Notes under the pieces: generated by a model
What the model was told of the DNA's origin: nothing
Database searches by the model: none
The model's input: only the letters and a program-made list of their open reading frames with translations
NCBI RefSeq assembly: GCF_031760065.1
Contig: NZ_CP134500.1
Span: 4,836,001 to 4,900,000 of the forward strand
Length of the DNA: 64,000 nt
Direction: 5' to 3'
From: Streptomyces durocortorensis
GTDB taxonomy: Bacteria > Actinomycetota > Actinomycetes > Streptomycetales > Streptomycetaceae
Shown here: piece after piece, positions 1 through 64,000 of the stretch
Layout: every line of letters begins with the position of its first letter
Numbering within the stretch: position 1 is the stretch's first letter
Translations under genes and position numbers: made by a program

Positions 1-1142
1 CCGAACGCCGTACGCAGCGTCTCGACGCCGACCGCCGGATCGGCCGCGAGGCGCTGGATCTCCCCGCTCTGCGTGGCCAGCATCTCCGCGTTGCCCCGGA
101 TCAGCTCCTCCGTGGTCGAGCGCAGCACCCGCACCTGCTCGGTCACCCGGCGCTGGTTCTCCAGGGCGGAGGAGAGCATCACGGCGATCCGCAGCGCGGA
201 CAGGGTCGTGGTGGCCGCCCGGTCGACGCCCTTGATCAGCTCGTCGTTGTTGCGCCGTACGACGTCCATCGCCAGGTAGCCCTGCGCGCAGACCGCGATC
301 TGGGTCAGCAGGTCCTGGTGCTTCTGCCGTACGGGGAAGAGGACGTCGGCCCGCAGCGCGTCGGCCCGTACCGGCTCGCCCGCCGCCTCGGCCTCCGCGA
401 CGCGCCGTTCCACGACGCCGTCCAGGGCCTCGGTGAGGACCGCGTACTCCTGGAGCTTGCCCATGGTGTCCCAGAGCCGGGTGCGCTCGGTGTGCAACGC
501 GGCGTTGTCGCGCCGCAGTTCGTCCTGGCCGCTGCGGAGGGAGCCGACGATCCGGTCGAGGGTCCCGCGGGCGGAGGCGTACTTCGCCACGTGGTCGCGC
601 AGCCGGTTCCCGCCGGGCAGCCGGGACAGCAGCCGGCGGGGCCCGCGCCCGGGTGCGTCGCGCGGATCGAGGTCCTCCACCGTGCGGCGCAGCTCCACCA
701 GCGAGGCGCCGACGCGGGCGGGGGCGTCGCCCTCGCCGGAGGCGAGCGAACGCACGGTACGGTCGAGCATCCGGTTGGACTGCTGGGCGGCGCCCCGGAT
801 GTCGCCCTGCCCGAGCGCCGCGATCTCGCCCACCCGGGCGGTGAACTCCGGTGACCGGCTGTCCAGTCCGGTGAGGGAGCCCACGTACTCCTCGGCCCGC
901 CGGACCATCTCCTCGCGCACCGCCTCGTCGACCGGGACGAGCCCGGCGGCCTGCTCGGGCCGGACGGCGGCGACGGGCTCGGGCGGGGTGAGCACGAGCG
1001 GGGTGGTCGGCGGATCGTACGGCAGTCGGGGGTCCGGGGGTCCGGCGTCCTGGGGCATGGCAGGGGCCTCCTGGGCTGAGGGTTCCGGTGCGGGGCCGGA
1101 TCGGTTGACGGGGGCGGGCCCAGGTGCGGGCGGGCGGCTCAT
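1..1142 (-). CDS. telA: Toxic anion resistance protein, TelA family (partial, 3' end outside window)
   Basis: About 380 residues are readable and the C-terminus lies beyond base 1. The N-terminal 45 residues are Pro/Ala-rich and probably disordered. The rest is charged and helix-rich, with stretches such as TERTRLWDTMGKLQEYA and VVRRNNDELIKGVDRA that match the TelA/KlaA family as I remember it. The family is linked to tellurite and other toxic-anion tolerance, but its biochemistry is unclear. I chose ATG at 1142 because it overlaps the stop of the upstream gene (ATGA), which implies translational coupling. An in-frame ATG at 1058 is the alternative. The family call is solid; the physiological role is not. 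Confidence 0.85.
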   Translation of the reverse strand, partial: MSRPPAPGPAPVNRSGPAPEPSAQEAPAMPQDAGPPDPRLPYDPPTTPLVLTPPEPVAAVRPEQAAGLVPVDEAVREEMVRRAEEYVGSLTGLDSRSPEFTARVGEIAALGQGDIRGAAQQSNRMLDRTVRSLASGEGDAPARVGASLVELRRTVEDLDPRDAPGRGPRRLLSRLPGGNRLRDHVAKYASARGTLDRIVGSLRSGQDELRRDNAALHTERTRLWDTMGKLQEYAVLTEALDGVVERRVAEAEAAGEPVRADALRADVLFPVRQKHQDLLTQIAVCAQGYLAMDVVRRNNDELIKGVDRAATTTLSALRIAVMLSSALENQRRVTEQVRVLRSTTEELIRGNAEMLATQSGEIQRLAADPAVGVETLRTAF

Positions 1143-2269
1143 CGGCCGCGGGCCCGGTGGGCCATCCGGCGCAGCACCTCCGCGGTGGGCACGGGCGCCT
1201 GCCGTACGCCGGTCAGCCGCTGGTCGATGTACGCGGTGTGGTCCGCGGTGGCGGCGATGAACTCGGCCGCCGCGCCCTGAGGCCGGAAGCCGTGCCGTAC
1301 CGCGAGCTTCCGCAGTGCCGGGTCGGTGGCCAGCAGCTCGCCGAGCTCCCGCCCCTGGGCGGTCAGCGGGACGAGGGTGTGGTCACTGGAGACCGTGGTG
1401 TCCGGGTAGAGGACGACGAGGTCGCCGACCTCCTGAGGCTGACTGTGCATCAGGAGTGAGGCCACTTGAGACTCGTAGACCAGGGCGAGCGGGTTGCCGA
1501 CCCCGCTGATGAAGTCCCGGAAGGGTGCGTCGCTGCCGGTCTGCTGGGCGCCCTGCACCTGGACGAGCTTGCGCATCAGTGGTGCCGTACGGTCGACGGC
1601 CCGGGCGTCCGCCGCCACCCGGCCGCCGTCGGCGACGTAGGAGGCGGCGGCGAGGTAGAGGGCGCCGGAGTTGGAGGCCACCGGGTCGGTGCTCGTGATG
1701 AACACCGTGCCGCTCAACTCGGCATGTCCGGCAGCCCCCTTGAGCTGCTGCCAGGTCCGGTCGTCCTCGGCCGCCGCCAGATAGGGGCTCATGAGCAGCG
1801 TGCCCCGTGTGGTGAACTTCGAGCCGCCGTCGGCCCGCAGCCGTGCCAGGCCGTTGTCCGCGAGGACCTCGGCCGCGTTGCGGTGGGCGACGACGACGAG
1901 CGGTGAGTAGAACGGCCGCAGCGGGCCGCCCCGGTTCCCGGATCCGCGGAGCAGCTCATCGGCCGGGGCCTTGGAGCCGGGGAAGGCGAAGTCGTACCCC
2001 TTGAGGGGGAGCCGGTCCATGGCCCAGGACCCGGAGGTCTCGGCCCGGACGGTGTATCCCTTGGCCGCGAGGGCCTTCACGGTGTCGGGGTCGGCGAAGA
2101 ACTCGGCCTTCTCCGACCCGATCACTCCTCGCACGGTCGTCGTCGCCGTGCCGCTGTCCCCGTTGTTTCGGCCCGCTGCGACGGCGGCTGCCACGCCGAC
2201 CGTCAACAGGACCGCCAGAACGATTCCCACGATGCGTCTCACCCGCGCAGCGTGCTCGCGGAAACCCAC
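1139..2269 (-). CDS. Membrane-anchored extracellular solute-binding-like protein, partner of TelA
   Basis: 376 residues. A basic N-terminus is followed by one hydrophobic segment (about residues 11-33, ending VAAAVAAG) and a long extracytoplasmic part. The early region (IGSEKAEFFADPDTV, then AKGYTVRAETSGSWAMD) resembles the first lobe of a type II periplasmic-binding fold. LVVVAHRNAAEVLADNG and IFITSTDPVASNSGALYLAA-like segments also fit such a protein. No lipobox is seen, so it is probably held by the uncleaved N-terminal helix. It overlaps telA by 4 bases and the two are surely co-translated. It may sense or bind a ligand outside the membrane for the TelA system; that role is inferred from context only. 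Confidence 0.7.
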   Translation of the reverse strand: MGFREHAARVRRIVGIVLAVLLTVGVAAAVAAGRNNGDSGTATTTVRGVIGSEKAEFFADPDTVKALAAKGYTVRAETSGSWAMDRLPLKGYDFAFPGSKAPADELLRGSGNRGGPLRPFYSPLVVVAHRNAAEVLADNGLARLRADGGSKFTTRGTLLMSPYLAAAEDDRTWQQLKGAAGHAELSGTVFITSTDPVASNSGALYLAAASYVADGGRVAADARAVDRTAPLMRKLVQVQGAQQTGSDAPFRDFISGVGNPLALVYESQVASLLMHSQPQEVGDLVVLYPDTTVSSDHTLVPLTAQGRELGELLATDPALRKLAVRHGFRPQGAAAEFIAATADHTAYIDQRLTGVRQAPVPTAEVLRRMAHRARGR

Positions 2270-2424
2270 ATTCCGGGCTGTGCCGGGTGTACGGCAGATG
2301 AAGGGGGCATCCCAGTACGCAACGGCCGGGATCGGGGGTCACCGCGGCGGCGCCCGGCACGGGCCCTGCGGTGACCGGTGTGGCACCCGGTCCGCGCGCC
2401 TTCGCGGCACGCGGACCGGGGCCG

Positions 2425-2832
2425 TCAGTGGGCGCCGACCAGCTGCCCCGAGGGGGCGGGCCCGGCGGTGGCGGCGAGAGCCGCGGTGTGGGCGTCCATC
2501 CGCTCGGCGGCGAGGATGGCGGCGGTCGTGTCCGCGCGCGACGCGGCCACGACCAGCGCGCGGCCCGCGAGGGCGTGGGCGCGGCGGTGGAGGTCGGCGG
2601 GGGCGGCGTCGGTCAGCCCGGCGTGCCGGGCCGGCGGGGCGCCGCGCAGCCGGGCCACCTGCTCGGCGATGCGGTCGCCCGCCTCGGCGAGCCCCAGCTC
2701 GTCCGTGACCGCGAGGAGCGCGGCGAGATGTCCGGCGAGCTGGATGTCCAGCTCCTCCTCGCGGCTGCGGTGCGGAAAGTCCGCGCCGTCGGTCGGCGTG
2801 TGGACCGAAGGGCTGCGGATCGGCTCGTACAT
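2425..2832 (-). CDS. Conserved hypothetical protein, small and helical
   Basis: 135 residues, Ala/Leu/His-rich and predicted all-helical, with no membrane segment or recognised motif. The start is supported by GGGAGG about 8 bases upstream of the ATG. Codon use is typical of the genome. It follows the aminotransferase gene on the same strand with an 83-base gap, so it may be co-transcribed or use its own promoter. A Fur-like inverted repeat lies about 40 bases upstream (see 2871-2885). I do not recognise the family and propose no function. Confidence 0.65.
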   Translation of the reverse strand: MYEPIRSPSVHTPTDGADFPHRSREEELDIQLAGHLAALLAVTDELGLAEAGDRIAEQVARLRGAPPARHAGLTDAAPADLHRRAHALAGRALVVAASRADTTAAILAAERMDAHTAALAATAGPAPSGQLVGAH

Positions 2833-2870
2833 GAGATGGCCTCCCGGTGGTGCGTAGGGACCATCCTACC

Positions 2871-2885
2871 TTGGAATGAGTCTAA
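2871..2885. promoter_or_regulatory. Possible Fur-family operator (TTGGA-N5-TCTAA)
   Basis: An imperfect 15-base inverted repeat, TTGGAATGAGTCTAA, in an unusually AT-rich stretch for this genome. It lies just upstream of the small helical gene starting at 2832. The TTRGA-N5-TCYAA arrangement loosely recalls actinobacterial FurA-type boxes. This is a motif resemblance only. Confidence 0.3.
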
Positions 2886-2915
2886 AGTTGTGTGCGGTCC
2901 GGGAGAGTGATCGCG

Positions 2916-4127
2916 CTACGGCTGTCCGTAACCGTCCAGGAAGGTGCCGATCCTGGTCACGGCGTCGGTCAGGTCCTCGGCCGTCGGCAGCGTGACGATC
3001 CGGAAGTGATCGGGCTCGGGCCAGTTGAAGCCGGTGCCCTGTACGACCATGATCTTCTCGGCCCGCAGCAGGTCCAGGACCATCTGCCGGTCGTCCTTGA
3101 TCTTGTAGACCCTGGGGTCGAGCCGGGGGAAGAGGTACAGCGCCCCCTTCGGCTTCACGCAGGTCACGCCGGGGATCGAGGTCAGCAGGTCGTACGCCAC
3201 GTCCCGCTGCTCCAGGATCCGGCCGCCCGGCAGCACCAGGTCCTCGATGGACTGGCGCCCGCCGAGAGCGGTGGCCACGGCGTGCTGCGAGGGCATGTTG
3301 GCGCAGAGCCGCATGTTGGCGAGGATCGTCAGCCCCTCGATGTACGAGGTGGCGTGCGCCTTCGGGCCGCAGACGGCCAGCCACCCGGAGCGGTAGCCCG
3401 CCACCCGGTAGTTCTTCGAAAGACCGTTGAAGGTCAGCACCATCAGGTCCGGGGCCAGCGTCGCCGTCGGGGTGTGCGTCGCGCCGTCGTAGAGGATGCG
3501 GTCGTAGATCTCGTCGGAGCACACGATGAGGTTGTGCCGCCGGGCGATCTCGGTGAGACCGCGCAGCATCTCGTCGTCGTACACCGCGCCGGTGGGGTTG
3601 TTCGGGTTGATGATCACCAGGGCCTTGGTGCGGTCGGTGATCTTCCGCTCGATGTCGGCCAGGTCCGGCATCCAGTCGGCCTGCTCGTCGCACCGGTAGT
3701 GCACGGCCGTCCCGCCCGCCAGGGAGACCGAGGCGGTCCACAGGGGATAGTCGGGGGCCGGTACGAGCACCTCGTCGCCGTCGTCGAGCAGCGCCTGCAT
3801 CGACATCTGAATCAGCTCGGAGACGCCGTTGCCGAGGTAGATGTCCTCGACATCGAGGTCGATGCCCTTGGTCTGGTAGTGCTGCATCACCGCGCGGCGC
3901 GCGGACAGCAGGCCCTTCGCGTCGCCGTAGCCGTGCGCGCCCGCGAGGTTGCGCAGGATGTCTTCCAGGATCTCCGGCGGGCACTCGAACCCGAACGCGG
4001 CGGGGTTGCCCGTGTTGAGCTTGAGGATGCGGTGACCGGCCGCTTCCAGCCGCATCGCCTCCTCCAGCACGGGGCCCCGGATCTCATAACAGACATTGGC
4101 GAGCTTCGTGGACTGGATGACCTGCAT
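2916..4127 (-). CDS. PLP-dependent class I/II aminotransferase (AlaA/AspC type)
   Basis: 403 residues, full length for fold-type I aminotransferases. Visible marks are the N-terminal substrate segment (LNTGNPAAFGF), the glycine-rich cofactor region (YLGNGVSELIQMSM), the NPNNPTGA loop, the DEIYD aspartate/tyrosine pair, and the Schiff-base lysine in FNGLSKNYRVAGYRSGW. The C-terminal arginine that binds the substrate carboxylate is in DHFRIVTLP. The sequence resembles the alanine aminotransferases of actinobacteria that convert pyruvate plus glutamate to alanine plus 2-oxoglutarate, but substrate cannot be fixed from sequence alone. It is probably cytosolic and monocistronic. Confidence 0.92.
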   Translation of the reverse strand: MQVIQSTKLANVCYEIRGPVLEEAMRLEAAGHRILKLNTGNPAAFGFECPPEILEDILRNLAGAHGYGDAKGLLSARRAVMQHYQTKGIDLDVEDIYLGNGVSELIQMSMQALLDDGDEVLVPAPDYPLWTASVSLAGGTAVHYRCDEQADWMPDLADIERKITDRTKALVIINPNNPTGAVYDDEMLRGLTEIARRHNLIVCSDEIYDRILYDGATHTPTATLAPDLMVLTFNGLSKNYRVAGYRSGWLAVCGPKAHATSYIEGLTILANMRLCANMPSQHAVATALGGRQSIEDLVLPGGRILEQRDVAYDLLTSIPGVTCVKPKGALYLFPRLDPRVYKIKDDRQMVLDLLRAEKIMVVQGTGFNWPEPDHFRIVTLPTAEDLTDAVTRIGTFLDGYGQP

Positions 4128-4376
4128 GTCCGCGAGCTTACGGCCGCGTTTCGCGCGGTGCGCGGGGATTGCTCCGGCTGTACGTCCTCCGGGGCGCCGC
4201 GCGGCCCCGGTCCGTCTTCCATCGCTATGCCCGCCACCGCTCCGGGCCGTGGGATCGCCCGGTCGCGGCGGGGTCGCGGCTTGGAATGGGGCGTGGGCGG
4301 CCGGGGCGGGTGAGATGCGCCACGCGGGTCCGGCGGCCCCGGGGCGGGCGGGCCCCGGCCGGGCGGCCGGAGGGGG

Positions 4377-5198
4377 TCACTCCGGCAGCCGGGTCCCCTC
4401 CGGGAGCCGTACGCCGAAGTCGTCCGCCAGGACGCGCAGCGCCTCGGCCCCGTCCTTCAGCTGCCGCTCCCCGACCGTGCCGTCGTCGGCCGTCTCCACC
4501 AGGGCGAGCCCCGACAGCGCCAGGTGCGAGCCGGGCCGGGTGCGGTTCGCGTACACCGCCTGGCGGAACGGTGAGCGCGGGTGCGTCGCGATGTGCCAGT
4601 TGATCACCTCGTAGTCCGGCGCCTCGAACGGCTCCAGGGTGAACGCGTACTGCGCCTCCCAGAAGCCGTCCTTCTCCGCCTGGAGCTCCCACATGGGCAG
4701 CGGGCCGTCGTGCGGGGCGTGGACCAGCCGGTGGTGGCGCGGGGCGACGGACAGCTCGGCGCCCTCCACCAGCTCGATCGGCTCCAGCAGGGCCCCGACC
4801 ACGCCGAAGCCGACGTCCGCCAGATACGGCCGCGGCGCACCGGGCACGTCCACCCGCATCAGCATGTGGGTGCGGGGCCGGATGTCGCCCGGCGCGGCGC
4901 CCAGCAGCACCCGGGCGGTCAGCGGCGTCACGCCGAAGCCGATCCGCTTCAGTACGGCGGAGAAGAGGGTGTTGTGCTCGTAGCAGTACCCGCCGCGCTC
5001 GCTGCGGACCAGCTTCGCCTCCAGGTCGTCGAGCGCCAGCGAGGGCGCTGAGCCGAGCACGGGCTCCAGGTTCTCGAACGGGATGCCCAGCAGATGGGCG
5101 TGGTGCAGGGACCGCAGTACTTCCGGAGTGGGACGGAGATCCCCGGGCTCACCGGTCCAGCCGATGCGGGCGAGGTAGGCGTCGAGGTCGAGTGTCAT
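4377..5198 (-). CDS. nat: Arylamine N-acetyltransferase
   Basis: 273 residues from the ATG at 5198 (MTLDLDAYLARIGW). An open frame extends 18 codons further up, but its sequence is not family-like. The NAT catalytic triad is visible in order: Cys in RGGYCYEHN, His in RTHMLMRVDV and Asp in YLADVGFG. The N-terminal LHHAHLLGIPFENL motif is also diagnostic. NATs transfer acetyl from acetyl-CoA to arylamines or hydrazines. Relatives in actinobacteria also act as amide synthases in ansamycin pathways, but no such cluster is nearby, so a xenobiotic or general role is more likely. Confidence 0.93.
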   Translation of the reverse strand: MTLDLDAYLARIGWTGEPGDLRPTPEVLRSLHHAHLLGIPFENLEPVLGSAPSLALDDLEAKLVRSERGGYCYEHNTLFSAVLKRIGFGVTPLTARVLLGAAPGDIRPRTHMLMRVDVPGAPRPYLADVGFGVVGALLEPIELVEGAELSVAPRHHRLVHAPHDGPLPMWELQAEKDGFWEAQYAFTLEPFEAPDYEVINWHIATHPRSPFRQAVYANRTRPGSHLALSGLALVETADDGTVGERQLKDGAEALRVLADDFGVRLPEGTRLPE

Positions 5199-5452
5199 GG
5201 GTCGACCGTACGCAGCCGGGGCGGTGTGGCACCTCGGCCTGCGGACCGACACACGCCCGGCCGCGGGGACCGGGACCTCGGGCCGAGAGGCTGGGCCAGG
5301 ACGTTGGGCCGGGATGCTGGGCCGGCCCCGGGCGCCGGGAGCCCCGGCGGTTCCGTCGCCCGGCGGGCGGCGTTCCGGGGCCTGTCGCGCGGCGGGCTCA
5401 GATCTTGCTCAACTCCGGTGCGGACCGGACCCGCCCGGGGAACGGTGGTTCC

Positions 5453-5782
5453 ATGAGCCTGTTCCGCAAGCCCCAGCCCCTCGCCGTACACGTCCTCCGC
5501 GACGCCCCCGATGTCGTCACCGCGCTCCGCCGTGCGCTGGAGACCGCGACGGAGGCCGAGCGGCCCGGCCTGGAACGCGCCCTCGCCCTGGCCGAGGACG
5601 CGGCCGAGCGTCCGGACGAGGAGCTGCGCGGCCGCTGGGTGCGACGGCGGCTGACCGAGGCCGGGCACGAGGGGCCTGCCGACTCCGTCGAGGCCATCAA
5701 GATCCTGCGCCGGGCCGAACCGGGGCTGACCCTGCTCCAGGCCGTGACGTACGCGAAGGAGGCCGCGGCGGCGAAGGCCTGA
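5453..5782 (+). CDS. Small hypothetical protein with an L7/L12-C-terminal-like tail
   Basis: 109 residues starting MSLFRKPQP. The open frame continues upstream, but that part is atypical in composition. The middle is helical and charged. The tail (DSVEAIKILRRAEPGLTLLQAVTYAKE) resembles the helix-loop-helix of the ribosomal L7/L12 C-terminal domain, in which an IK-x-VR segment precedes GLxLxEA. This is a fold-level resemblance, not an assignment. It has no signal or membrane segment and stands alone, convergent with the downstream oxidoreductase gene. Confidence 0.6.
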   Translation: MSLFRKPQPLAVHVLRDAPDVVTALRRALETATEAERPGLERALALAEDAAERPDEELRGRWVRRRLTEAGHEGPADSVEAIKILRRAEPGLTLLQAVTYAKEAAAAKA

Positions 5783-5793
5783 CCCGGCGGCCG

Positions 5794-6612
5794 TCAGACC
5801 CCGTTCACCGCGCCGGCCGCCGCGATCAGCAACGCCGTGTCCACGCCCTGCTCCCGGGCCGTACGCAGCAGCGCCGCGTCGCCCGCCGCCACCACGGCCG
5901 GGCTGGTCGCGTCCTCGGGCGGCACGTCCTCGCCGAACAGCGCGGTGTGCGGGGCCATCGCCGTGAGCCAGCCCGCCAGCAGCGCGCCGAACTCCTTCCG
6001 GTCGATCCCCGCGTTCTCCACCAGCGCGAACGCGTGCCGGGCCCCGGCGAACATCGCGGTCATCGCGCTGAGCAGGGCCACGTCGTGCAGTGCGGCGGCC
6101 CCGGGTTCGCCGCCGACGAACCGGGCGTCCGTCGGTACGGTCAGCGTCTCGCGATGGGCGTCGAAGACCTCCTGCGAACCGCTGTAGAAGACATAGGCGC
6201 CGGACTCCGGCACGCCGACCATCGGGGGCACGGCCATGATCCCGCCGTCCAGGAAGCGTGCGCCGCGCCCCTCGGCCCAGGTCGCACGGGCGCGCGACTC
6301 GCCCGGGGTGGAGGTGGTGAGGTCGACCAGGTCCTTGCCCGTGAGGTCCGCGTCGGCCAGCGCCTCACGGACCGAGGCGTCGTCCATGAGGCAGGCGACG
6401 ACGAGCGGGCTCGCGGCCACCGCCTCGGCCGCCGTGGCGGCCACCCGCGCGCCCGCGGCGGCGAGTTCGGCGGTCCGGCCGGGGCTGCGGTTCCAGACGG
6501 TCAGGGGGTGGCCGGCGGCGAGCCAGGTACGGGCGAACGCGGCGCCCATCGAGCCGAGGCCGAGCAGCGTGAGAGGGGCGGGAGAGGTGGAAGCAGTGGT
6601 GTTGTCAGGCAT
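5794..6612 (-). CDS. NADPH-dependent imine-reductase-like / beta-hydroxyacid dehydrogenase family oxidoreductase
   Basis: 272 residues from ATG 6612. The N-terminal Rossmann motif LGLGSMGAAFARTWLAAGH is followed by VWNRSPGRTAEL, where the Arg after WN favours NADPH. The segment FLDGGIMAVPPMVG is characteristic of the imine reductase branch rather than 3-hydroxyisobutyrate dehydrogenases, which carry a Ser-Gly-Gly substrate motif and a catalytic lysine. The C-terminal helical dimerisation region follows (ALLSAMTAMFAGARHAFALVENAG). IREDs reduce cyclic imines or couple ketones with amines; the natural substrate is usually unknown. The gene is divergent from an HxlR regulator 98 bases away, which probably controls it. 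Confidence 0.82.
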   Translation of the reverse strand: MPDNTTASTSPAPLTLLGLGSMGAAFARTWLAAGHPLTVWNRSPGRTAELAAAGARVAATAAEAVAASPLVVACLMDDASVREALADADLTGKDLVDLTTSTPGESRARATWAEGRGARFLDGGIMAVPPMVGVPESGAYVFYSGSQEVFDAHRETLTVPTDARFVGGEPGAAALHDVALLSAMTAMFAGARHAFALVENAGIDRKEFGALLAGWLTAMAPHTALFGEDVPPEDATSPAVVAAGDAALLRTAREQGVDTALLIAAAGAVNGV

Positions 6613-6710
6613 GCCGACTAGGCTGGCCGAAGGCGCCGGGGGCAACAAGTACGCACTTCCGAGTGGGTGGTTACCTCGCGGTGAGCGACCAGGTGGCGGA
6701 GGGGTGGAGG

Positions 6711-7124
6711 ATGCGGATCGTACGGAGGCCGGGGGCTTTCGTCTGCGGGATCGACGCGGCGATGGACGTGATCGGCGGCAAGTGGAAGGTGCTCATCCTG
6801 TGGGCGCTGAACGAGAAGACGTGCCGCTTCGGCGAGTTGCGCCGGGCCGTGCCCGGGGTGACCGAGAAGGTGCTCAGCTCCCAGCTCAGGGAGCTGGAGG
6901 ACGACGGCATCGTGCACCGAGAGGTGTTCGCGGAAGTGCCCCCGCGCGTGGAGTATTCGCTCACGCCGCTGGGCTTCTCGCTGAACGCGGCGCTGGAACC
7001 GCTGGGTGAGTGGGGGCGCGACCACATCCACCGCGGAGGGGGCGAGGGCACGGACACGGCCGCAGCCGCAGCAACGGTCACGGCCACAGCGGCAGCCACG
7101 GTCACGGCCGCTGCCTCGGCCTAG
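6711..7124 (+). CDS. HxlR-family winged-helix transcriptional regulator
   Basis: 137 residues. The HxlR core is clear: an N-terminal cysteine (FVCGIDAAMDVIGGKWKVLILW), recognition region RFGELRRAVPGVTEKVLSSQLRELEDDGIV and wing RVEYSLTPLG. HxlR proteins are often redox- or electrophile-responsive through that cysteine. The ATG at 6711 is preceded by GGAGGGG at good spacing; GTG codons at 6663 and 6681 are in-frame alternatives. The last 25 residues are a low-complexity Ala/Thr/Val tail encoded by simple repeats, probably disordered. Divergence from the imine-reductase-like gene suggests that gene is its target. Confidence 0.9.
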   Translation: MRIVRRPGAFVCGIDAAMDVIGGKWKVLILWALNEKTCRFGELRRAVPGVTEKVLSSQLRELEDDGIVHREVFAEVPPRVEYSLTPLGFSLNAALEPLGEWGRDHIHRGGGEGTDTAAAAATVTATAAATVTAAASA

Positions 7125-7232
7125 GCTTCGGCCGGAATCGCCCCCTTGTGATGCCCCGACATCTGCGCCAGCATGCGCATGTCAAAAGCCGGAAGATCTC
7201 CGGCCCTTGGCATCACTGGAGGGGACCCCCAC

Positions 7233-8099
7233 ATGAACAAGCCTCTCGTCGGTGCGTTTCTCGCTGCCCTGCTCCTGGGGGCGGGTGTCGCGCCCGCCGT
7301 CGCGGCCGAACCCGCACCGCGGACACAGGTCCGGGAAGACGCGCCCCAGGCAGGCCCCGGCCCGAAGGCCGTGACCTTCGCCGGGACCGTCGCGCTCAGC
7401 AACTGTTCCGGCTCCGTGGTCCGTTCGCCGGACTCCGCCCCCACGGACCCCGCCCTCGTGCTCTCCAACGGGCACTGCATGGAGTCCGGCTTCCCGGGCC
7501 CCGGCGAGGTCGTCGTCGACCAGCCGTCCTCCCGGACGTTCACCCTGCTCAACGCCTCGGGCAGAGGTGTCGGCACTCTGAAGGCGAGCAAGATCGCGTA
7601 CGGCACCATGACCGACACCGATCTCTCGCTCTACGAACTCACCAGCACCTACCGGCAGATCGCGGATCGCTACGGCATCCGGGCGCTGGAGCTGGAGACC
7701 GCCCACCCGGTGGCGGGCACCGCCATCACGGTCGCCTCCGGCTACTGGAAGCGCACCTACAGCTGCGACATCGACGGCTTCGTCCACCGGCTCAAGGAGG
7801 GCCGGTGGACCTGGAAGGACTCGGTCCGCTACACCCCGGAGTGCCGGACGATCGGCGGTACGTCCGGCTCGCCGGTGATAGACGACGCCACCGGCAAGGT
7901 GGTCGCCGTCAACAACACCGGTAACGAGAGCGGCCGGGAGTGCACGGTCAACAACCCGTGCGAGGTCGACGAGCACGGCGAGGTGACCGTCCGCGAGGGC
8001 ATCAACTACGCGCAGCAGACGTACAACATGGTCCCGTGCATCGGCACCGGCAACAAGATCGACCTGGACCGCGCGGGCTGTGCGCTGCCCAAGCCGTAG
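7233..8099 (+). CDS. Secreted trypsin-like serine protease (S1 family)
   Basis: 288 residues. ATG 7233 has a GGAGGGG site at about 9 bases. A Sec signal peptide covers roughly residues 1-24 (LVGAFLAALLLGAGVAPAVAAEP). The catalytic triad is readable: His in VLSNGHCMESG, Asp in MTDTDLSLYEL and Ser in IGGTSGSPVID. Paired cysteines fit an extracellular enzyme. Total length and absence of a long pro-region differ from the classic streptogrisins. The stop codon lies within a GCCGTA hexamer repeat (8093-8116). It is probably monocistronic and convergent with the tetR gene. Confidence 0.9.
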   Translation: MNKPLVGAFLAALLLGAGVAPAVAAEPAPRTQVREDAPQAGPGPKAVTFAGTVALSNCSGSVVRSPDSAPTDPALVLSNGHCMESGFPGPGEVVVDQPSSRTFTLLNASGRGVGTLKASKIAYGTMTDTDLSLYELTSTYRQIADRYGIRALELETAHPVAGTAITVASGYWKRTYSCDIDGFVHRLKEGRWTWKDSVRYTPECRTIGGTSGSPVIDDATGKVVAVNNTGNESGRECTVNNPCEVDEHGEVTVREGINYAQQTYNMVPCIGTGNKIDLDRAGCALPKP

Positions 8100-8116
8100 C
8101 CGTAGCCGTAGCCGTA
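8093..8116. repeat. GCCGTA hexamer repeat, four units
   Basis: Four perfect GCCGTA units that include the stop codon of the serine protease gene and run into its 3' flank. Slippage here would shift the C-terminus of the protease by a few residues. Confidence 0.7.
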
Positions 8117-8170
8117 GTCCTGGTCGTACGTGCGTGATCCCGGGCGCGCGCCGGGCGGGCCCGGCCACCC

Positions 8171-9001
8171 TCAGGGTCGCCGGGCGCGCGCCGCCTCGAT
8201 CCCGTCCAGCAGCACCCCGAGCCCCGCCCGGAACGTCTCCCGAGCCTCCCGCTCCGGATACGGCACCGCCTCCGCGCCCTCCTCCAGGCCCGGGTCCGGA
8301 TACGGCTCCACCGCCCCCTCCGCCTCCAGGCGGCTCACGGCGGGAAAGCGCTCCGCGAAGTCGGGGACCAGCTCCGTCAGCGCCGCCGAGCGCGCCGCCC
8401 ACCACTCCGCGTCGGAGCTCCCGGTCGCCGCCGCGGCCAGCCGGGCATCGGCCACCGTCTGCGCCGAGCCCCGGACGAACGGGAACAGGGTCCCCACCAG
8501 CCGCCGTACCGCCCCGGCCGTCAGCCCCGTCGCCCGCAACAGGGTGATCAGCGTGTCCAGGCCCGCGTACTCGTGCGGCCCCAGCACCGGCCGCGCCTGC
8601 GAGACCTGGAGCACCCAGGGATGGCGGACGTAGAACTCCAGGAGGTCTCCCGCCCAGACGGTCAGCCCCGCCCGCCAGCCGTCGTCCGACTCCTCCGGCT
8701 CCGGGTAGTGGGACGGGAGTTCGGCGTGCACCGAGTCGTACATCAGGTCCACCAGCTCGCTCTTGCCGGGGACGTACGTGTAGAGCGCCATCGCCGTGCG
8801 CCCGAGGCGGTCGCCGACCGCGCGCATCGACAGGGCCCCCATCCCCTCCTCGTCCGCGAGCGCGACGGCGGCCGCCACGATCGCGTCCACGCTCAGCCTC
8901 GGCTTCGGCCCCGGGCCGCCGCGCGTCGGCCGCGGGGCGTCCGCGCGCCACAGGAGGGAGAGGGAACTGCGGGGGTCGCCCTGCCCCGCGAAGACCACCA
9001 C
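8171..9001 (-). CDS. TetR/AcrR-family transcriptional regulator
   Basis: 276 residues from GTG 9001, which has AAGGAG six bases upstream. An ATG at 9046 is in frame but coincides with an operator-like palindrome, so I prefer the GTG. The HTH is in the segment LSVDAIVAAAVALADEEGMGALSMRAVGDRLGR, followed by TAMALYTYVPGKSELVDLM; the C-terminal domain is of the TetR_C tetracycline-repressor-like type. About 40 residues precede the HTH, longer than in minimal TetR proteins. Two TTACGTCGTRA boxes upstream imply negative autoregulation. No exporter or enzyme is directly attached, so the inducer and any further targets are unknown. Confidence 0.88.
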   Translation of the reverse strand: MVVFAGQGDPRSSLSLLWRADAPRPTRGGPGPKPRLSVDAIVAAAVALADEEGMGALSMRAVGDRLGRTAMALYTYVPGKSELVDLMYDSVHAELPSHYPEPEESDDGWRAGLTVWAGDLLEFYVRHPWVLQVSQARPVLGPHEYAGLDTLITLLRATGLTAGAVRRLVGTLFPFVRGSAQTVADARLAAAATGSSDAEWWAARSAALTELVPDFAERFPAVSRLEAEGAVEPYPDPGLEEGAEAVPYPEREARETFRAGLGVLLDGIEAARARRP

Positions 9002-9011
9002 GTGCGACTCC

Positions 9012-9056
9012 TTACGTCGTGAAGCAACACCCGACGGATAACTCATTACGTCGTAA
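9012..9056. promoter_or_regulatory. Paired operator boxes of the TetR gene
   Basis: TTACGTCGTAA at 9046-9056 is a perfect inverted repeat (TTACG-T-CGTAA). A near copy, TTACGTCGTGA, lies at 9012-9022, 34 bases away. Both are between the likely promoter and the GTG start of the tetR gene, as expected for autorepression. Confidence 0.6.
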
Positions 9057-9132
9057 GGTATCAGTGGGGAGGGGCGCGCCGTCCTGGGCCGGGAGCTGCC
9101 GCCCGCCGCCGACTCCGGGTGAGGGGGCGCGG

Positions 9133-10758
9133 TCAGGTCGCTGTCGCCCCCGCGCCCCGGACCGCCCGCCCCGCCAGCACCGACGTCCGCTTGCCGTCCT
9201 CGATGACGAACCGGCCGTCGACCAGTACGTGCGGGATGCCCACCGGCAGCGTGCGCGGCTCCTCGAAGGTCGAGCCCGCCGCCACGGTCTCCGGGTCGAA
9301 GAGCACCAGGTCCGCGCGGTAGCCCTCGCGCACCAGGCCCCGGTCCGCGAGCCGCAGGCGGGCGGCCGGGCGCGAGGTCAGATGGGCGACGCACTCCTCC
9401 AGTGAGAGGATGCCCAACTCCCGCGCGTACCGACCCAGATACTGCGGGAACGTGCCGTACGCGCGCGGGTGCGGCTTGTCGCCCTGGAGGATGCCGTCGC
9501 TGCCGCCGGTGTGCACCGGGTGGCCCATGATCTGCCGGACGTTCTCCTCATGGCCCACGTGCTGGAGGATCGTCGTCCCGAGCCGGTCCTCGGTGAGCAG
9601 CCGCCGCGCGGTCACCCAGGGCTCCTCGCCCCGCAGCGCCGCCGACTCCGCGACCGTACGGCCCACGTACTCGCCGAGATGCGGGGCGCCGACGCCGGAG
9701 ATCTCGATGGTGTCCCACTCGATCGGCACACCGTGGCAGCCGTCCGAGCCCAGTACTTCGAGGTGGTGGCGGATCCTCTCCGCGCTCTCCGCGTCCGCGA
9801 GCCGCGTCAGGACCGACTCCGGGCCGCCCTCGCTCGCCCAGCTCGGCAGCATCGCCACGAGCGTGGTGCAGCCCGGGGTGTACGGGTAGGTGTCGAGCGA
9901 GATGTCGGCCCCGGCGGCGAGCGCGCCGTCGAGCAGGGCGAGGAGGTCGGGAGCCTTGCCCTTGTTGACGCCGAAGTTCATGGTGGCGTGGGCGAGATGG
10001 AGCGCGCAGCCCGCGTCGTGCGCCAGCCGCACCATCTCCTCGTACGCCTCCAGCGCGCCCGCCCCATAGCTGCGGTGGTGCGGGCAGTAGTAGCCGCCGT
10101 GGCGTGCCACCACCCGGCACAGCTCGGTGAGTTCGGCGTCGTCCGCGTACATCCCCGGCGTGTAGGTCAGACCGGAGGACATGCCGACCGCGCCCTCGCG
10201 CATGCCCTGGTCCACCAGCTCCCGCATCCGGGTCAGTTCGGCGCCGGTGGCCGGGCGGTCGTCCCAGCCGACCGCGTACATCCGGACCGTGCCCTGCGGG
10301 ATGAGGTAGGCGGCGTTCACCGCGATGCCCTGCCCGCCGAAGTTGCGGTCCAGGCGGTCCAGATAGCCGCCGACCGTACGCCAGTCGAAGTCGATGCCGG
10401 AGCCGTCGCCGTTCCAGCCGGTGATGGAGCGGCGGACCTCGGCGAGCGTACGGTCGTCGACGGGGGCGTACGACAGGCCGTCCTGGCCCAGCACTTCGAG
10501 GGTGACGCCCTGTGCCGCCTTCGCGCTGTGGTCCGGGTCGCGCAGCAGTGCCAGGTCGCTGTGGGCGTGCATGTCGATGAAGCCGGGGGCGAGGGCGAGC
10601 CCGTCCGCGTCGAGTACCCGGGTGGCGGTGGGGCGGGGGCCGGGGGAGCCCTCGCGGTGGATCTCGGCTATCCGGCCGCCGTCGAGGGCCACATCGGCAC
10701 GGTACGAGGGGGCGCCGGTGCCGTCGACGACGAGCGCGTCACGCAGGACCAGGTCCAT
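9133..10758 (-). CDS. N-acyl-D-amino-acid deacylase-like amidohydrolase
   Basis: 541 residues, normal for the D-aminoacylase family of the amidohydrolase superfamily. The N-terminal beta-sandwich (LVLRDALVVDGTGAPSYRADVAL) and metal site FIDMHAHSDLALL are clear; further histidines are in CPHHRSYGAG, LHLAHATMNFG and HTGGSDGILQGD. Classical D-aminoacylases have a zinc-ligand cysteine in a GNCG-type motif; here the equivalent reads LGQDGLSYAP, with Asp in place of Cys. That suggests a different metal arrangement or substrate. It probably removes an N-acyl group from a D-configured amino acid or amino sugar acid. It is followed on the same strand by tetR and preceded 55 bases upstream by a PLP lyase gene. 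Confidence 0.85.
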   Translation of the reverse strand: MDLVLRDALVVDGTGAPSYRADVALDGGRIAEIHREGSPGPRPTATRVLDADGLALAPGFIDMHAHSDLALLRDPDHSAKAAQGVTLEVLGQDGLSYAPVDDRTLAEVRRSITGWNGDGSGIDFDWRTVGGYLDRLDRNFGGQGIAVNAAYLIPQGTVRMYAVGWDDRPATGAELTRMRELVDQGMREGAVGMSSGLTYTPGMYADDAELTELCRVVARHGGYYCPHHRSYGAGALEAYEEMVRLAHDAGCALHLAHATMNFGVNKGKAPDLLALLDGALAAGADISLDTYPYTPGCTTLVAMLPSWASEGGPESVLTRLADAESAERIRHHLEVLGSDGCHGVPIEWDTIEISGVGAPHLGEYVGRTVAESAALRGEEPWVTARRLLTEDRLGTTILQHVGHEENVRQIMGHPVHTGGSDGILQGDKPHPRAYGTFPQYLGRYARELGILSLEECVAHLTSRPAARLRLADRGLVREGYRADLVLFDPETVAAGSTFEEPRTLPVGIPHVLVDGRFVIEDGKRTSVLAGRAVRGAGATAT

Positions 10759-10813
10759 GGGTCACCTTTCGGGTGCGTTGTCTCTTCGCGTACGGCTCAG
10801 AAGCGCTTACGGC

Positions 10814-12118
10814 TCAGAAGAACGTGCGGATGTAGTCGGCGACCGTGCCGTCCGCCTCCACCAGCGGGATCAGCTGCCACTTGTCGAAGCTGGTGCAGGG
10901 GTGCGAGAGGCCCATGCCGACCCAGTCGCCCACCTCCAGCTCGGCCCCCTCCTCCGTGCGCACCCAGGCGTGCTGGTCGGAGAGTCCGGTGACCGTGATC
11001 CCGGTGGCGGGCCGGACCGAACCGTCCCGGCCGGAGCGGACCACCTGCGCCTCGGGCAGATCCAGGTCGTACGCCGCGTCCCGCTTGCCCGCGTTCAGGA
11101 ACGCCTGCTCACCGGTCGGGCGGGAGACGACCTGCGCCCAGAGGCGGAAGGCGGGCTCCAGCGCGCCCTCCTCGGGCACCCGGTTGAACGGGGTGAGGTG
11201 CTTGTAGTGCCCGTCGTCGTGTGAGACGTACGCACCGGAGCGGAGCAACTTGAGTACGGGCAGGCTGAGTTCGGGGACGTCTGCGAAGACCTCCGCGACC
11301 GCGTCGAACCAGGCGCTGCCGCCCGCGCTGATGACGATCCCGTCGGCTCCGGCGAACCGCTTCTCGCCGTCGAAGGCGGCCGCCAGCGCGACGAGCCGCC
11401 GCAGCCACGCCCCCACCCGCTCGGGGTCCGCTTCCGGCACCTCGCCCTCGTACCCGGCGACCCCCACCAGGCGCAGCGATCCGGCCGCCGCCACCGCGTC
11501 GGCCACCGCCGTGCAGTCGGCCTCCGTACGGGCCCCGGTGCGCGCGCCCTCGCCCGCGCCCAGTTCCACGACCACGTCGACCGGGCGGGTGGCGCCCGCC
11601 GCGCTCAGGGCCGCCTCCATCAGTTCGACGCCGCGCACGGAGTCGACGTAGCAGATGAAGCGGAACTCCGGGTCGGCCGTCATCTCGGCGGCCAGCCAGC
11701 GCAGGGCCACGGCGTCGACCAGCTCGTTCGCGAGGAAGATCCGCCCGATACCGTACGCCCGGTAGACCCGCGCCTGGTGCGGCACGGCGGCCGTGATGCC
11801 CCACGCGCCACGCTTCAGCTGGTCCGCGAAGAGCTGCGGCGACATGGACGTCTTGCCGTGCGGGGCGAACGCGAGGCCGTGCCGCTCGGCGTACGTCTCC
11901 AGGAGCGCGAGGTTGTGCTCGACCGACTCGGCGGACAGGGCGAGTACGGGGGTGGTGAACCCGCCGGTGAAGAGGTTGCGGCGCTCGGCGGCCAGGGCCC
12001 CGACGGTGAGGCCGTCCGCGTCCGGCGGCAGGGCCTTGAAGCGGTGGTCGACGCGCTCGTCGGCGAGGCCGGCGGCGAGATCGCCGGGACGGGGTGCGGT
12101 GGGGCGTTCGGCTGTCAA
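10814..12118 (-). CDS. Fold-type III PLP enzyme: D-serine-deaminase/D-threonine-aldolase/D-glucosaminate-dehydratase type
   Basis: 434 residues from TTG 12118, which has GAGGAG six bases upstream; the longer ATG frame from 12160 would run through the operator. An alanine-racemase-like barrel carries the PLP lysine in FAPHGKTSMSPQLF. The C-terminal domain has metal-site-type motifs (SDQHAWVRTEEG, GLSHPCTSFDKW), as in DSD1 and D-threonine aldolases. Members eliminate water or ammonia from D-serine, D-threonine or D-glucosaminate. With the KDG kinase, RidA and GntP permease nearby, D-glucosaminate is an attractive substrate, but D-serine cannot be excluded by sequence. Confidence 0.85.
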   Translation of the reverse strand: MTAERPTAPRPGDLAAGLADERVDHRFKALPPDADGLTVGALAAERRNLFTGGFTTPVLALSAESVEHNLALLETYAERHGLAFAPHGKTSMSPQLFADQLKRGAWGITAAVPHQARVYRAYGIGRIFLANELVDAVALRWLAAEMTADPEFRFICYVDSVRGVELMEAALSAAGATRPVDVVVELGAGEGARTGARTEADCTAVADAVAAAGSLRLVGVAGYEGEVPEADPERVGAWLRRLVALAAAFDGEKRFAGADGIVISAGGSAWFDAVAEVFADVPELSLPVLKLLRSGAYVSHDDGHYKHLTPFNRVPEEGALEPAFRLWAQVVSRPTGEQAFLNAGKRDAAYDLDLPEAQVVRSGRDGSVRPATGITVTGLSDQHAWVRTEEGAELEVGDWVGMGLSHPCTSFDKWQLIPLVEADGTVADYIRTFF

Positions 12119-12137
12119 GGGAAGCTCCTCGAAGTTC

Positions 12138-12174
12138 GTTGCAACATATGCAACACCCATTGCGTATATCGCTT
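12138..12174. promoter_or_regulatory. Double palindromic operator between the divergent catabolic units (probable IclR site)
   Basis: A perfect inverted repeat, GTTGCA-N5-TGCAAC, lies at 12138-12154. A degenerate copy, TTGCG-TATAT-CGCTT, lies at 12160-12174 with its centre about 21 bases away, close to two helical turns. The sites sit between the leftward PLP lyase gene and the rightward kinase-iclR-ridA-gntP genes. They are the natural target for the IclR protein at 13401. Confidence 0.6.
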
Positions 12175-12273
12175 AACGCTGTCTAACATCCGAGCCGACG
12201 CCGGGTCAATGGTGACCAGATGCCCGGTCGATGGTGTCCACCGGCCCGCACGCCGATCAGCGAGGAGCCTTCC

Positions 12274-13404
12274 GTGTCCGGACCCGCAGCAGGGACGGCC
12301 AGCGCCGCCACGACCACCGATGCCGTCTGTCTCGGTGAGTCCATGGTGACGTTCCTGCCCTCGCGGCCCGGCCGCCTCGCCGACGTGCCCTCCTTCGGAC
12401 GCGGGATCGGGGGTGCCGAGTCCAACGTGGCCTGCGCGCTCGCCGCCGCCGGGCACCGGGCGGCCTGGGTCGGCCGGGTAGGGGCGGACGGCTTCGGCGA
12501 CCATCTGGTCGAGACGATCGCGGGGTACGGGGTCGACACCTCGGCCGTCCGCCGGGACCCGGTCCGCCCGACGGGCATCTACTTCCGTACGGCCACGGAC
12601 CGGGGGACCGACGCGCACGAGGTCGCCTACTACCGGGCGGGATCGGCGGCATCGGCGATGTCGCCGGACAACGTGCCGTACGAGGACCTGTTCGCGGGCC
12701 GCATCCTGCACCTGTCCGGGATCACGGCCGCGCTGTCCGCCGACTGCCTGGCGCTGCTGCGGGACCTGACGGCACCCCGGGCGGACCGCCCGCTCGTCTC
12801 CTTCGACGTGAACCACCGGCCGCATCTGTGGCGGGGCGGGACCGCTGACGCCTCGGTCCTCCTGGAGCTGGCCCGCCGGGCCGACCTGGTGTTCGTGGGC
12901 GAGGACGAGGCGGAGGAGGCGTGGGGGATCGTCGGCGCTGGGGCGATCCGGGCGGCGCTGCCGGAGCCGTCCGTGGTGGTGGTGAAGCGCGGGAGTGCGG
13001 GCGCGACGGTGTTCTCGGGGCACCGCCCCGGACCCCGCGCCTCGAACGCCGGAGGGGCTGAGAATTCCGGAGGGGCCGAAAGCGCCGTCGGGGAGGGCGG
13101 GGACACCGTCACCGTCGTGCCCGCCCTCCGCGTCGACGTCGTCGCCGCCGTCGGGGCCGGGGACGCGTTCGCCGCCGGGTTCCTCTCCGCCACCCTGCGC
13201 GGGCTGCCCGTACGCGACCGGGTCCGGCACGGGCACCTGATGGCCGCCGCCGTTCTCACCGTCCCCGGCGACCTCACCGACCCGCCCGCCCGCGACCACG
13301 CCGACCGCCTCGCCGCCCTCGACGACGAGGCCTGGGGGAGACTTCGTCTCGGCCCCGGCTGGACCGCAGCCGACCGGGCACCCGAGGAGGTACGCACCCC
13401 ATGA
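12274..13404 (+). CDS. PfkB-family sugar kinase, 2-keto-3-deoxygluconate kinase-like
   Basis: 376 residues from GTG 12274 (GAGGAG upstream). The start VCLGESMVTFLPSRPG matches KDG kinases rather than ribokinases or fructokinases. PfkB signature 1 (GIGGAESNVACALAAAGH) and signature 2 (VAAVGAGDAFAAGFLS, with catalytic Asp in GAGD) are intact. A 30-residue Gly/Ala/Glu-rich insertion (about residues 245-285) is unusual and probably a surface loop. The reaction expected is KDG plus ATP to KDPG, feeding an aldolase encoded elsewhere. Its stop overlaps the iclR start by four bases. Confidence 0.85.
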   Translation: MSGPAAGTASAATTTDAVCLGESMVTFLPSRPGRLADVPSFGRGIGGAESNVACALAAAGHRAAWVGRVGADGFGDHLVETIAGYGVDTSAVRRDPVRPTGIYFRTATDRGTDAHEVAYYRAGSAASAMSPDNVPYEDLFAGRILHLSGITAALSADCLALLRDLTAPRADRPLVSFDVNHRPHLWRGGTADASVLLELARRADLVFVGEDEAEEAWGIVGAGAIRAALPEPSVVVVKRGSAGATVFSGHRPGPRASNAGGAENSGGAESAVGEGGDTVTVVPALRVDVVAAVGAGDAFAAGFLSATLRGLPVRDRVRHGHLMAAAVLTVPGDLTDPPARDHADRLAALDDEAWGRLRLGPGWTAADRAPEEVRTP

Positions 13405-14159
13405 GTCAGACCGTCGACCGGGCACTGAGCATCCTGCCCCTGCTCGCCCAGGGACCCGCCGACCTCGGCCAGGTCGCCGAGCGGCTCGGCGTCCACAAGT
13501 CCACGGCGCTGCGCCTGCTGCGTACGCTCCACGAGCACGGCCTCGTCTACCGCCAGCAGGACCAGCGCTACCGCCTCGGCGCCCGGCTCTTCGCGCTCGC
13601 GCAGGAGGCCGTGGAGAACCTCGACGTACGCGAGATCGCCCACTCCCACCTGGTCGCGCTGAACGACCGGTGCGGGCACACCGTGCACCTCGCCGTGTAC
13701 GAGGAGCAGGAAGTCCTCTACATCGACAAGGTCGAGAGCCGCTACCCGGTCCGGATGTACTCGCGGATCGGCAAGCCCGTCGCGATCACCGTCGCGGCCG
13801 TCGCCAAGCTGCTGCTGGCCGACCTCGCCGAGCCCGAGCGGCGCGTCATCGCCGAGAAGCTCGACTACCCCATGTACACGTCCCGTTCGACGCCCAACGC
13901 GGCCGCCTTCCTCAAGGAGCTGGCCGTCGTCCGCGAACAGGGCTGGGCCACCGACCTCGGTGGCCACGAGGAGTCCATCAACTGCGTCGGCGCCCCCATC
14001 CGCGGCGCGGACGGACGGGTCGTCGCGGCCATGTCGGTGTCCGCACCCAACGTGGTCGTCACGGCCGAGGAACTCCTCACCCTGCTCCCGCTGGTCCGGC
14101 GCACCGCCGAGACGATCAGCCGGGAGTACTCCGGCACCACCCAACCCAAGAAAGCCTGA
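13401..14159 (+). CDS. IclR-family transcriptional regulator
   Basis: 252 residues. The N-terminal winged helix (TVDRALSILPLLAQ, then LGQVAERLGVHKSTALRLLRTLHEHGLV) and the C-terminal effector-binding domain (HTVHLAVYEEQEVLYIDKVES, then GGHEESINCVGAPIRG, AAMSVSAPN) are complete. ATG overlaps the kinase stop (ATGA), so kinase and regulator are translationally coupled. IclR proteins of the KdgR branch respond to sugar-acid intermediates such as KDG. Its likely operator is the double palindrome at 12138-12174. Confidence 0.92.
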   Translation: MSQTVDRALSILPLLAQGPADLGQVAERLGVHKSTALRLLRTLHEHGLVYRQQDQRYRLGARLFALAQEAVENLDVREIAHSHLVALNDRCGHTVHLAVYEEQEVLYIDKVESRYPVRMYSRIGKPVAITVAAVAKLLLADLAEPERRVIAEKLDYPMYTSRSTPNAAAFLKELAVVREQGWATDLGGHEESINCVGAPIRGADGRVVAAMSVSAPNVVVTAEELLTLLPLVRRTAETISREYSGTTQPKKA

Positions 14160-14165
14160 TCAGCC

Positions 14166-14576
14166 ATGACCGAGAAGACCGCGCTCACCCCCTCCACCCA
14201 CACCACGCCGCCCGCGAAGTTCTCGCACGGCGTGAAGAAGGGGAACATCCTCCAGGTCGCCGGCCAGGTCGGCTTCCTCCCGGCCGTGGAGGGCCAGGCC
14301 CCGACCCCGGCCGGTCCGACCCTGCGCGAGCAGACCCTCCAGACCTTCGCCAACGTCAAGGCGATCCTGGAGGAGGGCGGCGCGAGCTGGGACGACGTGA
14401 TGATGATGCGCGTCTACCTCACGGACGTGGACCACTTCGCGGAGATGAACGAGATCTACAACGCGTACTTCGCCGAGCAGAACCTCAAGGAGGCTCCCTC
14501 GGCCCGTACGACGGTCTACGTCGGCCTGCCGAAGGGCCTGCTCATCGAGATCGACGCCCTCGCGGTGCTCAGCTGA
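14166..14576 (+). CDS. ridA: RidA/YjgF/YER057c-family enamine/imine deaminase
   Basis: 136 residues, six bases after iclR. Family marks include VKKGNILQVAGQVGF, LREQTLQTFANVKAILEEGGASWDD, MMMRVYLTDVDHFAEMN, and the conserved arginine in SARTTVYVGLPKG, followed by LIEIDALAVL. RidA hydrolyses the reactive enamine/imine released by PLP-dependent ammonia-lyases to the 2-oxo acid. That makes it a logical partner for the fold-type III PLP enzyme in this island. Trimeric and cytosolic by family. Confidence 0.93.
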   Translation: MTEKTALTPSTHTTPPAKFSHGVKKGNILQVAGQVGFLPAVEGQAPTPAGPTLREQTLQTFANVKAILEEGGASWDDVMMMRVYLTDVDHFAEMNEIYNAYFAEQNLKEAPSARTTVYVGLPKGLLIEIDALAVLS

Positions 14577-14714
14577 CCGTTCCGCCCCTACCGAACGCCT
14601 GATCCTCTTGCCTCACCCGCACCACCCCTCCAGCACGCCGCACGGCACGGCGCCCCGTCCCCCGGGGGCGCCGTGCCGCGCTCCCCCCTGCCCTCCAGCA
14701 CCATCGGAGTCCCC

Positions 14715-16193
14715 ATGTCGCTCGCCGCCGCCGGCCCCTCGCCGGCCGAGACGCCACCGCACACCGGTGGTCTGCTCCTCCTGATCGACGGCACCGCGGG
14801 TCTGCTGACCGTCGCCGCCCTCGGTATCGCCCTCCTCCTCTTCCTGATCATCAAGGTCAGGCTCCAGCCGTTCGTCGCCCTGCTCGCGGTCTCCATAGCC
14901 GTCGGCCTCGGGGCCGGGCTCTCGGTCACCGAACTCTTCGGAACCGTGCAGAAATCCGCCGCCGTCTCGGTCATCGAGTCCGGCATGGGCGGCATCCTGG
15001 GCCATGTCGCGATCATCATCGGGCTCGGCACCATGCTCGGCGCGATCCTCGAAGTGTCCGGCGGCGCCGAGGTGTTGAGCGCCCGCCTGCTGAACCTCTT
15101 CGGTGAGAAGCGGGCCCCGCTCGCGATGGGCCTGACCGGCACCATCTTCGGTATCCCGGTCTTCTTCGACGTCGGCATCTTCGTCCTCGCGCCGATCGTG
15201 TACGCCGCCGCCAAGCGCTCCGGAAAATCGATCCTGCTCTACGCGATGCCGCTGCTGGCGGGCCTGTCGATGACCCACGCGTTCCTGCCGCCGCACCCCG
15301 GCCCGGTAGCCGCCGCCGGACTCTTCAACGTCTCGCTCGGCTGGGTCATCCTGATGGGGGTCGTGGTCGGCGTCCCGTCCGTCCTCGCCGCCTGGGCGTA
15401 CGCCGCCTGGATCGGGAAGCGGATCTTCGTCGAGGTCCCGCAGGACATGGTGGACGCCGCCGCCGAGGCCAAGGCGGCGGTCGCCGCCGAACAGCGGGCC
15501 GCCGGCGGCACCCCGCACGAGAAGCCGGTCCCGCTCGCCACGGTCCTCGCGATCATCGGCACCCCGCTGGTCCTGATCCTCGCCGCGACGTTCTCCTCCA
15601 TCGCGCTGGACCCCTCCACAATCCGCTCGGTCGTCGAGTTCTTCGGCAACCCGTTCGTGGCCCTGACGATCGCGCTGTTCCTGGCGTACTACCTGCTGGG
15701 CATCCGCCGCGGCTGGTCCCGCAAGTCCCTGGAATCGGTCTCCACGTCCTCGCTGAAGCCCGTCGGCAACATCCTGCTGGTGGTCGGCGCGGGCGGCATC
15801 TTCGGCGCGGTCCTCAAGGGCAGCGGAATCGCGGACGCGCTGGCCGACACCTTCAACGACGTGGGCCTCCCCGTCATCCTCCTCGCCTGGCTGATCTCGG
15901 TCGTGCTGCGCGTCGCCCAGGGCTCGGCCACCGTCGCGATCGTCACGACCGCCGGGATCGTGGTCCCGTTGGTCGACGGTCAGGACCTGTCCCAGGCCCA
16001 CCTCGCGCTGATCATCATGGCGATCTCGGCGGGCTCGATCTTCGCCTCGCACGTCAACGACGGCGGCTTCTGGATGGTGTCGAAGTACTTCGGCATCAGC
16101 GAGCGGGACACCCTGAAGTCCTGGACGGTGCTGGAGACGGTGCTGTCGGTGGCGGGCTTCGTGGTCGCGGCGCTGCTTACTCTGGTGATCTAG
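14715..16193 (+). CDS. GntP-family permease (gluconate / sugar acid / D-serine type)
   Basis: 492 residues from ATG 14715 with GGAG upstream. About 12-14 hydrophobic segments are visible. Family marks include GMGGILGHVAIIIGLGTMLGAILEVSGGAE, the GIPVFFDVGIFVLAP loop, MTHAFLPPHPGPVAAAG, and the C-terminal ASHVNDGGFWMVSKYFGISERDTLKSW. The family imports gluconate and related acids with protons, and D-serine in the DsdX case. It closes the rightward operon after ridA, with a 138-base gap that shows no strong terminator. It is the likely uptake route for the pathway substrate. Confidence 0.92.
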   Translation: MSLAAAGPSPAETPPHTGGLLLLIDGTAGLLTVAALGIALLLFLIIKVRLQPFVALLAVSIAVGLGAGLSVTELFGTVQKSAAVSVIESGMGGILGHVAIIIGLGTMLGAILEVSGGAEVLSARLLNLFGEKRAPLAMGLTGTIFGIPVFFDVGIFVLAPIVYAAAKRSGKSILLYAMPLLAGLSMTHAFLPPHPGPVAAAGLFNVSLGWVILMGVVVGVPSVLAAWAYAAWIGKRIFVEVPQDMVDAAAEAKAAVAAEQRAAGGTPHEKPVPLATVLAIIGTPLVLILAATFSSIALDPSTIRSVVEFFGNPFVALTIALFLAYYLLGIRRGWSRKSLESVSTSSLKPVGNILLVVGAGGIFGAVLKGSGIADALADTFNDVGLPVILLAWLISVVLRVAQGSATVAIVTTAGIVVPLVDGQDLSQAHLALIIMAISAGSIFASHVNDGGFWMVSKYFGISERDTLKSWTVLETVLSVAGFVVAALLTLVI

Positions 16194-16290
16194 ATCCAGG
16201 CCAAACCCAGGCCAGGCCAAACCCACGCCAGGCCCACGACAGATCCGCGGTCGGGGCCGGCCCGCGACCTCACCCCTCCCGGGTCAGGCC

Positions 16291-17367
16291 TCAACTCCCC
16301 TTGCGTGCCACGTAGTAGACGTTGAGGACATCGTCCTCCACCTCGCGTACCTCGACATCGCCGAAGCCCGCCTCCGCCAGCATCTTCAGCGCGGTCTCCC
16401 TGCCCCATACGGTCCCCAGGCCGGCGCCGCCCTCGCCCAGCGAGACGGTCATGCAGTAGAAGACCGAGAAGGTGTAGAGGGTGGGGCCCAAGGGGTGGTC
16501 GAGGTTCTCCTCCAGCCTGCTGGAGGCGGCGATGTCCCCCATCAGGAACACCCCGTCATCCCGCAGCGCACCGGCGACGGCCGCCAGCGCCTCGGCCGGA
16601 CGGGCCAGGTCGTGGATCACGTCGAAGGCGGTGATCAGGTCGTACGGGCCGGTCACCGTCGCCGCGTCCGCCAGGTCGAACCGTGAGTTCCGCAGTCCCA
16701 GCCGCTCCGCCTCGGCCCGGGCCGCCGCGATACCGCCCTCCGACATGTCCACCCCGCGGAACCTGCTGGCCGGGAACGCCCGCGCCAGGAGATTGACGGC
16801 GTGCCCCTGGCCCGTACCGATGTCGAGCACGTCCAGACCGTCGCCCGAGCCCAGCCGCTCCGGCAGCCCGGGCACCAGCGGAATGATCGTGTCGACCAGG
16901 GCGGCGTCGTACACCCGTGCCGTCTCCTCGGCCTGGAGCTCCTGGAACCTCGGATACGAGGAGTACGGCACCCCGCCCCCCTTCCGGAACGCCGTGACCA
17001 CCTCGTCCTCGACGAGCCCGATCAGCGCGAGATCCTGGAGGAAGGACGCCAGATTGTCGGGCCCGGCGGCCCGGCACAGGGAAGCGGCGTGCTCGGGCGG
17101 CAGCCGGTACGTACGGTCCGCCGGGTCGTACACGACGATCCCGCCCACGGTCACCCCGCCCAGCCACTCCCGTACATAGCGTTCGTTCAGCCCCGAGGCC
17201 TCGGCGATCCGCTCACTGGTCGACGGCGGCAGCTCCGCCATCACGTCGAACAGCCGCGTACGGTGCCCGAGGCTGCACAGATACCCCAGGCAGGCATCGT
17301 TGAGCACCTGCCCCATCCGGCCCGCGAACTCCTCCTGCCTGACGGGGTCCATCGTCTGCTGGGTCAT
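16291..17367 (-). CDS. SAM-dependent class I methyltransferase, Rv2258c-like
   Basis: 358 residues from ATG 17367 (GGAGGAGG just upstream). An N-terminal winged-helix/dimerisation region (LGHRTRLFDVMAELPPSTSERIAEASGLNERYVREWLGGV) precedes the Rossmann fold with the SAM motif LDVLDIGTGQGHAVNLL and acidic GVDMSEG. The catalytic-domain end (FLMGDIAASSRLEENLDHPLGPTLYTFS) is typical of the mycobacterial Rv2258c group. The methyl acceptor is unknown. It is convergent with gntP; between them lie short direct repeats rich in CCAGGCC. Confidence 0.85.
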   Translation of the reverse strand: MTQQTMDPVRQEEFAGRMGQVLNDACLGYLCSLGHRTRLFDVMAELPPSTSERIAEASGLNERYVREWLGGVTVGGIVVYDPADRTYRLPPEHAASLCRAAGPDNLASFLQDLALIGLVEDEVVTAFRKGGGVPYSSYPRFQELQAEETARVYDAALVDTIIPLVPGLPERLGSGDGLDVLDIGTGQGHAVNLLARAFPASRFRGVDMSEGGIAAARAEAERLGLRNSRFDLADAATVTGPYDLITAFDVIHDLARPAEALAAVAGALRDDGVFLMGDIAASSRLEENLDHPLGPTLYTFSVFYCMTVSLGEGGAGLGTVWGRETALKMLAEAGFGDVEVREVEDDVLNVYYVARKGS

Positions 17368-17473
17368 GACGCCTCCTCCGGTAGGCCGCAGCGCGCCGCC
17401 GGAATCGCGTCCCTGCCCCCCGTATCCGCCGCACACCGCCGACCGATGGGTCCCCCTGCAAACGTTACGCCGT

Positions 17474-17600
17474 TCAGACGGCCATGACCGCGTGGTCGTA
17501 CCGCGGGATCCACTTGTCCCGGGTGGCGATGGTCATTCCCTCGATCTGCGCCTGGGCGACCAGTATCCGGTCGAACGGGTTGCGGTTCAGAGAGGGCAGC
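17474..17600 (-). pseudogene. C-terminal remnant of a VapC-type PIN toxin
   Basis: About 41 codons read LPSLNRNPFDRILVAQAQ, then IEGMTIATRDKW, and end ...HAVMAV and a TGA stop. This is the C-terminal third of a VapC PIN domain, with the NPFDRxLVAQA helix and the TRD strand. Only about 60 bases separate the recognisable part from the divergent Nramp-like start at 17660, so the N-terminal two thirds, with the first catalytic acidic residues, and any antitoxin are gone. It is a gene relic rather than a functional toxin. Confidence 0.7.
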
Positions 17601-17659
17601 CGCCCCGCTTCCCGCACGCCCCCTTGTGCGGACCCGCCGATTGCGCTTCCTTGATCGGC

Positions 17660-18961
17660 ATGGCGGAGACAAGCGCAACCACAGAGACAGGGGAGCCGGC
17701 CTCCCACCCGCGTAAGTCCAGCTGGAAGTACATCGGCCCGGGGATCGTCGTCGCGGCGACCGGTGTCGGCGCCGGGGACCTGGTCGCGACGCTGATCGCC
17801 GGCAGTAAGTTCGGGTACACCCTGATGTGGGCGGCGGTCATCGGCTGTGTCGTCAAGATCTCGCTGGCCGAGGCGGCGGGCCGCTGGCATCTCGCGACCG
17901 GCCGCACGCTCTTCGACGGCTGGCGCAGCCTCGGCCCGTGGACCACGGTGTACTTCGCGGTCTACGTCGTCGTCTGGGGCTTCATCTACGGGGCGACGGC
18001 CATGTCCTCCAGCGCCCTGCCCATCGTGGCCCTGTTCCCGGACGGGCCGGGGCTGAAGTTCTGGGCGATCGTGACGGGCCTGATCGGGCTGACCTTCGTC
18101 TGGTTCAACCGGTACGCCGTCTTCGAGAAGGTCATGACGGTCCTGATCGGCATCATGTTCGTGGTGGTCGTCTATGTGGCCGCCCGTGTCGTGCCGGACG
18201 TCGGGGCCTCCTTCGCCGGGCTGGTGCCCGCCCTCCCCGACGGCTCGCTCCTCTACACCCTCGGGCTGATCGGCGGCGTCGGCGGCACGATCACGATGGC
18301 GGCGTACGGCTACTGGGTCAACGCCAAGGGATGGAGCGACTCCTCCTGGATGAAGGTGATGCGGCTCGACAACCGGGTCGCCTACATCACCACCGGCGTC
18401 TTCGTCGTCGCGATGCTCATCGTGGGCGCGGAGCTGCTGCACGCCTCGCAGATCGCGCTGACCTCGGGCGACCGGGGGCTGGTCGACCTGGGCAAGGTGC
18501 TGGAGGACCGGTTCGGCGCGGGCACCGCGAAGCTGTTCCTGATCGGCTTCCTCGCCACCTCGTTCTCCTCGCTGATCGGCGTCTGGCACGGAGTGAGCCT
18601 GATGTTCGCCGACTTCGTGGAGCGGTTCCGGGCCCCGGCGGCCCCGGCGGAGGAGGGCGCGGGGCCCGCCGTCGCCGACCGCCGCCAGCGGTCGCTGCCG
18701 TTCCGGGCGTACCTGCTCTGGCTGACCTTCCCGCCCATGGCGCTGCTCTGGCTGGACGAGCCGTTCGGCCTGGTCATCGCCTACGGGGTGCTCGGCGCGT
18801 TCTTCATGCCGTTCCTCGCCCTGACCCTTCTCTGGCTGCTCAACTCCTCCCGTACGCCGAGGGAATGGCGCAACGGATGGCTCAGTAACGGGATGCTCGC
18901 CCTGGCCGGGCTGCTGTTCGTCGTCCTGTGCGTCCAGCAGGTGCGCGACCTGCCCTGGTGA
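17660..18961 (+). CDS. Nramp-related membrane transporter lacking canonical metal-site motifs
   Basis: 433 residues, about 11 membrane segments. The frame is Nramp-like (KYIGPGIVVAATGVGAGDLVATLIAGSKFGYTLMWA), but the TM1 DPGN metal motif reads GAGD and the TM6 MPH motif reads MAA (GTITMAAYGYW). Those residues bind Mn/Fe in true Nramp proteins, so a different ion or substrate is likely. Nramp-related magnesium transporters also deviate here. ATG 17660 was chosen because it directly precedes the conserved start; an open frame extends upstream through the PIN relic. A strong hairpin follows. Confidence 0.8.
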   Translation: MAETSATTETGEPASHPRKSSWKYIGPGIVVAATGVGAGDLVATLIAGSKFGYTLMWAAVIGCVVKISLAEAAGRWHLATGRTLFDGWRSLGPWTTVYFAVYVVVWGFIYGATAMSSSALPIVALFPDGPGLKFWAIVTGLIGLTFVWFNRYAVFEKVMTVLIGIMFVVVVYVAARVVPDVGASFAGLVPALPDGSLLYTLGLIGGVGGTITMAAYGYWVNAKGWSDSSWMKVMRLDNRVAYITTGVFVVAMLIVGAELLHASQIALTSGDRGLVDLGKVLEDRFGAGTAKLFLIGFLATSFSSLIGVWHGVSLMFADFVERFRAPAAPAEEGAGPAVADRRQRSLPFRAYLLWLTFPPMALLWLDEPFGLVIAYGVLGAFFMPFLALTLLWLLNSSRTPREWRNGWLSNGMLALAGLLFVVLCVQQVRDLPW

Positions 18962-18978
18962 CGGACGGACGGTGAACG

Positions 18979-19012
18979 CCGCAGCGCCGCCGGGGGAGCG
19001 GCGGCGCTGCGG
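18979..19012. terminator. Hairpin between convergent transporter and chitinase genes
   Basis: A 14-base perfect stem (18979-18992 with 18999-19012) with a six-base loop and no clear T tract. It is placed to end both convergent transcripts. Confidence 0.65.
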
Positions 19013-19039
19013 GTTCGGGGACCGCTGTTCGACGCGAGG

Positions 19040-20773
19040 TTACGGCAGGCCGCGCACGTGCGGGCCGACCGCCTTCGACCAGGCGAACCCGGCCGTCGCG
19101 TCCCAGTTCGTCGACCAGGTCATCGCGCCGCGCAGCGACGGGTAGGTCCTGGACGGCTTGAAGGAACCGCAGTTGGTGCCCTTGGTCAGGCAGTCCAGCG
19201 CCGCGTTCACGACCGACGGGGCGACGTATCCGCTGCCCGCGCCCCGGGTGGAGGCGGGGACACCGATGCCGACCTGGGACGGGTCGAGGCCGCCCTCCAG
19301 CTGGATGCAGGCGAGCGCGGTGAGGAAGTCCACCGAGCCCTGGTGGTAGACCTTGCCGTCGCAGCCCAGCATCGAACCGCTGTTGTAGTACTGCATGTTG
19401 ACGACGGTCAGGATGTCCTTGATGTTCAGGGCCGTCTTGAAGTACTCACCCGACGTCGACTGCATGTCGAGCGTCTGCGGGGCCATCGTGATGACCAGTC
19501 CGCTGCCCGCCTTCGCCGACAGCTGGCGCAGCGCCTTCGTCATGTAGGTGGCGTTGAGGCCGTTCTCCAGGTCGATGTCGACCCCGTTGAAGCCGTAGTC
19601 CTGCATGAGCGCGTAGACGGAGTCGGCGAACGCGGTGGCGGAGGCGTCGTTCTCGACCCGGACCGTGCCCAGTTCGCCGCCGATCGAGATGATGACGTTC
19701 TTGCCCTGCGCCTGCTTGGTCTTGATGTCCGCCCGGAACTGGGCGTCGGTGTAGCCGTTCAGCCCGGCCGTGTCCAGGTTGAAGGTGACCGCGCCCGGCG
19801 TCGGCAGGGCGTCCGCGAAGGAGACCGCGATGATGTCGTAGTCGGCCGGGACGTCGGTGAGCTTCTGGACGGCGGCGCCGTTGTTGAAGTTCTGCCAGTA
19901 GCCGGTCACCGCGTGCTTGGGCACGGCGGGCCCGGGGCCGGGGCCCGTGCCCTCCTCGGCCGTACGGGCGCTGACGGCCGCGGACTTGGCCGACTCGCCG
20001 GCCGCGTTGGTGGCGCTCACCGAGAACTGGTACGCGGTGTCCGCGGACAGCCCCGTGACGGTCGCCGAGGTCCCGGTGGAGGTGGTGGCCTGCACACCGT
20101 CCCTGTACACCTTGTAGCCCGTGGCGCCGGGGGCCGCGTTCCAGGACAGGGCCACGGAGGACGTCGTGGTGGCGCCCGCCGTCAGGCCCGCGGGGGTGTC
20201 CGGGACGACCGGGGGCTCTTCGCCGCCGCCCCCGCCGTCAGGTCCCGTCACCTCGAAGTCGTCGACGAAGTAGGCGTCCTGCCCGTACCAGCCGTGGGTG
20301 TAAACGGTCACCGAGGTGGTGTCGGCGCCGGTCGTGAAACTGGTGGACAGCTTGGTCCAGCTGGTGGAGCCCGGGGTCCACGTGGAGACGTCCGTCGTGC
20401 CGGTGCCGCTCACGCCGAGGTAGGCGTAGCTGCCCTGGACCCAGGAGCCCAGCGCGTACGTGGAGTTGGGCTGCACCGCCACGGTCTGCGTGCACTTGGC
20501 GTTGTCCTGGCCGGCCGGGGTGGCCTTCAGCGCGGACGTGCCGCTGCGTACGGGGGAGGAGACGACGGTGCCGCTGCCACCCGTACAGGTCCAGTTGGTG
20601 AGCCCCGACTCGAAGCCCGGGTTCTTGGCGTTGTTGACGTCGGCGGCCTGTGCGGTGCTGACGAGTCCGGTGACGGTCAGGGCTCCGGCCGCGATGAGGG
20701 CCATGGTGCCGCTGAGGACCGGGCGGGAGTGACGCCTTCTGCTTCTGCGTCTGCTGCCTGCGGAGCGTTCCAC
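19040..20773 (-). CDS. Secreted GH18 chitinase with CBM and fibronectin type III domains
   Basis: 577 residues from GTG 20773 (GGAGG upstream). The longer ATG frame from 20851 would begin only 3 bases from the dre element, leaving no room for a leader. The signal peptide is long and Arg-rich (about residues 1-45, ending VSTAQA). Then come a beta-sandwich carbohydrate-binding module (about 46-180), an FnIII domain (about 192-275; GLTAGATTTSSVALSWNAAP) and the GH18 barrel (about 290-577). The catalytic motif reads GFNGVDIDLENG with the essential Glu. It endo- or exo-hydrolyses chitin outside the cell. The dre site implies DasR control by amino-sugar phosphates. Confidence 0.95.
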   Translation of the reverse strand: MERSAGSRRRSRRRHSRPVLSGTMALIAAGALTVTGLVSTAQAADVNNAKNPGFESGLTNWTCTGGSGTVVSSPVRSGTSALKATPAGQDNAKCTQTVAVQPNSTYALGSWVQGSYAYLGVSGTGTTDVSTWTPGSTSWTKLSTSFTTGADTTSVTVYTHGWYGQDAYFVDDFEVTGPDGGGGGEEPPVVPDTPAGLTAGATTTSSVALSWNAAPGATGYKVYRDGVQATTSTGTSATVTGLSADTAYQFSVSATNAAGESAKSAAVSARTAEEGTGPGPGPAVPKHAVTGYWQNFNNGAAVQKLTDVPADYDIIAVSFADALPTPGAVTFNLDTAGLNGYTDAQFRADIKTKQAQGKNVIISIGGELGTVRVENDASATAFADSVYALMQDYGFNGVDIDLENGLNATYMTKALRQLSAKAGSGLVITMAPQTLDMQSTSGEYFKTALNIKDILTVVNMQYYNSGSMLGCDGKVYHQGSVDFLTALACIQLEGGLDPSQVGIGVPASTRGAGSGYVAPSVVNAALDCLTKGTNCGSFKPSRTYPSLRGAMTWSTNWDATAGFAWSKAVGPHVRGLP

Positions 20774-20853
20774 TGGTGCCTCCGGGTGGGGGAGTTGGGG
20801 ATGTGCGGCGGCCGGGGATGACGGCTGGGGTGTGGCCATCGCTTGGCGCATAA

Positions 20854-20885
20854 GCTGGTCCAGACCAATCGAGTTGTCAAGACCT
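20854..20885. promoter_or_regulatory. DasR-responsive element (dre) and chitinase-type direct repeat
   Basis: GCTGGTCCAGACCAAT at 20854-20869 matches the DasR dre consensus, ACTGGTCTAGACCACT as I recall it, at nearly all core positions. A weaker second half-copy, TTGTCAAGACCT, lies at 20874-20885; paired 12-base direct repeats of this type are known from Streptomyces chitinase promoters. In the gene's sense TTGACA lies next to the repeat as a possible -35 element. Confidence 0.8.
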
Positions 20886-21227
20886 CTGGCGGCGTCCGGG
20901 CGCTACACGGTCCGCCGCGGTGGGCCCGGGGCGGGGCCCCGGTGGTGCCCGCGGCGGGCCCGGGGTGGACTCCGCGACGGACTCCGCGACGGGCTTCGGG
21001 CAGGGCTTCTTTGCCCGGAGGTGACTCGGAGGCTTCTCGGCAGGTGCGACTTTCCCCCCGCACGGGTGATCTTGCGAAGGCCTTCGGACGGTGACGGAAA
21101 CGGCAACCGCGAAAGCCCCTCAGCGCCCCTGGGCGCCCTCGATTCACGACTGACGTGCGCGAATGAATACGTGATCGAATTCCGGACACGCGCTTTGGTA
21201 ACGCTCCGCAAGGTCGGGAGAGTTGAG

Positions 21228-21241
21228 TGAAATCGATTTCA
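21228..21241. promoter_or_regulatory. Perfect 14-base palindrome upstream of the Tad cluster
   Basis: TGAAATCGATTTCA is a perfect dyad in an AT-rich stretch about 175 bases before the first gene of the pilus region. The binding protein is unknown. Confidence 0.5.
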
Positions 21242-21412
21242 TCCTGTTTAGCACCCGAGCCCCGTACGAACAGTGTTCGCATGATGACGCACTGGTCTCC
21301 GATAACTGTTCTCTGCCTGGTGAGACGTGGCTAAAGTGCTGGTGCAGGAGCACGAGCAGGAGCGATTGCGGCCGACGTCCCGACGTCGGCCGGAGCCGAA
21401 ACGGGGAAGAGC

Positions 21413-22297
21413 GTGCCGACCGCAATAGCAGTGACGAGTGCCGATCAGGTGCTGCCGCCCACCGATCAGCAGACACCGACCGCGGCGCTGCTCCAGGCCC
21501 CCGAAGCCCAGGCCCTGGAGCTGGCGATCGGCGACATGCACCTGTTGCTCGAACAGCACGGGTATGTGATCGCCGTCTACTCCTCGGGTATCCGCCCCGA
21601 GCATGAGCGGCGCCTGCACTCCATCCGCTCGGTCCTGGAGAGCGACCGGATCGCCCTCGTCAAGGTGGACCTCCCGCCCCTCGGCGTCGCCGTACTGGTG
21701 CGCCAGCTCCGGCAGTTGTCCATCTGCGACTTCAGCCCCGGAGTGGTCGCCTCCGCGGCCCGGCTGCTCTCGCACTACATCTACGCGGGCGCCCTTCTCA
21801 ACTCGGTCGCCCGGCTCGACCGGGTCCCGGTCAGCCTCAAGAGTCACGCCAAGTCCTGGGTTCCCGGCTCCCAGTTCGCCGTGCTCGCCGGTCCCGAACC
21901 GCAGCTCGTGAAAGTCGGCCCGGCCGCAGAACCGCTGGCCGGACCGGAATTCGGCACACATCTTCTGCTGGCCAAAGGGAACTTGCAGTCGGACTGGGTG
22001 CAGGAGACCCTCGCGCCCGCCTGGAAGGTCCAGGCCCTGCACGACACGGCGGTTCCCGCCGACTCGCCGCGCTGGTGGGGCACCGGAAAACTGGTGGAGT
22101 TCACCGCCTACCTCCCGGACCTCTCCGTGCTCTACCAGCTGGTCTCCTCCGTACGCCGGGAGAAGTGCCACTGGTGCGCCATGGAACTCATCGGCGACCG
22201 CTGCGCATTCTGCTCCGCACCGCTCGCGCTCCCGGAGAACCGGACGGCCTTTGGCGGTGTCCTCCACCATGGGGCCGACGCGTCGGCGGGCCCCTAG
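21413..22297 (+). CDS. Conserved hypothetical protein with a C-terminal zinc ribbon, leading the Tad cluster
   Basis: 294 residues from GTG 21413 (GGGGAAGAG upstream). No membrane segment is evident. The body is mixed alpha/beta, with segments such as AIGDMHLLLEQHGYVIAVYSSG and VKVDLPPLGVAVLVRQLRQL. Near the end four cysteines, CHWC and, about ten residues later, CAFC, form a likely zinc ribbon. Position ahead of cpaB and the shared strand suggest a streptomycete-specific pilus or regulatory role, but a 315-base gap separates them. I do not recognise the family. Confidence 0.7.
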   Translation: MPTAIAVTSADQVLPPTDQQTPTAALLQAPEAQALELAIGDMHLLLEQHGYVIAVYSSGIRPEHERRLHSIRSVLESDRIALVKVDLPPLGVAVLVRQLRQLSICDFSPGVVASAARLLSHYIYAGALLNSVARLDRVPVSLKSHAKSWVPGSQFAVLAGPEPQLVKVGPAAEPLAGPEFGTHLLLAKGNLQSDWVQETLAPAWKVQALHDTAVPADSPRWWGTGKLVEFTAYLPDLSVLYQLVSSVRREKCHWCAMELIGDRCAFCSAPLALPENRTAFGGVLHHGADASAGP

Positions 22298-22612
22298 CTC
22301 CACCGCTCAGGCCCTGGGCCACCCGGCCCCGGGCTTCCCGCCTGGCCCCCCCCGCTCAGCTCCCCGCCCCCTTCCCGCTCCTGCCGTCCCCGGGTGCACC
22401 GCTCCCGTCGTCCCTTCGCCGCCGACGGCCACCCGCGTACCGCCCAGCGCCACCGACTCCCACCCGTGCCGCCGCTGCACCGCCCGCGAACCCCAAGGCT
22501 TCCGTCCGTCCACTGCCTGCCCGTCCGCCGCCGCCCCTCTGTCCCGTGCCCCGTGTCCCGCTTTCTCTGTCCGCTGCCCCACGCACCCGATTCGAACGAG
22601 GTTGTCCGGACC
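22298..22612 (+). other. C-rich, strand-asymmetric spacer before cpaB
   Basis: The plus strand is strongly C-biased, including an eight-C run near 22346. Open frames across it encode only low-complexity Pro/Arg/Ala peptides. No promoter, terminator or gene is convincing. It is probably the untranslated leader of cpaB or a decayed coding stretch. Confidence 0.5.
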
Positions 22613-23320
22613 ATGAACTCCCGCCAGCGCCGCGGCGTGATACTCCTGCTCCTGTCGGTCCTGTGCGCCTTCGCGGCCTTCGCCGGCGTGCTCTCGGTGA
22701 TCAGCGACGTCAACTCGAAGGTCGGCCCCGAGGTGACCGCGTACCAGCTGAAAACCAGCGTGGCTCCGTACACGGCCCTGAACAGCGGCCAGTTCGAGAA
22801 GATCAAGATGCCCAAGCGCTGGCTCTCGGAGAACGCCGTGACCGATCTGCGGGAGGTCGAGTCGAAGATCGCGGTCACCGAGCTCCGCGAAGGCTCCCTC
22901 CTCCAGTCGGACATGATGGTGCGCAAGCCCGAACTGAGGGCCGGTGAACAGGAGATCGCCATCATGATCGACGCCTCCACCGGCGTCGCGGGCAAGATCA
23001 CTCCGGGCGCCACGGTCAACGTCTACGCCACGTTCGCTGGTGAACAGCAGGGCGACCCCGCCCAGTCCAAGGTCATCGTGGCCAACGCCAAGGTGCTGGA
23101 CGTCGGCAAGCTCACCGCTCTGGAGCCGGGCGCGGACGACCGGCGGACGCGGGCCACCGAGGCCGTGCCGATCACCTTCGCCCTGAACACCCTGGACACC
23201 CAGCGCATCGCCTACGCCGAGTCCTTCGCGGAGCACGTGCGCCTCGCGCTCGTCGCCCCCGGTAGCGACGGCACCATCCGTCCCGGCGACCGCACCTACA
23301 CGCTCGACAAGGACAAGTGA
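22613..23320 (+). CDS. cpaB: Tad pilus assembly protein CpaB/RcpC-like
   Basis: 235 residues. A single N-terminal membrane helix (about 8-30, VILLLLSVLCAFAAFAGVL) precedes an SAF-like domain (VTAYQLKTSVAPYTALNSGQFEKIKMPKRWL, then GSLLQSDMM) and the RcpC/CpaB domain (EIAIMIDASTGVAGKITPGATVNVYATF). In diderms CpaB helps the outer-membrane secretin; this monoderm has no secretin in the cluster, so here it may act at the cell wall. The frame is open upstream, but ATG 22613 matches the family start. cpaE begins 8 bases later. Confidence 0.87.
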   Translation: MNSRQRRGVILLLLSVLCAFAAFAGVLSVISDVNSKVGPEVTAYQLKTSVAPYTALNSGQFEKIKMPKRWLSENAVTDLREVESKIAVTELREGSLLQSDMMVRKPELRAGEQEIAIMIDASTGVAGKITPGATVNVYATFAGEQQGDPAQSKVIVANAKVLDVGKLTALEPGADDRRTRATEAVPITFALNTLDTQRIAYAESFAEHVRLALVAPGSDGTIRPGDRTYTLDKDK

Positions 23321-23327
23321 GGTCCGG

Positions 23328-24629
23328 ATGACCACCAGGATCCTCCCCGCCGTAGGTGACCTCGACGCGGCCCGTTCCGTCACCACGCTGCTCAGCCAGC
23401 TGCCCGACGCCGAACCGGCCACCCCCGTCGGCGACTCCACCCAGCTGATCGACACCCTGGCCCGCCTCGCGGGCGAGGCGCTCGACGAGCTGCCCGAGGT
23501 GGTGCTCGTCCACGAGCGGATCGGCCCGGTCCCGGCCCTGGAGCTGATCCGGGAGGTGTCCCTGCGGTTCCCCTCCGTCGGCGTCGTCATGATCACGGCC
23601 GACGCGAGCCCCGGCCTCTTCGCCGCCGCGATGGACTCCGGTGCGCGCGGCCTGGTCACCCTGCCGCTGAGCTACGAGGAGCTGGCCAACCGGGTGCAGG
23701 CGGCCGCCCAGTGGTCGACCGGGGTCCGCCGCCACCTCTCCTCCGGCAACGACGTCTTCACCGGCCCCGGCGGCACGGTGGTCACGGTCACCGGTGCCAA
23801 GGGCGGCGTCGGCACGACCGTCACGGCCATCCAACTCGCCCTGGCCGCCCAGGCGTCCGGCAACTCGGTGGCTCTTGTCGACATGGACCTCCAGACCGGG
23901 GACATCGCCTCGTTCCTCGACGTCCAGTTCCGGCGCTCCCTGGTCGACCTCGCCCTGATCACCGACATCTCGCCCCGGGTGCTGTCCGACGCCGTGTTCT
24001 CCCACTCCACCGGACTCGCCCTGCTGCTCGCCCCCGGCGAGGGCGAACGAGGCGAGGAGGTCACCGACCGCTCGGCCCGCCAGATCGTCAGCGCGCTCCG
24101 CTCCCGCTACGAGATCGTCGTCATCGACTGCGGCGGCCAGATGAACGGGGCCAACGCGGCGGCCATCGAGATGGCGGACGTGGCCCTGCTGGTCACGACC
24201 CCCGACGTGGTCGCGGTGCGCGGCGCGAAACGCATCGTACGGATGTGGGAACGGCTCCAGATCCGCAAGGCGGAGGAGACCGTCACCCTCGTCAACCGCT
24301 TCACCCGCAACACCGAGATCCAGCCGCCCCTGATCCAGAAGATCACCGGCACCCGGGTCGCCTCGGCGGCGGTCCCCGCCAACTTCAAGGAGCTCCAGGC
24401 CTGCGTCGACGCCGGACGCCTGCACGAACTGGACGCCAAGAGCACCGTGAAGCAGGCACTCTGGGGGCTGGCCGGGGAATTGGGCATCGTCAAGGAGAAC
24501 GCGACGACGAAGAAGGCCGGCAGCGCCCTGGCCAAGAGGAACAGCGGCACCTTCAAGAACGACCGCGGCTCGATCGGACGCCCGCTCCGGCGCTGGGGCG
24601 GGCCCGCAGACTCCGAGGGGACACGTTGA
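23328..24629 (+). CDS. cpaE: CpaE/TadZ-type MinD-like ATPase
   Basis: 433 residues. An N-terminal receiver-like domain (about 1-130, VVLVHERIGPVPALELIREVS, VVMITADASPG) precedes a MinD/ParA ATPase with deviant Walker A VTGAKGGVGTTVTA and DMDLQTGDIASFLD, then VVIDCGGQMNGAN. The tail from about 390 is basic and Lys/Arg-rich. TadZ proteins localise the pilus machine at a pole or envelope site. GAGGTCCGG precedes the ATG. It is the second gene of the tight cpaB-cpaE-tadE-tadE block. Confidence 0.92.
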   Translation: MTTRILPAVGDLDAARSVTTLLSQLPDAEPATPVGDSTQLIDTLARLAGEALDELPEVVLVHERIGPVPALELIREVSLRFPSVGVVMITADASPGLFAAAMDSGARGLVTLPLSYEELANRVQAAAQWSTGVRRHLSSGNDVFTGPGGTVVTVTGAKGGVGTTVTAIQLALAAQASGNSVALVDMDLQTGDIASFLDVQFRRSLVDLALITDISPRVLSDAVFSHSTGLALLLAPGEGERGEEVTDRSARQIVSALRSRYEIVVIDCGGQMNGANAAAIEMADVALLVTTPDVVAVRGAKRIVRMWERLQIRKAEETVTLVNRFTRNTEIQPPLIQKITGTRVASAAVPANFKELQACVDAGRLHELDAKSTVKQALWGLAGELGIVKENATTKKAGSALAKRNSGTFKNDRGSIGRPLRRWGGPADSEGTR

Positions 24630-24632
24630 GCG

Positions 24633-25073
24633 ATGACCACCACCACGACGACAGTGGACGCGGACAGCGGCATACGAGGGAGCCGGGGGCGGCGGGGGAC
24701 CTGGGCGGCCCGGTGGGATGACCGGGGGCAGACCGCCGTCGAGTTCCTGGGCATGACCCCCTTCATCATCCTGATCATGCTCGTGCTCTGGGAGTGCGCC
24801 CTGATCGGCTACACGTTCAGCCTCGCGGGCAACGCGGCGGACGTGGGCGCGCGCAAGGGGAGCGGTGCCGAGTTCGCGCAGGGGGCCGCCTGCGATGCGG
24901 GCGCGAGGGAGGACCTGCCCGACGCCTGGTCGAGCACGGTCGAGGTGACATGCGGCCCGAACGGCGACCTGTACGAGGCGAAGGTGCGGCTGAAGGTGCC
25001 GGTGCTGGTGCCCGGCCTGTTCGATCTCGACACCCACATCACCGGCGAGGCCGGATCGGCGAGGGAGAACTGA
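24633..25073 (+). CDS. tadE: TadE-family minor pseudopilin
   Basis: 146 residues, four bases after cpaE. A basic leader ends in DDRG and is followed by QTAVEF, a class III prepilin site (G, then Glu at +5), then one hydrophobic helix (LGMTPFIILIMLVLWECALIGYTF). The extracellular remainder is small with one Cys pair. It is presumably cut by the A24 peptidase at 44559 and joins the Tad pilus. Confidence 0.87.
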   Translation: MTTTTTTVDADSGIRGSRGRRGTWAARWDDRGQTAVEFLGMTPFIILIMLVLWECALIGYTFSLAGNAADVGARKGSGAEFAQGAACDAGAREDLPDAWSSTVEVTCGPNGDLYEAKVRLKVPVLVPGLFDLDTHITGEAGSAREN

Positions 25074-25076
25074 GCG

Positions 25077-25622
25077 ATGACGACGACCATCCCGGACGGC
25101 ACCGACGCCCGTGCTCTTCGCCACCCCACCGTCCCTCGCGCGCGTCGCCACCCCACTGACGCCCGAGCTCTTCGCACTCGCACCGGCCCCCGAGCTCTTC
25201 GCGCTCCCACCGGCTCCCGCGCTCTTCGCACTCCCACCGGCCCCCGCTCCCTGCGCACCCGTACGAAAGCCGGACGCCGGGACCGCGGCCAGGTGGCCAT
25301 GGAGTACCTGGGCTTCCTCCCGCTGCTCCTCCTCGTCGCCCTGCTCGCCATCCAGCTCGGCCTGGCCGCGTACGCCGCCAACCAGGCGGGCACGGCGGCC
25401 CGCGCCGGAGCCCGTACGGCGGCCAGCTACGACGCCTACGGCACCGGGGAGGCCGCGGCCCGCAACGCGGTCAGCGACTGGGTGCGGAAGGGCGACGGCT
25501 TCCGCTACAGCGAGGGCGGCGGCAGCGACGTGACCGCGACGGTCAGCATCCGCATCCCCTCCATCGTCCCGGGGCTGGACGACTGGCGGGCGGAGCGCAG
25601 CTCGACGATGCCCCGCGAGTAG
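25077..25622 (+). CDS. tadE: Second TadE-family pseudopilin with an N-terminal 9-residue repeat leader
   Basis: 181 residues. Residues 11-64 are six tandem 9-residue repeats of the form (A/P/S)RALRTPTG, very basic. DRG at about 69-71 then leads into QVAMEYLG, an exact G|xxxxEY prepilin site, and a single membrane helix (LLLLVALLAIQLGLAAYA). The C-terminal part is extracytoplasmic. A 70-residue prepilin leader is far longer than usual and would remain cytoplasmic until cleavage. Start at 25077 is 3 bases after the previous stop; a later start near the end of the repeats is possible but has no good ribosome-binding site. Confidence 0.85.
   Translation: MTTTIPDGTDARALRHPTVPRARRHPTDARALRTRTGPRALRAPTGSRALRTPTGPRSLRTRTKAGRRDRGQVAMEYLGFLPLLLLVALLAIQLGLAAYAANQAGTAARAGARTAASYDAYGTGEAAARNAVSDWVRKGDGFRYSEGGGSDVTATVSIRIPSIVPGLDDWRAERSSTMPRE
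25107..25268 (+). repeat. Six 27-base tandem repeats inside the second tadE
   Basis: Six in-frame 27-base units encode the 9-residue repeats at the N-terminus of the TadE protein. Units three to five are the best preserved and share CTCTTCGC and CACCG blocks. Confidence 0.8.
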
Positions 25623-25693
25623 CACCGGCGGGCCGGAGGCCGCACGTACCGACCGGACCAGCACCATCCGCGACACCGAGGAGAGTTACGCAG

Positions 25694-27031
25694 ATGAGCC
25701 TGCGGGCACGCATCACCGCTCCGGAGGAGCAGGGCGGGGCGCGGGAGGACGGCCACCTGGTGGCCACCTACCGGGCCAAGCTGCTGGAGGAGATCGACCT
25801 CGCGGAGATGTCCTCGCTGGCCGCCGCCGACCGGCGGGCCCGGCTGGAACGCGTCCTCGGCCACATCATCAGCCGCGAGGGCCCGGTGCTCTCCACCGTG
25901 GAACGCTCCCAGCTGATCCGCCGCGTCGTGGACGAGGCGCTCGGTCTCGGCATCCTGGAACCGCTCCTGGAGGACGCGTCCATCACCGAGATCATGGTCA
26001 ACGGCCCCGACCAGATCTTCGTCGAACGCAATGGCAGGGTCGAACAGCTCCCGATGCGCTTCGGCTCCCACGAGCAGCTGATGCAGACCATCGAGCGGAT
26101 CGTGTCGACCGTCAACCGCCGCGTCGACGAGTCGAATCCGATGGTCGACGCGCGCCTGCCCAGCGGTGAACGTGTCAACGTCATCATCCCGCCGCTGTCG
26201 CTGACCGGCGCGACGCTCACCATCCGACGCTTCCCGCGCTCCTTCACGCTCCAGGAGATGATCGGCTTCGGTTCGCTGGACGAACAGATGCTGGTCCTGC
26301 TCGCCGGTCTCGTACAGGCCAAGCTCAACGTCATCGTCTCGGGCGCCACCGGCACCGGCAAGACGACCCTCCTCAACGCGCTCTCCGGGCTGATCCCCAA
26401 CTCCGAGCGCATCGTCACCATCGAGGACTCCGCGGAGCTCCAGCTCCAGCAGAGCCACGTCATCCGGCTGGAGTCCCGCCCGGCGAACGTCGAGGGCAAG
26501 GGCCAGATCACCATCCGCGACCTGGTCCGCAACTCCCTGCGTATGCGCCCCGACCGCATCGTCGTCGGTGAGGTCCGCGGCGGAGAGTCCCTCGACATGC
26601 TCCAGGCGATGTCCACCGGCCACGACGGTTCGCTGGCCACCGTCCACGCCAACAGCGCCGAGGACGCGTTGATGCGGCTCCAGACCCTCGCCTCCATGTC
26701 GGAGGTCGAGATCCCCTTCGAGGCGCTGCACGACCAGATCAACAGCGCCGTCGACGTGATCGTCCAGCTCACCCGGCACGCCGACGGGGCCAGGAAGATC
26801 ACTGAGATCGCCGTACTGGACTCGCACGGCCGCGACCCGTACCGCATCGTCACGGTCGCACGGTTCAACGCCCGGCCGATGGCCCCGGACGGCCGGGTCC
26901 ACGGAGATTTCCAGTACCTCCCGCTGCCCCGCAAGATCGCCGACCGCCTCTACATGGCGAGCCAGCCCATCCCGCAGGCGTTCGGCGTCGCCGAGAGCGT
27001 CGGACAACTCGCCACCCGAGAGGCCAACTAG
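25694..27031 (+). CDS. cpaF: CpaF/TadA secretion ATPase of the Tad pilus
   Basis: 445 residues. The N-terminal domain (ITEIMVNGPDQIFVERNGR) is typical of CpaF. Walker A is GATGTGKTT with the lysine at residue 223; the Asp box is IVTIEDSAELQL and Walker B is DRIVVGEVRGGE, followed by the His box GSLATVHANSAEDAL. It is the hexameric ATPase that powers pilin polymerisation at the inner face of the membrane. GAGGAG lies upstream of the ATG at 25694, 71 bases after tadE. Confidence 0.96.
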   Translation: MSLRARITAPEEQGGAREDGHLVATYRAKLLEEIDLAEMSSLAAADRRARLERVLGHIISREGPVLSTVERSQLIRRVVDEALGLGILEPLLEDASITEIMVNGPDQIFVERNGRVEQLPMRFGSHEQLMQTIERIVSTVNRRVDESNPMVDARLPSGERVNVIIPPLSLTGATLTIRRFPRSFTLQEMIGFGSLDEQMLVLLAGLVQAKLNVIVSGATGTGKTTLLNALSGLIPNSERIVTIEDSAELQLQQSHVIRLESRPANVEGKGQITIRDLVRNSLRMRPDRIVVGEVRGGESLDMLQAMSTGHDGSLATVHANSAEDALMRLQTLASMSEVEIPFEALHDQINSAVDVIVQLTRHADGARKITEIAVLDSHGRDPYRIVTVARFNARPMAPDGRVHGDFQYLPLPRKIADRLYMASQPIPQAFGVAESVGQLATREAN

Positions 27032-27041
27032 GTACCGAGCC

Positions 27042-27986
27042 ATGGACAACGCCAACCTCCCCCTGATCACCGTCGGCGTCACGCTGGTGGCCTGTGTGCT
27101 CGGCGTGATGGGCCTGTACGCCTACTCCGGCGGCAAGGCCGACCGCGACGCCCTCGTCGAACGCCTCTCCCACGTCGGGCAGCTCCCCGAGTCCGGCCGG
27201 GTCCGCCGCTTCAAGGGCCTGGACCGCAGGCTGCGCGGCACCGTGCTCGGCCGGAAGCTGGAGCTGAAGCTCGCCGCGACCGGCATGGAGCTCACCCCCG
27301 GCGAATTCCTCGTCTACGCGCTCGTTGCGATGGCGGGCCTGTGGATGATCGCCTCCGCCATGCTCGCCGCGTTCTTCGGCCCGGTCGCCGCCCTGATCGG
27401 CCTCTGGGGCACCAACGCCTTCCTCAACTGGCAGCGGGCCAAGCGCACCGAGCGCTTCATCAACCAGCTCCCTGAGCTCTCCCGGATCCTCGCCAACGCC
27501 ACCCAGGCCGGCCTGGCTCTGCGCACCGCGCTCTCCATGGCCGCCGAGGAGCTGGAGGACCCGGCGGGCGAGGAACTGGCCAGAGTGGCACGGCGTCTGG
27601 CGGTCGGCGAGCCTCTGGAGAACGCCCTGGGCGAACTGACCGACCGCCTTCCCTCCCGCGAACTAGTCGTCCTCGTAACGACGTTGGTGCTCTCCAACCG
27701 GGCGGGCGGTACGGTCGTCAGCTCGCTGCGCAACCTCACCGAGACCCTGGAGGAGCGCAAGGAGACCCGCCGCGAGGTCAAGACCCAGCTCTCCCAGGTC
27801 ACGGTCACCGCCTACGCCGTACCGGCCTTCGGTATCGGCGCGATGCTCCTGATGAACGCGGTCATGCCCGGCGCGCTGGACCGGATGACGGGCGCCTTCA
27901 TCGGCCAGGCGGCGGTCGTCGTCGCCATCGCCCTGTACGCCATCGGGTTCGTGGTGATCCGCCGCCTGTCGCGTATCGACGTCTGA
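27042..27986 (+). CDS. tadB: Tad pilus inner-membrane protein TadB
   Basis: 314 residues. One N-terminal membrane helix, a cytoplasmic stretch, a central helix pair (LVYALVAMAGLWMIASAMLAAFFGPVAALIGLWG), then the T2SSF domain (LPELSRILANATQAGLALRTALSMAAEELEDPAGEELARVARRLAVGEPLENAL) and two C-terminal helices. TadB and TadC form the membrane platform on which the CpaF ATPase acts. It starts 10 bases after cpaF. Confidence 0.93.
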   Translation: MDNANLPLITVGVTLVACVLGVMGLYAYSGGKADRDALVERLSHVGQLPESGRVRRFKGLDRRLRGTVLGRKLELKLAATGMELTPGEFLVYALVAMAGLWMIASAMLAAFFGPVAALIGLWGTNAFLNWQRAKRTERFINQLPELSRILANATQAGLALRTALSMAAEELEDPAGEELARVARRLAVGEPLENALGELTDRLPSRELVVLVTTLVLSNRAGGTVVSSLRNLTETLEERKETRREVKTQLSQVTVTAYAVPAFGIGAMLLMNAVMPGALDRMTGAFIGQAAVVVAIALYAIGFVVIRRLSRIDV

Positions 27987-28015
27987 CGTCAGGAAGAGAG
28001 AGGGGAAGGACGGAC

Positions 28016-28903
28016 ATGGATCTGCTGCTGGCTCTGGTCGTCGGCCTCGCCGTGTACGGGGCCATCCACGGCATCCGGATGTACCGGGCCGACGCCAAGC
28101 TCCCCGGCGACCTCGCCGTAGCCCTCGAATCCGGGGCCACCCGCACCAGCGCGGTCGGCTCGGGCATCGACCGCCTGGGCATCCGCTGGGCCCCCATGGT
28201 GCTGCGGATGATGGGCCCCAAGGCCGTGAACAAGAAGCGCCGCCAGATCGACCTGGCGGGCAACCCCGGCGGCCTCACCATCGACCGTTACGCGGCCCGC
28301 CGGGCGGTCTACGGGGCGCTGGGCCTCCTCGGCGCGTTCTCGATGCTCCTGCGCGGCCAGCTGTTCCTGGCCCTCCTGATGATCGCCTTCGGCCTGTTCT
28401 GGGTGGAGGCCGGGATCTGGTCGGCGATCCGGGTGCGCCGCGAGCACATCGAACGCACCCTGCCGGACTTCCTCGACGTGCTGGCCGTCGTCGTCTCCGC
28501 CGGGCTCGGCTTCCGGCAGGCGCTGGACCGGGTCGCGGAGAAGTACGAAGGCCCGTGGTCCGACGAACTACGCATCACCCTGCGGCAGATGGACATGGGC
28601 GTCAGTCGCCGCCAGGCCTTCGAGGAGCTGCGCAGACGCAACGACTCCGAGCAGGTCGCCATGTTCGTCACCACACTCCAGCAGGGCGAGGAACTGGGCG
28701 CGCCGATCGTCGAGACGCTCATCCAGATCGCCAACGACATGCGCCGCACGGACGCCCAGAACGCCCGCCGCAAGGCGGCCAAGGCGGTCCCGAAGGCGAC
28801 GTTCGCGGTGACGTCGTTCCTGCTCCCCGGCACGCTCGTGCTCCTCACGGTCGGATTCGTGTACGGGGCGGATGTCGACTTCGCATTTATCACGGGCGGC
28901 TGA
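28016..28903 (+). CDS. tadC: Tad pilus inner-membrane protein TadC
   Basis: 295 residues with the same layout as TadB: membrane helices at the N-terminus and centre, and a T2SSF domain (LPDFLDVLAVVVSAGLGFRQALDRVAEKYEGPWSDELRITLRQMDMGVSRRQAFEEL) with terminal helices. GGGGAAGGA precedes the ATG by a good distance. A short gap of 149 bases follows before the histidine kinase gene. Confidence 0.93.
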   Translation: MDLLLALVVGLAVYGAIHGIRMYRADAKLPGDLAVALESGATRTSAVGSGIDRLGIRWAPMVLRMMGPKAVNKKRRQIDLAGNPGGLTIDRYAARRAVYGALGLLGAFSMLLRGQLFLALLMIAFGLFWVEAGIWSAIRVRREHIERTLPDFLDVLAVVVSAGLGFRQALDRVAEKYEGPWSDELRITLRQMDMGVSRRQAFEELRRRNDSEQVAMFVTTLQQGEELGAPIVETLIQIANDMRRTDAQNARRKAAKAVPKATFAVTSFLLPGTLVLLTVGFVYGADVDFAFITGG

Positions 28904-28904
28904 C

Positions 28905-29045
28905 ATGAACGACGGGCGGGATGGGGACGCAACCTCTGCGCCCCGGAGCGCTCTTCGAGCGACGGATGTGCGGGATGTCCGAGATCCATGGCACATGCGG
29001 GATGTGCGGGATGTAGGGGTCGTGCGGGGCACGGGACGGAGGTGA
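28905..29045 (+). CDS. Possible 46-codon ORF with RDVRDV repeats between tadC and the kinase gene
   Basis: ATG 28905 overlaps the region of the tadC stop and reads 46 codons to TGA 29043. The peptide is basic/acidic with DVRDVRDP and MRDVRDVG repeats, from GCGGGATGT repeats in the DNA. No ribosome-binding site is seen. It may simply be repetitive spacer. Confidence 0.2.
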   Translation: MNDGRDGDATSAPRSALRATDVRDVRDPWHMRDVRDVGVVRGTGRR

Positions 29046-29052
29046 CAGGCAC

Positions 29053-30447
29053 ATGGCATACCAGCTGAGCAGCGCCCAGCCCGGACTGAGCGCGGAACTG
29101 ATCCGCGTACACACCGGCACCCCGGCCCGCCCGGCCTTCGCCATCCAGGTCAACGCGCTCCAGGCGATGTGCCGCCAGGTCTTCGGCTTCCGCCTGGCGA
29201 TGATCGCGATAGCGACCCCGTACGCCATCGGCCACACCGCGCCCGGTCTGCCCACCTGGTTCATTGGCACGGCGATCCTGGTCACCTTCATGGGCTCGTA
29301 CCTCCTGTTCCGGGACTGGGAGCGCTTCGGCCCGTTCCTCCTGCGCCGCCCCTGGCTGCTCGCCGTCGACGTGTTCTTCGGCGCCCTGCTGCTGGTCACG
29401 GCGACCCCCGAGTCGACCCTCGCGTACGTCACCGTCTGCACCCCGCTGCTGGCGGGCCTGATCCAGGGCTGGCGGGGCGCGGCGGTCTTCGCGGCGCTCC
29501 AGGTGGTGATCGTCTTCGGCGTGTACGCGAGCGTCCCGAAGCTGGAGGGCGACGGCGCGACGGCCCTTCTGCTGCCCGGCTTCTGCGTACTGGCCGGGGC
29601 GGTCGGGGTCACCCTGCGCAACCTGCTCCTGCGTTTCGGGACGGCCACGCAGGCGCTCACCGAGACCCGGGCGCGGCTGGCGGTGAACGAGGCGGTGGAG
29701 GGCGAACGCACCCGCCTGGCAAGGGAGATGCACGACTCGGTCGCCAAGACCCTGCACGGCCTGGCGCTGGCCGCCGACGGCCTGGCGGGCTCGGCGGACC
29801 GCATGGACCCGCCCACCGTGAAACTCCAGGCGGAACTGGTGGCCCGAGCCGCGCGAAGGGCCGCGGCCGAATCGAGGGAACTCCTGACGGACCTGCGCCG
29901 GGAACAGGGCCTGGAGGGCGGCGTGGACATCGTCGCCGAACTGGCCGCCCAGGCCGAGGACTTCACTGAGCGCCATCCGGTAACGGCCACCTTCCGCCGC
30001 CTGTCCGAGGAGATCCCGGTCCCCCCGGTCCCGCAGGCGGTCGCCCGGCAACTCCTCACCGTCGCCTCCGAGGCCCTGGAGAACGCCCACCGCCACGCGG
30101 GCCCGACGTACCTGATCGTCCTCGCGGGCGTGAAGGGCGATGTGTTCCGCATCAGCGTGTACGACGACGGCAGGGGCCTCCCCGCCGGTACGACTCTGGA
30201 AGGGCTGCGCCGGGCGGGTCACTTCGGCCTGGTCGGCATGGTCGAGAGGGCCGCGTCGATCGGGGCCCGCATCAGGATCGGCCGGGGAAAGGCGGAGAAG
30301 GGCACGGAGGTGCGCCTGGAACTGCCGTTGGCGGCTTTGTGGGGGCGCGAAGGAACACCCCACCCAAGCCGACCGCACCGAAGCCGACCTCACCCCAACC
30401 CGGTCCGGCTCGACCGAAGCCACCCGCCATCAGCAAACACCCAGTAA
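29053..30447 (+). CDS. NarL-type membrane sensor histidine kinase within the Tad cluster
   Basis: 464 residues. Five or six membrane helices in the first 200 residues lack a large sensor domain. HisKA_3 follows (RTRLAREMHDSVAKTLHGLAL, phospho-acceptor His at about 227), then HATPase (SEALENAHRHAGPTYLIV, VYDDGRGLPAG, GHFGLVGMVERA). The last 30 residues are a low-complexity Pro/His/Arg/Ser tail. GGAGGTGACAGGCAC supplies the ribosome-binding site. Its partner is the next gene. Placement between tadC and flp suggests it controls pilin expression. Confidence 0.92.
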   Translation: MAYQLSSAQPGLSAELIRVHTGTPARPAFAIQVNALQAMCRQVFGFRLAMIAIATPYAIGHTAPGLPTWFIGTAILVTFMGSYLLFRDWERFGPFLLRRPWLLAVDVFFGALLLVTATPESTLAYVTVCTPLLAGLIQGWRGAAVFAALQVVIVFGVYASVPKLEGDGATALLLPGFCVLAGAVGVTLRNLLLRFGTATQALTETRARLAVNEAVEGERTRLAREMHDSVAKTLHGLALAADGLAGSADRMDPPTVKLQAELVARAARRAAAESRELLTDLRREQGLEGGVDIVAELAAQAEDFTERHPVTATFRRLSEEIPVPPVPQAVARQLLTVASEALENAHRHAGPTYLIVLAGVKGDVFRISVYDDGRGLPAGTTLEGLRRAGHFGLVGMVERAASIGARIRIGRGKAEKGTEVRLELPLAALWGREGTPHPSRPHRSRPHPNPVRLDRSHPPSANTQ

Positions 30448-30503
30448 CACGCCCATAACCCCCACAGCCCCTATAACTTCCAACCCTGAGAGGAGGTCGC
30501 AGC

Positions 30504-31532
30504 ATGCCGGACGATGTCTCCCCCGCGACGAGTGGCTACGGAGCGGTGGGCCACCCCCACGGGGCGGTGGCCCACCCCCACGTTTCCCAGCACACCTCGT
30601 CGCACATCCCGCTCGCGTCGGACCCCGGCCCCGCGGGCCACCCTGACCGCCGCACCCCCCAGCACTCTGCGATCAACCCCGCGCCCCCCGTCTCCTCCGG
30701 CTTTCCCTCCGGACCCACCGCACCGGAGGCCGAGCGGCTCCGGGTGGTGGTCGCGGACGACAATCCGGTGGTCCGGGCGGGGCTGGGCGTCCTGCTGTCG
30801 GGCCGGGCGGACATCCAGGTGGTCGCGGAGGCGGCGGACGGCCGAGAGGCGTACGAGAAGACCCTCGAACACCGCCCCGACGTGGTCCTGCTGGACGTCC
30901 GCATGCCCGGTGTGGACGGCATCTCGGCCCTGCCGCACCTGGTGGGCATCGCCCCCGTACTGATGCTGACGTACAGCAGGGAGAGCCAGATCGTCCACGA
31001 GGCCCTGCGGCTGGGGGCGGGCGGCTATCTGGTGCACGGTGAGTTCACGGCCGACCAGCTGGTCCAGGCGGTACGCGACACGAAGGACGGCCGCGCGAAC
31101 TTCACGGTCACCGCCGCTGACGCCCTCCTGGCCCACATGCGCCACGGCACGGCCCCGCACCGGGCACCCCTCCCCGAGGGCCTCGGCTCGGCACTGACGG
31201 CAACACCGCCCCCACCCCCTTCACGCCCGGCTGAACCTTCGGAAGGCCTTTCGCAACTGCAACCTGTTGTGGGACAGTCTTCGGTAAGCGGGGGGTCGGT
31301 GTCCGCCCCCAACAGGCAGCAGTACGGGCTGAGTTCGAGGGAGGTGGAGGTCATGGACCTGATTGCGTCCGGAATGAGCAATCAGCAGATCGCCGCCACC
31401 TGCTTCATCAGTGAGAAGACGGTCAAGAACCACATCAACCGCATCTTCACCAAGCTCCACAGCGCCACCCGCAGCGAGGCGATAGCCCACTGGCTCGGCA
31501 CAGCGCCGAGGACCCCGGGGCGGCAGCCATGA
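30504..31532 (+). CDS. LuxR/NarL-family response regulator with an atypical receiver
   Basis: 342 residues. A 75-residue Pro/His-rich extension precedes the receiver (LRVVVADDNPVVRAG, phospho-Asp in VVLLDVRMPGVDG, Thr in LMLTYSRES). The conserved receiver lysine (usually YLxK) is replaced: GGYLVHGEFTADQL. A 70-residue Gly/Pro/Ser linker leads to the LuxR HTH (LSSREVEVMDLIASGMSNQQIAATCFISEKTVKNH). Loss of the lysine usually alters phosphorylation-dependent switching. It lies 56 bases after the kinase gene and 213 before flp. Confidence 0.92.
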   Translation: MPDDVSPATSGYGAVGHPHGAVAHPHVSQHTSSHIPLASDPGPAGHPDRRTPQHSAINPAPPVSSGFPSGPTAPEAERLRVVVADDNPVVRAGLGVLLSGRADIQVVAEAADGREAYEKTLEHRPDVVLLDVRMPGVDGISALPHLVGIAPVLMLTYSRESQIVHEALRLGAGGYLVHGEFTADQLVQAVRDTKDGRANFTVTAADALLAHMRHGTAPHRAPLPEGLGSALTATPPPPPSRPAEPSEGLSQLQPVVGQSSVSGGSVSAPNRQQYGLSSREVEVMDLIASGMSNQQIAATCFISEKTVKNHINRIFTKLHSATRSEAIAHWLGTAPRTPGRQP

Positions 31533-31745
31533 GCGAGCGCACCCCCACGACGGCCCCCACGCGGGCCCAGGTGACCCTTTGGGCCCGTGAATGGGCCCAC
31601 GGACCCTCTGGCCGAACGGTGTTGGCCCCCTATGTTTCTCATGTCGCCAGCGAAACCGGCCAGGAGGAAGCCGGTACCGCGAACGACACCGCAGAAACGT
31701 GCGAGTCGGCCGGCAACCGGTCGGCCGAACCAGGAGGGGCACACC

Positions 31746-31976
31746 ATGTCGAACATCACCCTGAAGACCGCCGTCCGCGTCAACGGCTGGGCGAGCACCG
31801 CGGTCAGCAGCATCCAGAAGCGCGCGGCGGCGAAGGACCGGGGTCAGACGGCGTTCGAGTACCTGGGGATCATCCTGGTGGTCGTGGCGATCATCGGGGC
31901 GATCGTGGCGACGGGGATCGGCGGGGCGATCTCGGAGCGCATCAGCGGGCTGGTGGATTCCATCACGGCTCAGTGA
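31746..31976 (+). CDS. flp: Flp-family type IVb major pilin
   Basis: 76 residues. A basic leader ends KDRG, followed by QTAFEYLG and a hydrophobic helix (IILVVVAIIGAIVATGIGGA). This is the exact Flp cleavage pattern, G then Glu at +5 and Tyr at +6. The mature pilin would be about 43 residues, normal for Flp. AGGAGGGG lies upstream of the ATG. The gap before it contains GGGCCC inverted repeats and probably its own promoter, as major pilins usually need separate high expression. It overlaps the next gene as TGATG. Confidence 0.93.
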   Translation: MSNITLKTAVRVNGWASTAVSSIQKRAAAKDRGQTAFEYLGIILVVVAIIGAIVATGIGGAISERISGLVDSITAQ

Positions 31977-32584
31977 TGATCAGTCGTTCTCGCAACGACG
32001 AAGGGCAGGCCTTCCCCATCTACGTAGTGATGGTGGCGGGCCTGCTCTTCCTCGCGTTTGCCTTCTTTGCTGTCGGTAAGGCTTCCGCGTTGCGCAACGG
32101 CTCGCAGGGCGCTGCCGACGCCGCCGCACTCGCCGCCGCTCAGAGCGCACGTGACGATCTCGGGACGGGGTTCTATGCCTCGCTTCCCGCCAACACGCTG
32201 GACCTCTTCCTGGGTGCGCCCTTCGCTCCGCGCTGCGACGAGGCGGGGCGGCTGGCCGACATCAATGGGACCGACCTGCGTTCCTGCATCCCGGCCTACG
32301 GCTACCTGCGTGACCGGATCACGGTCGATGTCGAGGGCCGTAGACCGGTGGACTCGTCGGTGCTGCCCGGCTCGGAGAGCAAGTTCGCCAAGGCCAAGGC
32401 CACCGCACTCATCGAGTTCCGTTGCCCTCGCCCGAAAGCCGTGGACCTCAACAGCGACGGAGTCCAGGACCTCTTCATCTTCACGTGCCGGAACGGCGAG
32501 GTCCTTGAGATCGCGCCGGGCAGCCCTCCCCCGTGGGAGAGCGTGAGCAGAACCCTCTTTGATGTGCGGTTGGTCGACCAGTGA
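31976..32584 (+). CDS. tadG: TadG-like pilus assembly protein
   Basis: 202 residues starting at the ATG that overlaps the flp stop. The N-terminal DEGQAFPIYVVMVAGLLFLAFAFFAVGKA and GSQGAADAAALAAAQ form the TadE/TadG-type membrane start with the usual Ala-rich segment. The extracytoplasmic part has two likely Cys pairs (CDEAGRLADINGTDLRSC; RCPRPKA, FTCRNGE). TadG proteins are minor pilus components. It is translationally coupled to the major pilin. Confidence 0.85.
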   Translation: MISRSRNDEGQAFPIYVVMVAGLLFLAFAFFAVGKASALRNGSQGAADAAALAAAQSARDDLGTGFYASLPANTLDLFLGAPFAPRCDEAGRLADINGTDLRSCIPAYGYLRDRITVDVEGRRPVDSSVLPGSESKFAKAKATALIEFRCPRPKAVDLNSDGVQDLFIFTCRNGEVLEIAPGSPPPWESVSRTLFDVRLVDQ

Positions 32585-32613
32585 CAGCGATCCATGAGTA
32601 GAGGAATCCGAAC

Positions 32614-33237
32614 ATGAGCATTCGGCACACCACGACAGGCCGAAGGGCGCTGGCGGCTGCCGCTCTGGCAGCCGTCTTCAGCCTGGCCCTCACCGGCTGC
32701 GGTGACGACGGCGGCGGCAGCGACGAGGCCAAGCAGGGTACCGAGAACTCTGCGAAGCCTCCGGCGCCCACCAGTTTGTTTACGGAAGAGAAGGGCGAGC
32801 AGCAGCCGGACACCGCCGCAGGCGAGAACGTGGACCCGAATGCGAAGCTGGCGGAGATCCGTGGCGACGGTCTTCTGCTGACCGTCCATCAGGCAAAGCG
32901 TGACTCCGGAGGGTTCGTCACCATCCAGGCGTCGATCAAGAACGAAGGCACACAGTCCAAGAACACGACTGCGTGGGCGGGCACGGAGACCGCTCTCCTG
33001 GCGAAGAACCCGAACTCGGTCGCTGGAGCGACCCTCGTCGACAAGGTCGGCAAGAAGCGTTACTACATCCTGCGCGACACTGAGAACCGCTGCCTGTGCA
33101 CGACCGGCATCCCGCCCCTCCTGGCCGGGAAGACCACCTCCGTGTTCATGCAGTTCCCGGCACCGCCGGAGACGACGACGGAGGTCGACTTCACACTTCC
33201 GACCTTCGCGACCACCTCGGTAAAGATCTCCGGGTGA
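32614..33237 (+). CDS. Lipoprotein of the Tad cluster
   Basis: 207 residues. The signal peptide ends in a lipobox LTGC (Cys about residue 29), so the mature protein is lipid-anchored outside the membrane. A Gly/Asp/Glu-rich linker leads to an immunoglobulin-like region (GLLLTVHQAKRDSGGFVTIQASIKNEGTQ ...). Such domains resemble DUF4352-type telokin-like extracellular folds, but the match is only by pattern. It is probably co-transcribed with tadG and ompA-like neighbours. Confidence 0.8.
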   Translation: MSIRHTTTGRRALAAAALAAVFSLALTGCGDDGGGSDEAKQGTENSAKPPAPTSLFTEEKGEQQPDTAAGENVDPNAKLAEIRGDGLLLTVHQAKRDSGGFVTIQASIKNEGTQSKNTTAWAGTETALLAKNPNSVAGATLVDKVGKKRYYILRDTENRCLCTTGIPPLLAGKTTSVFMQFPAPPETTTEVDFTLPTFATTSVKISG

Positions 33238-33245
33238 CGGCCGCC

Positions 33246-33887
33246 ATGACGCACACACGCACTCCAATGCGACCGCGCGGCCGGTCGGCGGCAACGCTCC
33301 TGGTCGTTGCGAGCCTCACGCTCTTCGGAACGACACCCGCCTTGGCCGATGACAGCCCCAGCGTTCCGCCGGGTACCGAGGCGCAGTCGGTCCCACCGGT
33401 GCAGGTCGATGCCAACGACCCCGACCTGAAGATGCCCGACGGCGGAACCCTCGGACCGGCCAAGGTCCTCGACATCGTCCAGGTAGTCGAAGACCTCGGT
33501 GGCGAGGAACGCCGTGAGGACAGCAACGCCGACATCAAGTTCGCCCTCCAGGCGGAAGTCCTCTTCGGCAAGGACAGCGCGAAGCTCGGCTCGGCCGCCA
33601 ACGCCCGGATCGCCGCCATCGCGGAGGAGATCAAGAAGCAGAACGCGACCAGGGTCCGCGTCTTCGGCTTCACCGACAACCTGGGTTCCTCGGCCCACGG
33701 CGACGTCCTCTCCAAGCAGCGTGCCGACGCCGTGCACAAGGTCCTGTCGAAGCAGCTCGGCTCCTCGATCACGTACGAGATCCGTGGCTACGGCGAGCAG
33801 TACCCGATTGCCAGCAACAGCAACGAGGAGGGCCGGAAGAAGAACCGCCGCGTGGAGGTCTCCTTCCCGCGCGGGGAGGGATCCTGA
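33246..33887 (+). CDS. Secreted OmpA-domain protein, end of the Tad cluster
   Basis: 213 residues from ATG 33246; GTG 33234, overlapping the previous stop, is an in-frame alternative. A Sec signal (SAATLLVVASLTLFGTTPALA) is followed by a short linker and a full OmpA C-terminal domain (EVLFGKDSAKLGSAANARIAAIAEEI, VRVFGFTDNLGSSAHGDVLSKQRADAV, EIRGYGEQYPIASNSNEEGRKKNRRVEV). The peptidoglycan-contacting Asp/Arg residues appear present. It may anchor or guide the pilus through the thick wall, a job done by secretin parts in diderms. Confidence 0.9.
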   Translation: MTHTRTPMRPRGRSAATLLVVASLTLFGTTPALADDSPSVPPGTEAQSVPPVQVDANDPDLKMPDGGTLGPAKVLDIVQVVEDLGGEERREDSNADIKFALQAEVLFGKDSAKLGSAANARIAAIAEEIKKQNATRVRVFGFTDNLGSSAHGDVLSKQRADAVHKVLSKQLGSSITYEIRGYGEQYPIASNSNEEGRKKNRRVEVSFPRGEGS

Positions 33888-34080
33888 CCTCTTCCCCCCC
33901 ACGTACGGCTGTGTGGGGCCGAGAGGCTCACTGTTCGGCGCACCCGTCATCGCTCACTGAGCGGTGGCGGGTACGTGCGTACTCGGCGGGGCGCGGCTCA
34001 TGGTGGAGGACCGGGATATCCATCCCGTTGTGTGAATCGCTGTTTCGTGCCCTGTCCCGGAGGCCTATACGTTCGGATTC

Positions 34081-35559
34081 ATGGAGTTCACGGAGTTCAT
34101 GGAGCGGAAGTTTCTGACGGCCGAACAAATCGCGGCCGCCCTGCGTTCCGGTGAGGTGACCTCGGCGGAACTGACCGACGAGGCGATAGCCCGTATCGAA
34201 CGGGATGACAAGGCGATCAACGCCATCTGCGTGCCGGACTTCGACCGGGCCCGGGCAGCCGCGCGCGATGCCGACCAGGCACGCGCCCGAGGTGAGGACC
34301 GGCCGCTGCTCGGCATACCGGTCACGGTCAAGGAGTCCTACAACGTGGCCGGGCTCCCCACGACCTGGGGCATGCCGCCGCACCGGGACTACCTGCCCAC
34401 CGAGGACGCGGTGCAGGTCTCACGGCTGAAGAGCGCGGGTGCGGTGGTGCTCGGCAAGACGAATGTGCCTTTGGGGCTGCAAGACATACAGAGTTTCAAC
34501 GAGATCTACGGCACCACCAATAACCCGTGGGATCACGGCCGCACTTCGGGTGGGTCCTCCGGCGGTTCCGCGGCGGCCCTGGCATCCGGATTCGGTGCGC
34601 TGTCCATCGGCTCCGACCTGGCCGGTTCCTTGCGGACCCCCGCGCATTTCTGCGGTGTCTACGCACACAAACCGACGCTCGGGCTGGCGTCGAGCCGCGG
34701 TATGGTCCCGCCCCGCACACCTGCGTTGCCGGTCGCCCCCGACCTCGCCGTCGTCGGTCCGATGGCGCGCAGCGCCCGCGACCTCACGCTCCTGCTCGAC
34801 GTCATGGCCGGGCCGGACCCGCTGACGTTCGGTGTGGCGCACCACGTGACGCTGCCGCCCGCGCGCCACGAGCGGCTGTGCGACTTCAGGGTCCTGGTCC
34901 TCGACGAGCATCCGTTCATTCCGACCGGAGCCGCCGTACGGGCGGGCGTGGACCGGGTGGCCGACGCGCTGGTCGACGCCGGCGCCCGCGTCGAGTGGCA
35001 CAGTCAGCTGCTGCCCGATCTGGCCGAGGCCGCGACGATCTACATGCAGTTGCTGGTCGCGGGCTCCGTTGCACGATTTCCTGTCGAGTCCTACGAACAA
35101 CTGCGCTCCCAGGCAGCCGGACTGAGTACAGATGACCACAGCCTTGACGCGGTGCGGCTGCGCGGCATGGTGCTCAGTCACCGCGACTGGATCGAGGTGG
35201 ACACCCGTCGCGAGTTCCACCGCCACGGCTGGCGGCAGCTTTTCGCCGAGTTCGACGCCGTGGTCTGTCCCGTCACGCCCACTCCGGCGTTCCCGCACGA
35301 CCATCACCCCGACCTGAGGCAACGCCGTATCGACATCGACGGCATCGAGTACCCGTACTTCGACCAGCTCGTCTGGGCCGGCCTGGCCACCATGCCCGGT
35401 CTGCCTTCCACCGCCGTCCCGGCGGGCCGTTCCCCGGAGGGCCTGCCGGTGGGAGTGCAACTCATAGGCCCGATGTTCGAGGACCGTACTCCTTTGCGCC
35501 TGGCCGAACTGCTTGAGCGGAGGATCGGCGGCTTCCAGGCACCTGAGCGGGGAGCGTAA
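34081..35559 (+). CDS. Amidase signature family enzyme
   Basis: 492 residues. The Ser-cisSer-Lys triad is visible: Lys in GIPVTVKESYNV, Ser in the signature GRTSGGSSGGSAAALASG and nucleophilic Ser in SDLAGSLRTPAHFCGVY. Length and the C-terminal region (LPSTAVPAGRSPEGLPVGVQLIGP) fit free-standing amidases, not GatA. Substrate unknown. The 193-base region before it shows no gene, and base composition becomes less GC-extreme from here to 39 kb. Confidence 0.93.
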   Translation: MEFTEFMERKFLTAEQIAAALRSGEVTSAELTDEAIARIERDDKAINAICVPDFDRARAAARDADQARARGEDRPLLGIPVTVKESYNVAGLPTTWGMPPHRDYLPTEDAVQVSRLKSAGAVVLGKTNVPLGLQDIQSFNEIYGTTNNPWDHGRTSGGSSGGSAAALASGFGALSIGSDLAGSLRTPAHFCGVYAHKPTLGLASSRGMVPPRTPALPVAPDLAVVGPMARSARDLTLLLDVMAGPDPLTFGVAHHVTLPPARHERLCDFRVLVLDEHPFIPTGAAVRAGVDRVADALVDAGARVEWHSQLLPDLAEAATIYMQLLVAGSVARFPVESYEQLRSQAAGLSTDDHSLDAVRLRGMVLSHRDWIEVDTRREFHRHGWRQLFAEFDAVVCPVTPTPAFPHDHHPDLRQRRIDIDGIEYPYFDQLVWAGLATMPGLPSTAVPAGRSPEGLPVGVQLIGPMFEDRTPLRLAELLERRIGGFQAPERGA

Positions 35560-36040
35560 TGACGGGGCGTTCGTAGAGGACGAGGTACGGACGTGATGGG
35601 AGAGGTGTCGTCTCCTCCTCTTCGGCCCTGAGTTCGCCTCTGGACGAGCAGGACCCGCTGGGCGACCCGCGGAGCGCGGCGGCCGGGCGAGGCTTGCCCG
35701 CCGCAGCGCTGCGGACTCGCGGGCTCACCCGCTACGCCTGGCCCGCCGCGCTGGCCCTGGGCGAACTCCTCTCCGTGGCAACGCGGATGGTTCCCGACAG
35801 AGAGTTGTACGTAGTCCATCGAGCACCTCCGCCGTGACAGTGAAAGGTCGAGAGGGAGATTGCCCGGCTCTTCGGCTACCGCTGTGCCGGGGTTCGCGAA
35901 CTTCTTGTAGCGGGTCAGGCTGTGGCTGGTCGGGCTGTAGCGGGTCAGGTTGTACCAGGTCAGGGCCGTGGCCGAGGCCAGGCTTCGGCTCTGTCAGTCG
36001 TTGCGGGCCACGTACGGGATCTTGAGGCCACGAGCTGCGC
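35560..36040. other. Non-coding or decayed stretch with a 15-base tandem repeat
   Basis: No intact gene. Plus-strand codons from about 35632 to 35838 read a plausible protein tail (SSPLDEQDPLGDPRSAAAG, ... ALALGELLSVATRM, ... ELYVVHRAPPP, then stop) with normal third-position bias but no start, so it may be the end of a decayed gene. Repeats follow at 35906-35965. Confidence 0.45.
35906..35965. repeat. Four 15-base tandem units
   Basis: TGTAGCGGGTCAGGC and three variants, head to tail. It lies upstream of the DinB gene and is not part of a supported coding region. Confidence 0.75.
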
Positions 36041-36643
36041 ATGGCAGGCTCGTGGCGCGTGATCGATGAATTCGCGAAGGACAACCTGTACGGGAGACTG
36101 CGGCGGGACCGCCAGGCGCTGCTCTGGAAACTCGACGGATTGTCCGAATATGACGCCCGCCGACCGCTGACAGCGACCGGGACCAACCTCCTCGGCCTGG
36201 TCAAACACGTTGCCACCGTCGAGGCCAGGTACTTCGGCGAGGTCTTCGACCGCCCTTCCCCGGAACCGCTGCCCCGGTGGCAGGACTCCAACGGCAGCGA
36301 TCTGTGGGCGACCGAGGGCGAGACCCGCGATCAGATCATCGAGTTCTACCGGCGTACGTGGGAACACTCGGACGCGACGATCAACGAACTTCCCCTCGAC
36401 GCCCCCGGCCACGTGCCGTGGTGGCCGGAGCCTTGGGCCAGTACGAACCTGTTCGCCATCATGGTCCATGTCCTCGGCGAGTCCATCCGGCATACCGGGC
36501 ACGCCGATATCCTGCGCGAGGGCCTCGACGGCCGGACCGGGTTGCGCGCCGAACACGAGAAGCCGATCGACGAGGAAGCCCGGGCGGCCTACTGCGCGAA
36601 GATCGAGCAGGCCGCCAGGTCGGCCGCACCGATCGAGGCTTAG
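36041..36643 (+). CDS. DinB/DUF664-family protein, putative thiol-dependent enzyme
   Basis: 200 residues, four-helix bundle. Histidines for the metal site are in LLGLVKHVATVEARYFGEVF and MVHVLGESIRHTGHADILRE. In actinobacteria such proteins can be mycothiol-dependent transferases. The start at ATG 36041 lacks a strong ribosome-binding site; an alternative start inside the first ten codons is possible. It stands alone. Confidence 0.85.
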   Translation: MAGSWRVIDEFAKDNLYGRLRRDRQALLWKLDGLSEYDARRPLTATGTNLLGLVKHVATVEARYFGEVFDRPSPEPLPRWQDSNGSDLWATEGETRDQIIEFYRRTWEHSDATINELPLDAPGHVPWWPEPWASTNLFAIMVHVLGESIRHTGHADILREGLDGRTGLRAEHEKPIDEEARAAYCAKIEQAARSAAPIEA

Positions 36644-36925
36644 AGGCTGTCTCATGTGACGGGATGTCCGGGCGGCATGATGCCGGCCCTGGGTGCCGAT
36701 CCATCGAATCCAACGAAGCGTCCGGCGACGAGTGAAGCCCCCGTCGTTCGCCATGTCCCGGGCCGGCGGCCAACTGTCGGCGGACCAGCGTAAGTCGCAC
36801 GATAGTTTGACAGTCGATACTCTCCGGTACACGCGCATTTTCCTGGTATCGAGTTGATTTCCCCTGCTAGCTGATTGTCCTGTATCCGACGCCGCGCGAA
36901 CGTCGCCGTCCCGAAGGCAGTAGAG

Positions 36926-39100
36926 ATGTCCCACTCCCATCTGCACAACGAGCCCGGCAAAGCCGCCGAGGGGTCCGGTCGACGCCAGGCGCGGGCTCAG
37001 TTCGCGTCCCAGGAGCAGGCGGCGGCAGCAACGTCCGGTCTGGCGGCCTTACAGGCCCGCGCGGGCAACGCTGCCGTCGTCCAGATGTTGCGCGAGGCAG
37101 GCCACCCTCAGGCCCAGGGCCAGGGCCAGGACCGTGGTGAGGAGCAGCACCAGCACTCCGCCGGGTGCGGCCACCACGGCGACCGGGCCGCTCCTGTGCA
37201 GCGCGCCGCCGTCCACGACGTACTGCGTGCGCCCGGACGGCCGCTGGACGACGCGACCCGTAGCGACATGGAATCCCGGCTGGGCGCCGACTTCTCCGAC
37301 GTGCGGGTTCACACCGACGCCGCCGCGAAGGCTACCGCCGCGGACATGGGGGCCCGCGCCTACACCTCCGGCAGTCATGTCGTCATCGGGGAAGGCGGCG
37401 GTGACCGGCACACTCTGGCCCACGAGCTGACCCATGTGATCCAGCAGCGGCGGGGGCCGGTGTCCGGGACCGATCAGGGCAACGGGGTCTCCGTGAGTGA
37501 TCCCTCCGACCGGTTCGAACGCGAAGCCGAGGCCAACGCCCGCCGCGCCCTCTCCCGCCCGGGTGGCGCGAGCCGCGCACCGGACCGGCACGAGCCCGCC
37601 TCCGTCCAGCAGGCCCCGGCCCTTGCAGGGCACGAGCCCGCCTCCGTCCAGCAGGCCCCCGCACCGGCCCGGCACGAAGCCGCCCCCGCCCGGCACGAGC
37701 CCGTCCAGCACGCACCCGCCCCCGCGCACGCCGCAGCCATAGCGGTTCAGCGGTTCCACCGGCCCTTCGCCGGTGACAACGCTCCTGCCGACTGGGCGCA
37801 GACCGCCCGGGAGTACATCAGGAGCAACTACGCGGGAATCGTGACGCAGTACACGCGTGTGGTGCTGGGAATGGAAGCGGAGGCGCCGGTCGAGCAGAGG
37901 GCCAAGATGCGCGTTCTTCGGCAGATGGGCGAGGCGTCCCAGGACAACCTTCCCGAGATCCTGTCCCGGGCCGTGGCCAACGGTGGCGCCGAGGTCAGTG
38001 ACCAGGAGATCAATACGGTGGTGAAGTACCTGAACATCATGGAGGAGGAGTGCGCGACGGCGGCCAAGGTCAGGGAAGATCCGGACTATGCCAATCCGCT
38101 GCCGGGAAGCGTCATCGGGACCGAGTTCACGTTCACGGACGACACCCTCAACGGGATCGCCGGAGGTAACCCGCTGCGCGTGGACATCGGTGGACTGACC
38201 GGGCAGGCGGACGCCAACGCCAGGGCCGCGATCACCTACGCCCGGAACAAGATGAACGCCTGGACCGCGCATGTGCAGGGCACCGCCCCGCCGAACGGGT
38301 TCACCATGACGGTGAGTGACGTCACCGTGAAGGACCAGGCCGGGAAGCGATTCACGTATTCCCAGGGCAACAACCGGTGGTGGTGGGAGATCACCATGGA
38401 CGATGCGTGCCTGGAGACGCGGACCGACCCGACCTCGGTCAGCAGCATGCGCGACCCCCACGTGCGAACCATCATCAAGAATCACATATTCGGCGGTGCC
38501 CAGGCCTCCGGCCTGCGCGTGGACCAGAGCATCGCCGGTGGTGGCGGCCACATCTCCATGGACAGTGCCTCGGCGTTCGGCGGGAGCGTCGAGCTGTTCG
38601 TCCAGTCCATGCGGGAATGGGAGGACAACTGGGAGAACTGGGTGGCGAAATTCGGCGCCGATCCGCGAGAGACGGATGTGGTGAACGCACCGTGGACCGG
38701 AAGCCTGCCCCAGAACCACCTGCCCGCCGTGCGGGACCTCCTCGACCGCATCCTCGCCGACGCGCGGAGCGGAAGGACGCATCTGCCGCAGGCGATCGGG
38801 GAGCTACAGGCCCACATGGTGGACCTCCCCCTGCACGCGAACGCCCCCCAGCACCTTCGGGAGAAGGTGGACGCCCACCCCGAGGACCGGCTGCACTACC
38901 AGGCCGTGAACCTGGAGCACATGGGTGAGGACACGGAGACCGCGCACCGCCGCATCGAGTTCCGCGACATCCAGGCGCAGGCGAACTACGAGCAACTGCT
39001 CGACGACCTCCAGTACATCGGCTTCCTGCTCCAAGGCGTCCGCGACAACGTCCGCGGCGAGCAGGGGGCCCGCCTGGGCGAGCGCCACCGCAGGAAGTAG
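36926..39100 (+). CDS. DUF4157-domain protein with a putative amidoligase (glutamine-synthetase-fold) C-terminus; candidate eCIS effector
   Basis: 724 residues. Residues 1-70 are His/Gln-rich and helical (FASQEQAAAATSGLAALQARAGNAAVVQML). DUF4157 spans about 90-175 with LGADFSDVRVHTDAAA and the metalloprotease-like LAHELTHVIQQ (HELTH 166-170). Residues about 221-271 are Pro/Ala/His/Gln repeats. The C-terminal 450 residues include IGTEFTFTDD, WWWEITMDDACLETRTDP, GGGGHISMD and HRRIEFRDIQAQAN, an order that matches amidoligase and glutamate-cysteine-ligase folds: GxExEF, E-x-x-S/T-D-P, GxHx, xEFR. DUF4157 is known as a marker of cargo of extracellular contractile injection systems. No secretion signal is seen. 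The amidoligase call is inference. Confidence 0.75.
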   Translation: MSHSHLHNEPGKAAEGSGRRQARAQFASQEQAAAATSGLAALQARAGNAAVVQMLREAGHPQAQGQGQDRGEEQHQHSAGCGHHGDRAAPVQRAAVHDVLRAPGRPLDDATRSDMESRLGADFSDVRVHTDAAAKATAADMGARAYTSGSHVVIGEGGGDRHTLAHELTHVIQQRRGPVSGTDQGNGVSVSDPSDRFEREAEANARRALSRPGGASRAPDRHEPASVQQAPALAGHEPASVQQAPAPARHEAAPARHEPVQHAPAPAHAAAIAVQRFHRPFAGDNAPADWAQTAREYIRSNYAGIVTQYTRVVLGMEAEAPVEQRAKMRVLRQMGEASQDNLPEILSRAVANGGAEVSDQEINTVVKYLNIMEEECATAAKVREDPDYANPLPGSVIGTEFTFTDDTLNGIAGGNPLRVDIGGLTGQADANARAAITYARNKMNAWTAHVQGTAPPNGFTMTVSDVTVKDQAGKRFTYSQGNNRWWWEITMDDACLETRTDPTSVSSMRDPHVRTIIKNHIFGGAQASGLRVDQSIAGGGGHISMDSASAFGGSVELFVQSMREWEDNWENWVAKFGADPRETDVVNAPWTGSLPQNHLPAVRDLLDRILADARSGRTHLPQAIGELQAHMVDLPLHANAPQHLREKVDAHPEDRLHYQAVNLEHMGEDTETAHRRIEFRDIQAQANYEQLLDDLQYIGFLLQGVRDNVRGEQGARLGERHRRK
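37587..37670 (+). repeat. 42-base in-frame direct repeat in the DUF4157 gene
   Basis: Two copies start at 37587 and 37629 with about 32 identical bases. They encode the HEPASVQQAPA units of the linker. Confidence 0.8.
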
Positions 39101-39145
39101 CCCAGGCCCGGCCCTGCGCGCGCCCCAACGCGGAGCGCGCAGGGC

Positions 39146-39763
39146 CTACTTCACGGTGATCGACCCCACGAACGCGTCCAGCTCCTCCCCGCTCACCGCG
39201 TCCTTCACCGCGTTGAGACGGACCACGAACGGCACGCCCTTCGAGTCCACCCCGGCGACCAGCACGCCCGTCATCGGTGTACCGGCGTTCGGGGTGGACT
39301 CGCGGCCGTCCGCCGTGAAGTCGTAGTCGATCCGACGGGCATCGCGGGCCTCGCGGGCGCTCGCCGGGCCCGCGAGGCGTACGTCCTCCGTGGCCTTGCG
39401 GGTGGAGCCCAGGCCGATGCCCGCGCCCGCGGCGGCCGCCGCCCCGGCCGCGTCGCGCACGCCGGTGGCGAAGTCCAGCTGGACCGAGACCATGCCGGTA
39501 CGGATGCCCTTCTCCTCCTTGAGCGCGACAGCGGCGTTGCTCTTCGCGCGCTCGGCCGCCGGCTGCTCGGCGTACCCCTCGTTCTTCGGGTAGCCGACGC
39601 TGAGGCTCTTGGTGTCCAGCGTGCCCCAGCCCTCGGGCACCTCCGCCGTGCCCTCTGAGCCGTCGCCGCCGCACCCGGTGAGCAGCAGGGCCGCCCCCAG
39701 GACGGCCACCACCGTCCCGCGCGCCCGGGTCGTCCGCGTCCTGGTCCCCATCGCCCTTGTCAC
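39146..39763 (-). CDS. Secreted lipoprotein paired with the large Flp-like protein
   Basis: 205 residues from GTG 39763; ATG 39751 is an in-frame alternative. The signal peptide ends with LLLTGCGGDG, a good lipobox. The mature part (EVPEGWGTLDTKSLSVGYPKNEGYAE, MTGVLVAGVDSKGVPFVVRLNAVKD) resembles LpqN/DUF-type small actinobacterial lipoproteins that assist envelope processes. It lies 20 bases downstream of the 661-residue pilin-like gene and is probably co-transcribed. Function unknown. Confidence 0.8.
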   Translation of the reverse strand: MTRAMGTRTRTTRARGTVVAVLGAALLLTGCGGDGSEGTAEVPEGWGTLDTKSLSVGYPKNEGYAEQPAAERAKSNAAVALKEEKGIRTGMVSVQLDFATGVRDAAGAAAAAGAGIGLGSTRKATEDVRLAGPASAREARDARRIDYDFTADGRESTPNAGTPMTGVLVAGVDSKGVPFVVRLNAVKDAVSGEELDAFVGSITVK

Positions 39764-39783
39764 CGCCCCTCACGTCCTTCCGG

Positions 39784-41769
39784 TCAGTTCGCGCAGTAGC
39801 TGTACGGGAGATACGTGCGCCGGTCGCCCTGCGGGGCCCCGAGGAACCGTGCGTCCGCCAGTGTCTCCTTCTTCTCCTCGGAGGAGAGGGAGAAGCCGAG
39901 GCTCATCCCGAGCGAGATCTCGAAGCCGAACTCCTGGGCGTCGCTCTCGCCGAGATACCGCATCGTGCTCGACAGGCCGTCCTCGAACATCAGCTGCCGG
40001 AAAGGATCGTTGCCCTGCGGGCGGGAGTCCATGCCCTGGTCGCCGAAGAGGTACTCGAACGGGGCGGTGTTGTTGCCGGAGCCGTCCAGCCACTGTTCGG
40101 CGATCGCGCGCTCGGCCTCGGTCGCCGCGTCCGTCTCCTTGCCGAAGACGATCGAGTTCGTCACCACGTCGATACCGGTCTCGCTTGAGGAGTCGGATGC
40201 GCTGCCCTTGCCTCCGCGCTTGTCCTGGCCGCTCTCTCCGTTGTCGCCGCCCACCTCGACCTTGCCGGACGTCGAACCGTTCTCCACGGTCTGCGTCATG
40301 TCGATACGGACGATCTTCCCGGTCTTCTGGTCGCGGGTGACGGTGATGGCACCGGTGCGGTTCTGCTTGGCGCCCACGGTCCCCTTGACCGGGCCCACGT
40401 TCCCGGTGGCCTTGCCCTCCAGTTCGAGCTTGGCGGTGTACGTGTACGACTCGTTGCCGTTCACGTCGTCCTTGGTGATCGTCACCTCGGGCGAGAACTT
40501 CGCCTTGCCGCCCAGCTTGGCGCCCAGCTCGTCTTCGTCTCCGCCCTTGACGGACAGGCCGCCGTCGGCGTAGGCGTCGAGACCGATGGTCGAGTAGGAG
40601 ATCTTCTTGTTGCCGATCTTCCGCTCGACCTCCTCCTTCTTCTCCCCCCACTTCATCGCGGAGTACCAGCCCCCGCCGTACGCCCCGCTGTGCTTCGTGG
40701 AGGTCTCCCACATCTTCATTTCCTCGATGTCGTCCCGCATCTGCTGAGCCTCTTCCTCGCTCGCGAAGATCCAGGTGTCACCGTTGGTGATCTTGATGCC
40801 GCCGCCGATGTCGACATCCGCCTTACCGAGGCTCCCGAGCTTGACGCCGGGCGTACTGGCGGTGACCCCGGCGGAGGCCGCGTCCGTGAAGGTCATGGAG
40901 ACGATCTTGTCGTTGCCGTCGACCTTGCCGTCCCCGTTCACATCGGTGTTCGCCTGGGAGACCTTCTGCTGGAAGCCGTACTCCTGGCCCCACTCGAACC
41001 AGCCGATCTTGACCTTGCCCCCCGCGGTGTCGGAGATGGAGGAGATCTGGCACATCTTCGGCTCGTAGTCCGCGTCCGTCCTCGGCCGCGCCTCGGGGTC
41101 CTGGCCGCCCCCGCCGCACGAGCCGCCGCCCGCCAGGGAGGTGACCGCGCACCGGATGCGCTCGCCGATCTGCCCGCCGGCCCCGGCCATCGCCATCGCG
41201 CCGATCAGCAGCACTACGAGGACGACGACGCCCAGGTACTCCATCGCCGTCGCGCCGCCGTCACGCCAGTTGTACGAGTACGACGGCGGCGGAGGCGGGG
41301 GCCGGGTGGCGCGTTCCGCCACCAGCCGGTCGACCGCCACCCCGGACGCCGCCCCCGCCGCCAGCGAGACCGCGGGCATGAGGACCCCCTCGATCCCCAC
41401 CACGTCCCACGAGACGGCGAAGCCGTACAGCAGCCCGCCCAGCGGTACGGTGAGGGTGGCGAGCAGATACAGCGGGCGGGAGGCCGCGCGGTACTCGTCC
41501 GGGAGCACGCGGGCCGCGGCCAGGACCGTCAGCAGCGTCACGGCGAGCGCGGGCAGGTGGATCAGGGCCAGCCGCCAGCCGAAGGTGTCCAACCGGGCCT
41601 CGGTGCCCAGTAGTCCGAGCAGGATCCGGCTCACCAGCAGCCCGGCGGTGAGATAGACGAGCGCGCCCGCCACCCAGCTCCGCGTCAACGCGAAGAGCCG
41701 GCCGTCCTGTTGGCCGTGCGCAACGGAGCCACCGCCTCCGCCGCGTCCGTCACCGCCGCCACCGCTCAC
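39784..41769 (-). CDS. Large membrane protein with an internal Flp/TadE-type prepilin signature
   Basis: 661 residues. A Gly-rich start, then four membrane helices (about 31-54, 67-88, 99-120, 129-147), a Pro-rich linker, then WRDGG followed by ATAMEYLG and a hydrophobic helix (VVVLVVLLIGAMAMAGAGG). This is a G|xxxxEY prepilin motif at about residue 173, in the middle of the protein. The remaining 460 residues are polar, include an EF-hand-like DVNGDGKVDGND and beta-rich repeats. Cleavage would release a big pseudopilin from a four-helix carrier. It was not recognised as a named family. Codon use is normal. Confidence 0.75.
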   Translation of the reverse strand: MSGGGGDGRGGGGGSVAHGQQDGRLFALTRSWVAGALVYLTAGLLVSRILLGLLGTEARLDTFGWRLALIHLPALAVTLLTVLAAARVLPDEYRAASRPLYLLATLTVPLGGLLYGFAVSWDVVGIEGVLMPAVSLAAGAASGVAVDRLVAERATRPPPPPPSYSYNWRDGGATAMEYLGVVVLVVLLIGAMAMAGAGGQIGERIRCAVTSLAGGGSCGGGGQDPEARPRTDADYEPKMCQISSISDTAGGKVKIGWFEWGQEYGFQQKVSQANTDVNGDGKVDGNDKIVSMTFTDAASAGVTASTPGVKLGSLGKADVDIGGGIKITNGDTWIFASEEEAQQMRDDIEEMKMWETSTKHSGAYGGGWYSAMKWGEKKEEVERKIGNKKISYSTIGLDAYADGGLSVKGGDEDELGAKLGGKAKFSPEVTITKDDVNGNESYTYTAKLELEGKATGNVGPVKGTVGAKQNRTGAITVTRDQKTGKIVRIDMTQTVENGSTSGKVEVGGDNGESGQDKRGGKGSASDSSSETGIDVVTNSIVFGKETDAATEAERAIAEQWLDGSGNNTAPFEYLFGDQGMDSRPQGNDPFRQLMFEDGLSSTMRYLGESDAQEFGFEISLGMSLGFSLSSEEKKETLADARFLGAPQGDRRTYLPYSYCAN

Positions 41770-42065
41770 ACCGCACCCTCTCCCCGGGTGTGGGACCCGA
41801 ACCCGGATCCGACCCCGCGCATGTTGTCCGACGGTCGAGAGCGTACGGCCGGGATGCCGCGACGGCCCGGGTCCCCGGTCCCAAAGATGGGCCCAAGTCC
41901 AGTGGAACGGAGGCGGGTTGTGTCAATTGTTCGCCGGATGCTCCGCTTTTGGGCCGCCCGTGGGTCCGGGGGCCCATGCCACCCCGGCCGCCGCTCAGTA
42001 CGCTCGGTGGTGCCGGTGGTCGCCGACCACGACACCGTGATGACGTGTGATGGGGTGGGGCGTCG

Positions 42066-42659
42066 ATGAGCGCCGGATTCTTCTACTCGTACCACCTGGG
42101 CTGGTCCCGGCCGGACGCCCGGGCGCTCCTGGGGGACCTGGAGGCGGAGGGGCTCCGTCCGGCGCACCCGGTGACCGGCCGCATCGTCCTCGTCAGCCTC
42201 GACTCCGCGTCCTCCGGCGCTCGTTCGCCGGTCACGCGTGAACAGCTGCTGTCCGTCGCCGGGCTCCAGCGGCTTCAGGAGGTCGGCTTCCGGCTGTGGG
42301 CGGACGGGGACCTCGACCTCCTGGTGCGCATCCGGCGGGCGCGGGCCGGCGTCGTCGCCGTCGAGTTCTCCGTCGGGGAGCTGCCCGCACCGGAGCGGGA
42401 GCACGCGGTGAACGCCATCCGGCGGACGATCGGGCGGGCGTCCGTGCTCTGCATCGGCTTCGTCGTCGACAGGAGCGGCGCGACCGGCGCCACCGACTGG
42501 GACGGTGTCGTCATCGACGGCACCGCCCACCTCGACGCCTGGCCCGACGCTGTCGCCGTACGCGGCGAGACGGCGGCCCGCCACCCCCAGCTGGCTGTCA
42601 TGGACGCGGTGGAGATCTCGCCCTGGAAGGTGTTCGGGAACGCGGTGCTCGGCGTGTGA
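42066..42659 (+). CDS. Hypothetical protein
   Basis: 197 residues, soluble, mixed alpha/beta. Segments such as GRIVLVSLDSASSGARSPVTREQLL and VLCIGFVVDRSGATGATDWDGVVIDG are compact and well folded by eye, but I recognise no motif. Divergent from the Flp-like gene over 296 bases, which shows no feature beyond short GC-rich inverted repeats. Followed by the mannosyltransferase gene. Confidence 0.65.
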   Translation: MSAGFFYSYHLGWSRPDARALLGDLEAEGLRPAHPVTGRIVLVSLDSASSGARSPVTREQLLSVAGLQRLQEVGFRLWADGDLDLLVRIRRARAGVVAVEFSVGELPAPEREHAVNAIRRTIGRASVLCIGFVVDRSGATGATDWDGVVIDGTAHLDAWPDAVAVRGETAARHPQLAVMDAVEISPWKVFGNAVLGV

Positions 42660-42828
42660 CCCTCAGCACCCCACCTCGCGCGCCCCCCGTGCCCCCACCC
42701 CGCGCCCCCAACGTCCCCCGCCTCGCATGCCCAGCCGCGCGCCCAACGTCCGCCGCCTCGCGTGCCCAGCCGCGCGCCCGGCCTTCCGCCGTCCAGGAGT
42801 GTCCGACATCGGCGTCATAATCGGCCGT

Positions 42829-44028
42829 ATGTCCGACAACCAGCTCCGTACCCGGACGCCCGACGCCCCGGCCCCGAGGTCCATCGCTCCCGGGCCCCGG
42901 GCCACCGCCGCGCTCCGGGCCGCCGCGCCCGCCCTCGCGGTCTACGCCGCCGTGCGGGCCCTGGGGCTCCTGGTCCTCTGGGCAGCCGCCTCGGCCACCG
43001 GGAAGGACGCACTCACGCGGCTCAGCGGACGCTGGGACTCCGTCTGGTATCAGCGCATCGCCGAGGACGGATACGGGTACACCGTCACGCTCCCCGACGG
43101 CGCCCTCCACTCCGACCTGGCCTTCTTCCCCCTCCTCCCCGCTCTGGAACGCGGCATCTCCGAGGTGACTCCGCTCACCCCCGGCGGCGCCGGACTCCTG
43201 GTCGCCTGGTCGGCCGGGCTGCTCGCGGCCTGGGGCGTCTTCGCCGTCGGCGCGCACCTTCACGGGCGGCGCACGGGGGTGGTGCTGGCCGCGCTGTGGG
43301 GGGTGTATCCGACGGCGTTCGTCCAGTCGATGGCATACACCGAGACGCTCTTCACCGCGCTGGCCGCCTGGACGCTGTACGCCGTCCTGACCGGCCGCTG
43401 GATCGCGGCCGGTGCCCTGTGCGTACTGGCGGGGCTCACCCGGCCGTCGGCGGCCGCCCTCATCGCGGCCCTGGCGATCACCGCCGCCGTCACCCTCGTA
43501 CGGGAGTGCCGTGCCGGAGGCGGTGCCGGTCCGGTCCTCCGCCGCAACGGCCGGATGATCGCGGGCGTGGCGCTCGCTCCGCTGGGCTGGCTGGCGTACG
43601 TCGTGTTCGTGGCCGTACGAGAAGGCAGCCCGTTCGCGTACTTCGACGTCCAGGCGCAGTGGGGCAACAACATCGACGGCGGCCGCGCCCTCGCCTCCTT
43701 CATCGCCGGTCTCCCGTGGCCCGCCGCCCTCGGGCTGTGCGCGGCGCTCGGGCTGCTCGGGTGGCTCGTGGTGCTCTGCGTACGGCAGCGGCAGCCGCTC
43801 CCCGTCCTCGTCTACACCCTTGCGATCGTCGTCATCTCGCTGATCGGCGCCGGGTACTTCGGCTCCCGGCCGCGCCTGATGATGCCCGCGTTCCCGCTGC
43901 TCCTGCCGCCCGCCGTCGCCCTGATGCGGCTGCGGACGACCGGGCGCGCGGCAGCCGTCCTCGCCGTGCTCGCCTGCCTGTCGGCCGGTTACGGAGCCTG
44001 GACCCTGCTCGGCGCGGGCCCGCCGTAG
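42829..44028 (+). CDS. PIG-V-like polyprenyl-linked mannosyltransferase (GT-C fold)
   Basis: 399 residues, about nine membrane helices. The first luminal loop holds SGRWDSVWYQRIAEDGYGY with the W-D-S acidic motif of GT-C enzymes, then LAFFPLLPALERG. VFVQSMAYTETLFTALAAW-like helices and the C-terminal GSRPRLMMPAFPLLLP match bacterial PIG-V homologs. These add mannose from polyprenyl-phosphate mannose to a lipid or protein outside the membrane. ATG 42829 has no strong ribosome-binding site; GTG 42799 is an alternative. Confidence 0.82.
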   Translation: MSDNQLRTRTPDAPAPRSIAPGPRATAALRAAAPALAVYAAVRALGLLVLWAAASATGKDALTRLSGRWDSVWYQRIAEDGYGYTVTLPDGALHSDLAFFPLLPALERGISEVTPLTPGGAGLLVAWSAGLLAAWGVFAVGAHLHGRRTGVVLAALWGVYPTAFVQSMAYTETLFTALAAWTLYAVLTGRWIAAGALCVLAGLTRPSAAALIAALAITAAVTLVRECRAGGGAGPVLRRNGRMIAGVALAPLGWLAYVVFVAVREGSPFAYFDVQAQWGNNIDGGRALASFIAGLPWPAALGLCAALGLLGWLVVLCVRQRQPLPVLVYTLAIVVISLIGAGYFGSRPRLMMPAFPLLLPPAVALMRLRTTGRAAAVLAVLACLSAGYGAWTLLGAGPP

Positions 44029-44050
44029 GCCGCCCCGGCCCGCCGTACGC

Positions 44051-44434
44051 CTACGGGGTGCCCGCCGCCCGCAGCTCCACCCGTACGCCCGGGCGCACCC
44101 CCCACCGCTCCATCATCCCGGCCTCCGCCTCCACTACGTGCCGGGCCCGCAGCCGGGGCAGGCCCAGGCGGCCCGGCTTCATCGTGCGGACCGCCAGCAC
44201 CCTGAACTTCCGGTCCAGATAAGCCACATCGATGGGAAACCGCATCCGGAAGGTGTGCACACTCCCGCACGGGGTGAGCATCAGCGCCCCCTCGATCCCG
44301 TCCCGCCCGAGCAGCCCCCGGGTGCGTGCCCGGTACGAGGCCGCTATCCGCAGCGGTACCTCCCGGGGCCCCTCGCCGGAGTTCGCGCCGACCGTGAGCG
44401 TTCCGTCTCCGTCGCGCCATGTCCTTGTCCACAT
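44051..44434 (-). CDS. DUF192 protein
   Basis: 127 residues from ATG 44434. The DUF192 core is clear: SYRARTRGLLGRDGIEGALMLTPCGSVHTFRMRFPIDVAYLDRKFRVL, then RARHVVEAEAGMMERWGVRPG. The family is small, beta-rich and of unknown function, and some members are exported; no signal is evident here. The frame is open upstream through 20-base repeats, which I exclude. It is convergent with the mannosyltransferase gene and divergent from the prepilin peptidase. Confidence 0.85.
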   Translation of the reverse strand: MWTRTWRDGDGTLTVGANSGEGPREVPLRIAASYRARTRGLLGRDGIEGALMLTPCGSVHTFRMRFPIDVAYLDRKFRVLAVRTMKPGRLGLPRLRARHVVEAEAGMMERWGVRPGVRVELRAAGTP

Positions 44435-44478
44435 GGGCACCGACCGTAGCCCCCGGCGGCCCCGCGCGGGGCCCTGAC

Positions 44479-44518
44479 GGCCACGCATGGGCCCCCAAGG
44501 CCACGCATGGGTCCCCGG
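44479..44518. repeat. Two 20-base tandem repeats upstream of the prepilin peptidase gene
   Basis: GGCCACGCATGGGCCCCCAA followed by a copy with three changes, in the 124-base divergent space between the DUF192 and prepilin peptidase genes. Confidence 0.7.
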
Positions 44519-44558
44519 GCCCAAGACCCCTGGCGGCAACCGGGATTAGGGTCGCCCC

Positions 44559-45422
44559 GTGGACGTCGCGTTGCTCGCCCTCGCCGCTGTCTGGGGTGCC
44601 GCCACCGGACTGCTGATCCCGCGTGCCGCCTACCGGTTCGCCGTCGCGCCGGAGGAGCCCTGGCGTACCGCGTGCCCCGCCGGTCATCCGCTCACCGGGC
44701 CGGCGGGCGGCTGGCTCGGCCCGGCCCGCTGCACGCCCTGCGCCACGGCCCCGGAAGCGCCCGCCGACGCCGACACGGACGGCATCGAGGCGGTCTGCAC
44801 CGATGCGGACGGCACCGAGGCGACCGGCACCCGTCCCGGCACCGGTCCGCCTCCCCGTAGGCACTACGCCTCCTGCGCCTCCTACGCCCCCGGCGTCCTC
44901 GCCCCCCTGGTCACCGTGCTCGCCTGTGTCGTGCTGGCCGCCGCCACAGGGGCCCGGCCCGAGTTGTTCGGATGGCTGGCGCTGGCCCCCGTCGCCGTGC
45001 TCCTCGCCGTCGTCGACCGGCGCGTCCACCGGCTCCCCGACCCGCTGACCCTGCCCCTGGCCGGTGCGGCCGTCCTGCTGCTCGGCGGCGCGGCCCTGTT
45101 CCCCGGACACGCGGGTTCCTGGACCTCCGGGCTGCTGGGCGGTCTGGCCCTGGGCGGTTTCTACTTCCTGCTCTTCCTGATCAACCCGAACGGCATGGGC
45201 TTCGGTGACGTGAAGCTCGCCCTCGCCCTGGGCGTGGCGCTCGGCTGGTACGGCTGGGCGGTGCTGTTCGTCGGCGGGTTCGCCGGGTTCCTGTTCGGGG
45301 CGGCGTACGGACTGGGGCTGGTGATCCTGCGCCGGGCGGGGCGCAGGACGGGCATCCCGTTCGGCCCGTTCATGATCGCCGGGGCACTGTCCGGGCTGCT
45401 GCTCGGAGCCCTCGCCGCCTGA
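44559..45422 (+). CDS. A24-family prepilin peptidase
   Basis: 287 residues from GTG 44559. The first helix and an extended N-terminal loop with CPAGHPL and CTPCAT recall the zinc-binding region of full-length TadV/PilD. An inserted Asp/Thr-rich segment (about 70-100) is unusual. The two catalytic aspartates are in VLLAVVDRRVHRLPDPLTLP and MGFGDVKLALALG. Six or seven helices follow. It is the only prepilin peptidase in the window and the likely processor of Flp, TadE and the large Flp-like protein, although 12 kb from the main cluster. Confidence 0.92.
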   Translation: MDVALLALAAVWGAATGLLIPRAAYRFAVAPEEPWRTACPAGHPLTGPAGGWLGPARCTPCATAPEAPADADTDGIEAVCTDADGTEATGTRPGTGPPPRRHYASCASYAPGVLAPLVTVLACVVLAAATGARPELFGWLALAPVAVLLAVVDRRVHRLPDPLTLPLAGAAVLLLGGAALFPGHAGSWTSGLLGGLALGGFYFLLFLINPNGMGFGDVKLALALGVALGWYGWAVLFVGGFAGFLFGAAYGLGLVILRRAGRRTGIPFGPFMIAGALSGLLLGALAA

Positions 45423-45564
45423 CGCCCGAGCGGGACGTGCGCCAGGTCCGGCGCGCGCCCGCTCGTCCGGGGGGCGACGGCTGTCCGCGGGTGCCGACCG
45501 GTCGTCGCGGGCCCGGCCCCGGAATCCGTTCGCGTACCCCTGCCCCACCTGACACGATTTCCCT

Positions 45565-46368
45565 ATGCCCGAAGAGTCCACCCCCCTCCCGTTTTCCTCC
45601 GCCGCCTCCCGCGACCGGTTCGAGGCCCTGGTCGCCGAGGCGGCCGCCGTCCCCGTCGACGGCTGGGACTTCTCCTGGCTCGACGGGCGGGCCACCGAGC
45701 AGCGACCCTCCTGGGGCTACGCCCGCGCGATGGCCGACCGGCTCGGCCGGGCCCGTGCCGCGCTCGACCTGCAGACCGGGGGCGGCGAGGTGCTGGCCGC
45801 CGCACCGAAGCTTCCGCCGGTGACCGTGGCCACCGAGGCCTGGCCGCCGAACATCGCCCGCGCCACCGCGCTCCTGCATCCTCTGGGCGCGGTTGTCGTC
45901 GCGGACGAGGACGAACCGCCGCTGCCCTTCGGTGACGCCGCCTTCGACCTCGTCGTCAGCCGTCATCCGGTGACCACCTGGTGGGCGGAGATCGCCCGCG
46001 TCCTGACCCCCGGCGGTACGTACTTCTCACAGCAGGTCGGACCGGCGAGCGTCTTCGAACTCGTCGAGTTCTTCCTCGGCCCGCAGCCGCCCGAGGTGCG
46101 CCGGGCCCGTGACCCCGAGGACGCGCGCGCCGCCGCGACGGCGGCCGGTCTTGAGCTGGTGGACCTGCGGGCCGAGAGCCTGCGCACCGAGTTCTTCGAC
46201 ATCGGCGCGGTCGTCTACTTCCTGCGCAAGGTGATCTGGATGGTGCCCGGGTTCACCGTCGAGGGGTACCTGCCCCAACTCGCCGCCCTGCACCGCAGGA
46301 TCGAGGACGAGGGGCCCTTCCTCGCCCACACGACCCGCTTCCTGATCGAGGCCCGCAAGCCGGGGTGA
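45565..46368 (+). CDS. SAM-dependent methyltransferase (class I)
   Basis: 267 residues. The SAM region reads ALDLQTGGGEVLAA, a variant of the usual DLGxGxG loop, then VATEAWPPNIARA, and the post-core AAFDLVVSRHPVTTWWAEIARVLTPGGTYFSQQVGP. The C-terminal substrate domain is short. Acceptor unknown. It overlaps the longest open frame of the next gene, but that gene's better start is 165 bases later. Confidence 0.82.
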   Translation: MPEESTPLPFSSAASRDRFEALVAEAAAVPVDGWDFSWLDGRATEQRPSWGYARAMADRLGRARAALDLQTGGGEVLAAAPKLPPVTVATEAWPPNIARATALLHPLGAVVVADEDEPPLPFGDAAFDLVVSRHPVTTWWAEIARVLTPGGTYFSQQVGPASVFELVEFFLGPQPPEVRRARDPEDARAAATAAGLELVDLRAESLRTEFFDIGAVVYFLRKVIWMVPGFTVEGYLPQLAALHRRIEDEGPFLAHTTRFLIEARKPG

Positions 46369-46532
46369 CCGGCCCGGGGGTACGGTCGGTGACCGGACCG
46401 GGAGACCGCCTCCCGGTCAACCTGCCTACCCCGGACGCCAGTTCACTCCTGCCTCGGAGGCAACGGGATCGCGGGTGCCGCCGTCCTACTCGACGGGAGC
46501 ACGCACGGCGAAGCGAAGGAGTGGGAGTGGCC

Positions 46533-46979
46533 ATGCCCTTGGAGCGGGAGGACTGTGCGGCGCGGACCGGGCGCCCGCGGCACGGCAACGCCGACTGGCT
46601 CACGGGGTCCCGGATCACCGCCGTCCTCGGGGTCTACTACCGGCCCGAGGGGCGCGCGGGTGAGCCGGAGGCCGTCGAGTTCGTGCTCGCGGAGGGCCAG
46701 TCCGTGCTGCTGACCTGTGCCTCCGACGGGACGCTCCGGGTCACCCCCGGAGCCTGGCCCCGGCTGCCCGACTGGTGCGTACCGGCGAGCCAGTGGCAGC
46801 ACGCCCCGCCCGCCCTGTTACCGCCCGTGCCGTACGGGGGAGCCTGGACGGTCGTCGGCACCCGGGAGCGCAGGCACGCGAACGGGGAGGTGGTGCAGGC
46901 CGTGATCCGGTGCCAGGAAGGGGACTTCGTGGTCGAGGCCGGGGAGACGATGGCGGTCCGCTTCGACCAGCACCCCTGA
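46533..46979 (+). CDS. Hypothetical protein
   Basis: 148 residues from ATG 46533, with AAGGAG upstream; an in-frame open stretch begins at 46365. Predicted beta-rich and soluble (ITAVLGVYYRPEG, VEFVLAEGQSVLLTCASDGTLRVTPGAW, VIRCQEGDFVVEAGETMAVRFD). The pattern of short strands suggests a small beta-barrel. Family not recognised. Confidence 0.65.
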   Translation: MPLEREDCAARTGRPRHGNADWLTGSRITAVLGVYYRPEGRAGEPEAVEFVLAEGQSVLLTCASDGTLRVTPGAWPRLPDWCVPASQWQHAPPALLPPVPYGGAWTVVGTRERRHANGEVVQAVIRCQEGDFVVEAGETMAVRFDQHP

Positions 46980-47058
46980 TCCGCAGGGAGCCACCCCTGA
47001 TCCGGAGGGAGGCCCGTACGCACGATCCGTACGCCGCTCCCGCACCCCTCCCGCATTC

Positions 47059-48258
47059 CTACGCGTGCGGTCCCACCGTCACCGTACCCACCGTCAGCTC
47101 CGCCGTTCCCTCCATGATCGCGGCCACCCGCTCCACCTGCTCCTCCAGGTCCCGCAGCCGGGGCGCCGGCAGCGGCTTCAGGGGTTCCACCGTCACCGCG
47201 ATCCGGCGGCCCGAGCGGCGCTGGTGCCAGACCCCGGCCACCGTGCCGTCCACCAGCAGCACCGGGTAGTTCCCCGCCTGCCCGCCGCCGAGCGCCCGCT
47301 CGTACGCGGTGCCGGGAAACAGCCGCTCCCGGGGGTGCGAGGCGATCGTGAACGCGTCGAAGTACGGGAGCAGCCGCACGCCCCGCGCCGGCTCGTCCGG
47401 GAAGTCCGTATCGCCCGCCACCACCCAGGCGGACCCCTCGTCCGCGAACTCCACCTCCTCGATCGCCCCCGACGCGGCCGACGAGGCGAACTGCTCGGCC
47501 GCCCAGCGCTTCGGCGCGGCGAGCCACCGGGCGAAGTGGGCGGGGGTCGCGGGCCCGTACGCGTACAGGTACCGCTCGACCAGGGCCGCCAGCGCCGCGG
47601 GGCCGGGCATCGGGGTGCACCCGGGGTTGGTGTACGTCGCCTTCCGGCCCCGGTTCGGGGCGTAGGCGAGGGCGCCCCGGTGGCCCGCCAGGTGCAGGAC
47701 CTGCCGCCAGCGCGGCCACATCGTCTGAAAGGCGGGCATCACCAGGTCCCCGGCCCATGGACCGGTCCGCGCGACGACCTCGTCGGAGAGCTCGTCGACC
47801 GTGAGCTCCACCCCCTGCAACGCGTCCCCGACCGCCGCGACGACCGCCTCCACCTGGTCCGGGGTCATCCGGGCGTCCTTGGAGAAGAGGTTCGGGCCCG
47901 TCGGTACGGCGGACAGCGCGCCGGTCCACAGGGACAGGTCCGCCACGGGCAGGAGATGCACCGTGCCGCGCGGCCCGAACGTCTTCACCAGGGTGGTCCG
48001 CCCGGACTCACCGGTCCCCTCCGCCCACAGCGCCGCACGCACGTCCGTACGGGTCAGTCCGTCGCCCCGCAGCCCTACCGACAGCTCGGCCGCCGACAGC
48101 ACCTGGGCATGCGCGCCGAGCATCGCGCCGACCGCCTCCGCCGGGGAGGCGGAGGCAGACGCGGAGGGGGCGGGAGCGGCCAGGTGCTGGCGGGCCAGCC
48201 GTCGGGTGTTCGCCTCGGGCCAGCTCACGGTCACGGTCGCACGGGCTCGTGTCGTCAT
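47059..48258 (-). CDS. AlkZ-like (HTH_42) winged-helix DNA glycosylase family protein
   Basis: 399 residues from ATG 48258. The family core is present: LGAHAQVLSAAELSVGLR near residues 48-65, FGPRGTVHLLPVADLSLW, RGRKATYTNP, HFARWLAA and a C-terminal LLPYFDAFTIASHPRERLFP, VDGTVAGVWHQRRSGRRI. AlkZ/YcaQ enzymes unhook interstrand crosslinks with a (Q/H)-phi-(Q/D) catalytic motif. Here it reads H50-A51-Q52, the H-x-Q version that I recall from self-resistance glycosylases of genotoxin clusters. No genotoxin cluster is adjacent, so it may be a housekeeping repair paralog. Confidence 0.83.
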   Translation of the reverse strand: MTTRARATVTVSWPEANTRRLARQHLAAPAPSASASASPAEAVGAMLGAHAQVLSAAELSVGLRGDGLTRTDVRAALWAEGTGESGRTTLVKTFGPRGTVHLLPVADLSLWTGALSAVPTGPNLFSKDARMTPDQVEAVVAAVGDALQGVELTVDELSDEVVARTGPWAGDLVMPAFQTMWPRWRQVLHLAGHRGALAYAPNRGRKATYTNPGCTPMPGPAALAALVERYLYAYGPATPAHFARWLAAPKRWAAEQFASSAASGAIEEVEFADEGSAWVVAGDTDFPDEPARGVRLLPYFDAFTIASHPRERLFPGTAYERALGGGQAGNYPVLLVDGTVAGVWHQRRSGRRIAVTVEPLKPLPAPRLRDLEEQVERVAAIMEGTAELTVGTVTVGPHA

Positions 48259-48409
48259 ACCTCGAACGTAGAGCCCCTTCCGGTCAGGGTCTGTCCTCAA
48301 CCTGCCCCGGGAAGCGCAGGCACCGGGGTGCGTGCGCCGTGCTCGGAAGGGAGTCCGGTGAATCCGGAGAGTAATTGTGGAGTGGCGTGGCGCGCGATAT
48401 CACTTACGA

Positions 48410-48478
48410 AGGGTTATGGTGGAAACCCCCCCTCGGGCCGGTCCGTATCCCCCCCCCCCACGGACCGGCCCGTTTTTT
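48410..48478 (+). ncRNA. Probable 6C small RNA with its terminator
   Basis: Two C-run loops occur in a short plus-strand unit with no ORF: GGTGGAAA followed by seven C, then a 13-base perfect stem (48434-48446 with 48460-48472) whose loop is a long C run, followed by TTTTTT. Two hairpins each exposing six or more C define the actinobacterial 6C RNA. A promoter fits upstream: TTGTGG at 48375 and TATCAC at 48398, 17 bases apart. The T tract is on the plus strand, whereas both flanking genes are on the minus strand, so a separate plus transcript must exist. Confidence 0.7.
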
Positions 48479-48524
48479 CCTGTCCACGGAAGCCCCCTTC
48501 TGCGGCGGCCCCGTTGACCACGCG

Positions 48525-49574
48525 TCAGCCGCGCCCGGCCCAGATGTTCGTACCCGCAGTGTCCACGGCGAAGGTGTCGATCTCCTTCAGCTCCTCTGCG
48601 GTCAGCGCCGGGCCCGCCAGCGCCGCGACGTTCTCCTCCAGCTGCTTCACGCTCGACGCGCCGATCAGCGCCGAGGTCATCCGGCTGTCGCGCAGCACCC
48701 ACGCGATGGCGAGCTGGGCGAGCGACTGGCCCCGGCTCCGCGCGATGTCGTTGAGCCCGTTGAGGCGGCGGACCACCTCGTCGGAGAGCAGGCCCGGATC
48801 GAGGGACTTGCCCTGGGTGGCGCGCGAGCCCTCCGGGATGCCCTTCAGGTACTTGTTCGTGAGCAGGCCCTGCGCGAGCGGCACGAAGGAGATGCAGCCC
48901 ATGCCCGCCGCCTCCAGGGTGTCGAGCAGGCCGTCGTCCTCGATCCAGCGGTTGATCATGGAGTAGGACGGCTGGTGGATCAGGGCCGGGACGCCCATCT
49001 CCCTCAGCAGCCCGGCCGCCTCGGCGGTCTGCTCCGCGTTGTACGAGGAGACGCCCACGTACAGCGCCTTGCCCTGCTGCACGGCGGACGCCAGGGCGCC
49101 CATCGTCTCCTCCAGCGGGGTCTGCGGGTCGAAGCGGTGCGAGTAGAAGATGTCGACGTAGTCGACGCCCATGCGCTTGAGGGAGGCGTCGAGCGAGGAC
49201 AGCAGGTACTTCCGGGAGCCCCACTCGCCGTACGGGCCGGGGTGCATCAGATAGCCGGCCTTGGTGGAAATGACCAGTTCATCCCGGTATCGGGCGAAGT
49301 CCTGCGCGAAGAGCTTGCCGAAGTTCAGCTCGGCCGAGCCGGGCGGCGGGCCGTAGTTGTTGGCCAGGTCGAAGTGGGTGACCCCGAGATCGAAGGCGCG
49401 GCGCAGGATCGCCCGCTGGGAGTCCAGGGTCCGGTCGTCGCCGAAGTTGTGCCACAGGCCCAGCGACAGGGCGGGCAGCTTGAGGCCGCTGTGCCCGGTC
49501 CGGCGGTACTCCATGGAGTCGTAGCGCGAACCGTCGGCGCGGTAATACAGGTCGGGGGAGAGGTAATCAGTCAC
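48525..49574 (-). CDS. Aldo/keto reductase (YghZ / L-glyceraldehyde-3-phosphate reductase type)
   Basis: 349 residues from GTG 49574 with GGAGGGAA upstream. The tetrad is visible: Asp and Tyr in THFDLANNYGPPPGSAE, Lys in ELVISTKAGYLMHPG and His in VDIFYSHRFDPQTPLEE. The insert PGPYGEWGSRKYLLSSLDASLKRMG is typical of the YghZ/Kv-beta subgroup. NADPH binding is by the C-terminal VLRDSRMTSALIGASSVKQLEEN. Likely detoxifies reactive aldehydes such as methylglyoxal. It is divergent from the isoprenyl transferase gene. Confidence 0.93.
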   Translation of the reverse strand: MTDYLSPDLYYRADGSRYDSMEYRRTGHSGLKLPALSLGLWHNFGDDRTLDSQRAILRRAFDLGVTHFDLANNYGPPPGSAELNFGKLFAQDFARYRDELVISTKAGYLMHPGPYGEWGSRKYLLSSLDASLKRMGVDYVDIFYSHRFDPQTPLEETMGALASAVQQGKALYVGVSSYNAEQTAEAAGLLREMGVPALIHQPSYSMINRWIEDDGLLDTLEAAGMGCISFVPLAQGLLTNKYLKGIPEGSRATQGKSLDPGLLSDEVVRRLNGLNDIARSRGQSLAQLAIAWVLRDSRMTSALIGASSVKQLEENVAALAGPALTAEELKEIDTFAVDTAGTNIWAGRG

Positions 49575-49787
49575 GTTTCCCTCCTTATCACGGACTTGTG
49601 ACAGGCCGGGTTGGGCCCCCGTGACCCGATCGCAGTAATGTGGCGGCTTCGGGGAATGCCGATGTGCGGCGCGGCTCATGCCCGCGCGCGCGGACCGTGC
49701 AGCGCTCCCCCGCGGGGGTGGCCCCCGGACCCCCGGCGACGGGGAGGGCGGGCCCCGGGCCCGCACGGAACCGAGAGGGTGAACGCA

Positions 49788-50549
49788 GTGAACTTCCGCG
49801 ACCTGGTGTACAGGCTCTACGCGCGCCGGGTGGAAGGCCGCCTGGACCACGACCAGGTGCCGAAGCACATCGGGGTCATCCTCGACGGCAACCGGCGGTG
49901 GGCCAAGGCCTCCGGCGGATCGGCCGTGCAGGGCCACCAGGCTGGTGCGGACAAGATCTCCGAGCTGCTCGGCTGGTGCACCGAGACCGATGTCGAGGTC
50001 GTCACCCTCTGGATGCTGTCCACGGACAACTTCGACCGGCCCGAGCACGAGCTGAAGCCGCTGCTGCGCATCATCGAGAACACCGTGCGCAATCTCGCCG
50101 CGGACGGGCGCTGGCGCGTCCACCACGTCGGCACGCTCGATCTGCTCCCGCCGGAGACGCAGACGGTGCTCAAGGAGGCCGAGGAGTCGACGTCCGGCAT
50201 CGACGGGATAATCGTGAACGTCGCCGTCGGCTACGGCGGCCGCCAGGAGATCGCGGACGCGGTGCGCTCCCTGCTTCTGGAGCACTCGGCGAAGGGCACC
50301 ACCTTCGAGGAGCTGGCCGAGGTCGTCTCCACCGACCTGATCTCCGAGCACCTCTACACCCGCGGCCAGCCCGATCCCGACCTGGTGATCCGGACGAGCG
50401 GCGAACAGCGGCTCTCCGGCTTCATGCTCTGGCAGAGCGCCCACTCGGAGTACTACTTCTGCGAGGTCTTCTGGCCCGCCTTCCGCAAGGTCGACTTCCT
50501 GCGGGCCCTGCGCGACTACGCCGCCCGCCACCGGCGCTACGGCGCCTGA
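49788..50549 (+). CDS. uppS: Z-type isoprenyl transferase (polyprenyl diphosphate synthase)
   Basis: 253 residues from GTG 49788 (AGAGGG upstream). Signature: HIGVILDGNRRWAKASG with the catalytic Asp, TLWMLSTDNFDRPEHEL, VNVAVGYGGRQEI, and DLVIRTSGEQRLSGFMLWQSAHSEYYF. Usual Asn in the family's FSTENW segment reads STDNF here. Makes long cis-polyprenyl diphosphate for cell-wall lipid carriers, or shorter chains in some actinobacterial paralogs. A hairpin terminator follows. Confidence 0.94.
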   Translation: MNFRDLVYRLYARRVEGRLDHDQVPKHIGVILDGNRRWAKASGGSAVQGHQAGADKISELLGWCTETDVEVVTLWMLSTDNFDRPEHELKPLLRIIENTVRNLAADGRWRVHHVGTLDLLPPETQTVLKEAEESTSGIDGIIVNVAVGYGGRQEIADAVRSLLLEHSAKGTTFEELAEVVSTDLISEHLYTRGQPDPDLVIRTSGEQRLSGFMLWQSAHSEYYFCEVFWPAFRKVDFLRALRDYAARHRRYGA

Positions 50550-50564
50550 ACGGCCCACAGGGAC

Positions 50565-50588
50565 GACTCCCCTATATAGAGGGGAGTC
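50565..50588. terminator. Hairpin after the isoprenyl transferase gene
   Basis: Nine-base perfect stem GACTCCCCT/AGGGGAGTC with an AT-rich loop, 15 bases after the stop codon. Confidence 0.7.
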
Positions 50589-50901
50589 ATCGCGCGTCCA
50601 CCGGGACTTCTCCACACCGTGTCATATGCAGCGGCATGGCTTCCCGGGATGAAGGGAATACCTCTGACAGGGCGACATCCGGTCATCAACCAGGCGGATG
50701 TCGCATCCAAGTGAGCGGCACCCAGCCCGCTCGCCCGGGAGGCCCTTTGCACACGAAGGACCGTACACAGCGTGCGGCCGACGCGGAGGCCGTGGTTCGG
50801 CCCGCGCACAGGGGCCAGAACCCGGTCCGTCCTCTCCCTTCGGGAAGCTCCGCGACCGTCTGTCGCACTCCCCGACCTCGTCCGAGGGGGTACGTCCTTC
50901 C
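50589..50901. other. Spacer and probable leader of phoH
   Basis: The phoH frame stays open back to 50698, but that part has no family similarity, so I read it as untranslated leader. No defined promoter or structure was recognised. Confidence 0.5.
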
Positions 50902-52224
50902 GTGGTGACCAGCACTAAGCGCCGCATGCCCGACCGGCGCACCTATGTTCTCGACACCAGCGTCCTGCTGGCCGACCCAGGCGCGATGGCCCGCTTCGAC
51001 GAGCACGAAGTCGTGCTCCCGATCGTGGTGGTCACGGAGCTGGAGGCCAAACGGCACCATCCCGAACTCGGGTATTTCGCCCGGCAGGCCCTGCGTCTGC
51101 TGGACGACTTCCGGGTCCGGTACGGCCGACTGGACGCCCCGATCCCGCTCGGGGATCTGGGCGGGACGCTCCGTGTCGAACTCAACCACTCCGATCCCGG
51201 CGTCCTGCCCGCCGGCTACCGGTTGGGGGACAACGACTCACGGATTCTCGCGGTCGCACGCAACCTTCAGGCCGAGGGGTTCGACGTCACGGTCGTCTCC
51301 AAGGATCTGCCGCTGCGCATCAAGGCGTCCTCCGTCGGCCTCCTCGCCGAGGAGTACCGCGCGGAGCTCGCCATCACCGACTCCGGCTGGACCGGAATGG
51401 GTGAACTATCCCTTTCCGGGGAGCAGGTCGACCTGCTGTTCGGTGAGGAGAGGCTGTACGTCCCCGAGGCCGCCGACCTGCCCGTCCACACCGGCCTGGT
51501 CCTCCAGTCCGAGCGCGGCAAGGCGCTCGGCCGGGTGACGGCCGACGGCAACGTACGGCTCGTGCGGGGCGACCGGGACGCCTTCGGCATCCACGGCCGC
51601 AGCGCCGAACAGCGGATCGCCCTCGACCTGCTGCTCGACGGCGACGTCGGCATCGTCTCGCTGGGCGGCCGGGCCGGCACCGGCAAGTCGGCGCTGGCGC
51701 TCTGCGCGGGCCTGGAGGCGGTGCTGGAGCGTCGGCAGCACAAGAAGGTGATGGTCTTCCGGCCGCTGTACGCGGTGGGCGGGCAGGAGCTCGGCTATCT
51801 CCCCGGCAGCGAGGCCGAGAAGATGAGCCCCTGGGCGCAGGCCGTCTTCGACACGCTCTCGGCGGTCGCCGGGCGCGAGGTCATCGAGGAGGTGCTCGGG
51901 CGCGGGATGCTGGAGGTCCTGCCGCTCACCCATATCCGCGGCCGCTCGCTGCACGACGCGTTCGTGATCGTGGACGAGGCGCAGTCACTCGAACGGAACG
52001 TCCTGCTGACCGTGTTGTCCCGGATCGGGACGAATTCGCGTGTCGTGCTCACCCACGACGTCGCCCAGCGGGACAACCTCCGGGTCGGCCGGTACGACGG
52101 AGTCGTCGCCGTCGTCGAGAAGCTGAAGGGTCATCCGCTGTTCGCCCACGTCACGCTCACCCGGTCCGAGCGTTCACGGATCGCTGCGCTGGTGACCGAA
52201 ATGCTGGAGGAAGGCCAGATCTGA
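50902..52224 (+). CDS. phoH2: PIN-domain plus PhoH ATPase protein (PhoH2)
   Basis: 440 residues from GTG 50902; the adjacent GTG 50905 is equally possible. The N-terminal PIN RNase domain shows [33 protein letters not shown] and [13 protein letters not shown], all catalytic acids present. The PhoH ATPase has Walker [37 protein letters not shown], Walker [13 protein letters not shown] and [13 protein letters not shown]. Mycobacterial PhoH2 is an RNA helicase/RNase. A strong terminator follows. Confidence 0.94.
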
Positions 52225-52240
52225 CCCGCATGCCCCATTG

Positions 52241-52279
52241 ATGCCGCCCGGCAAGCCAAGCAGCTTAGCCGGGCGGCAT
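52241..52279 (+). terminator. Terminator hairpin of phoH
   Basis: Twelve-base perfect stem ATGCCGCCCGGC with its complement, 15-base loop, 16 bases after the stop. Short T content follows. Confidence 0.8.
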
Positions 52280-52613
52280 TGTGCTGCGCCGTCATTTCCA
52301 CAAAACCGGTGACCCAAACGGGGTGTGACCTTTCCCACCCAGCACAGAATTGCCTCCCGGTGGCCCTGTCCGGCAGAGTCTTGCTTCCGTCAGGCCCCGC
52401 ATACGGCACTTGGGCACCTCCAGAGGCGCCACGCACCACACAACTCAACACATGACGTCCGTATGCCGCCCGCGAGCACCACGCGGCAGCCCCTTCACGG
52501 GGGTTGCCCAACGGGCCCGTGCCTCCCGTGACCCACGCAGTAGGGAGGCCAGTGCCAGGGGCACGATTGCGCCCGCGAGGTCACCTAAGCGGGCGATGCT
52601 GGAAGGACATCAT
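52280..52613 (+). promoter_or_regulatory. Long leader of the SLT peptidoglycan hydrolase gene
   Basis: 334 bases with no gene. It holds a GCCTCCC...GGGAGGC hairpin (52521-52549), and GTGCC...GGCAC just after it. Streptomyces wall hydrolases of this kind are often under a ydaO-type c-di-AMP riboswitch. I see a loosely similar 3' end (GGTCACCTAAGCG) but not the full conserved set, so this is only a suspicion. Confidence 0.35.
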
Positions 52614-53336
52614 GTGAGCCGGATCTCGGTCCGGGGGTTCGCCGTGGCATCTGCCACTGCGGTCACCACCGTAGGCGCCGTCGTAGGCGTTGCTTCGGGC
52701 GGCGCTCCCGCCGCTGACGACAACAACTTCGAGGCGGCCGCAGCCGACACCACGCTGCTCGCAGACATCCCCGCGGGCCAGCAGGCCCAGGTGCAGACCG
52801 CTTCGCTGACGCAGCAGGCCGACGCCCAGGCATCCGCCGCCGACGCCGCTGCCAAGAAGTCGGCCGAGGAGTCGGCCCGCCTCCAGGCGGCCAAGGACGC
52901 CAAGTCCAAGAAGGCGGCGGCCGAGGAGAAGGCCGAGGCCGAGCGCCAGGCCGCGGAGAAGGCGAAGAAGGAGAAGGACGCCGCCGAGCGCGCCAGCCGG
53001 TCCTCCGTCCGCGACGCCTCCTCGTTCGCCGCGCAGGGCTCGTACAGCGTGGCCCAGGTGCAGGCGATGGCCCGTCAGATGGTGCCCGCCGATCAGTTCC
53101 AGTGCTTCAGCAACATCGTGAACCACGAGTCGACCTGGAACTACCGTGCGGTCAACCCGTCCTCCGGTGCGTACGGACTGATGCAGGCCCTGCCGGGCCA
53201 CAAGATGTCCTCCGCCGGCGCCGACTGGCAGACCAACCCGGCCACCCAGATCAAGTGGGGCCTCAGCTACATGGACAACCGTTACGGCAGCCCGTGCGGC
53301 GCCTGGTCCTTCTGGCAGGCCAACAACTGGTACTAG
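52614..53336 (+). CDS. Secreted SLT-domain lytic transglycosylase with coiled-coil
   Basis: 240 residues from GTG 52614 (GGAAGGA upstream). Signal segment FAVASATAVTTVGAVVGVASGG, then an Ala/Lys/Glu-rich coiled coil (about 75-140, AAKKSAEESARLQAAKDAKSKK...). The C-terminal SLT-like domain contains FSNIVNHESTWNYRAVNPSSGAYGLMQALPGHKM with the catalytic Glu in NHES and the GAYGLMQ motif, ending SFWQANNWY. It cleaves peptidoglycan glycan strands during growth or germination. It resembles the streptomycete Swl-type enzymes. Confidence 0.9.
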   Translation: MSRISVRGFAVASATAVTTVGAVVGVASGGAPAADDNNFEAAAADTTLLADIPAGQQAQVQTASLTQQADAQASAADAAAKKSAEESARLQAAKDAKSKKAAAEEKAEAERQAAEKAKKEKDAAERASRSSVRDASSFAAQGSYSVAQVQAMARQMVPADQFQCFSNIVNHESTWNYRAVNPSSGAYGLMQALPGHKMSSAGADWQTNPATQIKWGLSYMDNRYGSPCGAWSFWQANNWY

Positions 53337-53377
53337 AGGAGGAGCGCGCGGCCCGGTATCTCCGCGCACTCAACCTT

Positions 53378-53415
53378 GCGAGGCCCCTCACCGTCAGGAC
53401 GGTGAGGGGCCTCGC
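53378..53415. terminator. Strong bidirectional-type hairpin after the SLT gene
   Basis: An 18-base perfect inverted repeat, GCGAGGCCCCTCACCGTC and its complement, with a tiny loop. It is placed 41 bases after the stop and just before the next gene. Confidence 0.85.
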
Positions 53416-53484
53416 GCGTTGTACGGTCGCATCCTGGTGGCCCCGAGAACGCTGGGGAGCCACGATGGGGGAAGGAACGAGAGC

Positions 53485-54975
53485 ATGTCGAAACTGCCGG
53501 GCTGGCTGGGCCGCTTCGGGGCCGAACTGACCGAGCTGGGCGCGCGCCTGGAGCGACAGCGGGCGCAGGCCGCCGCTTCGGATGATCCGGAGGAGCCCGT
53601 TCCGCGCCCCGGGGCCGGGGTGGTGGCCGGGACTGTCGTGGTGGCGGGCGACCCGGCCGTCGACGTCGCGGAGAGTGAGGCGGCTTCCGGGCAGGTGCCC
53701 GCGCCGCCCTCGTACGCCCCCTCCGTGGCGGCCAAGCCCGATCCGGTCGCGGCGATCCCGTGGGGGATGCGGGTCGCGGCCGAGGCGGGCTGGCGGCTGC
53801 TCGTCCTCGCGGGGACCCTCTGGGTGCTGATGCAGGTGATCAGCGCCGTGCAGCTGGTCGTCCTCGCCTTCGCGGCCGCGCTGCTCGTCACCGCGATGCT
53901 CCAGCCGACCGTGGTCCGGCTCAAGCGGTTCGGGCTGCCGCACGGACTCGCCACCGCCGTGACCGCCGTGCTCGGCTTCGTCATCATCGGGCTGGTCGGC
54001 TGGTTCGTGGTGTGGCAGGTGATGGACAACCTGGACACGCTCTCCGACCGGGTCCGCGACGGTATCGACGAGCTGAAGCGCTGGCTGCTGGACAGCCCGT
54101 TCCATGTCACCGAGTCGCAGATCAACGACATCGCCAAGAACCTCAGCGACACCATCGGCACCAACACCGAGGAGATCACCTCCGCCGGGCTCCAGGGCGT
54201 CACGGTGATGGTGGAGTTCCTCACCGGGCTGCTGCTGGCGATGTTCTCGACGCTCTTCCTGCTCTACGACGGCAAGCGCATCTGGCAGTGGACGCTCAAG
54301 CTGGTGCCCGCCCAGGCCCGGCCCGGGGTCGCCGGGGCCGGTCCGCGCGCCTGGCGCACCCTCACCGCCTATGTGCGGGGCACAGTGCTCGTCGCCCTGA
54401 TCGACGCCGTGTTCATCGGGCTCGGGCTCTACTTCCTCAATGTGCCGCTCGCGGTGCCGCTGGCCGTGTTCATCTTCCTGTTCGCCTTCATCCCGCTGCT
54501 CGGCGCCGTGGTCTCCGGGGCACTGGCGGTGGTCGTCGCGCTGGTCACCGAGGGCGTGTTCACCGCGCTGATGGTGCTGGTGGTGGTCCTCGCGGTGCAG
54601 CAGATCGAGGGCCACATCCTCCAGCCGTTCATCCTCGGCCGCGCGGTCCGGGTGCACCCGCTCGCGGTGGTCCTCGCGGTGGCGACGGGCGGCCTGGTCG
54701 CGGGCATCGGCGGCGCGGTGGTGGCCGTACCGCTGGTCGCCGTGACCAACACGGTGGTCGGCTATCTGCGCTCGTACGCCCAGCCGGACTCCTTCGGCTC
54801 ACCGCGTGAGACCGGCGGACGCCACGGTTCCACCGCCCTGTCGATGCGCCCGGCACACGCCACGTCGGGGGCCGCCACCGGGAGTGCGGAGGTCCGGGGC
54901 GGTGAGACCCGGAGCGGTGAGGTCCAGGAGGGCCCGGCCGGACGCGCCCCCGACGACCGGCCGCCGCAGGACTAG
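53485..54975 (+). CDS. AI-2E-family (PerM-like) membrane transporter
   Basis: 496 residues from ATG 53485 (GGAAGGAA upstream). About 110 residues of cytoplasmic Pro/Ala-rich N-terminus, then eight membrane helices with the family marks AVTAVLGFVIIGLVGWFVVWQVM, LFLLYDGKRIWQW, RAWRTLTAYVRGTVLVALIDAVFIGLGLYFL and VQQIEGHILQPFILGRAVRVHPLAVVLAVATGG. The tail is low-complexity. The family name is historical; sodium or small-molecule export is more likely than AI-2 export. A terminator follows. Confidence 0.92.
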   Translation: MSKLPGWLGRFGAELTELGARLERQRAQAAASDDPEEPVPRPGAGVVAGTVVVAGDPAVDVAESEAASGQVPAPPSYAPSVAAKPDPVAAIPWGMRVAAEAGWRLLVLAGTLWVLMQVISAVQLVVLAFAAALLVTAMLQPTVVRLKRFGLPHGLATAVTAVLGFVIIGLVGWFVVWQVMDNLDTLSDRVRDGIDELKRWLLDSPFHVTESQINDIAKNLSDTIGTNTEEITSAGLQGVTVMVEFLTGLLLAMFSTLFLLYDGKRIWQWTLKLVPAQARPGVAGAGPRAWRTLTAYVRGTVLVALIDAVFIGLGLYFLNVPLAVPLAVFIFLFAFIPLLGAVVSGALAVVVALVTEGVFTALMVLVVVLAVQQIEGHILQPFILGRAVRVHPLAVVLAVATGGLVAGIGGAVVAVPLVAVTNTVVGYLRSYAQPDSFGSPRETGGRHGSTALSMRPAHATSGAATGSAEVRGGETRSGEVQEGPAGRAPDDRPPQD

Positions 54976-54996
54976 CGCTTGGACGAAGACGGAAAA

Positions 54997-55030
54997 GAGC
55001 CCCGAGGACGGTCGGTCGTCCTCGGGGCTC
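54997..55030. terminator. Terminator between convergent transporter and ahpD genes
   Basis: Fourteen-base perfect stem GAGCCCCGAGGACG with a six-base loop and flanking A and T runs, suited to both directions. Confidence 0.85.
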
Positions 55031-55059
55031 TTCCCGTACGCAGGGGTGGTGCGGTGTGA

Positions 55060-55593
55060 CTACTCGGCGAGTACGGCCTCGGCGTCGAGGGTCACACCGA
55101 CCGCCTGGATCACCGAAGCGATCTTGACGGCTTCCTGGATGGTCTCACGGTCCACGCCTGCCTTGCGCAGCACCTGCTCGTGCGAGTCCAGGCACTGGCC
55201 ACAGCCGTTGATCGCGGAGACGGCGAGCGACCACAGCTCGAAGTCGACCTTCTCCACGCCCGGGTTGCCGATGACGTTCATCCGCAGACCCGCGCGGAGC
55301 GTCCCGTACTCCGGGTCCGACAGCAGGTGCCGGGTGCGGTAGAAGACGTTGTTCATCGCCATGATCGCGGCGGCCGACTTCGCCGCGGCGTAGGCCTCGG
55401 CGGAGAGGTTGGCCTTCGCCTCGGGCTCCAGCTCGCGCAGCACCTTCGGCGAACGCGAGGCGATCGCGCAGGCCAGCACGGTGCCCCACAGCTGCTGCTG
55501 CGGGAGCTCGCTGTTGCCGATGACCGAACCGAGGTTCAGCTTCAGGTCCTTGGCGAAGTCCGGTATGGCGGACTTGAGTTCGTTGAGAGCCAT
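55060..55593 (-). CDS. ahpD: Alkyl hydroperoxidase AhpD
   Basis: 177 residues. Active site [11 protein letters not shown] with both cysteines and the relay His; the upstream Glu is in [12 protein letters not shown]. It acts as the thiol-disulfide partner that recycles AhpC in actinobacteria, linked to dihydrolipoamide. It lies 12 bases after ahpC and belongs to the same OxyR-controlled operon. Confidence 0.96.
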
Positions 55594-55605
55594 GTCGCTG
55601 TCAGC

Positions 55606-56160
55606 TCACTCGCCCGAGAGGAGCGCGACCGGGTCGAGGGTGTTCTCGCCCTTGGTCCAGTTGCACGGGCACAGCTCGTCGGTCTGGAGGGCGTCGAGGA
55701 CCCGCAGGACCTCCTTGGGGTTACGGCCCACGGAACCGGCGGTCACCATCGTGAACTGGATCTCGTTGTTCTGGTCGACGATGAAGACGGCGCGCTGGGC
55801 GAAGCCGTCCTCGCCCTCGATGCCGAGGTCACGCATGAGCTCGTGCTTCGAGTCGGCCAGCATCGGGAAGGGCAGGTCGGTCAGGTCCGGGTGGTCCTTG
55901 CGCCAGGCGTGGTGCACGAACTCGGAGTCACCGGAGAAGCCGAGGATCTGGGCGTCCCGGTCGGCGAACTCCTCGTTCAGCTTGCCGAAAGCGGCGATCT
56001 CGGTGGGGCACACGAAGGTGAAGTCCTTCGGCCACGCGAAGACGATCTTCCACTTGCCCTCGTAGGTCTTGTGGTTGATCTGCTCGAACTCCTTGCCGCT
56101 CTCCAGCGAAACACAAGCGGTCAGGTCGAACTCGGGGAACTTGTCACCGACAGTGAGCAC
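55606..56160 (-). CDS. ahpC: Alkyl hydroperoxide reductase AhpC (2-Cys peroxiredoxin)
   Basis: 184 residues from GTG 56160 (GGAGAG upstream), the standard start VLTVGDKFPEFDL. Peroxidatic Cys in DFTFVCPTEIAAF; C-terminal resolving pair in ELCPCNWTKG, the actinobacterial arrangement. Reduces organic and hydrogen peroxides and is re-reduced through AhpD. Divergent from oxyR by 134 bases. Confidence 0.97.
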   Translation of the reverse strand: MLTVGDKFPEFDLTACVSLESGKEFEQINHKTYEGKWKIVFAWPKDFTFVCPTEIAAFGKLNEEFADRDAQILGFSGDSEFVHHAWRKDHPDLTDLPFPMLADSKHELMRDLGIEGEDGFAQRAVFIVDQNNEIQFTMVTAGSVGRNPKEVLRVLDALQTDELCPCNWTKGENTLDPVALLSGE

Positions 56161-56294
56161 GCGCTCTCCTTGGAACGTCTGGAATTCCCGTTTTGAGGGG
56201 TCTTCCTGAGGGTTGGACGGGTTCCACCTTGGCACAGGGTGCATTGATCGCGGAAATAGCTACACTCGGTCGTGATGATCGGAGGTGCCTATCA
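56161..56294. promoter_or_regulatory. ahpC-oxyR divergent control region
   Basis: AT-richer than its surroundings near 56245-56275 (GCGGAAATAGCTACAC). Position and gene content make it the expected OxyR binding region, but I cannot resolve exact half-sites. Confidence 0.6.
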
Positions 56295-57284
56295 GTGGGC
56301 CAGGGTAAACAGGGCATACGCCCCAAGCAGTCCGGTAAGCCGACCGCCAAGCAGCCCAGCCTGTCGCAGCTGCGCGCCTTCGCGGCCGTGGCGGAGCATC
56401 TGCACTTCCGGGACGCCGCGGCAGCAATCGGGATGAGTCAGCCCGCACTCTCGGGGGCCGTGTCCACCCTGGAGGAGGCACTGGGTGTCCAGCTCATCGA
56501 GCGTACGACGCGCAAGGTGCTGCTCTCGCCCGCGGGGGAGCGGCTCGCGGTGCGGGCCGGGGCGGTGCTGGACGCCGTCGCCGCGCTGATGGAGGAGGCC
56601 GAGGCGGTCCGGGCGCCGTTCACCGGGGTCCTCCGGCTCGGCGTGATCCCGACCGTGGCCCCGTATCTCCTGCCGACCGTGCTCCGGCTGGTCCATGAGC
56701 GCTACCCGGACCTCGACCTCCAGGTCCACGAGGAGCAGACCTCCTCGCTGCTGGAGGGACTCGCGGCGGGGCGGCTCGACCTGCTCCTCCTGGCCGTGCC
56801 GCTCGGGGTGCCCGGCGTCACCGAGATCCCGCTGTTCGACGAGGACTTCGTCCTGGTCATGGAGCAGGACCACTGGCTCGGCGGCCGGGCCGACATCCCG
56901 CGCGACGCACTGCGCGAGCTGCCGCTGCTCCTCCTGGACGAGGGGCACTGCCTGCGCGACCAGGCCCTGGACATCTGCCGTGAGGCGGGCCGCACCCAGG
57001 GCGCACCGGTCACCACGACCGCCGCCGGGCTCTCCACCCTGGTCCAGCTGGTCGCGGGCGGGCTCGGAGTGACGTTGCTGCCGCGCACCGCGGTGACGGT
57101 GGAGACCGGCCGCAACGAGGCGCTGGCCACCGGGTACTTCGCGGACCCGGCGCCCACCCGGCGGGTGGCGCTGGCGATGCGGACCGGGTCGGCGCGGGGC
57201 GGTGAGTTCGAGGAGTTCGCGGCCGCGCTGCGGGGAGCGATGAAGCCGCTGCCGGTGCGGGTGGTGGCGGCCTCCGGGGAGTGA
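56295..57284 (+). CDS. oxyR: Peroxide-sensing LysR regulator OxyR
   Basis: 329 residues from GTG 56295 with GGAGGT upstream. LysR HTH: LSQLRAFAAVAEHLHFRDAAAAIGMSQPALSGAVSTLEEALGVQL. Both redox cysteines are in LLLDEGHCLRDQALDICREAG, exactly the OxyR spacing. Oxidation by hydrogen peroxide forms a disulfide and activates ahpC-ahpD. A short open frame precedes the start but overlaps the operator. Confidence 0.96.
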   Translation: MGQGKQGIRPKQSGKPTAKQPSLSQLRAFAAVAEHLHFRDAAAAIGMSQPALSGAVSTLEEALGVQLIERTTRKVLLSPAGERLAVRAGAVLDAVAALMEEAEAVRAPFTGVLRLGVIPTVAPYLLPTVLRLVHERYPDLDLQVHEEQTSSLLEGLAAGRLDLLLLAVPLGVPGVTEIPLFDEDFVLVMEQDHWLGGRADIPRDALRELPLLLLDEGHCLRDQALDICREAGRTQGAPVTTTAAGLSTLVQLVAGGLGVTLLPRTAVTVETGRNEALATGYFADPAPTRRVALAMRTGSARGGEFEEFAAALRGAMKPLPVRVVAASGE

Positions 57285-57291
57285 ACGGAAA

Positions 57292-57326
57292 CCGGTGCGG
57301 CCGGGCTCCCCCCCCCGGCCGCACCG
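57292..57326. terminator. Hairpin between convergent oxyR and permease genes
   Basis: Fourteen-base perfect stem CCGGTGCGGCCGGG with its complement and a short C-rich loop. Confidence 0.8.
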
Positions 57327-57333
57327 GCACCCC

Positions 57334-59736
57334 CTACTCCGTACGCAGACCGTCCGGCCGCATCAGCCGCCACAGCGAGGGCAGCGACAGCACCGTCACC
57401 AGCAGGATCAGCCCCGCACCGGCCCCCGTCAGCGGCAGGAACAGCCACCAGTCGGAGACGCTCTTCTCGATCATCCAGGTGAGCGTCGCGCCGAGACCGA
57501 GCCCGCCCGCGACCGCGACCACCAGGCCGAGGACCACGGGAACGGCGGTCTGCCACAGGACCGACCAGCCCAGCGTCGTACGCCGGGTGCCGAAGGCGAC
57601 CAGCACCGACAGCAGCCGCTTGCGCTCGCGCAGCTGCTCCAGCTGGGAGACCAGCATCGAGGCGGCGATCAGCAGCAGCACCACGGTCGCCCCGACCTGG
57701 AGGCCGGTCTGGATGCTGGCGTACTGCCGGTCGCGCTCCACCGAGTCGAGGGTGACGAAGTGCATGCCGGGATCGATCCGGGCGGCCGTGTTGCGTACGT
57801 ACTCGGCGACGTCCGGCACGCTCCTGTCGACCCGGATCTGGGCGGTGATCTGCGCCCCGGGCAGCTTGCCCGCGTCGACCGCGCCGGTGGTGGCCATGAT
57901 TCCCCAGTGGGGGGTGCCCATCGGGTCCTGGCGGCCCTGCACGGTCGGGGAGTCGGCGGGCAGCGTCCACCGCAGCGGCTTGCCCGTCCCGGAGCCGATC
58001 TCGACCACCTCGCCCTTGCGGGCCGTCTGGTCGACCCAGTCGGCCATGTCCTTGTCGCCCCGCGGGTGCACGACGAACGTGTCGCCGTCCTCGCAGGAGG
58101 TGATCCGGGCCAGTTCGCGCAGGGTGTCGCACGTGCCGATGGTCAGCGAGGTGGTGGGCGGGATGTCGTCGTCCGCGTAGTCACCGGGCTTGGACGCGTA
58201 CGCCTCCACCGAGCCGATCACGACCTCCACGCCCTTGGTGGCGCGGAACTGCTCGATGGCCGAGGTCGCCGCATCGCCCGTGACGTCCTCGGAGTACGCG
58301 GCGAACTGGGCCCGCGTGGGGTCCTGGCCGGTCACCCGGTTGAAGTCGGCGTTCATCGCAGCGAACATCATCTGGAGCGCGATCGCACCCGCCACCGCCA
58401 CCGTGACCCCGCTGACCGCGCGGGAGGCCGCCCCGCTGCTCAGCTGGAGCCTGCGGGTGGCGAGCTGCCAGGGCACCGGGCCGCCGCGCAGCCGGTTCAC
58501 GCACGCCTCGACCAGCCAGGGCAGCAGCAGGGCGAGCCCGACCAGCACCAGCACCGCACCGGCCGCGACCGCGAACGGCTTCACGGGCGCGTACTCGTAC
58601 GGGCTGATCCGGCCCGTCGATCCGAGCACCGCCAGACCGGCGAGCGGCATGAGCAGCCGCCACCAGAGCCGACGGCCCCGGTCCTTTCCGCGGCGTACGA
58701 CACCGAGCGGCTCGATCACCACCGAGCGCATCGCGGCCAGCGTGACCAGCACGGCGGTCAGCGGCACCGCCACCGTGATCAGCAGCGCCAGCAGCGGATC
58801 GGGCACCAGGTCGGCCGGGAACGCGCTGACGTCCCAGATCTCCACCGCGCCGACGAACTGCCGCCCCACGAGGAAGAAGGCCAGTCCGATCAGCAGCCCG
58901 AGCACCGCGCCGAACAGCGCCTCCCCGGCGGCGATGCGCCGGGTCGTCCGGATGTCCGCGCCGACCAGCCGCAGCGCGGCGAGCCTGCGGTCGCGCCGGT
59001 CGCCGCCGAACCGCACGGCGGTGGCGATGAAGATCGCGACGGGCACCAGCAGCACCACGCAGACCATGACGGTCAGCACGATCAGCAGCGGCGGGAGCGG
59101 GTCGGTCTCGCCGGGGCTCCCGTATCCGGAGATCCGTTCGCCGCCGGCGGCGGGCGTCAGGGTGTCGCTGCCCGCGTAGTAGCGGAGCTCGTTGGGCGAG
59201 CGCAGCCCGGCGTCGCCGATCGTGCCGGTGATCTCGTACGGCAGCCGCTCGCGGAGCAGTTCGCTGCCCGGGGCGGCGAGCAGCTCCTTGAGCGCGGGCG
59301 AGACGACCATCTCGTCCGCCCCGGGGAAGCGTCCGACCCCCGGCGGGAGGACGGGCTTCGAGCCGTCCGGGCGCATCAGGTATCCCGCGACGGTCCGGTC
59401 GCGGTACTCGGTGGTCGTGTTGATCCGCACCACCGACGTGTCCGACTTCGCGGCCCGCCCGTCCGGCGAACCGGAGAGCGGTGCCTCGCTGCGGGCCTGC
59501 TCGCGGGCGTTCCGTTCGTCCAGCAGATGCGGTACGGAGGAGGCGAGCAGCAGCAGCGCGACCCCGAGGCCGACGCCGACGGCGGTCAGCAGCGTACGGA
59601 TCCAGCCCTCGCGGCCACCGGCGGCGGCGAACCGGATTCCGAGGCCGAGGTCCCGGAGGGTGGCCGCGCCGCGCGAGGGCGGCTCGGGGCGGTCCCGTTC
59701 GCCGGTCGGGGTGGTACGGGAAGCGAGCAGCGTCAT
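57334..59736 (-). CDS. FtsX-like ABC transporter permease
   Basis: 800 residues with ten or so membrane helices in two FtsX halves separated by large extracytoplasmic loops. The C-terminal half ends LVAFGTRRTTLGWSVLWQTAVPVVLGLVVAVAGG, typical MacB/FtsX. The first ATG overlaps the stop of the ATPase gene (ATGA). Such transporters move peptides or lipids or transduce signals rather than import nutrients. Third gene of the padR-ATPase-permease operon. Confidence 0.93.
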   Translation of the reverse strand: MTLLASRTTPTGERDRPEPPSRGAATLRDLGLGIRFAAAGGREGWIRTLLTAVGVGLGVALLLLASSVPHLLDERNAREQARSEAPLSGSPDGRAAKSDTSVVRINTTTEYRDRTVAGYLMRPDGSKPVLPPGVGRFPGADEMVVSPALKELLAAPGSELLRERLPYEITGTIGDAGLRSPNELRYYAGSDTLTPAAGGERISGYGSPGETDPLPPLLIVLTVMVCVVLLVPVAIFIATAVRFGGDRRDRRLAALRLVGADIRTTRRIAAGEALFGAVLGLLIGLAFFLVGRQFVGAVEIWDVSAFPADLVPDPLLALLITVAVPLTAVLVTLAAMRSVVIEPLGVVRRGKDRGRRLWWRLLMPLAGLAVLGSTGRISPYEYAPVKPFAVAAGAVLVLVGLALLLPWLVEACVNRLRGGPVPWQLATRRLQLSSGAASRAVSGVTVAVAGAIALQMMFAAMNADFNRVTGQDPTRAQFAAYSEDVTGDAATSAIEQFRATKGVEVVIGSVEAYASKPGDYADDDIPPTTSLTIGTCDTLRELARITSCEDGDTFVVHPRGDKDMADWVDQTARKGEVVEIGSGTGKPLRWTLPADSPTVQGRQDPMGTPHWGIMATTGAVDAGKLPGAQITAQIRVDRSVPDVAEYVRNTAARIDPGMHFVTLDSVERDRQYASIQTGLQVGATVVLLLIAASMLVSQLEQLRERKRLLSVLVAFGTRRTTLGWSVLWQTAVPVVLGLVVAVAGGLGLGATLTWMIEKSVSDWWLFLPLTGAGAGLILLVTVLSLPSLWRLMRPDGLRTE

Positions 59737-60419
59737 CCGGCGTGCTCCAGATCGCGGGCCCGGCCGTCGCGCACGGTGACGTCACGGTCGGAGTAGGCGG
59801 CGACCCGGGCCTCATGGGTCACCAGGACGACGGCGACGTTGGCCGAACGGGCGGCCTCGGTGAGCAGCTCCATCACGCGCTCGCCGTTGAGGGAGTCCAG
59901 CGCGCCGGTCGGCTCGTCGGCGAAGATCACCTTCGGGGACGCGGCCAGCGCACGGGCCACGGCGACCCGCTGCCCCTGCCCGCCGGAGACCTCCCCGGGG
60001 CGCTTCGCGCCGAGGTCGTCGACCTCCAGGCGCTCCATCCACTCCAGGGCGGTGCGCTCGGCGGTCCTGCGCTTCACGCCGTCGAGCCGCAGCGGCAGGG
60101 CCACGTTCTCCACGCAGGTCAGCTCGGGAACGAGCTGGCCGAACTGGAACACGAAGCCGAAGTCGCTGCGCCGCAGGGCGCTGCGCTCGGCGTCCGACAT
60201 CGCGGACAGCTCGCGGCCCGCGTAGGTGACGGTGCCGGAGTCGGGCGTGATGATCCCGGCCAGGCAGTGCAGCAGGGTGGACTTGCCGGAGCCGGAAGGG
60301 CCCATCACGGCGACGACCTCCCCCGGGTGCACGGAGAACGAGGCGCCGTCCAGGGCGGGCGTCGAACCGTAGGTCTTGCGCAGGTCGTGCGCGGAGAGAA
60401 GGGAGCCTTCGGGGATCAT
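59733..60419 (-). CDS. ABC transporter ATP-binding protein (MacB/LolD type)
   Basis: 228 residues. Walker A MGPSGSGKSTLLHCLAG, Q loop FVFQFGQLVPELT, signature VSGGQGQRVAVARALAASP, Walker B KVIFADEPTGALDS, His in VLVTHEARVAA. ATG 60419 overlaps the padR stop. It pairs with the FtsX-like permease. Confidence 0.96.
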   Translation of the reverse strand: MIPEGSLLSAHDLRKTYGSTPALDGASFSVHPGEVVAVMGPSGSGKSTLLHCLAGIITPDSGTVTYAGRELSAMSDAERSALRRSDFGFVFQFGQLVPELTCVENVALPLRLDGVKRRTAERTALEWMERLEVDDLGAKRPGEVSGGQGQRVAVARALAASPKVIFADEPTGALDSLNGERVMELLTEAARSANVAVVLVTHEARVAAYSDRDVTVRDGRARDLEHAG

Positions 60420-60940
60420 GCGGACACCACCTTGGCGAGCTGGCCGAGACGGGCGGCGGTCAGTTCCAGCCAGCGCAGATCGGCTTCCAGATGGAACAGG
60501 GCGTGGTCGCAGATCAGCTGGTCGGCGAGGTCGCCCTTGCGCTTGCGGTCGGTGAGGATGCGCATCATCCGCAGGTGCTCCGAGCGCTGGGCGTCCAGCA
60601 CGTCGGCGGCGCTGCGATCGGTGAGGAGGGCGAGGACGACCTTGGTGTACAGGGTCGACTGGAGGTACGGCTCCGGCTTCTCGGGCTGCGCGAGCCAGCG
60701 CTCGACGTCGGTGATCCCGGCGTCGGTGATGGCGTACCGCTTGCGCTCGGGCCCCCCTTCGCTCTCGACCCCGTCGACCTCGACGAGTCCGTTCTTCAGG
60801 AGCCGGGACATCGTCGAGTAGACCTGGCCGTAGTGCAGCGGACGGTCCTGGCCGAACTTCTCGTCGAAGGTCCGCTTCAGGTCGTAGCCGTGCCGGGGGC
60901 CGGACTCCAGGAGTCCGAGGAGGGTGTGACCGATAGACAT
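60416..60940 (-). CDS. PadR-family transcriptional regulator
   Basis: 174 residues. PadR winged helix MSIGHTLLGLLESGPRHGYDLKRTFDEKFG and YGQVYSTMSRLLKNGLVEVDGVES, with the C-terminal Vir-like helical domain. First gene of an operon with the ABC transporter, so probably an autorepressor that responds to the transported compound. TGTATAC repeats stand upstream. Confidence 0.94.
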   Translation of the reverse strand: MSIGHTLLGLLESGPRHGYDLKRTFDEKFGQDRPLHYGQVYSTMSRLLKNGLVEVDGVESEGGPERKRYAITDAGITDVERWLAQPEKPEPYLQSTLYTKVVLALLTDRSAADVLDAQRSEHLRMMRILTDRKRKGDLADQLICDHALFHLEADLRWLELTAARLGQLAKVVSA

Positions 60941-60949
60941 GAGCGGAAC

Positions 60950-60980
60950 TGTACACGGGGTGTATACCTGCTGTGTATAC
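60950..60980. promoter_or_regulatory. Three TGTAYAC repeats upstream of padR
   Basis: TGTACAC at 60950, GTGTATAC at 60960-60967 and GTGTATAC at 60973-60980, 10 to 40 bases before the padR start. GTATAC is itself a dyad. Likely PadR operator overlapping the promoter. Confidence 0.55.
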
Positions 60981-60990
60981 GAGTCCGAAA

Positions 60991-61026
60991 AGCGCCCCTG
61001 GCCTGCGGTTGCGGGCCAGGGGCGCT
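60991..61026 (-). terminator. Terminator of the SPFH-RHH operon
   Basis: Thirteen-base perfect stem AGCGCCCCTGGCC with its complement; on the minus strand it is followed by TTTT. It lies just after the RHH stop codon. Confidence 0.85.
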
Positions 61027-61028
61027 GA

Positions 61029-61304
61029 TTACGCGTCGGGGGCGGGCGGAGTGCCCTGCTCCTCCGGAGGGCGTTTCGGCGGCCGCCCCCGGCGGGCGAT
61101 CGGCCGGGCCGCCCCCGGCAGCCGCCCCGCCTCCGCCAGCGCCCGCCGCAGCAGGAACTCGATCTGGGCGTTGGCGCTGCGCAGCTCGTCGGAGGCCCAG
61201 CGGGCCAGCGCGTCGTGCACCGCGGGGTCCAGCCGCAGCAGCATCTGCTTGCGCTGCTGCGGCCGGGGCGCCGGGGGTCGCCGGGGCGGCTTCTCGTCCG
61301 TCAC
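61029..61304 (-). CDS. Ribbon-helix-helix DNA-binding protein with an AT-hook-like tail
   Basis: 91 residues from GTG 61304, overlapping the SPFH stop (GTGA). Arc-type core KQMLLRLDPAVHDALARWAS and DELRSANAQIEFLLRRALAEAG; the tail ARRGRPPKRPPEEQ contains a GRP-type AT-hook-like motif. Too short for most gene callers but well supported by coupling, codon use and the terminator. It probably represses its own operon through the palindrome at 62311. Confidence 0.85.
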   Translation of the reverse strand: MTDEKPPRRPPAPRPQQRKQMLLRLDPAVHDALARWASDELRSANAQIEFLLRRALAEAGRLPGAARPIARRGRPPKRPPEEQGTPPAPDA

Positions 61305-62272
61305 TGGTAGAGGCTGCCCGTGTTGAGGACCGGCTGCGCCGCGCGGTCGCCGCACAGCACCACCATCAGATTGCCGACCATGGCGGCCTTCCGCTCGGAG
61401 TCCAGTTCCACGATGTCCTGCTCGGCGATCCGGGTCAGGGCCATCTCGACCATGCCGACCGCGCCCTCGACGATCTGCTGACGGGCCGCGACGACCGCAC
61501 CGGCCTGCTGGCGCTGGAGCATCGCGGAGGCGATCTCGGGGGCGTACGCGAGGTGGCTGAAGCGCGACTCGATGATCCGGACGCCCGCGGACTTCACCCG
61601 GGCGGTCAGCTCGACGGCCAGCTTCTCGGTGATCTCCTCCGCGTTGCCGCGCAGCGAGAGGCCGTCCTCCTCGTGGGCGTCGTAGGGGTACTCGATGGCG
61701 ATGTGCCGGACGGCCGCCTCGGTCTGGGTGGCGACGAACTCCAGGAAGTCGTCGACCTCGAAGAGCGCCTGGGCGGTGTCCTCGACCTTCCAGACGACGA
61801 TCGCGGCCAGCTCGATCGGGTTGCCGTAGGCGTCGTTGACCTTGAGGACGGCGGTCTCGTGGTTGCGGACCCGGGTGGAGATCTTCTGGCTGGAGGTCAG
61901 CGGGTTGATCCAGCGCAGTCCGTCCGTGCGGATCGTCCCGACGTACCGGCCGAAGAGCTGGATCACCCGGGCCTCGCCCGGAGCGACCATCTTCACACCG
62001 CTCATGCAGAAGAACGAGGTGATGGTGAGGAGCGCCCCGAGGATGAAGAGCGGGACGCCGAGGGCGTTGTTGCCGTTCGCCCCCGTCACCCCGCCGACGA
62101 TGGCGAGGCCGATGCCCGCGAACACCCCGAGCACCGTCAGCAGCAGCCCCAGCCCGCCCGGGATCGCATGCGCGGCGACCTCCCTGACCTGCGGCTCGGG
62201 CATGTCGGGGGCGTCGATGGCGGGGCCGGGCGCCGGGGCCTCGGAGCGGTGGTCGTCGTGCTGGACGGTCAT
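61301..62272 (-). CDS. SPFH / band 7 domain protein
   Basis: 323 residues. Two N-terminal membrane helices ([39 protein letters not shown]), then the SPFH domain ([66 protein letters not shown]) and a helical region [51 protein letters not shown]. Bacterial SPFH proteins organise membrane microdomains and proteases. Coupled to the RHH gene. Confidence 0.93.
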
Positions 62273-62310
62273 GGGGTCCCCCGTTCCGCGCGGCCACTCG
62301 CCGCGCTATC

Positions 62311-62326
62311 AATGTGATTTCACATT
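62311..62326. promoter_or_regulatory. Perfect palindrome AATGTGA-TT-TCACATT upstream of the SPFH gene
   Basis: 16-base dyad, 39 bases before the SPFH start and directly after a possible -10 hexamer GATAAT on the minus strand. Expected operator for the RHH protein of the same operon. Confidence 0.6.
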
Positions 62327-62413
62327 ATCGGATCTCGCAACCTTGTCCACCTCTGGGGAGTCGGTTCCTAGGAGACGGGTGCTGATTGTCACGTCCGTAA
62401 AAGACCGGATCGC

Positions 62414-62442
62414 TTGCCATTTGTCCCGTCCGACAGTGTTAG
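62414..62442 (+). promoter_or_regulatory. Possible promoter of the PBP gene
   Basis: TTGCCA at 62414-62419 and TGTTAG at 62437-62442, separated by 17 bases, 70 bases before the ATG. Pattern match only. Confidence 0.35.
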
Positions 62443-62511
62443 CTGGCAGGTCGGAACGGACTGAGGAGACCGAGCGAGCGGGTCGAGCAGAGAAGCGGGA
62501 GCAACACAGCA

Positions 62512-64000
62512 ATGGGTCGAGCGGATGCGCGACGAGCTCAGGCGCGAGGGTCGCGCCGGGCTGCGAAGAGCGGCGGCATACGCAGACTCTTCACGTGGAA
62601 GAAGCTGCTGGGTACGTTCTTCGGGATCATCCTGCTGGGGATGGGCGCCTTCGGCGCTCTCTACCTGTACGTCGACGTCCCCGCCGCAGCGAACGCCATG
62701 GCGGAGCGGCAGAGCAACGTCTACAAGTACAGCGACGGCACGGTCCTCGCCCGTACCGGCAAGGGCGTCAACCGCCAGATCGTCGACCTGAACGAGGTGC
62801 CCAAGAAGGTCCAGCACACCTTCGTCGCCGCCGAGAACAAGACCTTCTACAAGGACCAGGGCGTCGACCTCAAGGGAACGACCCGCGGCATCTTCAACAC
62901 CCTCAGCGGCAAGGGCAAGCAGGGTGGCTCGACCATCACCCAGCAGTACGTGAAGAACTACTACCTGACGCAGGACCCCACCGTGAGCCGCAAGCTCAGG
63001 GAACTGGTCATCTCGCTCAAGGTCGACCAGCAGAAGTCCAAGGACGAGATCCTCGCCGGGTACATCAACACCGCCTACTACGGACGCGGCGCGAGCGGCA
63101 TCCAGGCGGCCGCCCAGGCGTACTACGGCATCGACGCCAAGGACCTGGACGTCTCCCAGGGCGCCTACCTCGCCTCCCTCCTCCAGGCCCCCAGCCAGTA
63201 CGACTGGCACACCGCCACCGACACGGGCAAGAAGCTCGTCAAGGAGCGCTGGGCCTACACCCTGCGCAACATGGTCGAGATGGGCTGGCTGACCGAGTCC
63301 GAGAAGGCCGGCCTGGAGTTCCCCGTCCCGGACAAGCCCAAGCCCGCCGAGGGCATGGAGGGTCAGGCCGGCTACCTCGTCGAGGCGGCCAACAAGGAGC
63401 TGGAGAAGCAGGGCGTCTCCGCCGCCGACCGCGAGGCCGGTGGCTGGACGTTCACGCTCACCGTCGACAAGAAGCGCCAGAAGGCGCTGGAGAAGTCGGT
63501 GGAGGACCAGCTGGAGTCCAAGCTCGACCGCGAGGGCAACAAGATCGACGCCACCGTCCAGGCCGGCGCCACCTCGGTCGACCCGAAGACCGGCAAGGTC
63601 GTCGCCCTGTACGGCGGCGAGGACTACATCAAGCACTACATCAGCAACGCCACCCGCCAGGACTACCAGCCCGCCTCCACCTTCAAGCCGCTGGTGCTCG
63701 CCTCCGCCCTGGAGAACGAGTCGAAGACCCAGGACGGCAGCCTGATCGGGCTCAACACGGTGTACGACGGCACCAGCAGGCGGCCCGTCGTCGGCAGCGA
63801 CACTCCGTTCAGCCCGCAGAACGAGGACGACCGCAGCTACGGCCCGATCTCCGTGCAGAAGGCGATGAACAGCTCGGTCAACTCCGTCTTCGCGCAGATG
63901 ATCGTCGATGTGACGCCCGCCGCCGTGAAGGAGACGGCGCTCGCCGTCGGCGTACCGGACAAGAACTTCCCCGAGCGGCCCGCCGTCTCGCTCGGCACCA
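62512..64000 (+). CDS. Bifunctional class A penicillin-binding protein (partial, 3' end outside window)
   Basis: 496 codons visible. A basic cytoplasmic start, one membrane helix (GTFFGIILLGMGAFGALYLYV), then the GT51 glycosyltransferase (HTFVAAENKTFYKDQGVD with catalytic Glu, GGSTITQQYVKNYYL, AGYINTAYYGRGASGIQAAAQAYYG) and the start of the transpeptidase with SxxK motif PASTFKPLVLA and SxN in MNSSVNSVF. The KTG motif lies beyond the window. Polymerises and crosslinks peptidoglycan. Starts at ATG 62512. Confidence 0.95.
   Translation, partial: MGRADARRAQARGSRRAAKSGGIRRLFTWKKLLGTFFGIILLGMGAFGALYLYVDVPAAANAMAERQSNVYKYSDGTVLARTGKGVNRQIVDLNEVPKKVQHTFVAAENKTFYKDQGVDLKGTTRGIFNTLSGKGKQGGSTITQQYVKNYYLTQDPTVSRKLRELVISLKVDQQKSKDEILAGYINTAYYGRGASGIQAAAQAYYGIDAKDLDVSQGAYLASLLQAPSQYDWHTATDTGKKLVKERWAYTLRNMVEMGWLTESEKAGLEFPVPDKPKPAEGMEGQAGYLVEAANKELEKQGVSAADREAGGWTFTLTVDKKRQKALEKSVEDQLESKLDREGNKIDATVQAGATSVDPKTGKVVALYGGEDYIKHYISNATRQDYQPASTFKPLVLASALENESKTQDGSLIGLNTVYDGTSRRPVVGSDTPFSPQNEDDRSYGPISVQKAMNSSVNSVFAQMIVDVTPAAVKETALAVGVPDKNFPERPAVSLGT

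Follow-up and report, generated by a model that had tools for sequence, protein, structure and literature searches.

The closest described system, ong of Pseudoalteromonas prydzensis ACAM 620, is a marine chitin-oxidation cluster; the sequence-only reading of the present locus had referred to such a cluster, and it indeed exists. It combines a D-aminoacylase-fold deacylase, a fold-type III PLP deaminase, a KDG kinase and a RidA protein, and its enzyme logic is backed by mutants and assays in P. prydzensis; the carriers named there are only Gammaproteobacteria and one Achromobacter (PMC9537276). In the open-licence literature searched, the route for N-acetyl-D-glucosaminate (GlcNAc1A) has been described only in marine and other proteobacteria, and no description of the fate of LPMO-oxidised chitin ends in Streptomyces was found. 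Several chitin-type LPMO genes are carried by Streptomyces. KdgR-type regulons of the IclR family include KDG kinase and KDPG aldolase among their targets. In D-aminoacylases of the AfDam/BbDam type, the metal Cys and the carboxylate-binding Lys254 are strictly conserved (PMC12017989).

The window analyzed here, a stretch of 64,000 nucleotides from Streptomyces durocortorensis, contains an island of six genes whose families and positions, first assigned from the letters alone, were all confirmed by the ORF list and profile searches of the window. The minus strand encodes a deacylase (DAC; 9133..10758; PF07969, Amidohydro_3, D-aminoacylase fold) and a fold-type III PLP enzyme (10814..12118; PF14031 and PF01168, D-ser_dehydrat/Ala_racemase_N). 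The plus strand encodes a PfkB sugar kinase, predicted to be a KDG kinase (12274..13404), an IclR-family regulator, the predicted repressor of the regulon (13401..14159; PF01614/PF09339), a RidA-family imine/enamine deaminase (14166..14576; PF01042) and a GntP-family sugar-acid permease (14673..16193; PF02447, 428 bits; TIGR00791 above cut-off). The called ORF of the PLP enzyme extends to 12160 and that of the kinase begins at 12220; ribosome-binding sites and relatives point to TTG 12118 and GTG 12274, respectively, as the probable true starts. With a probability of roughly 0.8, these genes form the central part of a pathway with which actinobacteria degrade GlcNAc1A, the oxidised chitin chain end derived from LPMOs.

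The linkage of these genes exceeds chance. In 32 loci of relatives, DAC and the PLP enzyme occurred together in all 32, accompanied by IclR in 31, the kinase in 30, RidA in 29 and GntP in 14. Two of the three RidA misses lay at a contig edge. Among 80 named loci, counted as BLAST matches anywhere in the locus and with 16/80 loci shorter than 17 kb, DAC was found in 80, the PLP enzyme in 79, RidA in 78, IclR in 75, the kinase in 73, GntP in 54 and a KDPG aldolase in 51. The deacylase, PLP lyase, KDG-type kinase, IclR and RidA co-travel across Actinobacteria, and the deacylase gene was present in 25/25 Streptomyces genomes of the first set. The KDPG aldolase gene adjoined that of the deacylase in 9/9 loci of another family of the same order, the ninth being assigned from coordinates, and in Tsukamurella the gene order is RidA-IclR-kinase//PLP-deacylase-aldolase-GntP.

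A conserved palindrome between the lyase and kinase genes was predicted to be the IclR operator (GTTGCN6TGCAAC plus an extra TTGC half-site; 12138..12163, plus strand). It lies immediately downstream of a sequence predicted to serve the PLP-deacylase operon as a sigma-70-type promoter (TTGACC, 18 bp, TAGACA; 12180..12209, minus strand; conservation judged by eye) and was present in 31/32 lyase-kinase gaps of one set and in 76/79 of another. A pattern search of 25 genomes yielded 40 sites with at most one mismatch; a spacing control with the same fixed bases and one spacer base fewer gave 2 sites, and its reversed control 6. Sites were accepted only at this threshold, since with up to two mismatches the reversed control outnumbered the pattern (198 versus 117 sites in the 25 genomes). 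The 33 sites in 16 Streptomyces genomes, tallied by hand, were located at the island (16), at the unlinked KDPG aldolase gene eda (10), at the ABC operon or GH20 (4), at lactonases (2) and elsewhere (1). None of these 33 was at an LPMO gene, and a direct operator there was rejected. The S. durocortorensis genome contains exactly three sites at this threshold, at the island, eda and the ABC-GH20 operon. Likewise with at most one mismatch, the palindrome was found upstream of eda in 20/20 Streptomyces loci and upstream of the ABC importer for 15/15 SBP orthologues, and it was not found at the Arthrobacter importer of locus L187. Stray palindromes numbered 4 in 575 kb; this background count was used instead of a 300-bp random-window control (90/5000), which was confounded by the presence of the operator in the loci sampled. 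The operator and an adjacent IclR gene are not strictly tied, because loci L185 and L200 keep the operator and no IclR was seen beside it. We infer a repressor rather than an activator role for IclR, as well as the identity of its inducer. Matches to the DasR site within the island were weak and scattered, and this candidate was dropped.

The regulon extends the island by further functions. The operator-bearing ABC operon is closed by a GH20 beta-N-acetylhexosaminidase gene in 12 of 15 cases, and its GH20 has no evident signal peptide; in two genomes with the SBP orthologue, no GH20 followed the ABC operon. GH20/ABC genes stand beside the island in Qaidamihabitans, where kinase and aldolase were not seen, and in three Arthrobacter loci. 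The SBP orthologue was not found in 10/25 Streptomyces genomes (E 1e-60), and the solved proteins that it most resembles are binders of acarbose/maltose and other sugars, with a chitin-oligosaccharide binder ranking only 16th. A 7-bladed lactonase is added in some loci, and in two genomes the operator joins it to the regulon. In Microbacterium, the DAC orthologue is fused to GH20, and both Pfam domains were present in 120/120 among the proteins listed; neither kinase nor aldolase was seen at this locus. Gene content, linkage, shared operator and fusion are computational observations.

The regulator and the kinase themselves raise a different explanation. The best NCBIfam model for IclR is KdgR (154 bits versus a cut-off of 275), and the top of 52 PDB matches of the kinase is the 2-keto-3-deoxygluconate kinase 1v19 (E 1.9e-41), with 161 bits for the NCBIfam KDG/KDGal kinase model against a cut-off of 400; DAC also scored below its NCBIfam cut-off. 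These matches would fit KdgR-type uronate/KDG salvage by KDG kinase, KDPG aldolase and IclR, with deacylase and lyase as unrelated neighbours. However, DAC and the PLP enzyme are the most constant members of the locus, with the operator located at the promoter of these two genes, and uronate salvage was rejected on these grounds as hardly credible. No uronate enzymes were noticed among 13 neighbour clusters read by eye. The predicted regulon resembles KdgR-type regulons in that an IclR regulator would control KDG kinase and KDPG aldolase, but differs in that its predicted targets also include ABC-GH20, the deacylase and the PLP enzyme.

The deacylase and the PLP enzyme were compared with solved structures. 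The best solved relative of the PLP enzyme is the D-serine deaminase 3gwq, and the closest solved relatives of DAC are D-aminoacylases. Catabolism of N-acyl-D-amino acids would agree with these matches: D-Ser/D-Thr would be released by a D-aminoacylase and dehydrated by the PLP enzyme, RidA would remove the imine, and the kinase and the rest would be bystanders. It would also agree with an Azospirillum locus in which a peptide-type ABC transporter, RidA and a PLP enzyme accompany a related deacylase, and with the reported acceptance of D-Ser and D-Thr by OngC (PMC9537276). Yet the Azospirillum deacylase falls outside the island clade, a single operator joins the aldolase, ABC-GH20 and, in two genomes, the lactonase, and the deacylase is fused to GH20. 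The kinase (73/80 named loci) and aldolase (51/80) also speak against it, and the initial argument that a KDG kinase misfits a pure D-amino-acid pathway holds. A pathway for D-amino acids only was therefore rejected and is regarded as very improbable. On the other hand, three DAC relatives that branch outside the island clade, with 37-39% identity, adjoin peptide-transport, hydantoinase or diaminopropionate genes, which counts against the GlcNAc1A reading.

The PLP enzyme, 31-33% identical to four OngC proteins, is predicted to be a D-glucosaminate deaminase yielding KDG, and DAC is predicted to deacetylate GlcNAc1A. DAC shares the fold and general catalytic machinery of AfDam (1m7j) and BbDam (3gip), but has Asp at the metal Cys and Thr at Lys254, and a sugar-acid rather than an amino-acid genomic context. 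Like PpOngB (PDB 9kb1/9kb3; PMC12017989), DAC keeps the fold, the catalytic Asp, two metal His and the equivalents of Tyr194, Tyr285 and Arg379. At other OngB positions it differs, with Asp for the metal Cys97, Thr for Lys254, Tyr for Glu226 and Thr for the substrate residue Ser292; no Gln of DAC aligned with the second substrate residue, Gln298, where a gapped loop makes the position less sure. A reading in which the Thr/Asp changes exclude a sugar-acid substrate was dropped; such a substrate stays compatible with them because the Tyr285 and Arg379 equivalents persist. Target-normalised TM scores of the predicted structure against nine solved D-aminoacylase/OngB entries were 0.82-0.87 (Foldseek), and the D-aminoacylases ranked above OngB, yet the two groups were not separated. 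The model (mean pLDDT 78; residues 294-298 and 420-435 below 50) is unfit to judge the pocket because of low confidence around the active site. DAC is 28-31% identical to four OngB relatives and lies outside the OngB clade, a single clade being rejected by the AU test (p = 1.9e-5). DAC belongs to a separate branch and is not an orthologue of OngB.

The difference between the DAC and OngB pockets would also suit another N-acyl amino-hexonic acid, e.g., N-acetyl-D-galactosaminate degraded via KDGal/KDPGal, or another acyl group, with only a loose link to chitin. KDG kinases and KDPG aldolases often accept galacto forms, and GH20 enzymes also cleave GalNAc. Three observations that bear on the substrate indirectly make this unlikely. 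First, an element like that of the chitin regulator DasR, which responds to GlcNAc/chitin, is present at the co-regulated ABC operon in 15/15 cases, the S. durocortorensis copy matching 14/16 of the consensus quoted in PMC4398421. Second, a chitinase homologue lies within 14/112 loci searched; here it is encoded at 19040..20851 on the minus strand (CBM4_9, FN3, GH18 by Pfam; signal peptide judged by eye), with putative regulon membership. Third, LPMO genes occur in 38/41 genomes, and S. durocortorensis has three AA10 (PF03067) genes of putative chitin specificity. One genome (G028) has an LPMO and no close DAC was found in it.

For the GlcNAc1A pathway, we infer every substrate, GlcNAc1A included. 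LPMO and chitinase would release chitobionate (GlcNAc-GlcNAc1A), initially as a lactone that the 7-bladed lactonase, where present, would open. Disaccharide and monomer would enter through GntP and an ABC importer dedicated to this pathway, and GH20 would split chitobionate intracellularly. DAC would strip acetate from GlcNAc1A, the PLP enzyme would eliminate ammonia from D-glucosaminate to give KDG, and RidA would clear the enamine/imine of this step. The PfkB kinase, for which the best match to a solved KDG kinase also favours this route, would convert KDG to KDPG, and KDPG aldolase would yield pyruvate and glyceraldehyde-3-phosphate, with the island IclR jointly controlling the island, eda and the ABC operon. 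The chain proposed initially, from import and deacetylation to deamination to KDG and formation of KDPG, gained support from the aldolase, hexosaminidase, importer and lactonase found via neighbourhood, operator and fusion.

Compared with the ong system (PMC9537276), the actinobacterial one likewise includes GH20 (in the ABC operon, neighbours and fusion), an AA10 LPMO in the genome and a KDPG aldolase, as in the ong forms of Vibrio, Klebsiella and Serratia. In contrast, its deacylase comes from another branch, GntP (island) and an ABC importer (regulon) take the place of the SSS symporter OngIT and TonB receptors, and IclR that of the MurR/RpiR regulator OngR. The PfkB kinase shares just 24-29% identity, the Klebsiella kinase belongs to a different family, and in Streptomyces aldolase and GH20 are tied in by the regulon. 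The route is thus predicted to work like the marine one with a different deacylase, transporter and regulator. Actinobacterial DACs probably represent a second, independently recruited GlcNAc1A deacetylase family in an oxidative chitin pathway built separately from the marine one, with a KdgR-like regulon, an importer dedicated to chitobionate and, in Microbacterium, a hexosaminidase-deacetylase fusion enzyme. If so, they are candidates for a new carbohydrate esterase family with Asp replacing the metal-site Cys.

Very probably, Streptomyces and numerous further actinobacteria of soil use this island to import and catabolise the sugar acid of oxidised chitin. It would offer a whole testable route for oxidised chitin ends in Streptomyces, with a named regulator and operator and a deacetylase family predicted to be new. 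Routine annotation, which treats the island genes as unrelated D-amino-acid enzymes, would then be corrected.

The sequence-only reading had placed genes for a deacylase, a PLP lyase, a PfkB kinase, an IclR regulator, RidA and a GntP permease in one island (9133-16193), and all six were found in the window (G000:C1:4836001-4900000 of a 7.3-Mb single-contig genome). Judging from ribosome-binding sites, translation of the PLP enzyme would start at TTG 12118 and that of the kinase at GTG 12274. The deacylase shared 95% identity with a Streptomyces globisporus record, and matches of at least 76% identity occurred in 25/25 Streptomyces genomes of the first set. In 32 longer loci, deacylase and PLP genes were found together in every case, with IclR in 31, the kinase in 30, RidA in 29 and GntP in 14. 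The named loci, i.e., the best 80 of at least 482 relatives and thus not a random sample, included Tsukamurella, Gordonia, Rhodococcus, Nocardia, Arthrobacter, Kribbella, Kitasatospora and others. Within these best 80, the deacylase was present in 80, PLP in 79, RidA in 78, IclR in 75, the kinase in 73, GntP in 54 and a KDPG aldolase in 51. Since only 5 of the 25 genomes with a deacylase match above 50% identity (396 phylum genomes sampled) belonged to other genera, the other 20 being Streptomyces with the own genome counted, the island is patchy beyond Streptomyces.

Several related loci were observed. L228, a record titled Sporosarcina beigongshangi (Firmicute), carried an actinobacterial-type island with a deacylase 64% identical to that of Tsukamurella, representing either transfer or contamination. 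Locus L169 (G398; 5384-10608) combined KDPG aldolase, kinase, PLP, IclR and RidA genes with a divergent, only 38% identical deacylase, possibly a further substrate variant. The own genome encodes a second amidohydrolase with 35% identity (L074; G000:C1:2905064-2906773), which has counterparts in many Streptomyces genomes. Upstream of the island, an imine-reductase/reductive-aminase-like protein (PF03446 and PF21761) is encoded at 5794-6648.

In the proposed route, N-acetyl-D-glucosaminic acid (GlcNAc1A) would be converted via D-glucosaminate and KDG to KDPG, and further to pyruvate and GAP. In f3, another family of the order, a KDPG aldolase gene (PF01081) followed the deacylase gene in 8/9 loci by ORF calls and in the ninth by coordinates. 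The gene order of Tsukamurella tyrosinosolvens was RidA-IclR-kinase//PLP-deacylase-aldolase-GntP. The single PF01081 gene (eda) of the own genome lies 3 Mb from the window.

The PLP-kinase gap contained a conserved palindrome, GTTGCN6YGCAAC, and a further TTGC half-site as predicted operator, just downstream of a predicted promoter (TTGACC-18-TAGACA) reading into the PLP gene. With at most one mismatch, the palindrome was present in 31/32 gaps of the first loci; the sole gap without it (L055) belonged to a locus also lacking kinase, IclR and RidA. It was found in 76 of the 79 named loci (from the best 80 of at least 482 relatives) with a definable gap. It was missing from three: in two Nocardia loci the copy is degenerate, and the Krasilnikoviella locus also showed no IclR gene. 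We searched 25 genomes, 16 of them Streptomyces, for a 26-bp pattern. At one mismatch or fewer, 40 sites were obtained vs 2 for a control pattern whose spacer was one base shorter; with two mismatches allowed, the 26-bp pattern did no better than the reversed control (117 vs 198 sites). All seven f3 sites were at the island. Of the 33 Streptomyces sites, tallied by hand, the island accounted for 16 and the region just upstream of eda for 10; four lay at an ABC operon or GH20 hexosaminidase gene, two upstream of a lactonase gene and one beside another IclR gene (L293, see below). The own genome had exactly three.

The 17-bp palindrome (at most one mismatch; background of 4 stray sites per 575 kb) preceded the Pfam match start by 63-162 bp in 20/20 Streptomyces eda loci, five of the 25 genomes being excluded for want of an eda locus of this high-scoring type. 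The same search gave no palindrome at ten aldolase loci outside Streptomyces. It was also present 38-75 bp before the match start in 15/15 orthologues (at least 70% identity) of an ABC solute-binding protein (SBP), a count omitting two weaker homologues, one with a one-mismatch site and one without a site. In 10/25 Streptomyces no SBP orthologue was found at E 1e-60, with only part of the candidates scored in some genomes; in one of these, G012, an operator site lay directly before GH20. At locus L293 (G001:C280, site 4007), the palindrome stood beside a different IclR gene and, by eye, a Rieske-type oxygenase-like gene, so that another IclR may use a similar operator.

Of the 15 genomes carrying an SBP orthologue, 12 had the order SBP-permease-permease-GH20. 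In G016 (L325) and G020 (L318), the operon had SBP and both permeases but no GH20 behind them; in G001 it runs off the contig edge. By eye, the own-genome GH20 shows no evident signal peptide; among solved structures it is closest to the beta-N-acetylhexosaminidase 3rcn. A DasR-like element was found 110-148 bp before the SBP match in 15/15 promoters, each matching 13 or 14 of 16 positions (own copy 14) of the consensus for this chitin regulator, quoted as A(G/C)TGGTCTAGACCA(G/C)T (PMC4398421); the loose search pattern gave 23 hits across 575 kb elsewhere. DasR binding is reported as demonstrated for a 12-of-16 site (PMC6167110). In Qaidamihabitans albus, the island and importer were contiguous, in the order RidA-IclR//PLP-deacylase-lactonase-[15-of-16 DasR-like site and perfect operator]-SBP-permease-permease-GH20, and no kinase or aldolase was seen at this locus. 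GH20 also lay near the island in three Arthrobacter loci, two of them with permeases; the importer of one Arthrobacter locus (L187) showed no operator at one mismatch or fewer.

C1 oxidation of chitin by LPMOs yields lactones; the presence of a lactonase in the island or regulon therefore fits an oxidised-chitin route. A PF10282 lactonase gene followed RidA in 3/9 f3 loci and was also found within the Qaidamihabitans and Actinospica islands. In two Streptomyces, a lactonase that by eye seems to have a secretion signal had a predicted operator about 95 bp upstream. A GH18 chitinase that also carries CBM4_9 and FN3 domains (Pfam) is encoded at 19040-20851, 2.8 kb from GntP, and a homologue lay inside 14/112 loci searched.

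In Microbacterium G269, deacylase and GH20 formed one polypeptide of about 1080 aa (L158:6542-9853, minus strand), adjoining PLP, RidA, ROK and NagB-like genes; no kinase, IclR or aldolase gene was seen at this locus. Searching with the deacylase part gave 327 matches among proteins of 0.55-1.75 times the fusion length, a window that gives no measure of how frequent unfused forms are. All 120 proteins listed among these matches had both Pfam domains, with the GH20 GGDE motif in 119/120 and the deacylase HxTMNF motif in 120/120, and their named hosts were Microbacterium except for one unplaced actinomycete.

The best solved match of the kinase was 2-keto-3-deoxygluconate kinase 1v19, whose YYRxGSA and DVNxRxxLW stretches, which we take to bind KDG, are preserved. 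Since the best NCBIfam model for IclR, KdgR, scored 154 bits and thus below its cut-off of 275, a KDG-type inducer would be a guess.

The island was compared with the marine oxidative chitin (ong) clusters of Pseudoalteromonas CF6-2, Klebsiella, P. piscicida and Vibrio. The deacylase tree, which took in an unfused Microbacterium relative and left out the fusion, grouped four OngB deacetylases with the D-aminoacylase AfDam (100/99 support), apart from the island clade (97/85). In an AU test on 36 of the 38 rows, after removal of two with long branches, a single clade of island deacylases and OngB was rejected (p = 1.9e-5); this grouping was chosen once the first tree had been seen. PpOngB residue numbers (PMC12017989) were transferred by motif via the four OngB relatives rather than PpOngB's own sequence. 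Both metal His, the catalytic Asp, Tyr285 and Arg379 were common to both types, whereas Cys97, Glu226, Lys254 and Ser292 of OngB corresponded to Asp, Tyr, Thr and Thr in the island deacylases, and Ser291 to Ser, Cys or Ala. Because of the tree, the clade test and these residue differences, GlcNAc1A deacetylation was probably recruited from a different branch of the superfamily than OngB. The island PLP enzymes shared 31-34% identity with the deaminase OngC and fell into a separate group in the PLP tree (OngC 100/100, island 98/96). With three ong PfkB kinases the island kinases shared 24-29% identity; the Klebsiella kinase is unrelated to them.

The complete ong pathway is reported only from Gammaproteobacteria and one Achromobacter among 2,455 marine and 12,220 terrestrial genomes (PMC9537276), and the OngB study likewise names marine and terrestrial Gammaproteobacteria (PMC12017989); the main texts of both leave Streptomyces unmentioned. 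For chitin-eating haloarchaea, a different glucosaminate route was predicted in 2025 (PMC12343721). Among the open-licence papers listed, mostly at the level of title and opening of the abstract, no description of a GlcNAc1A, glucosaminate, chitobionic acid or OngB route in Streptomyces or other Actinobacteria was found. Taken together, the oxidised-chitin reading of the island, with GlcNAc1A as predicted substrate, is supported. The island would work like the ong pathway, but its deacylase, transporter and regulator are of other descent, making it a variant rather than a member of that pathway.
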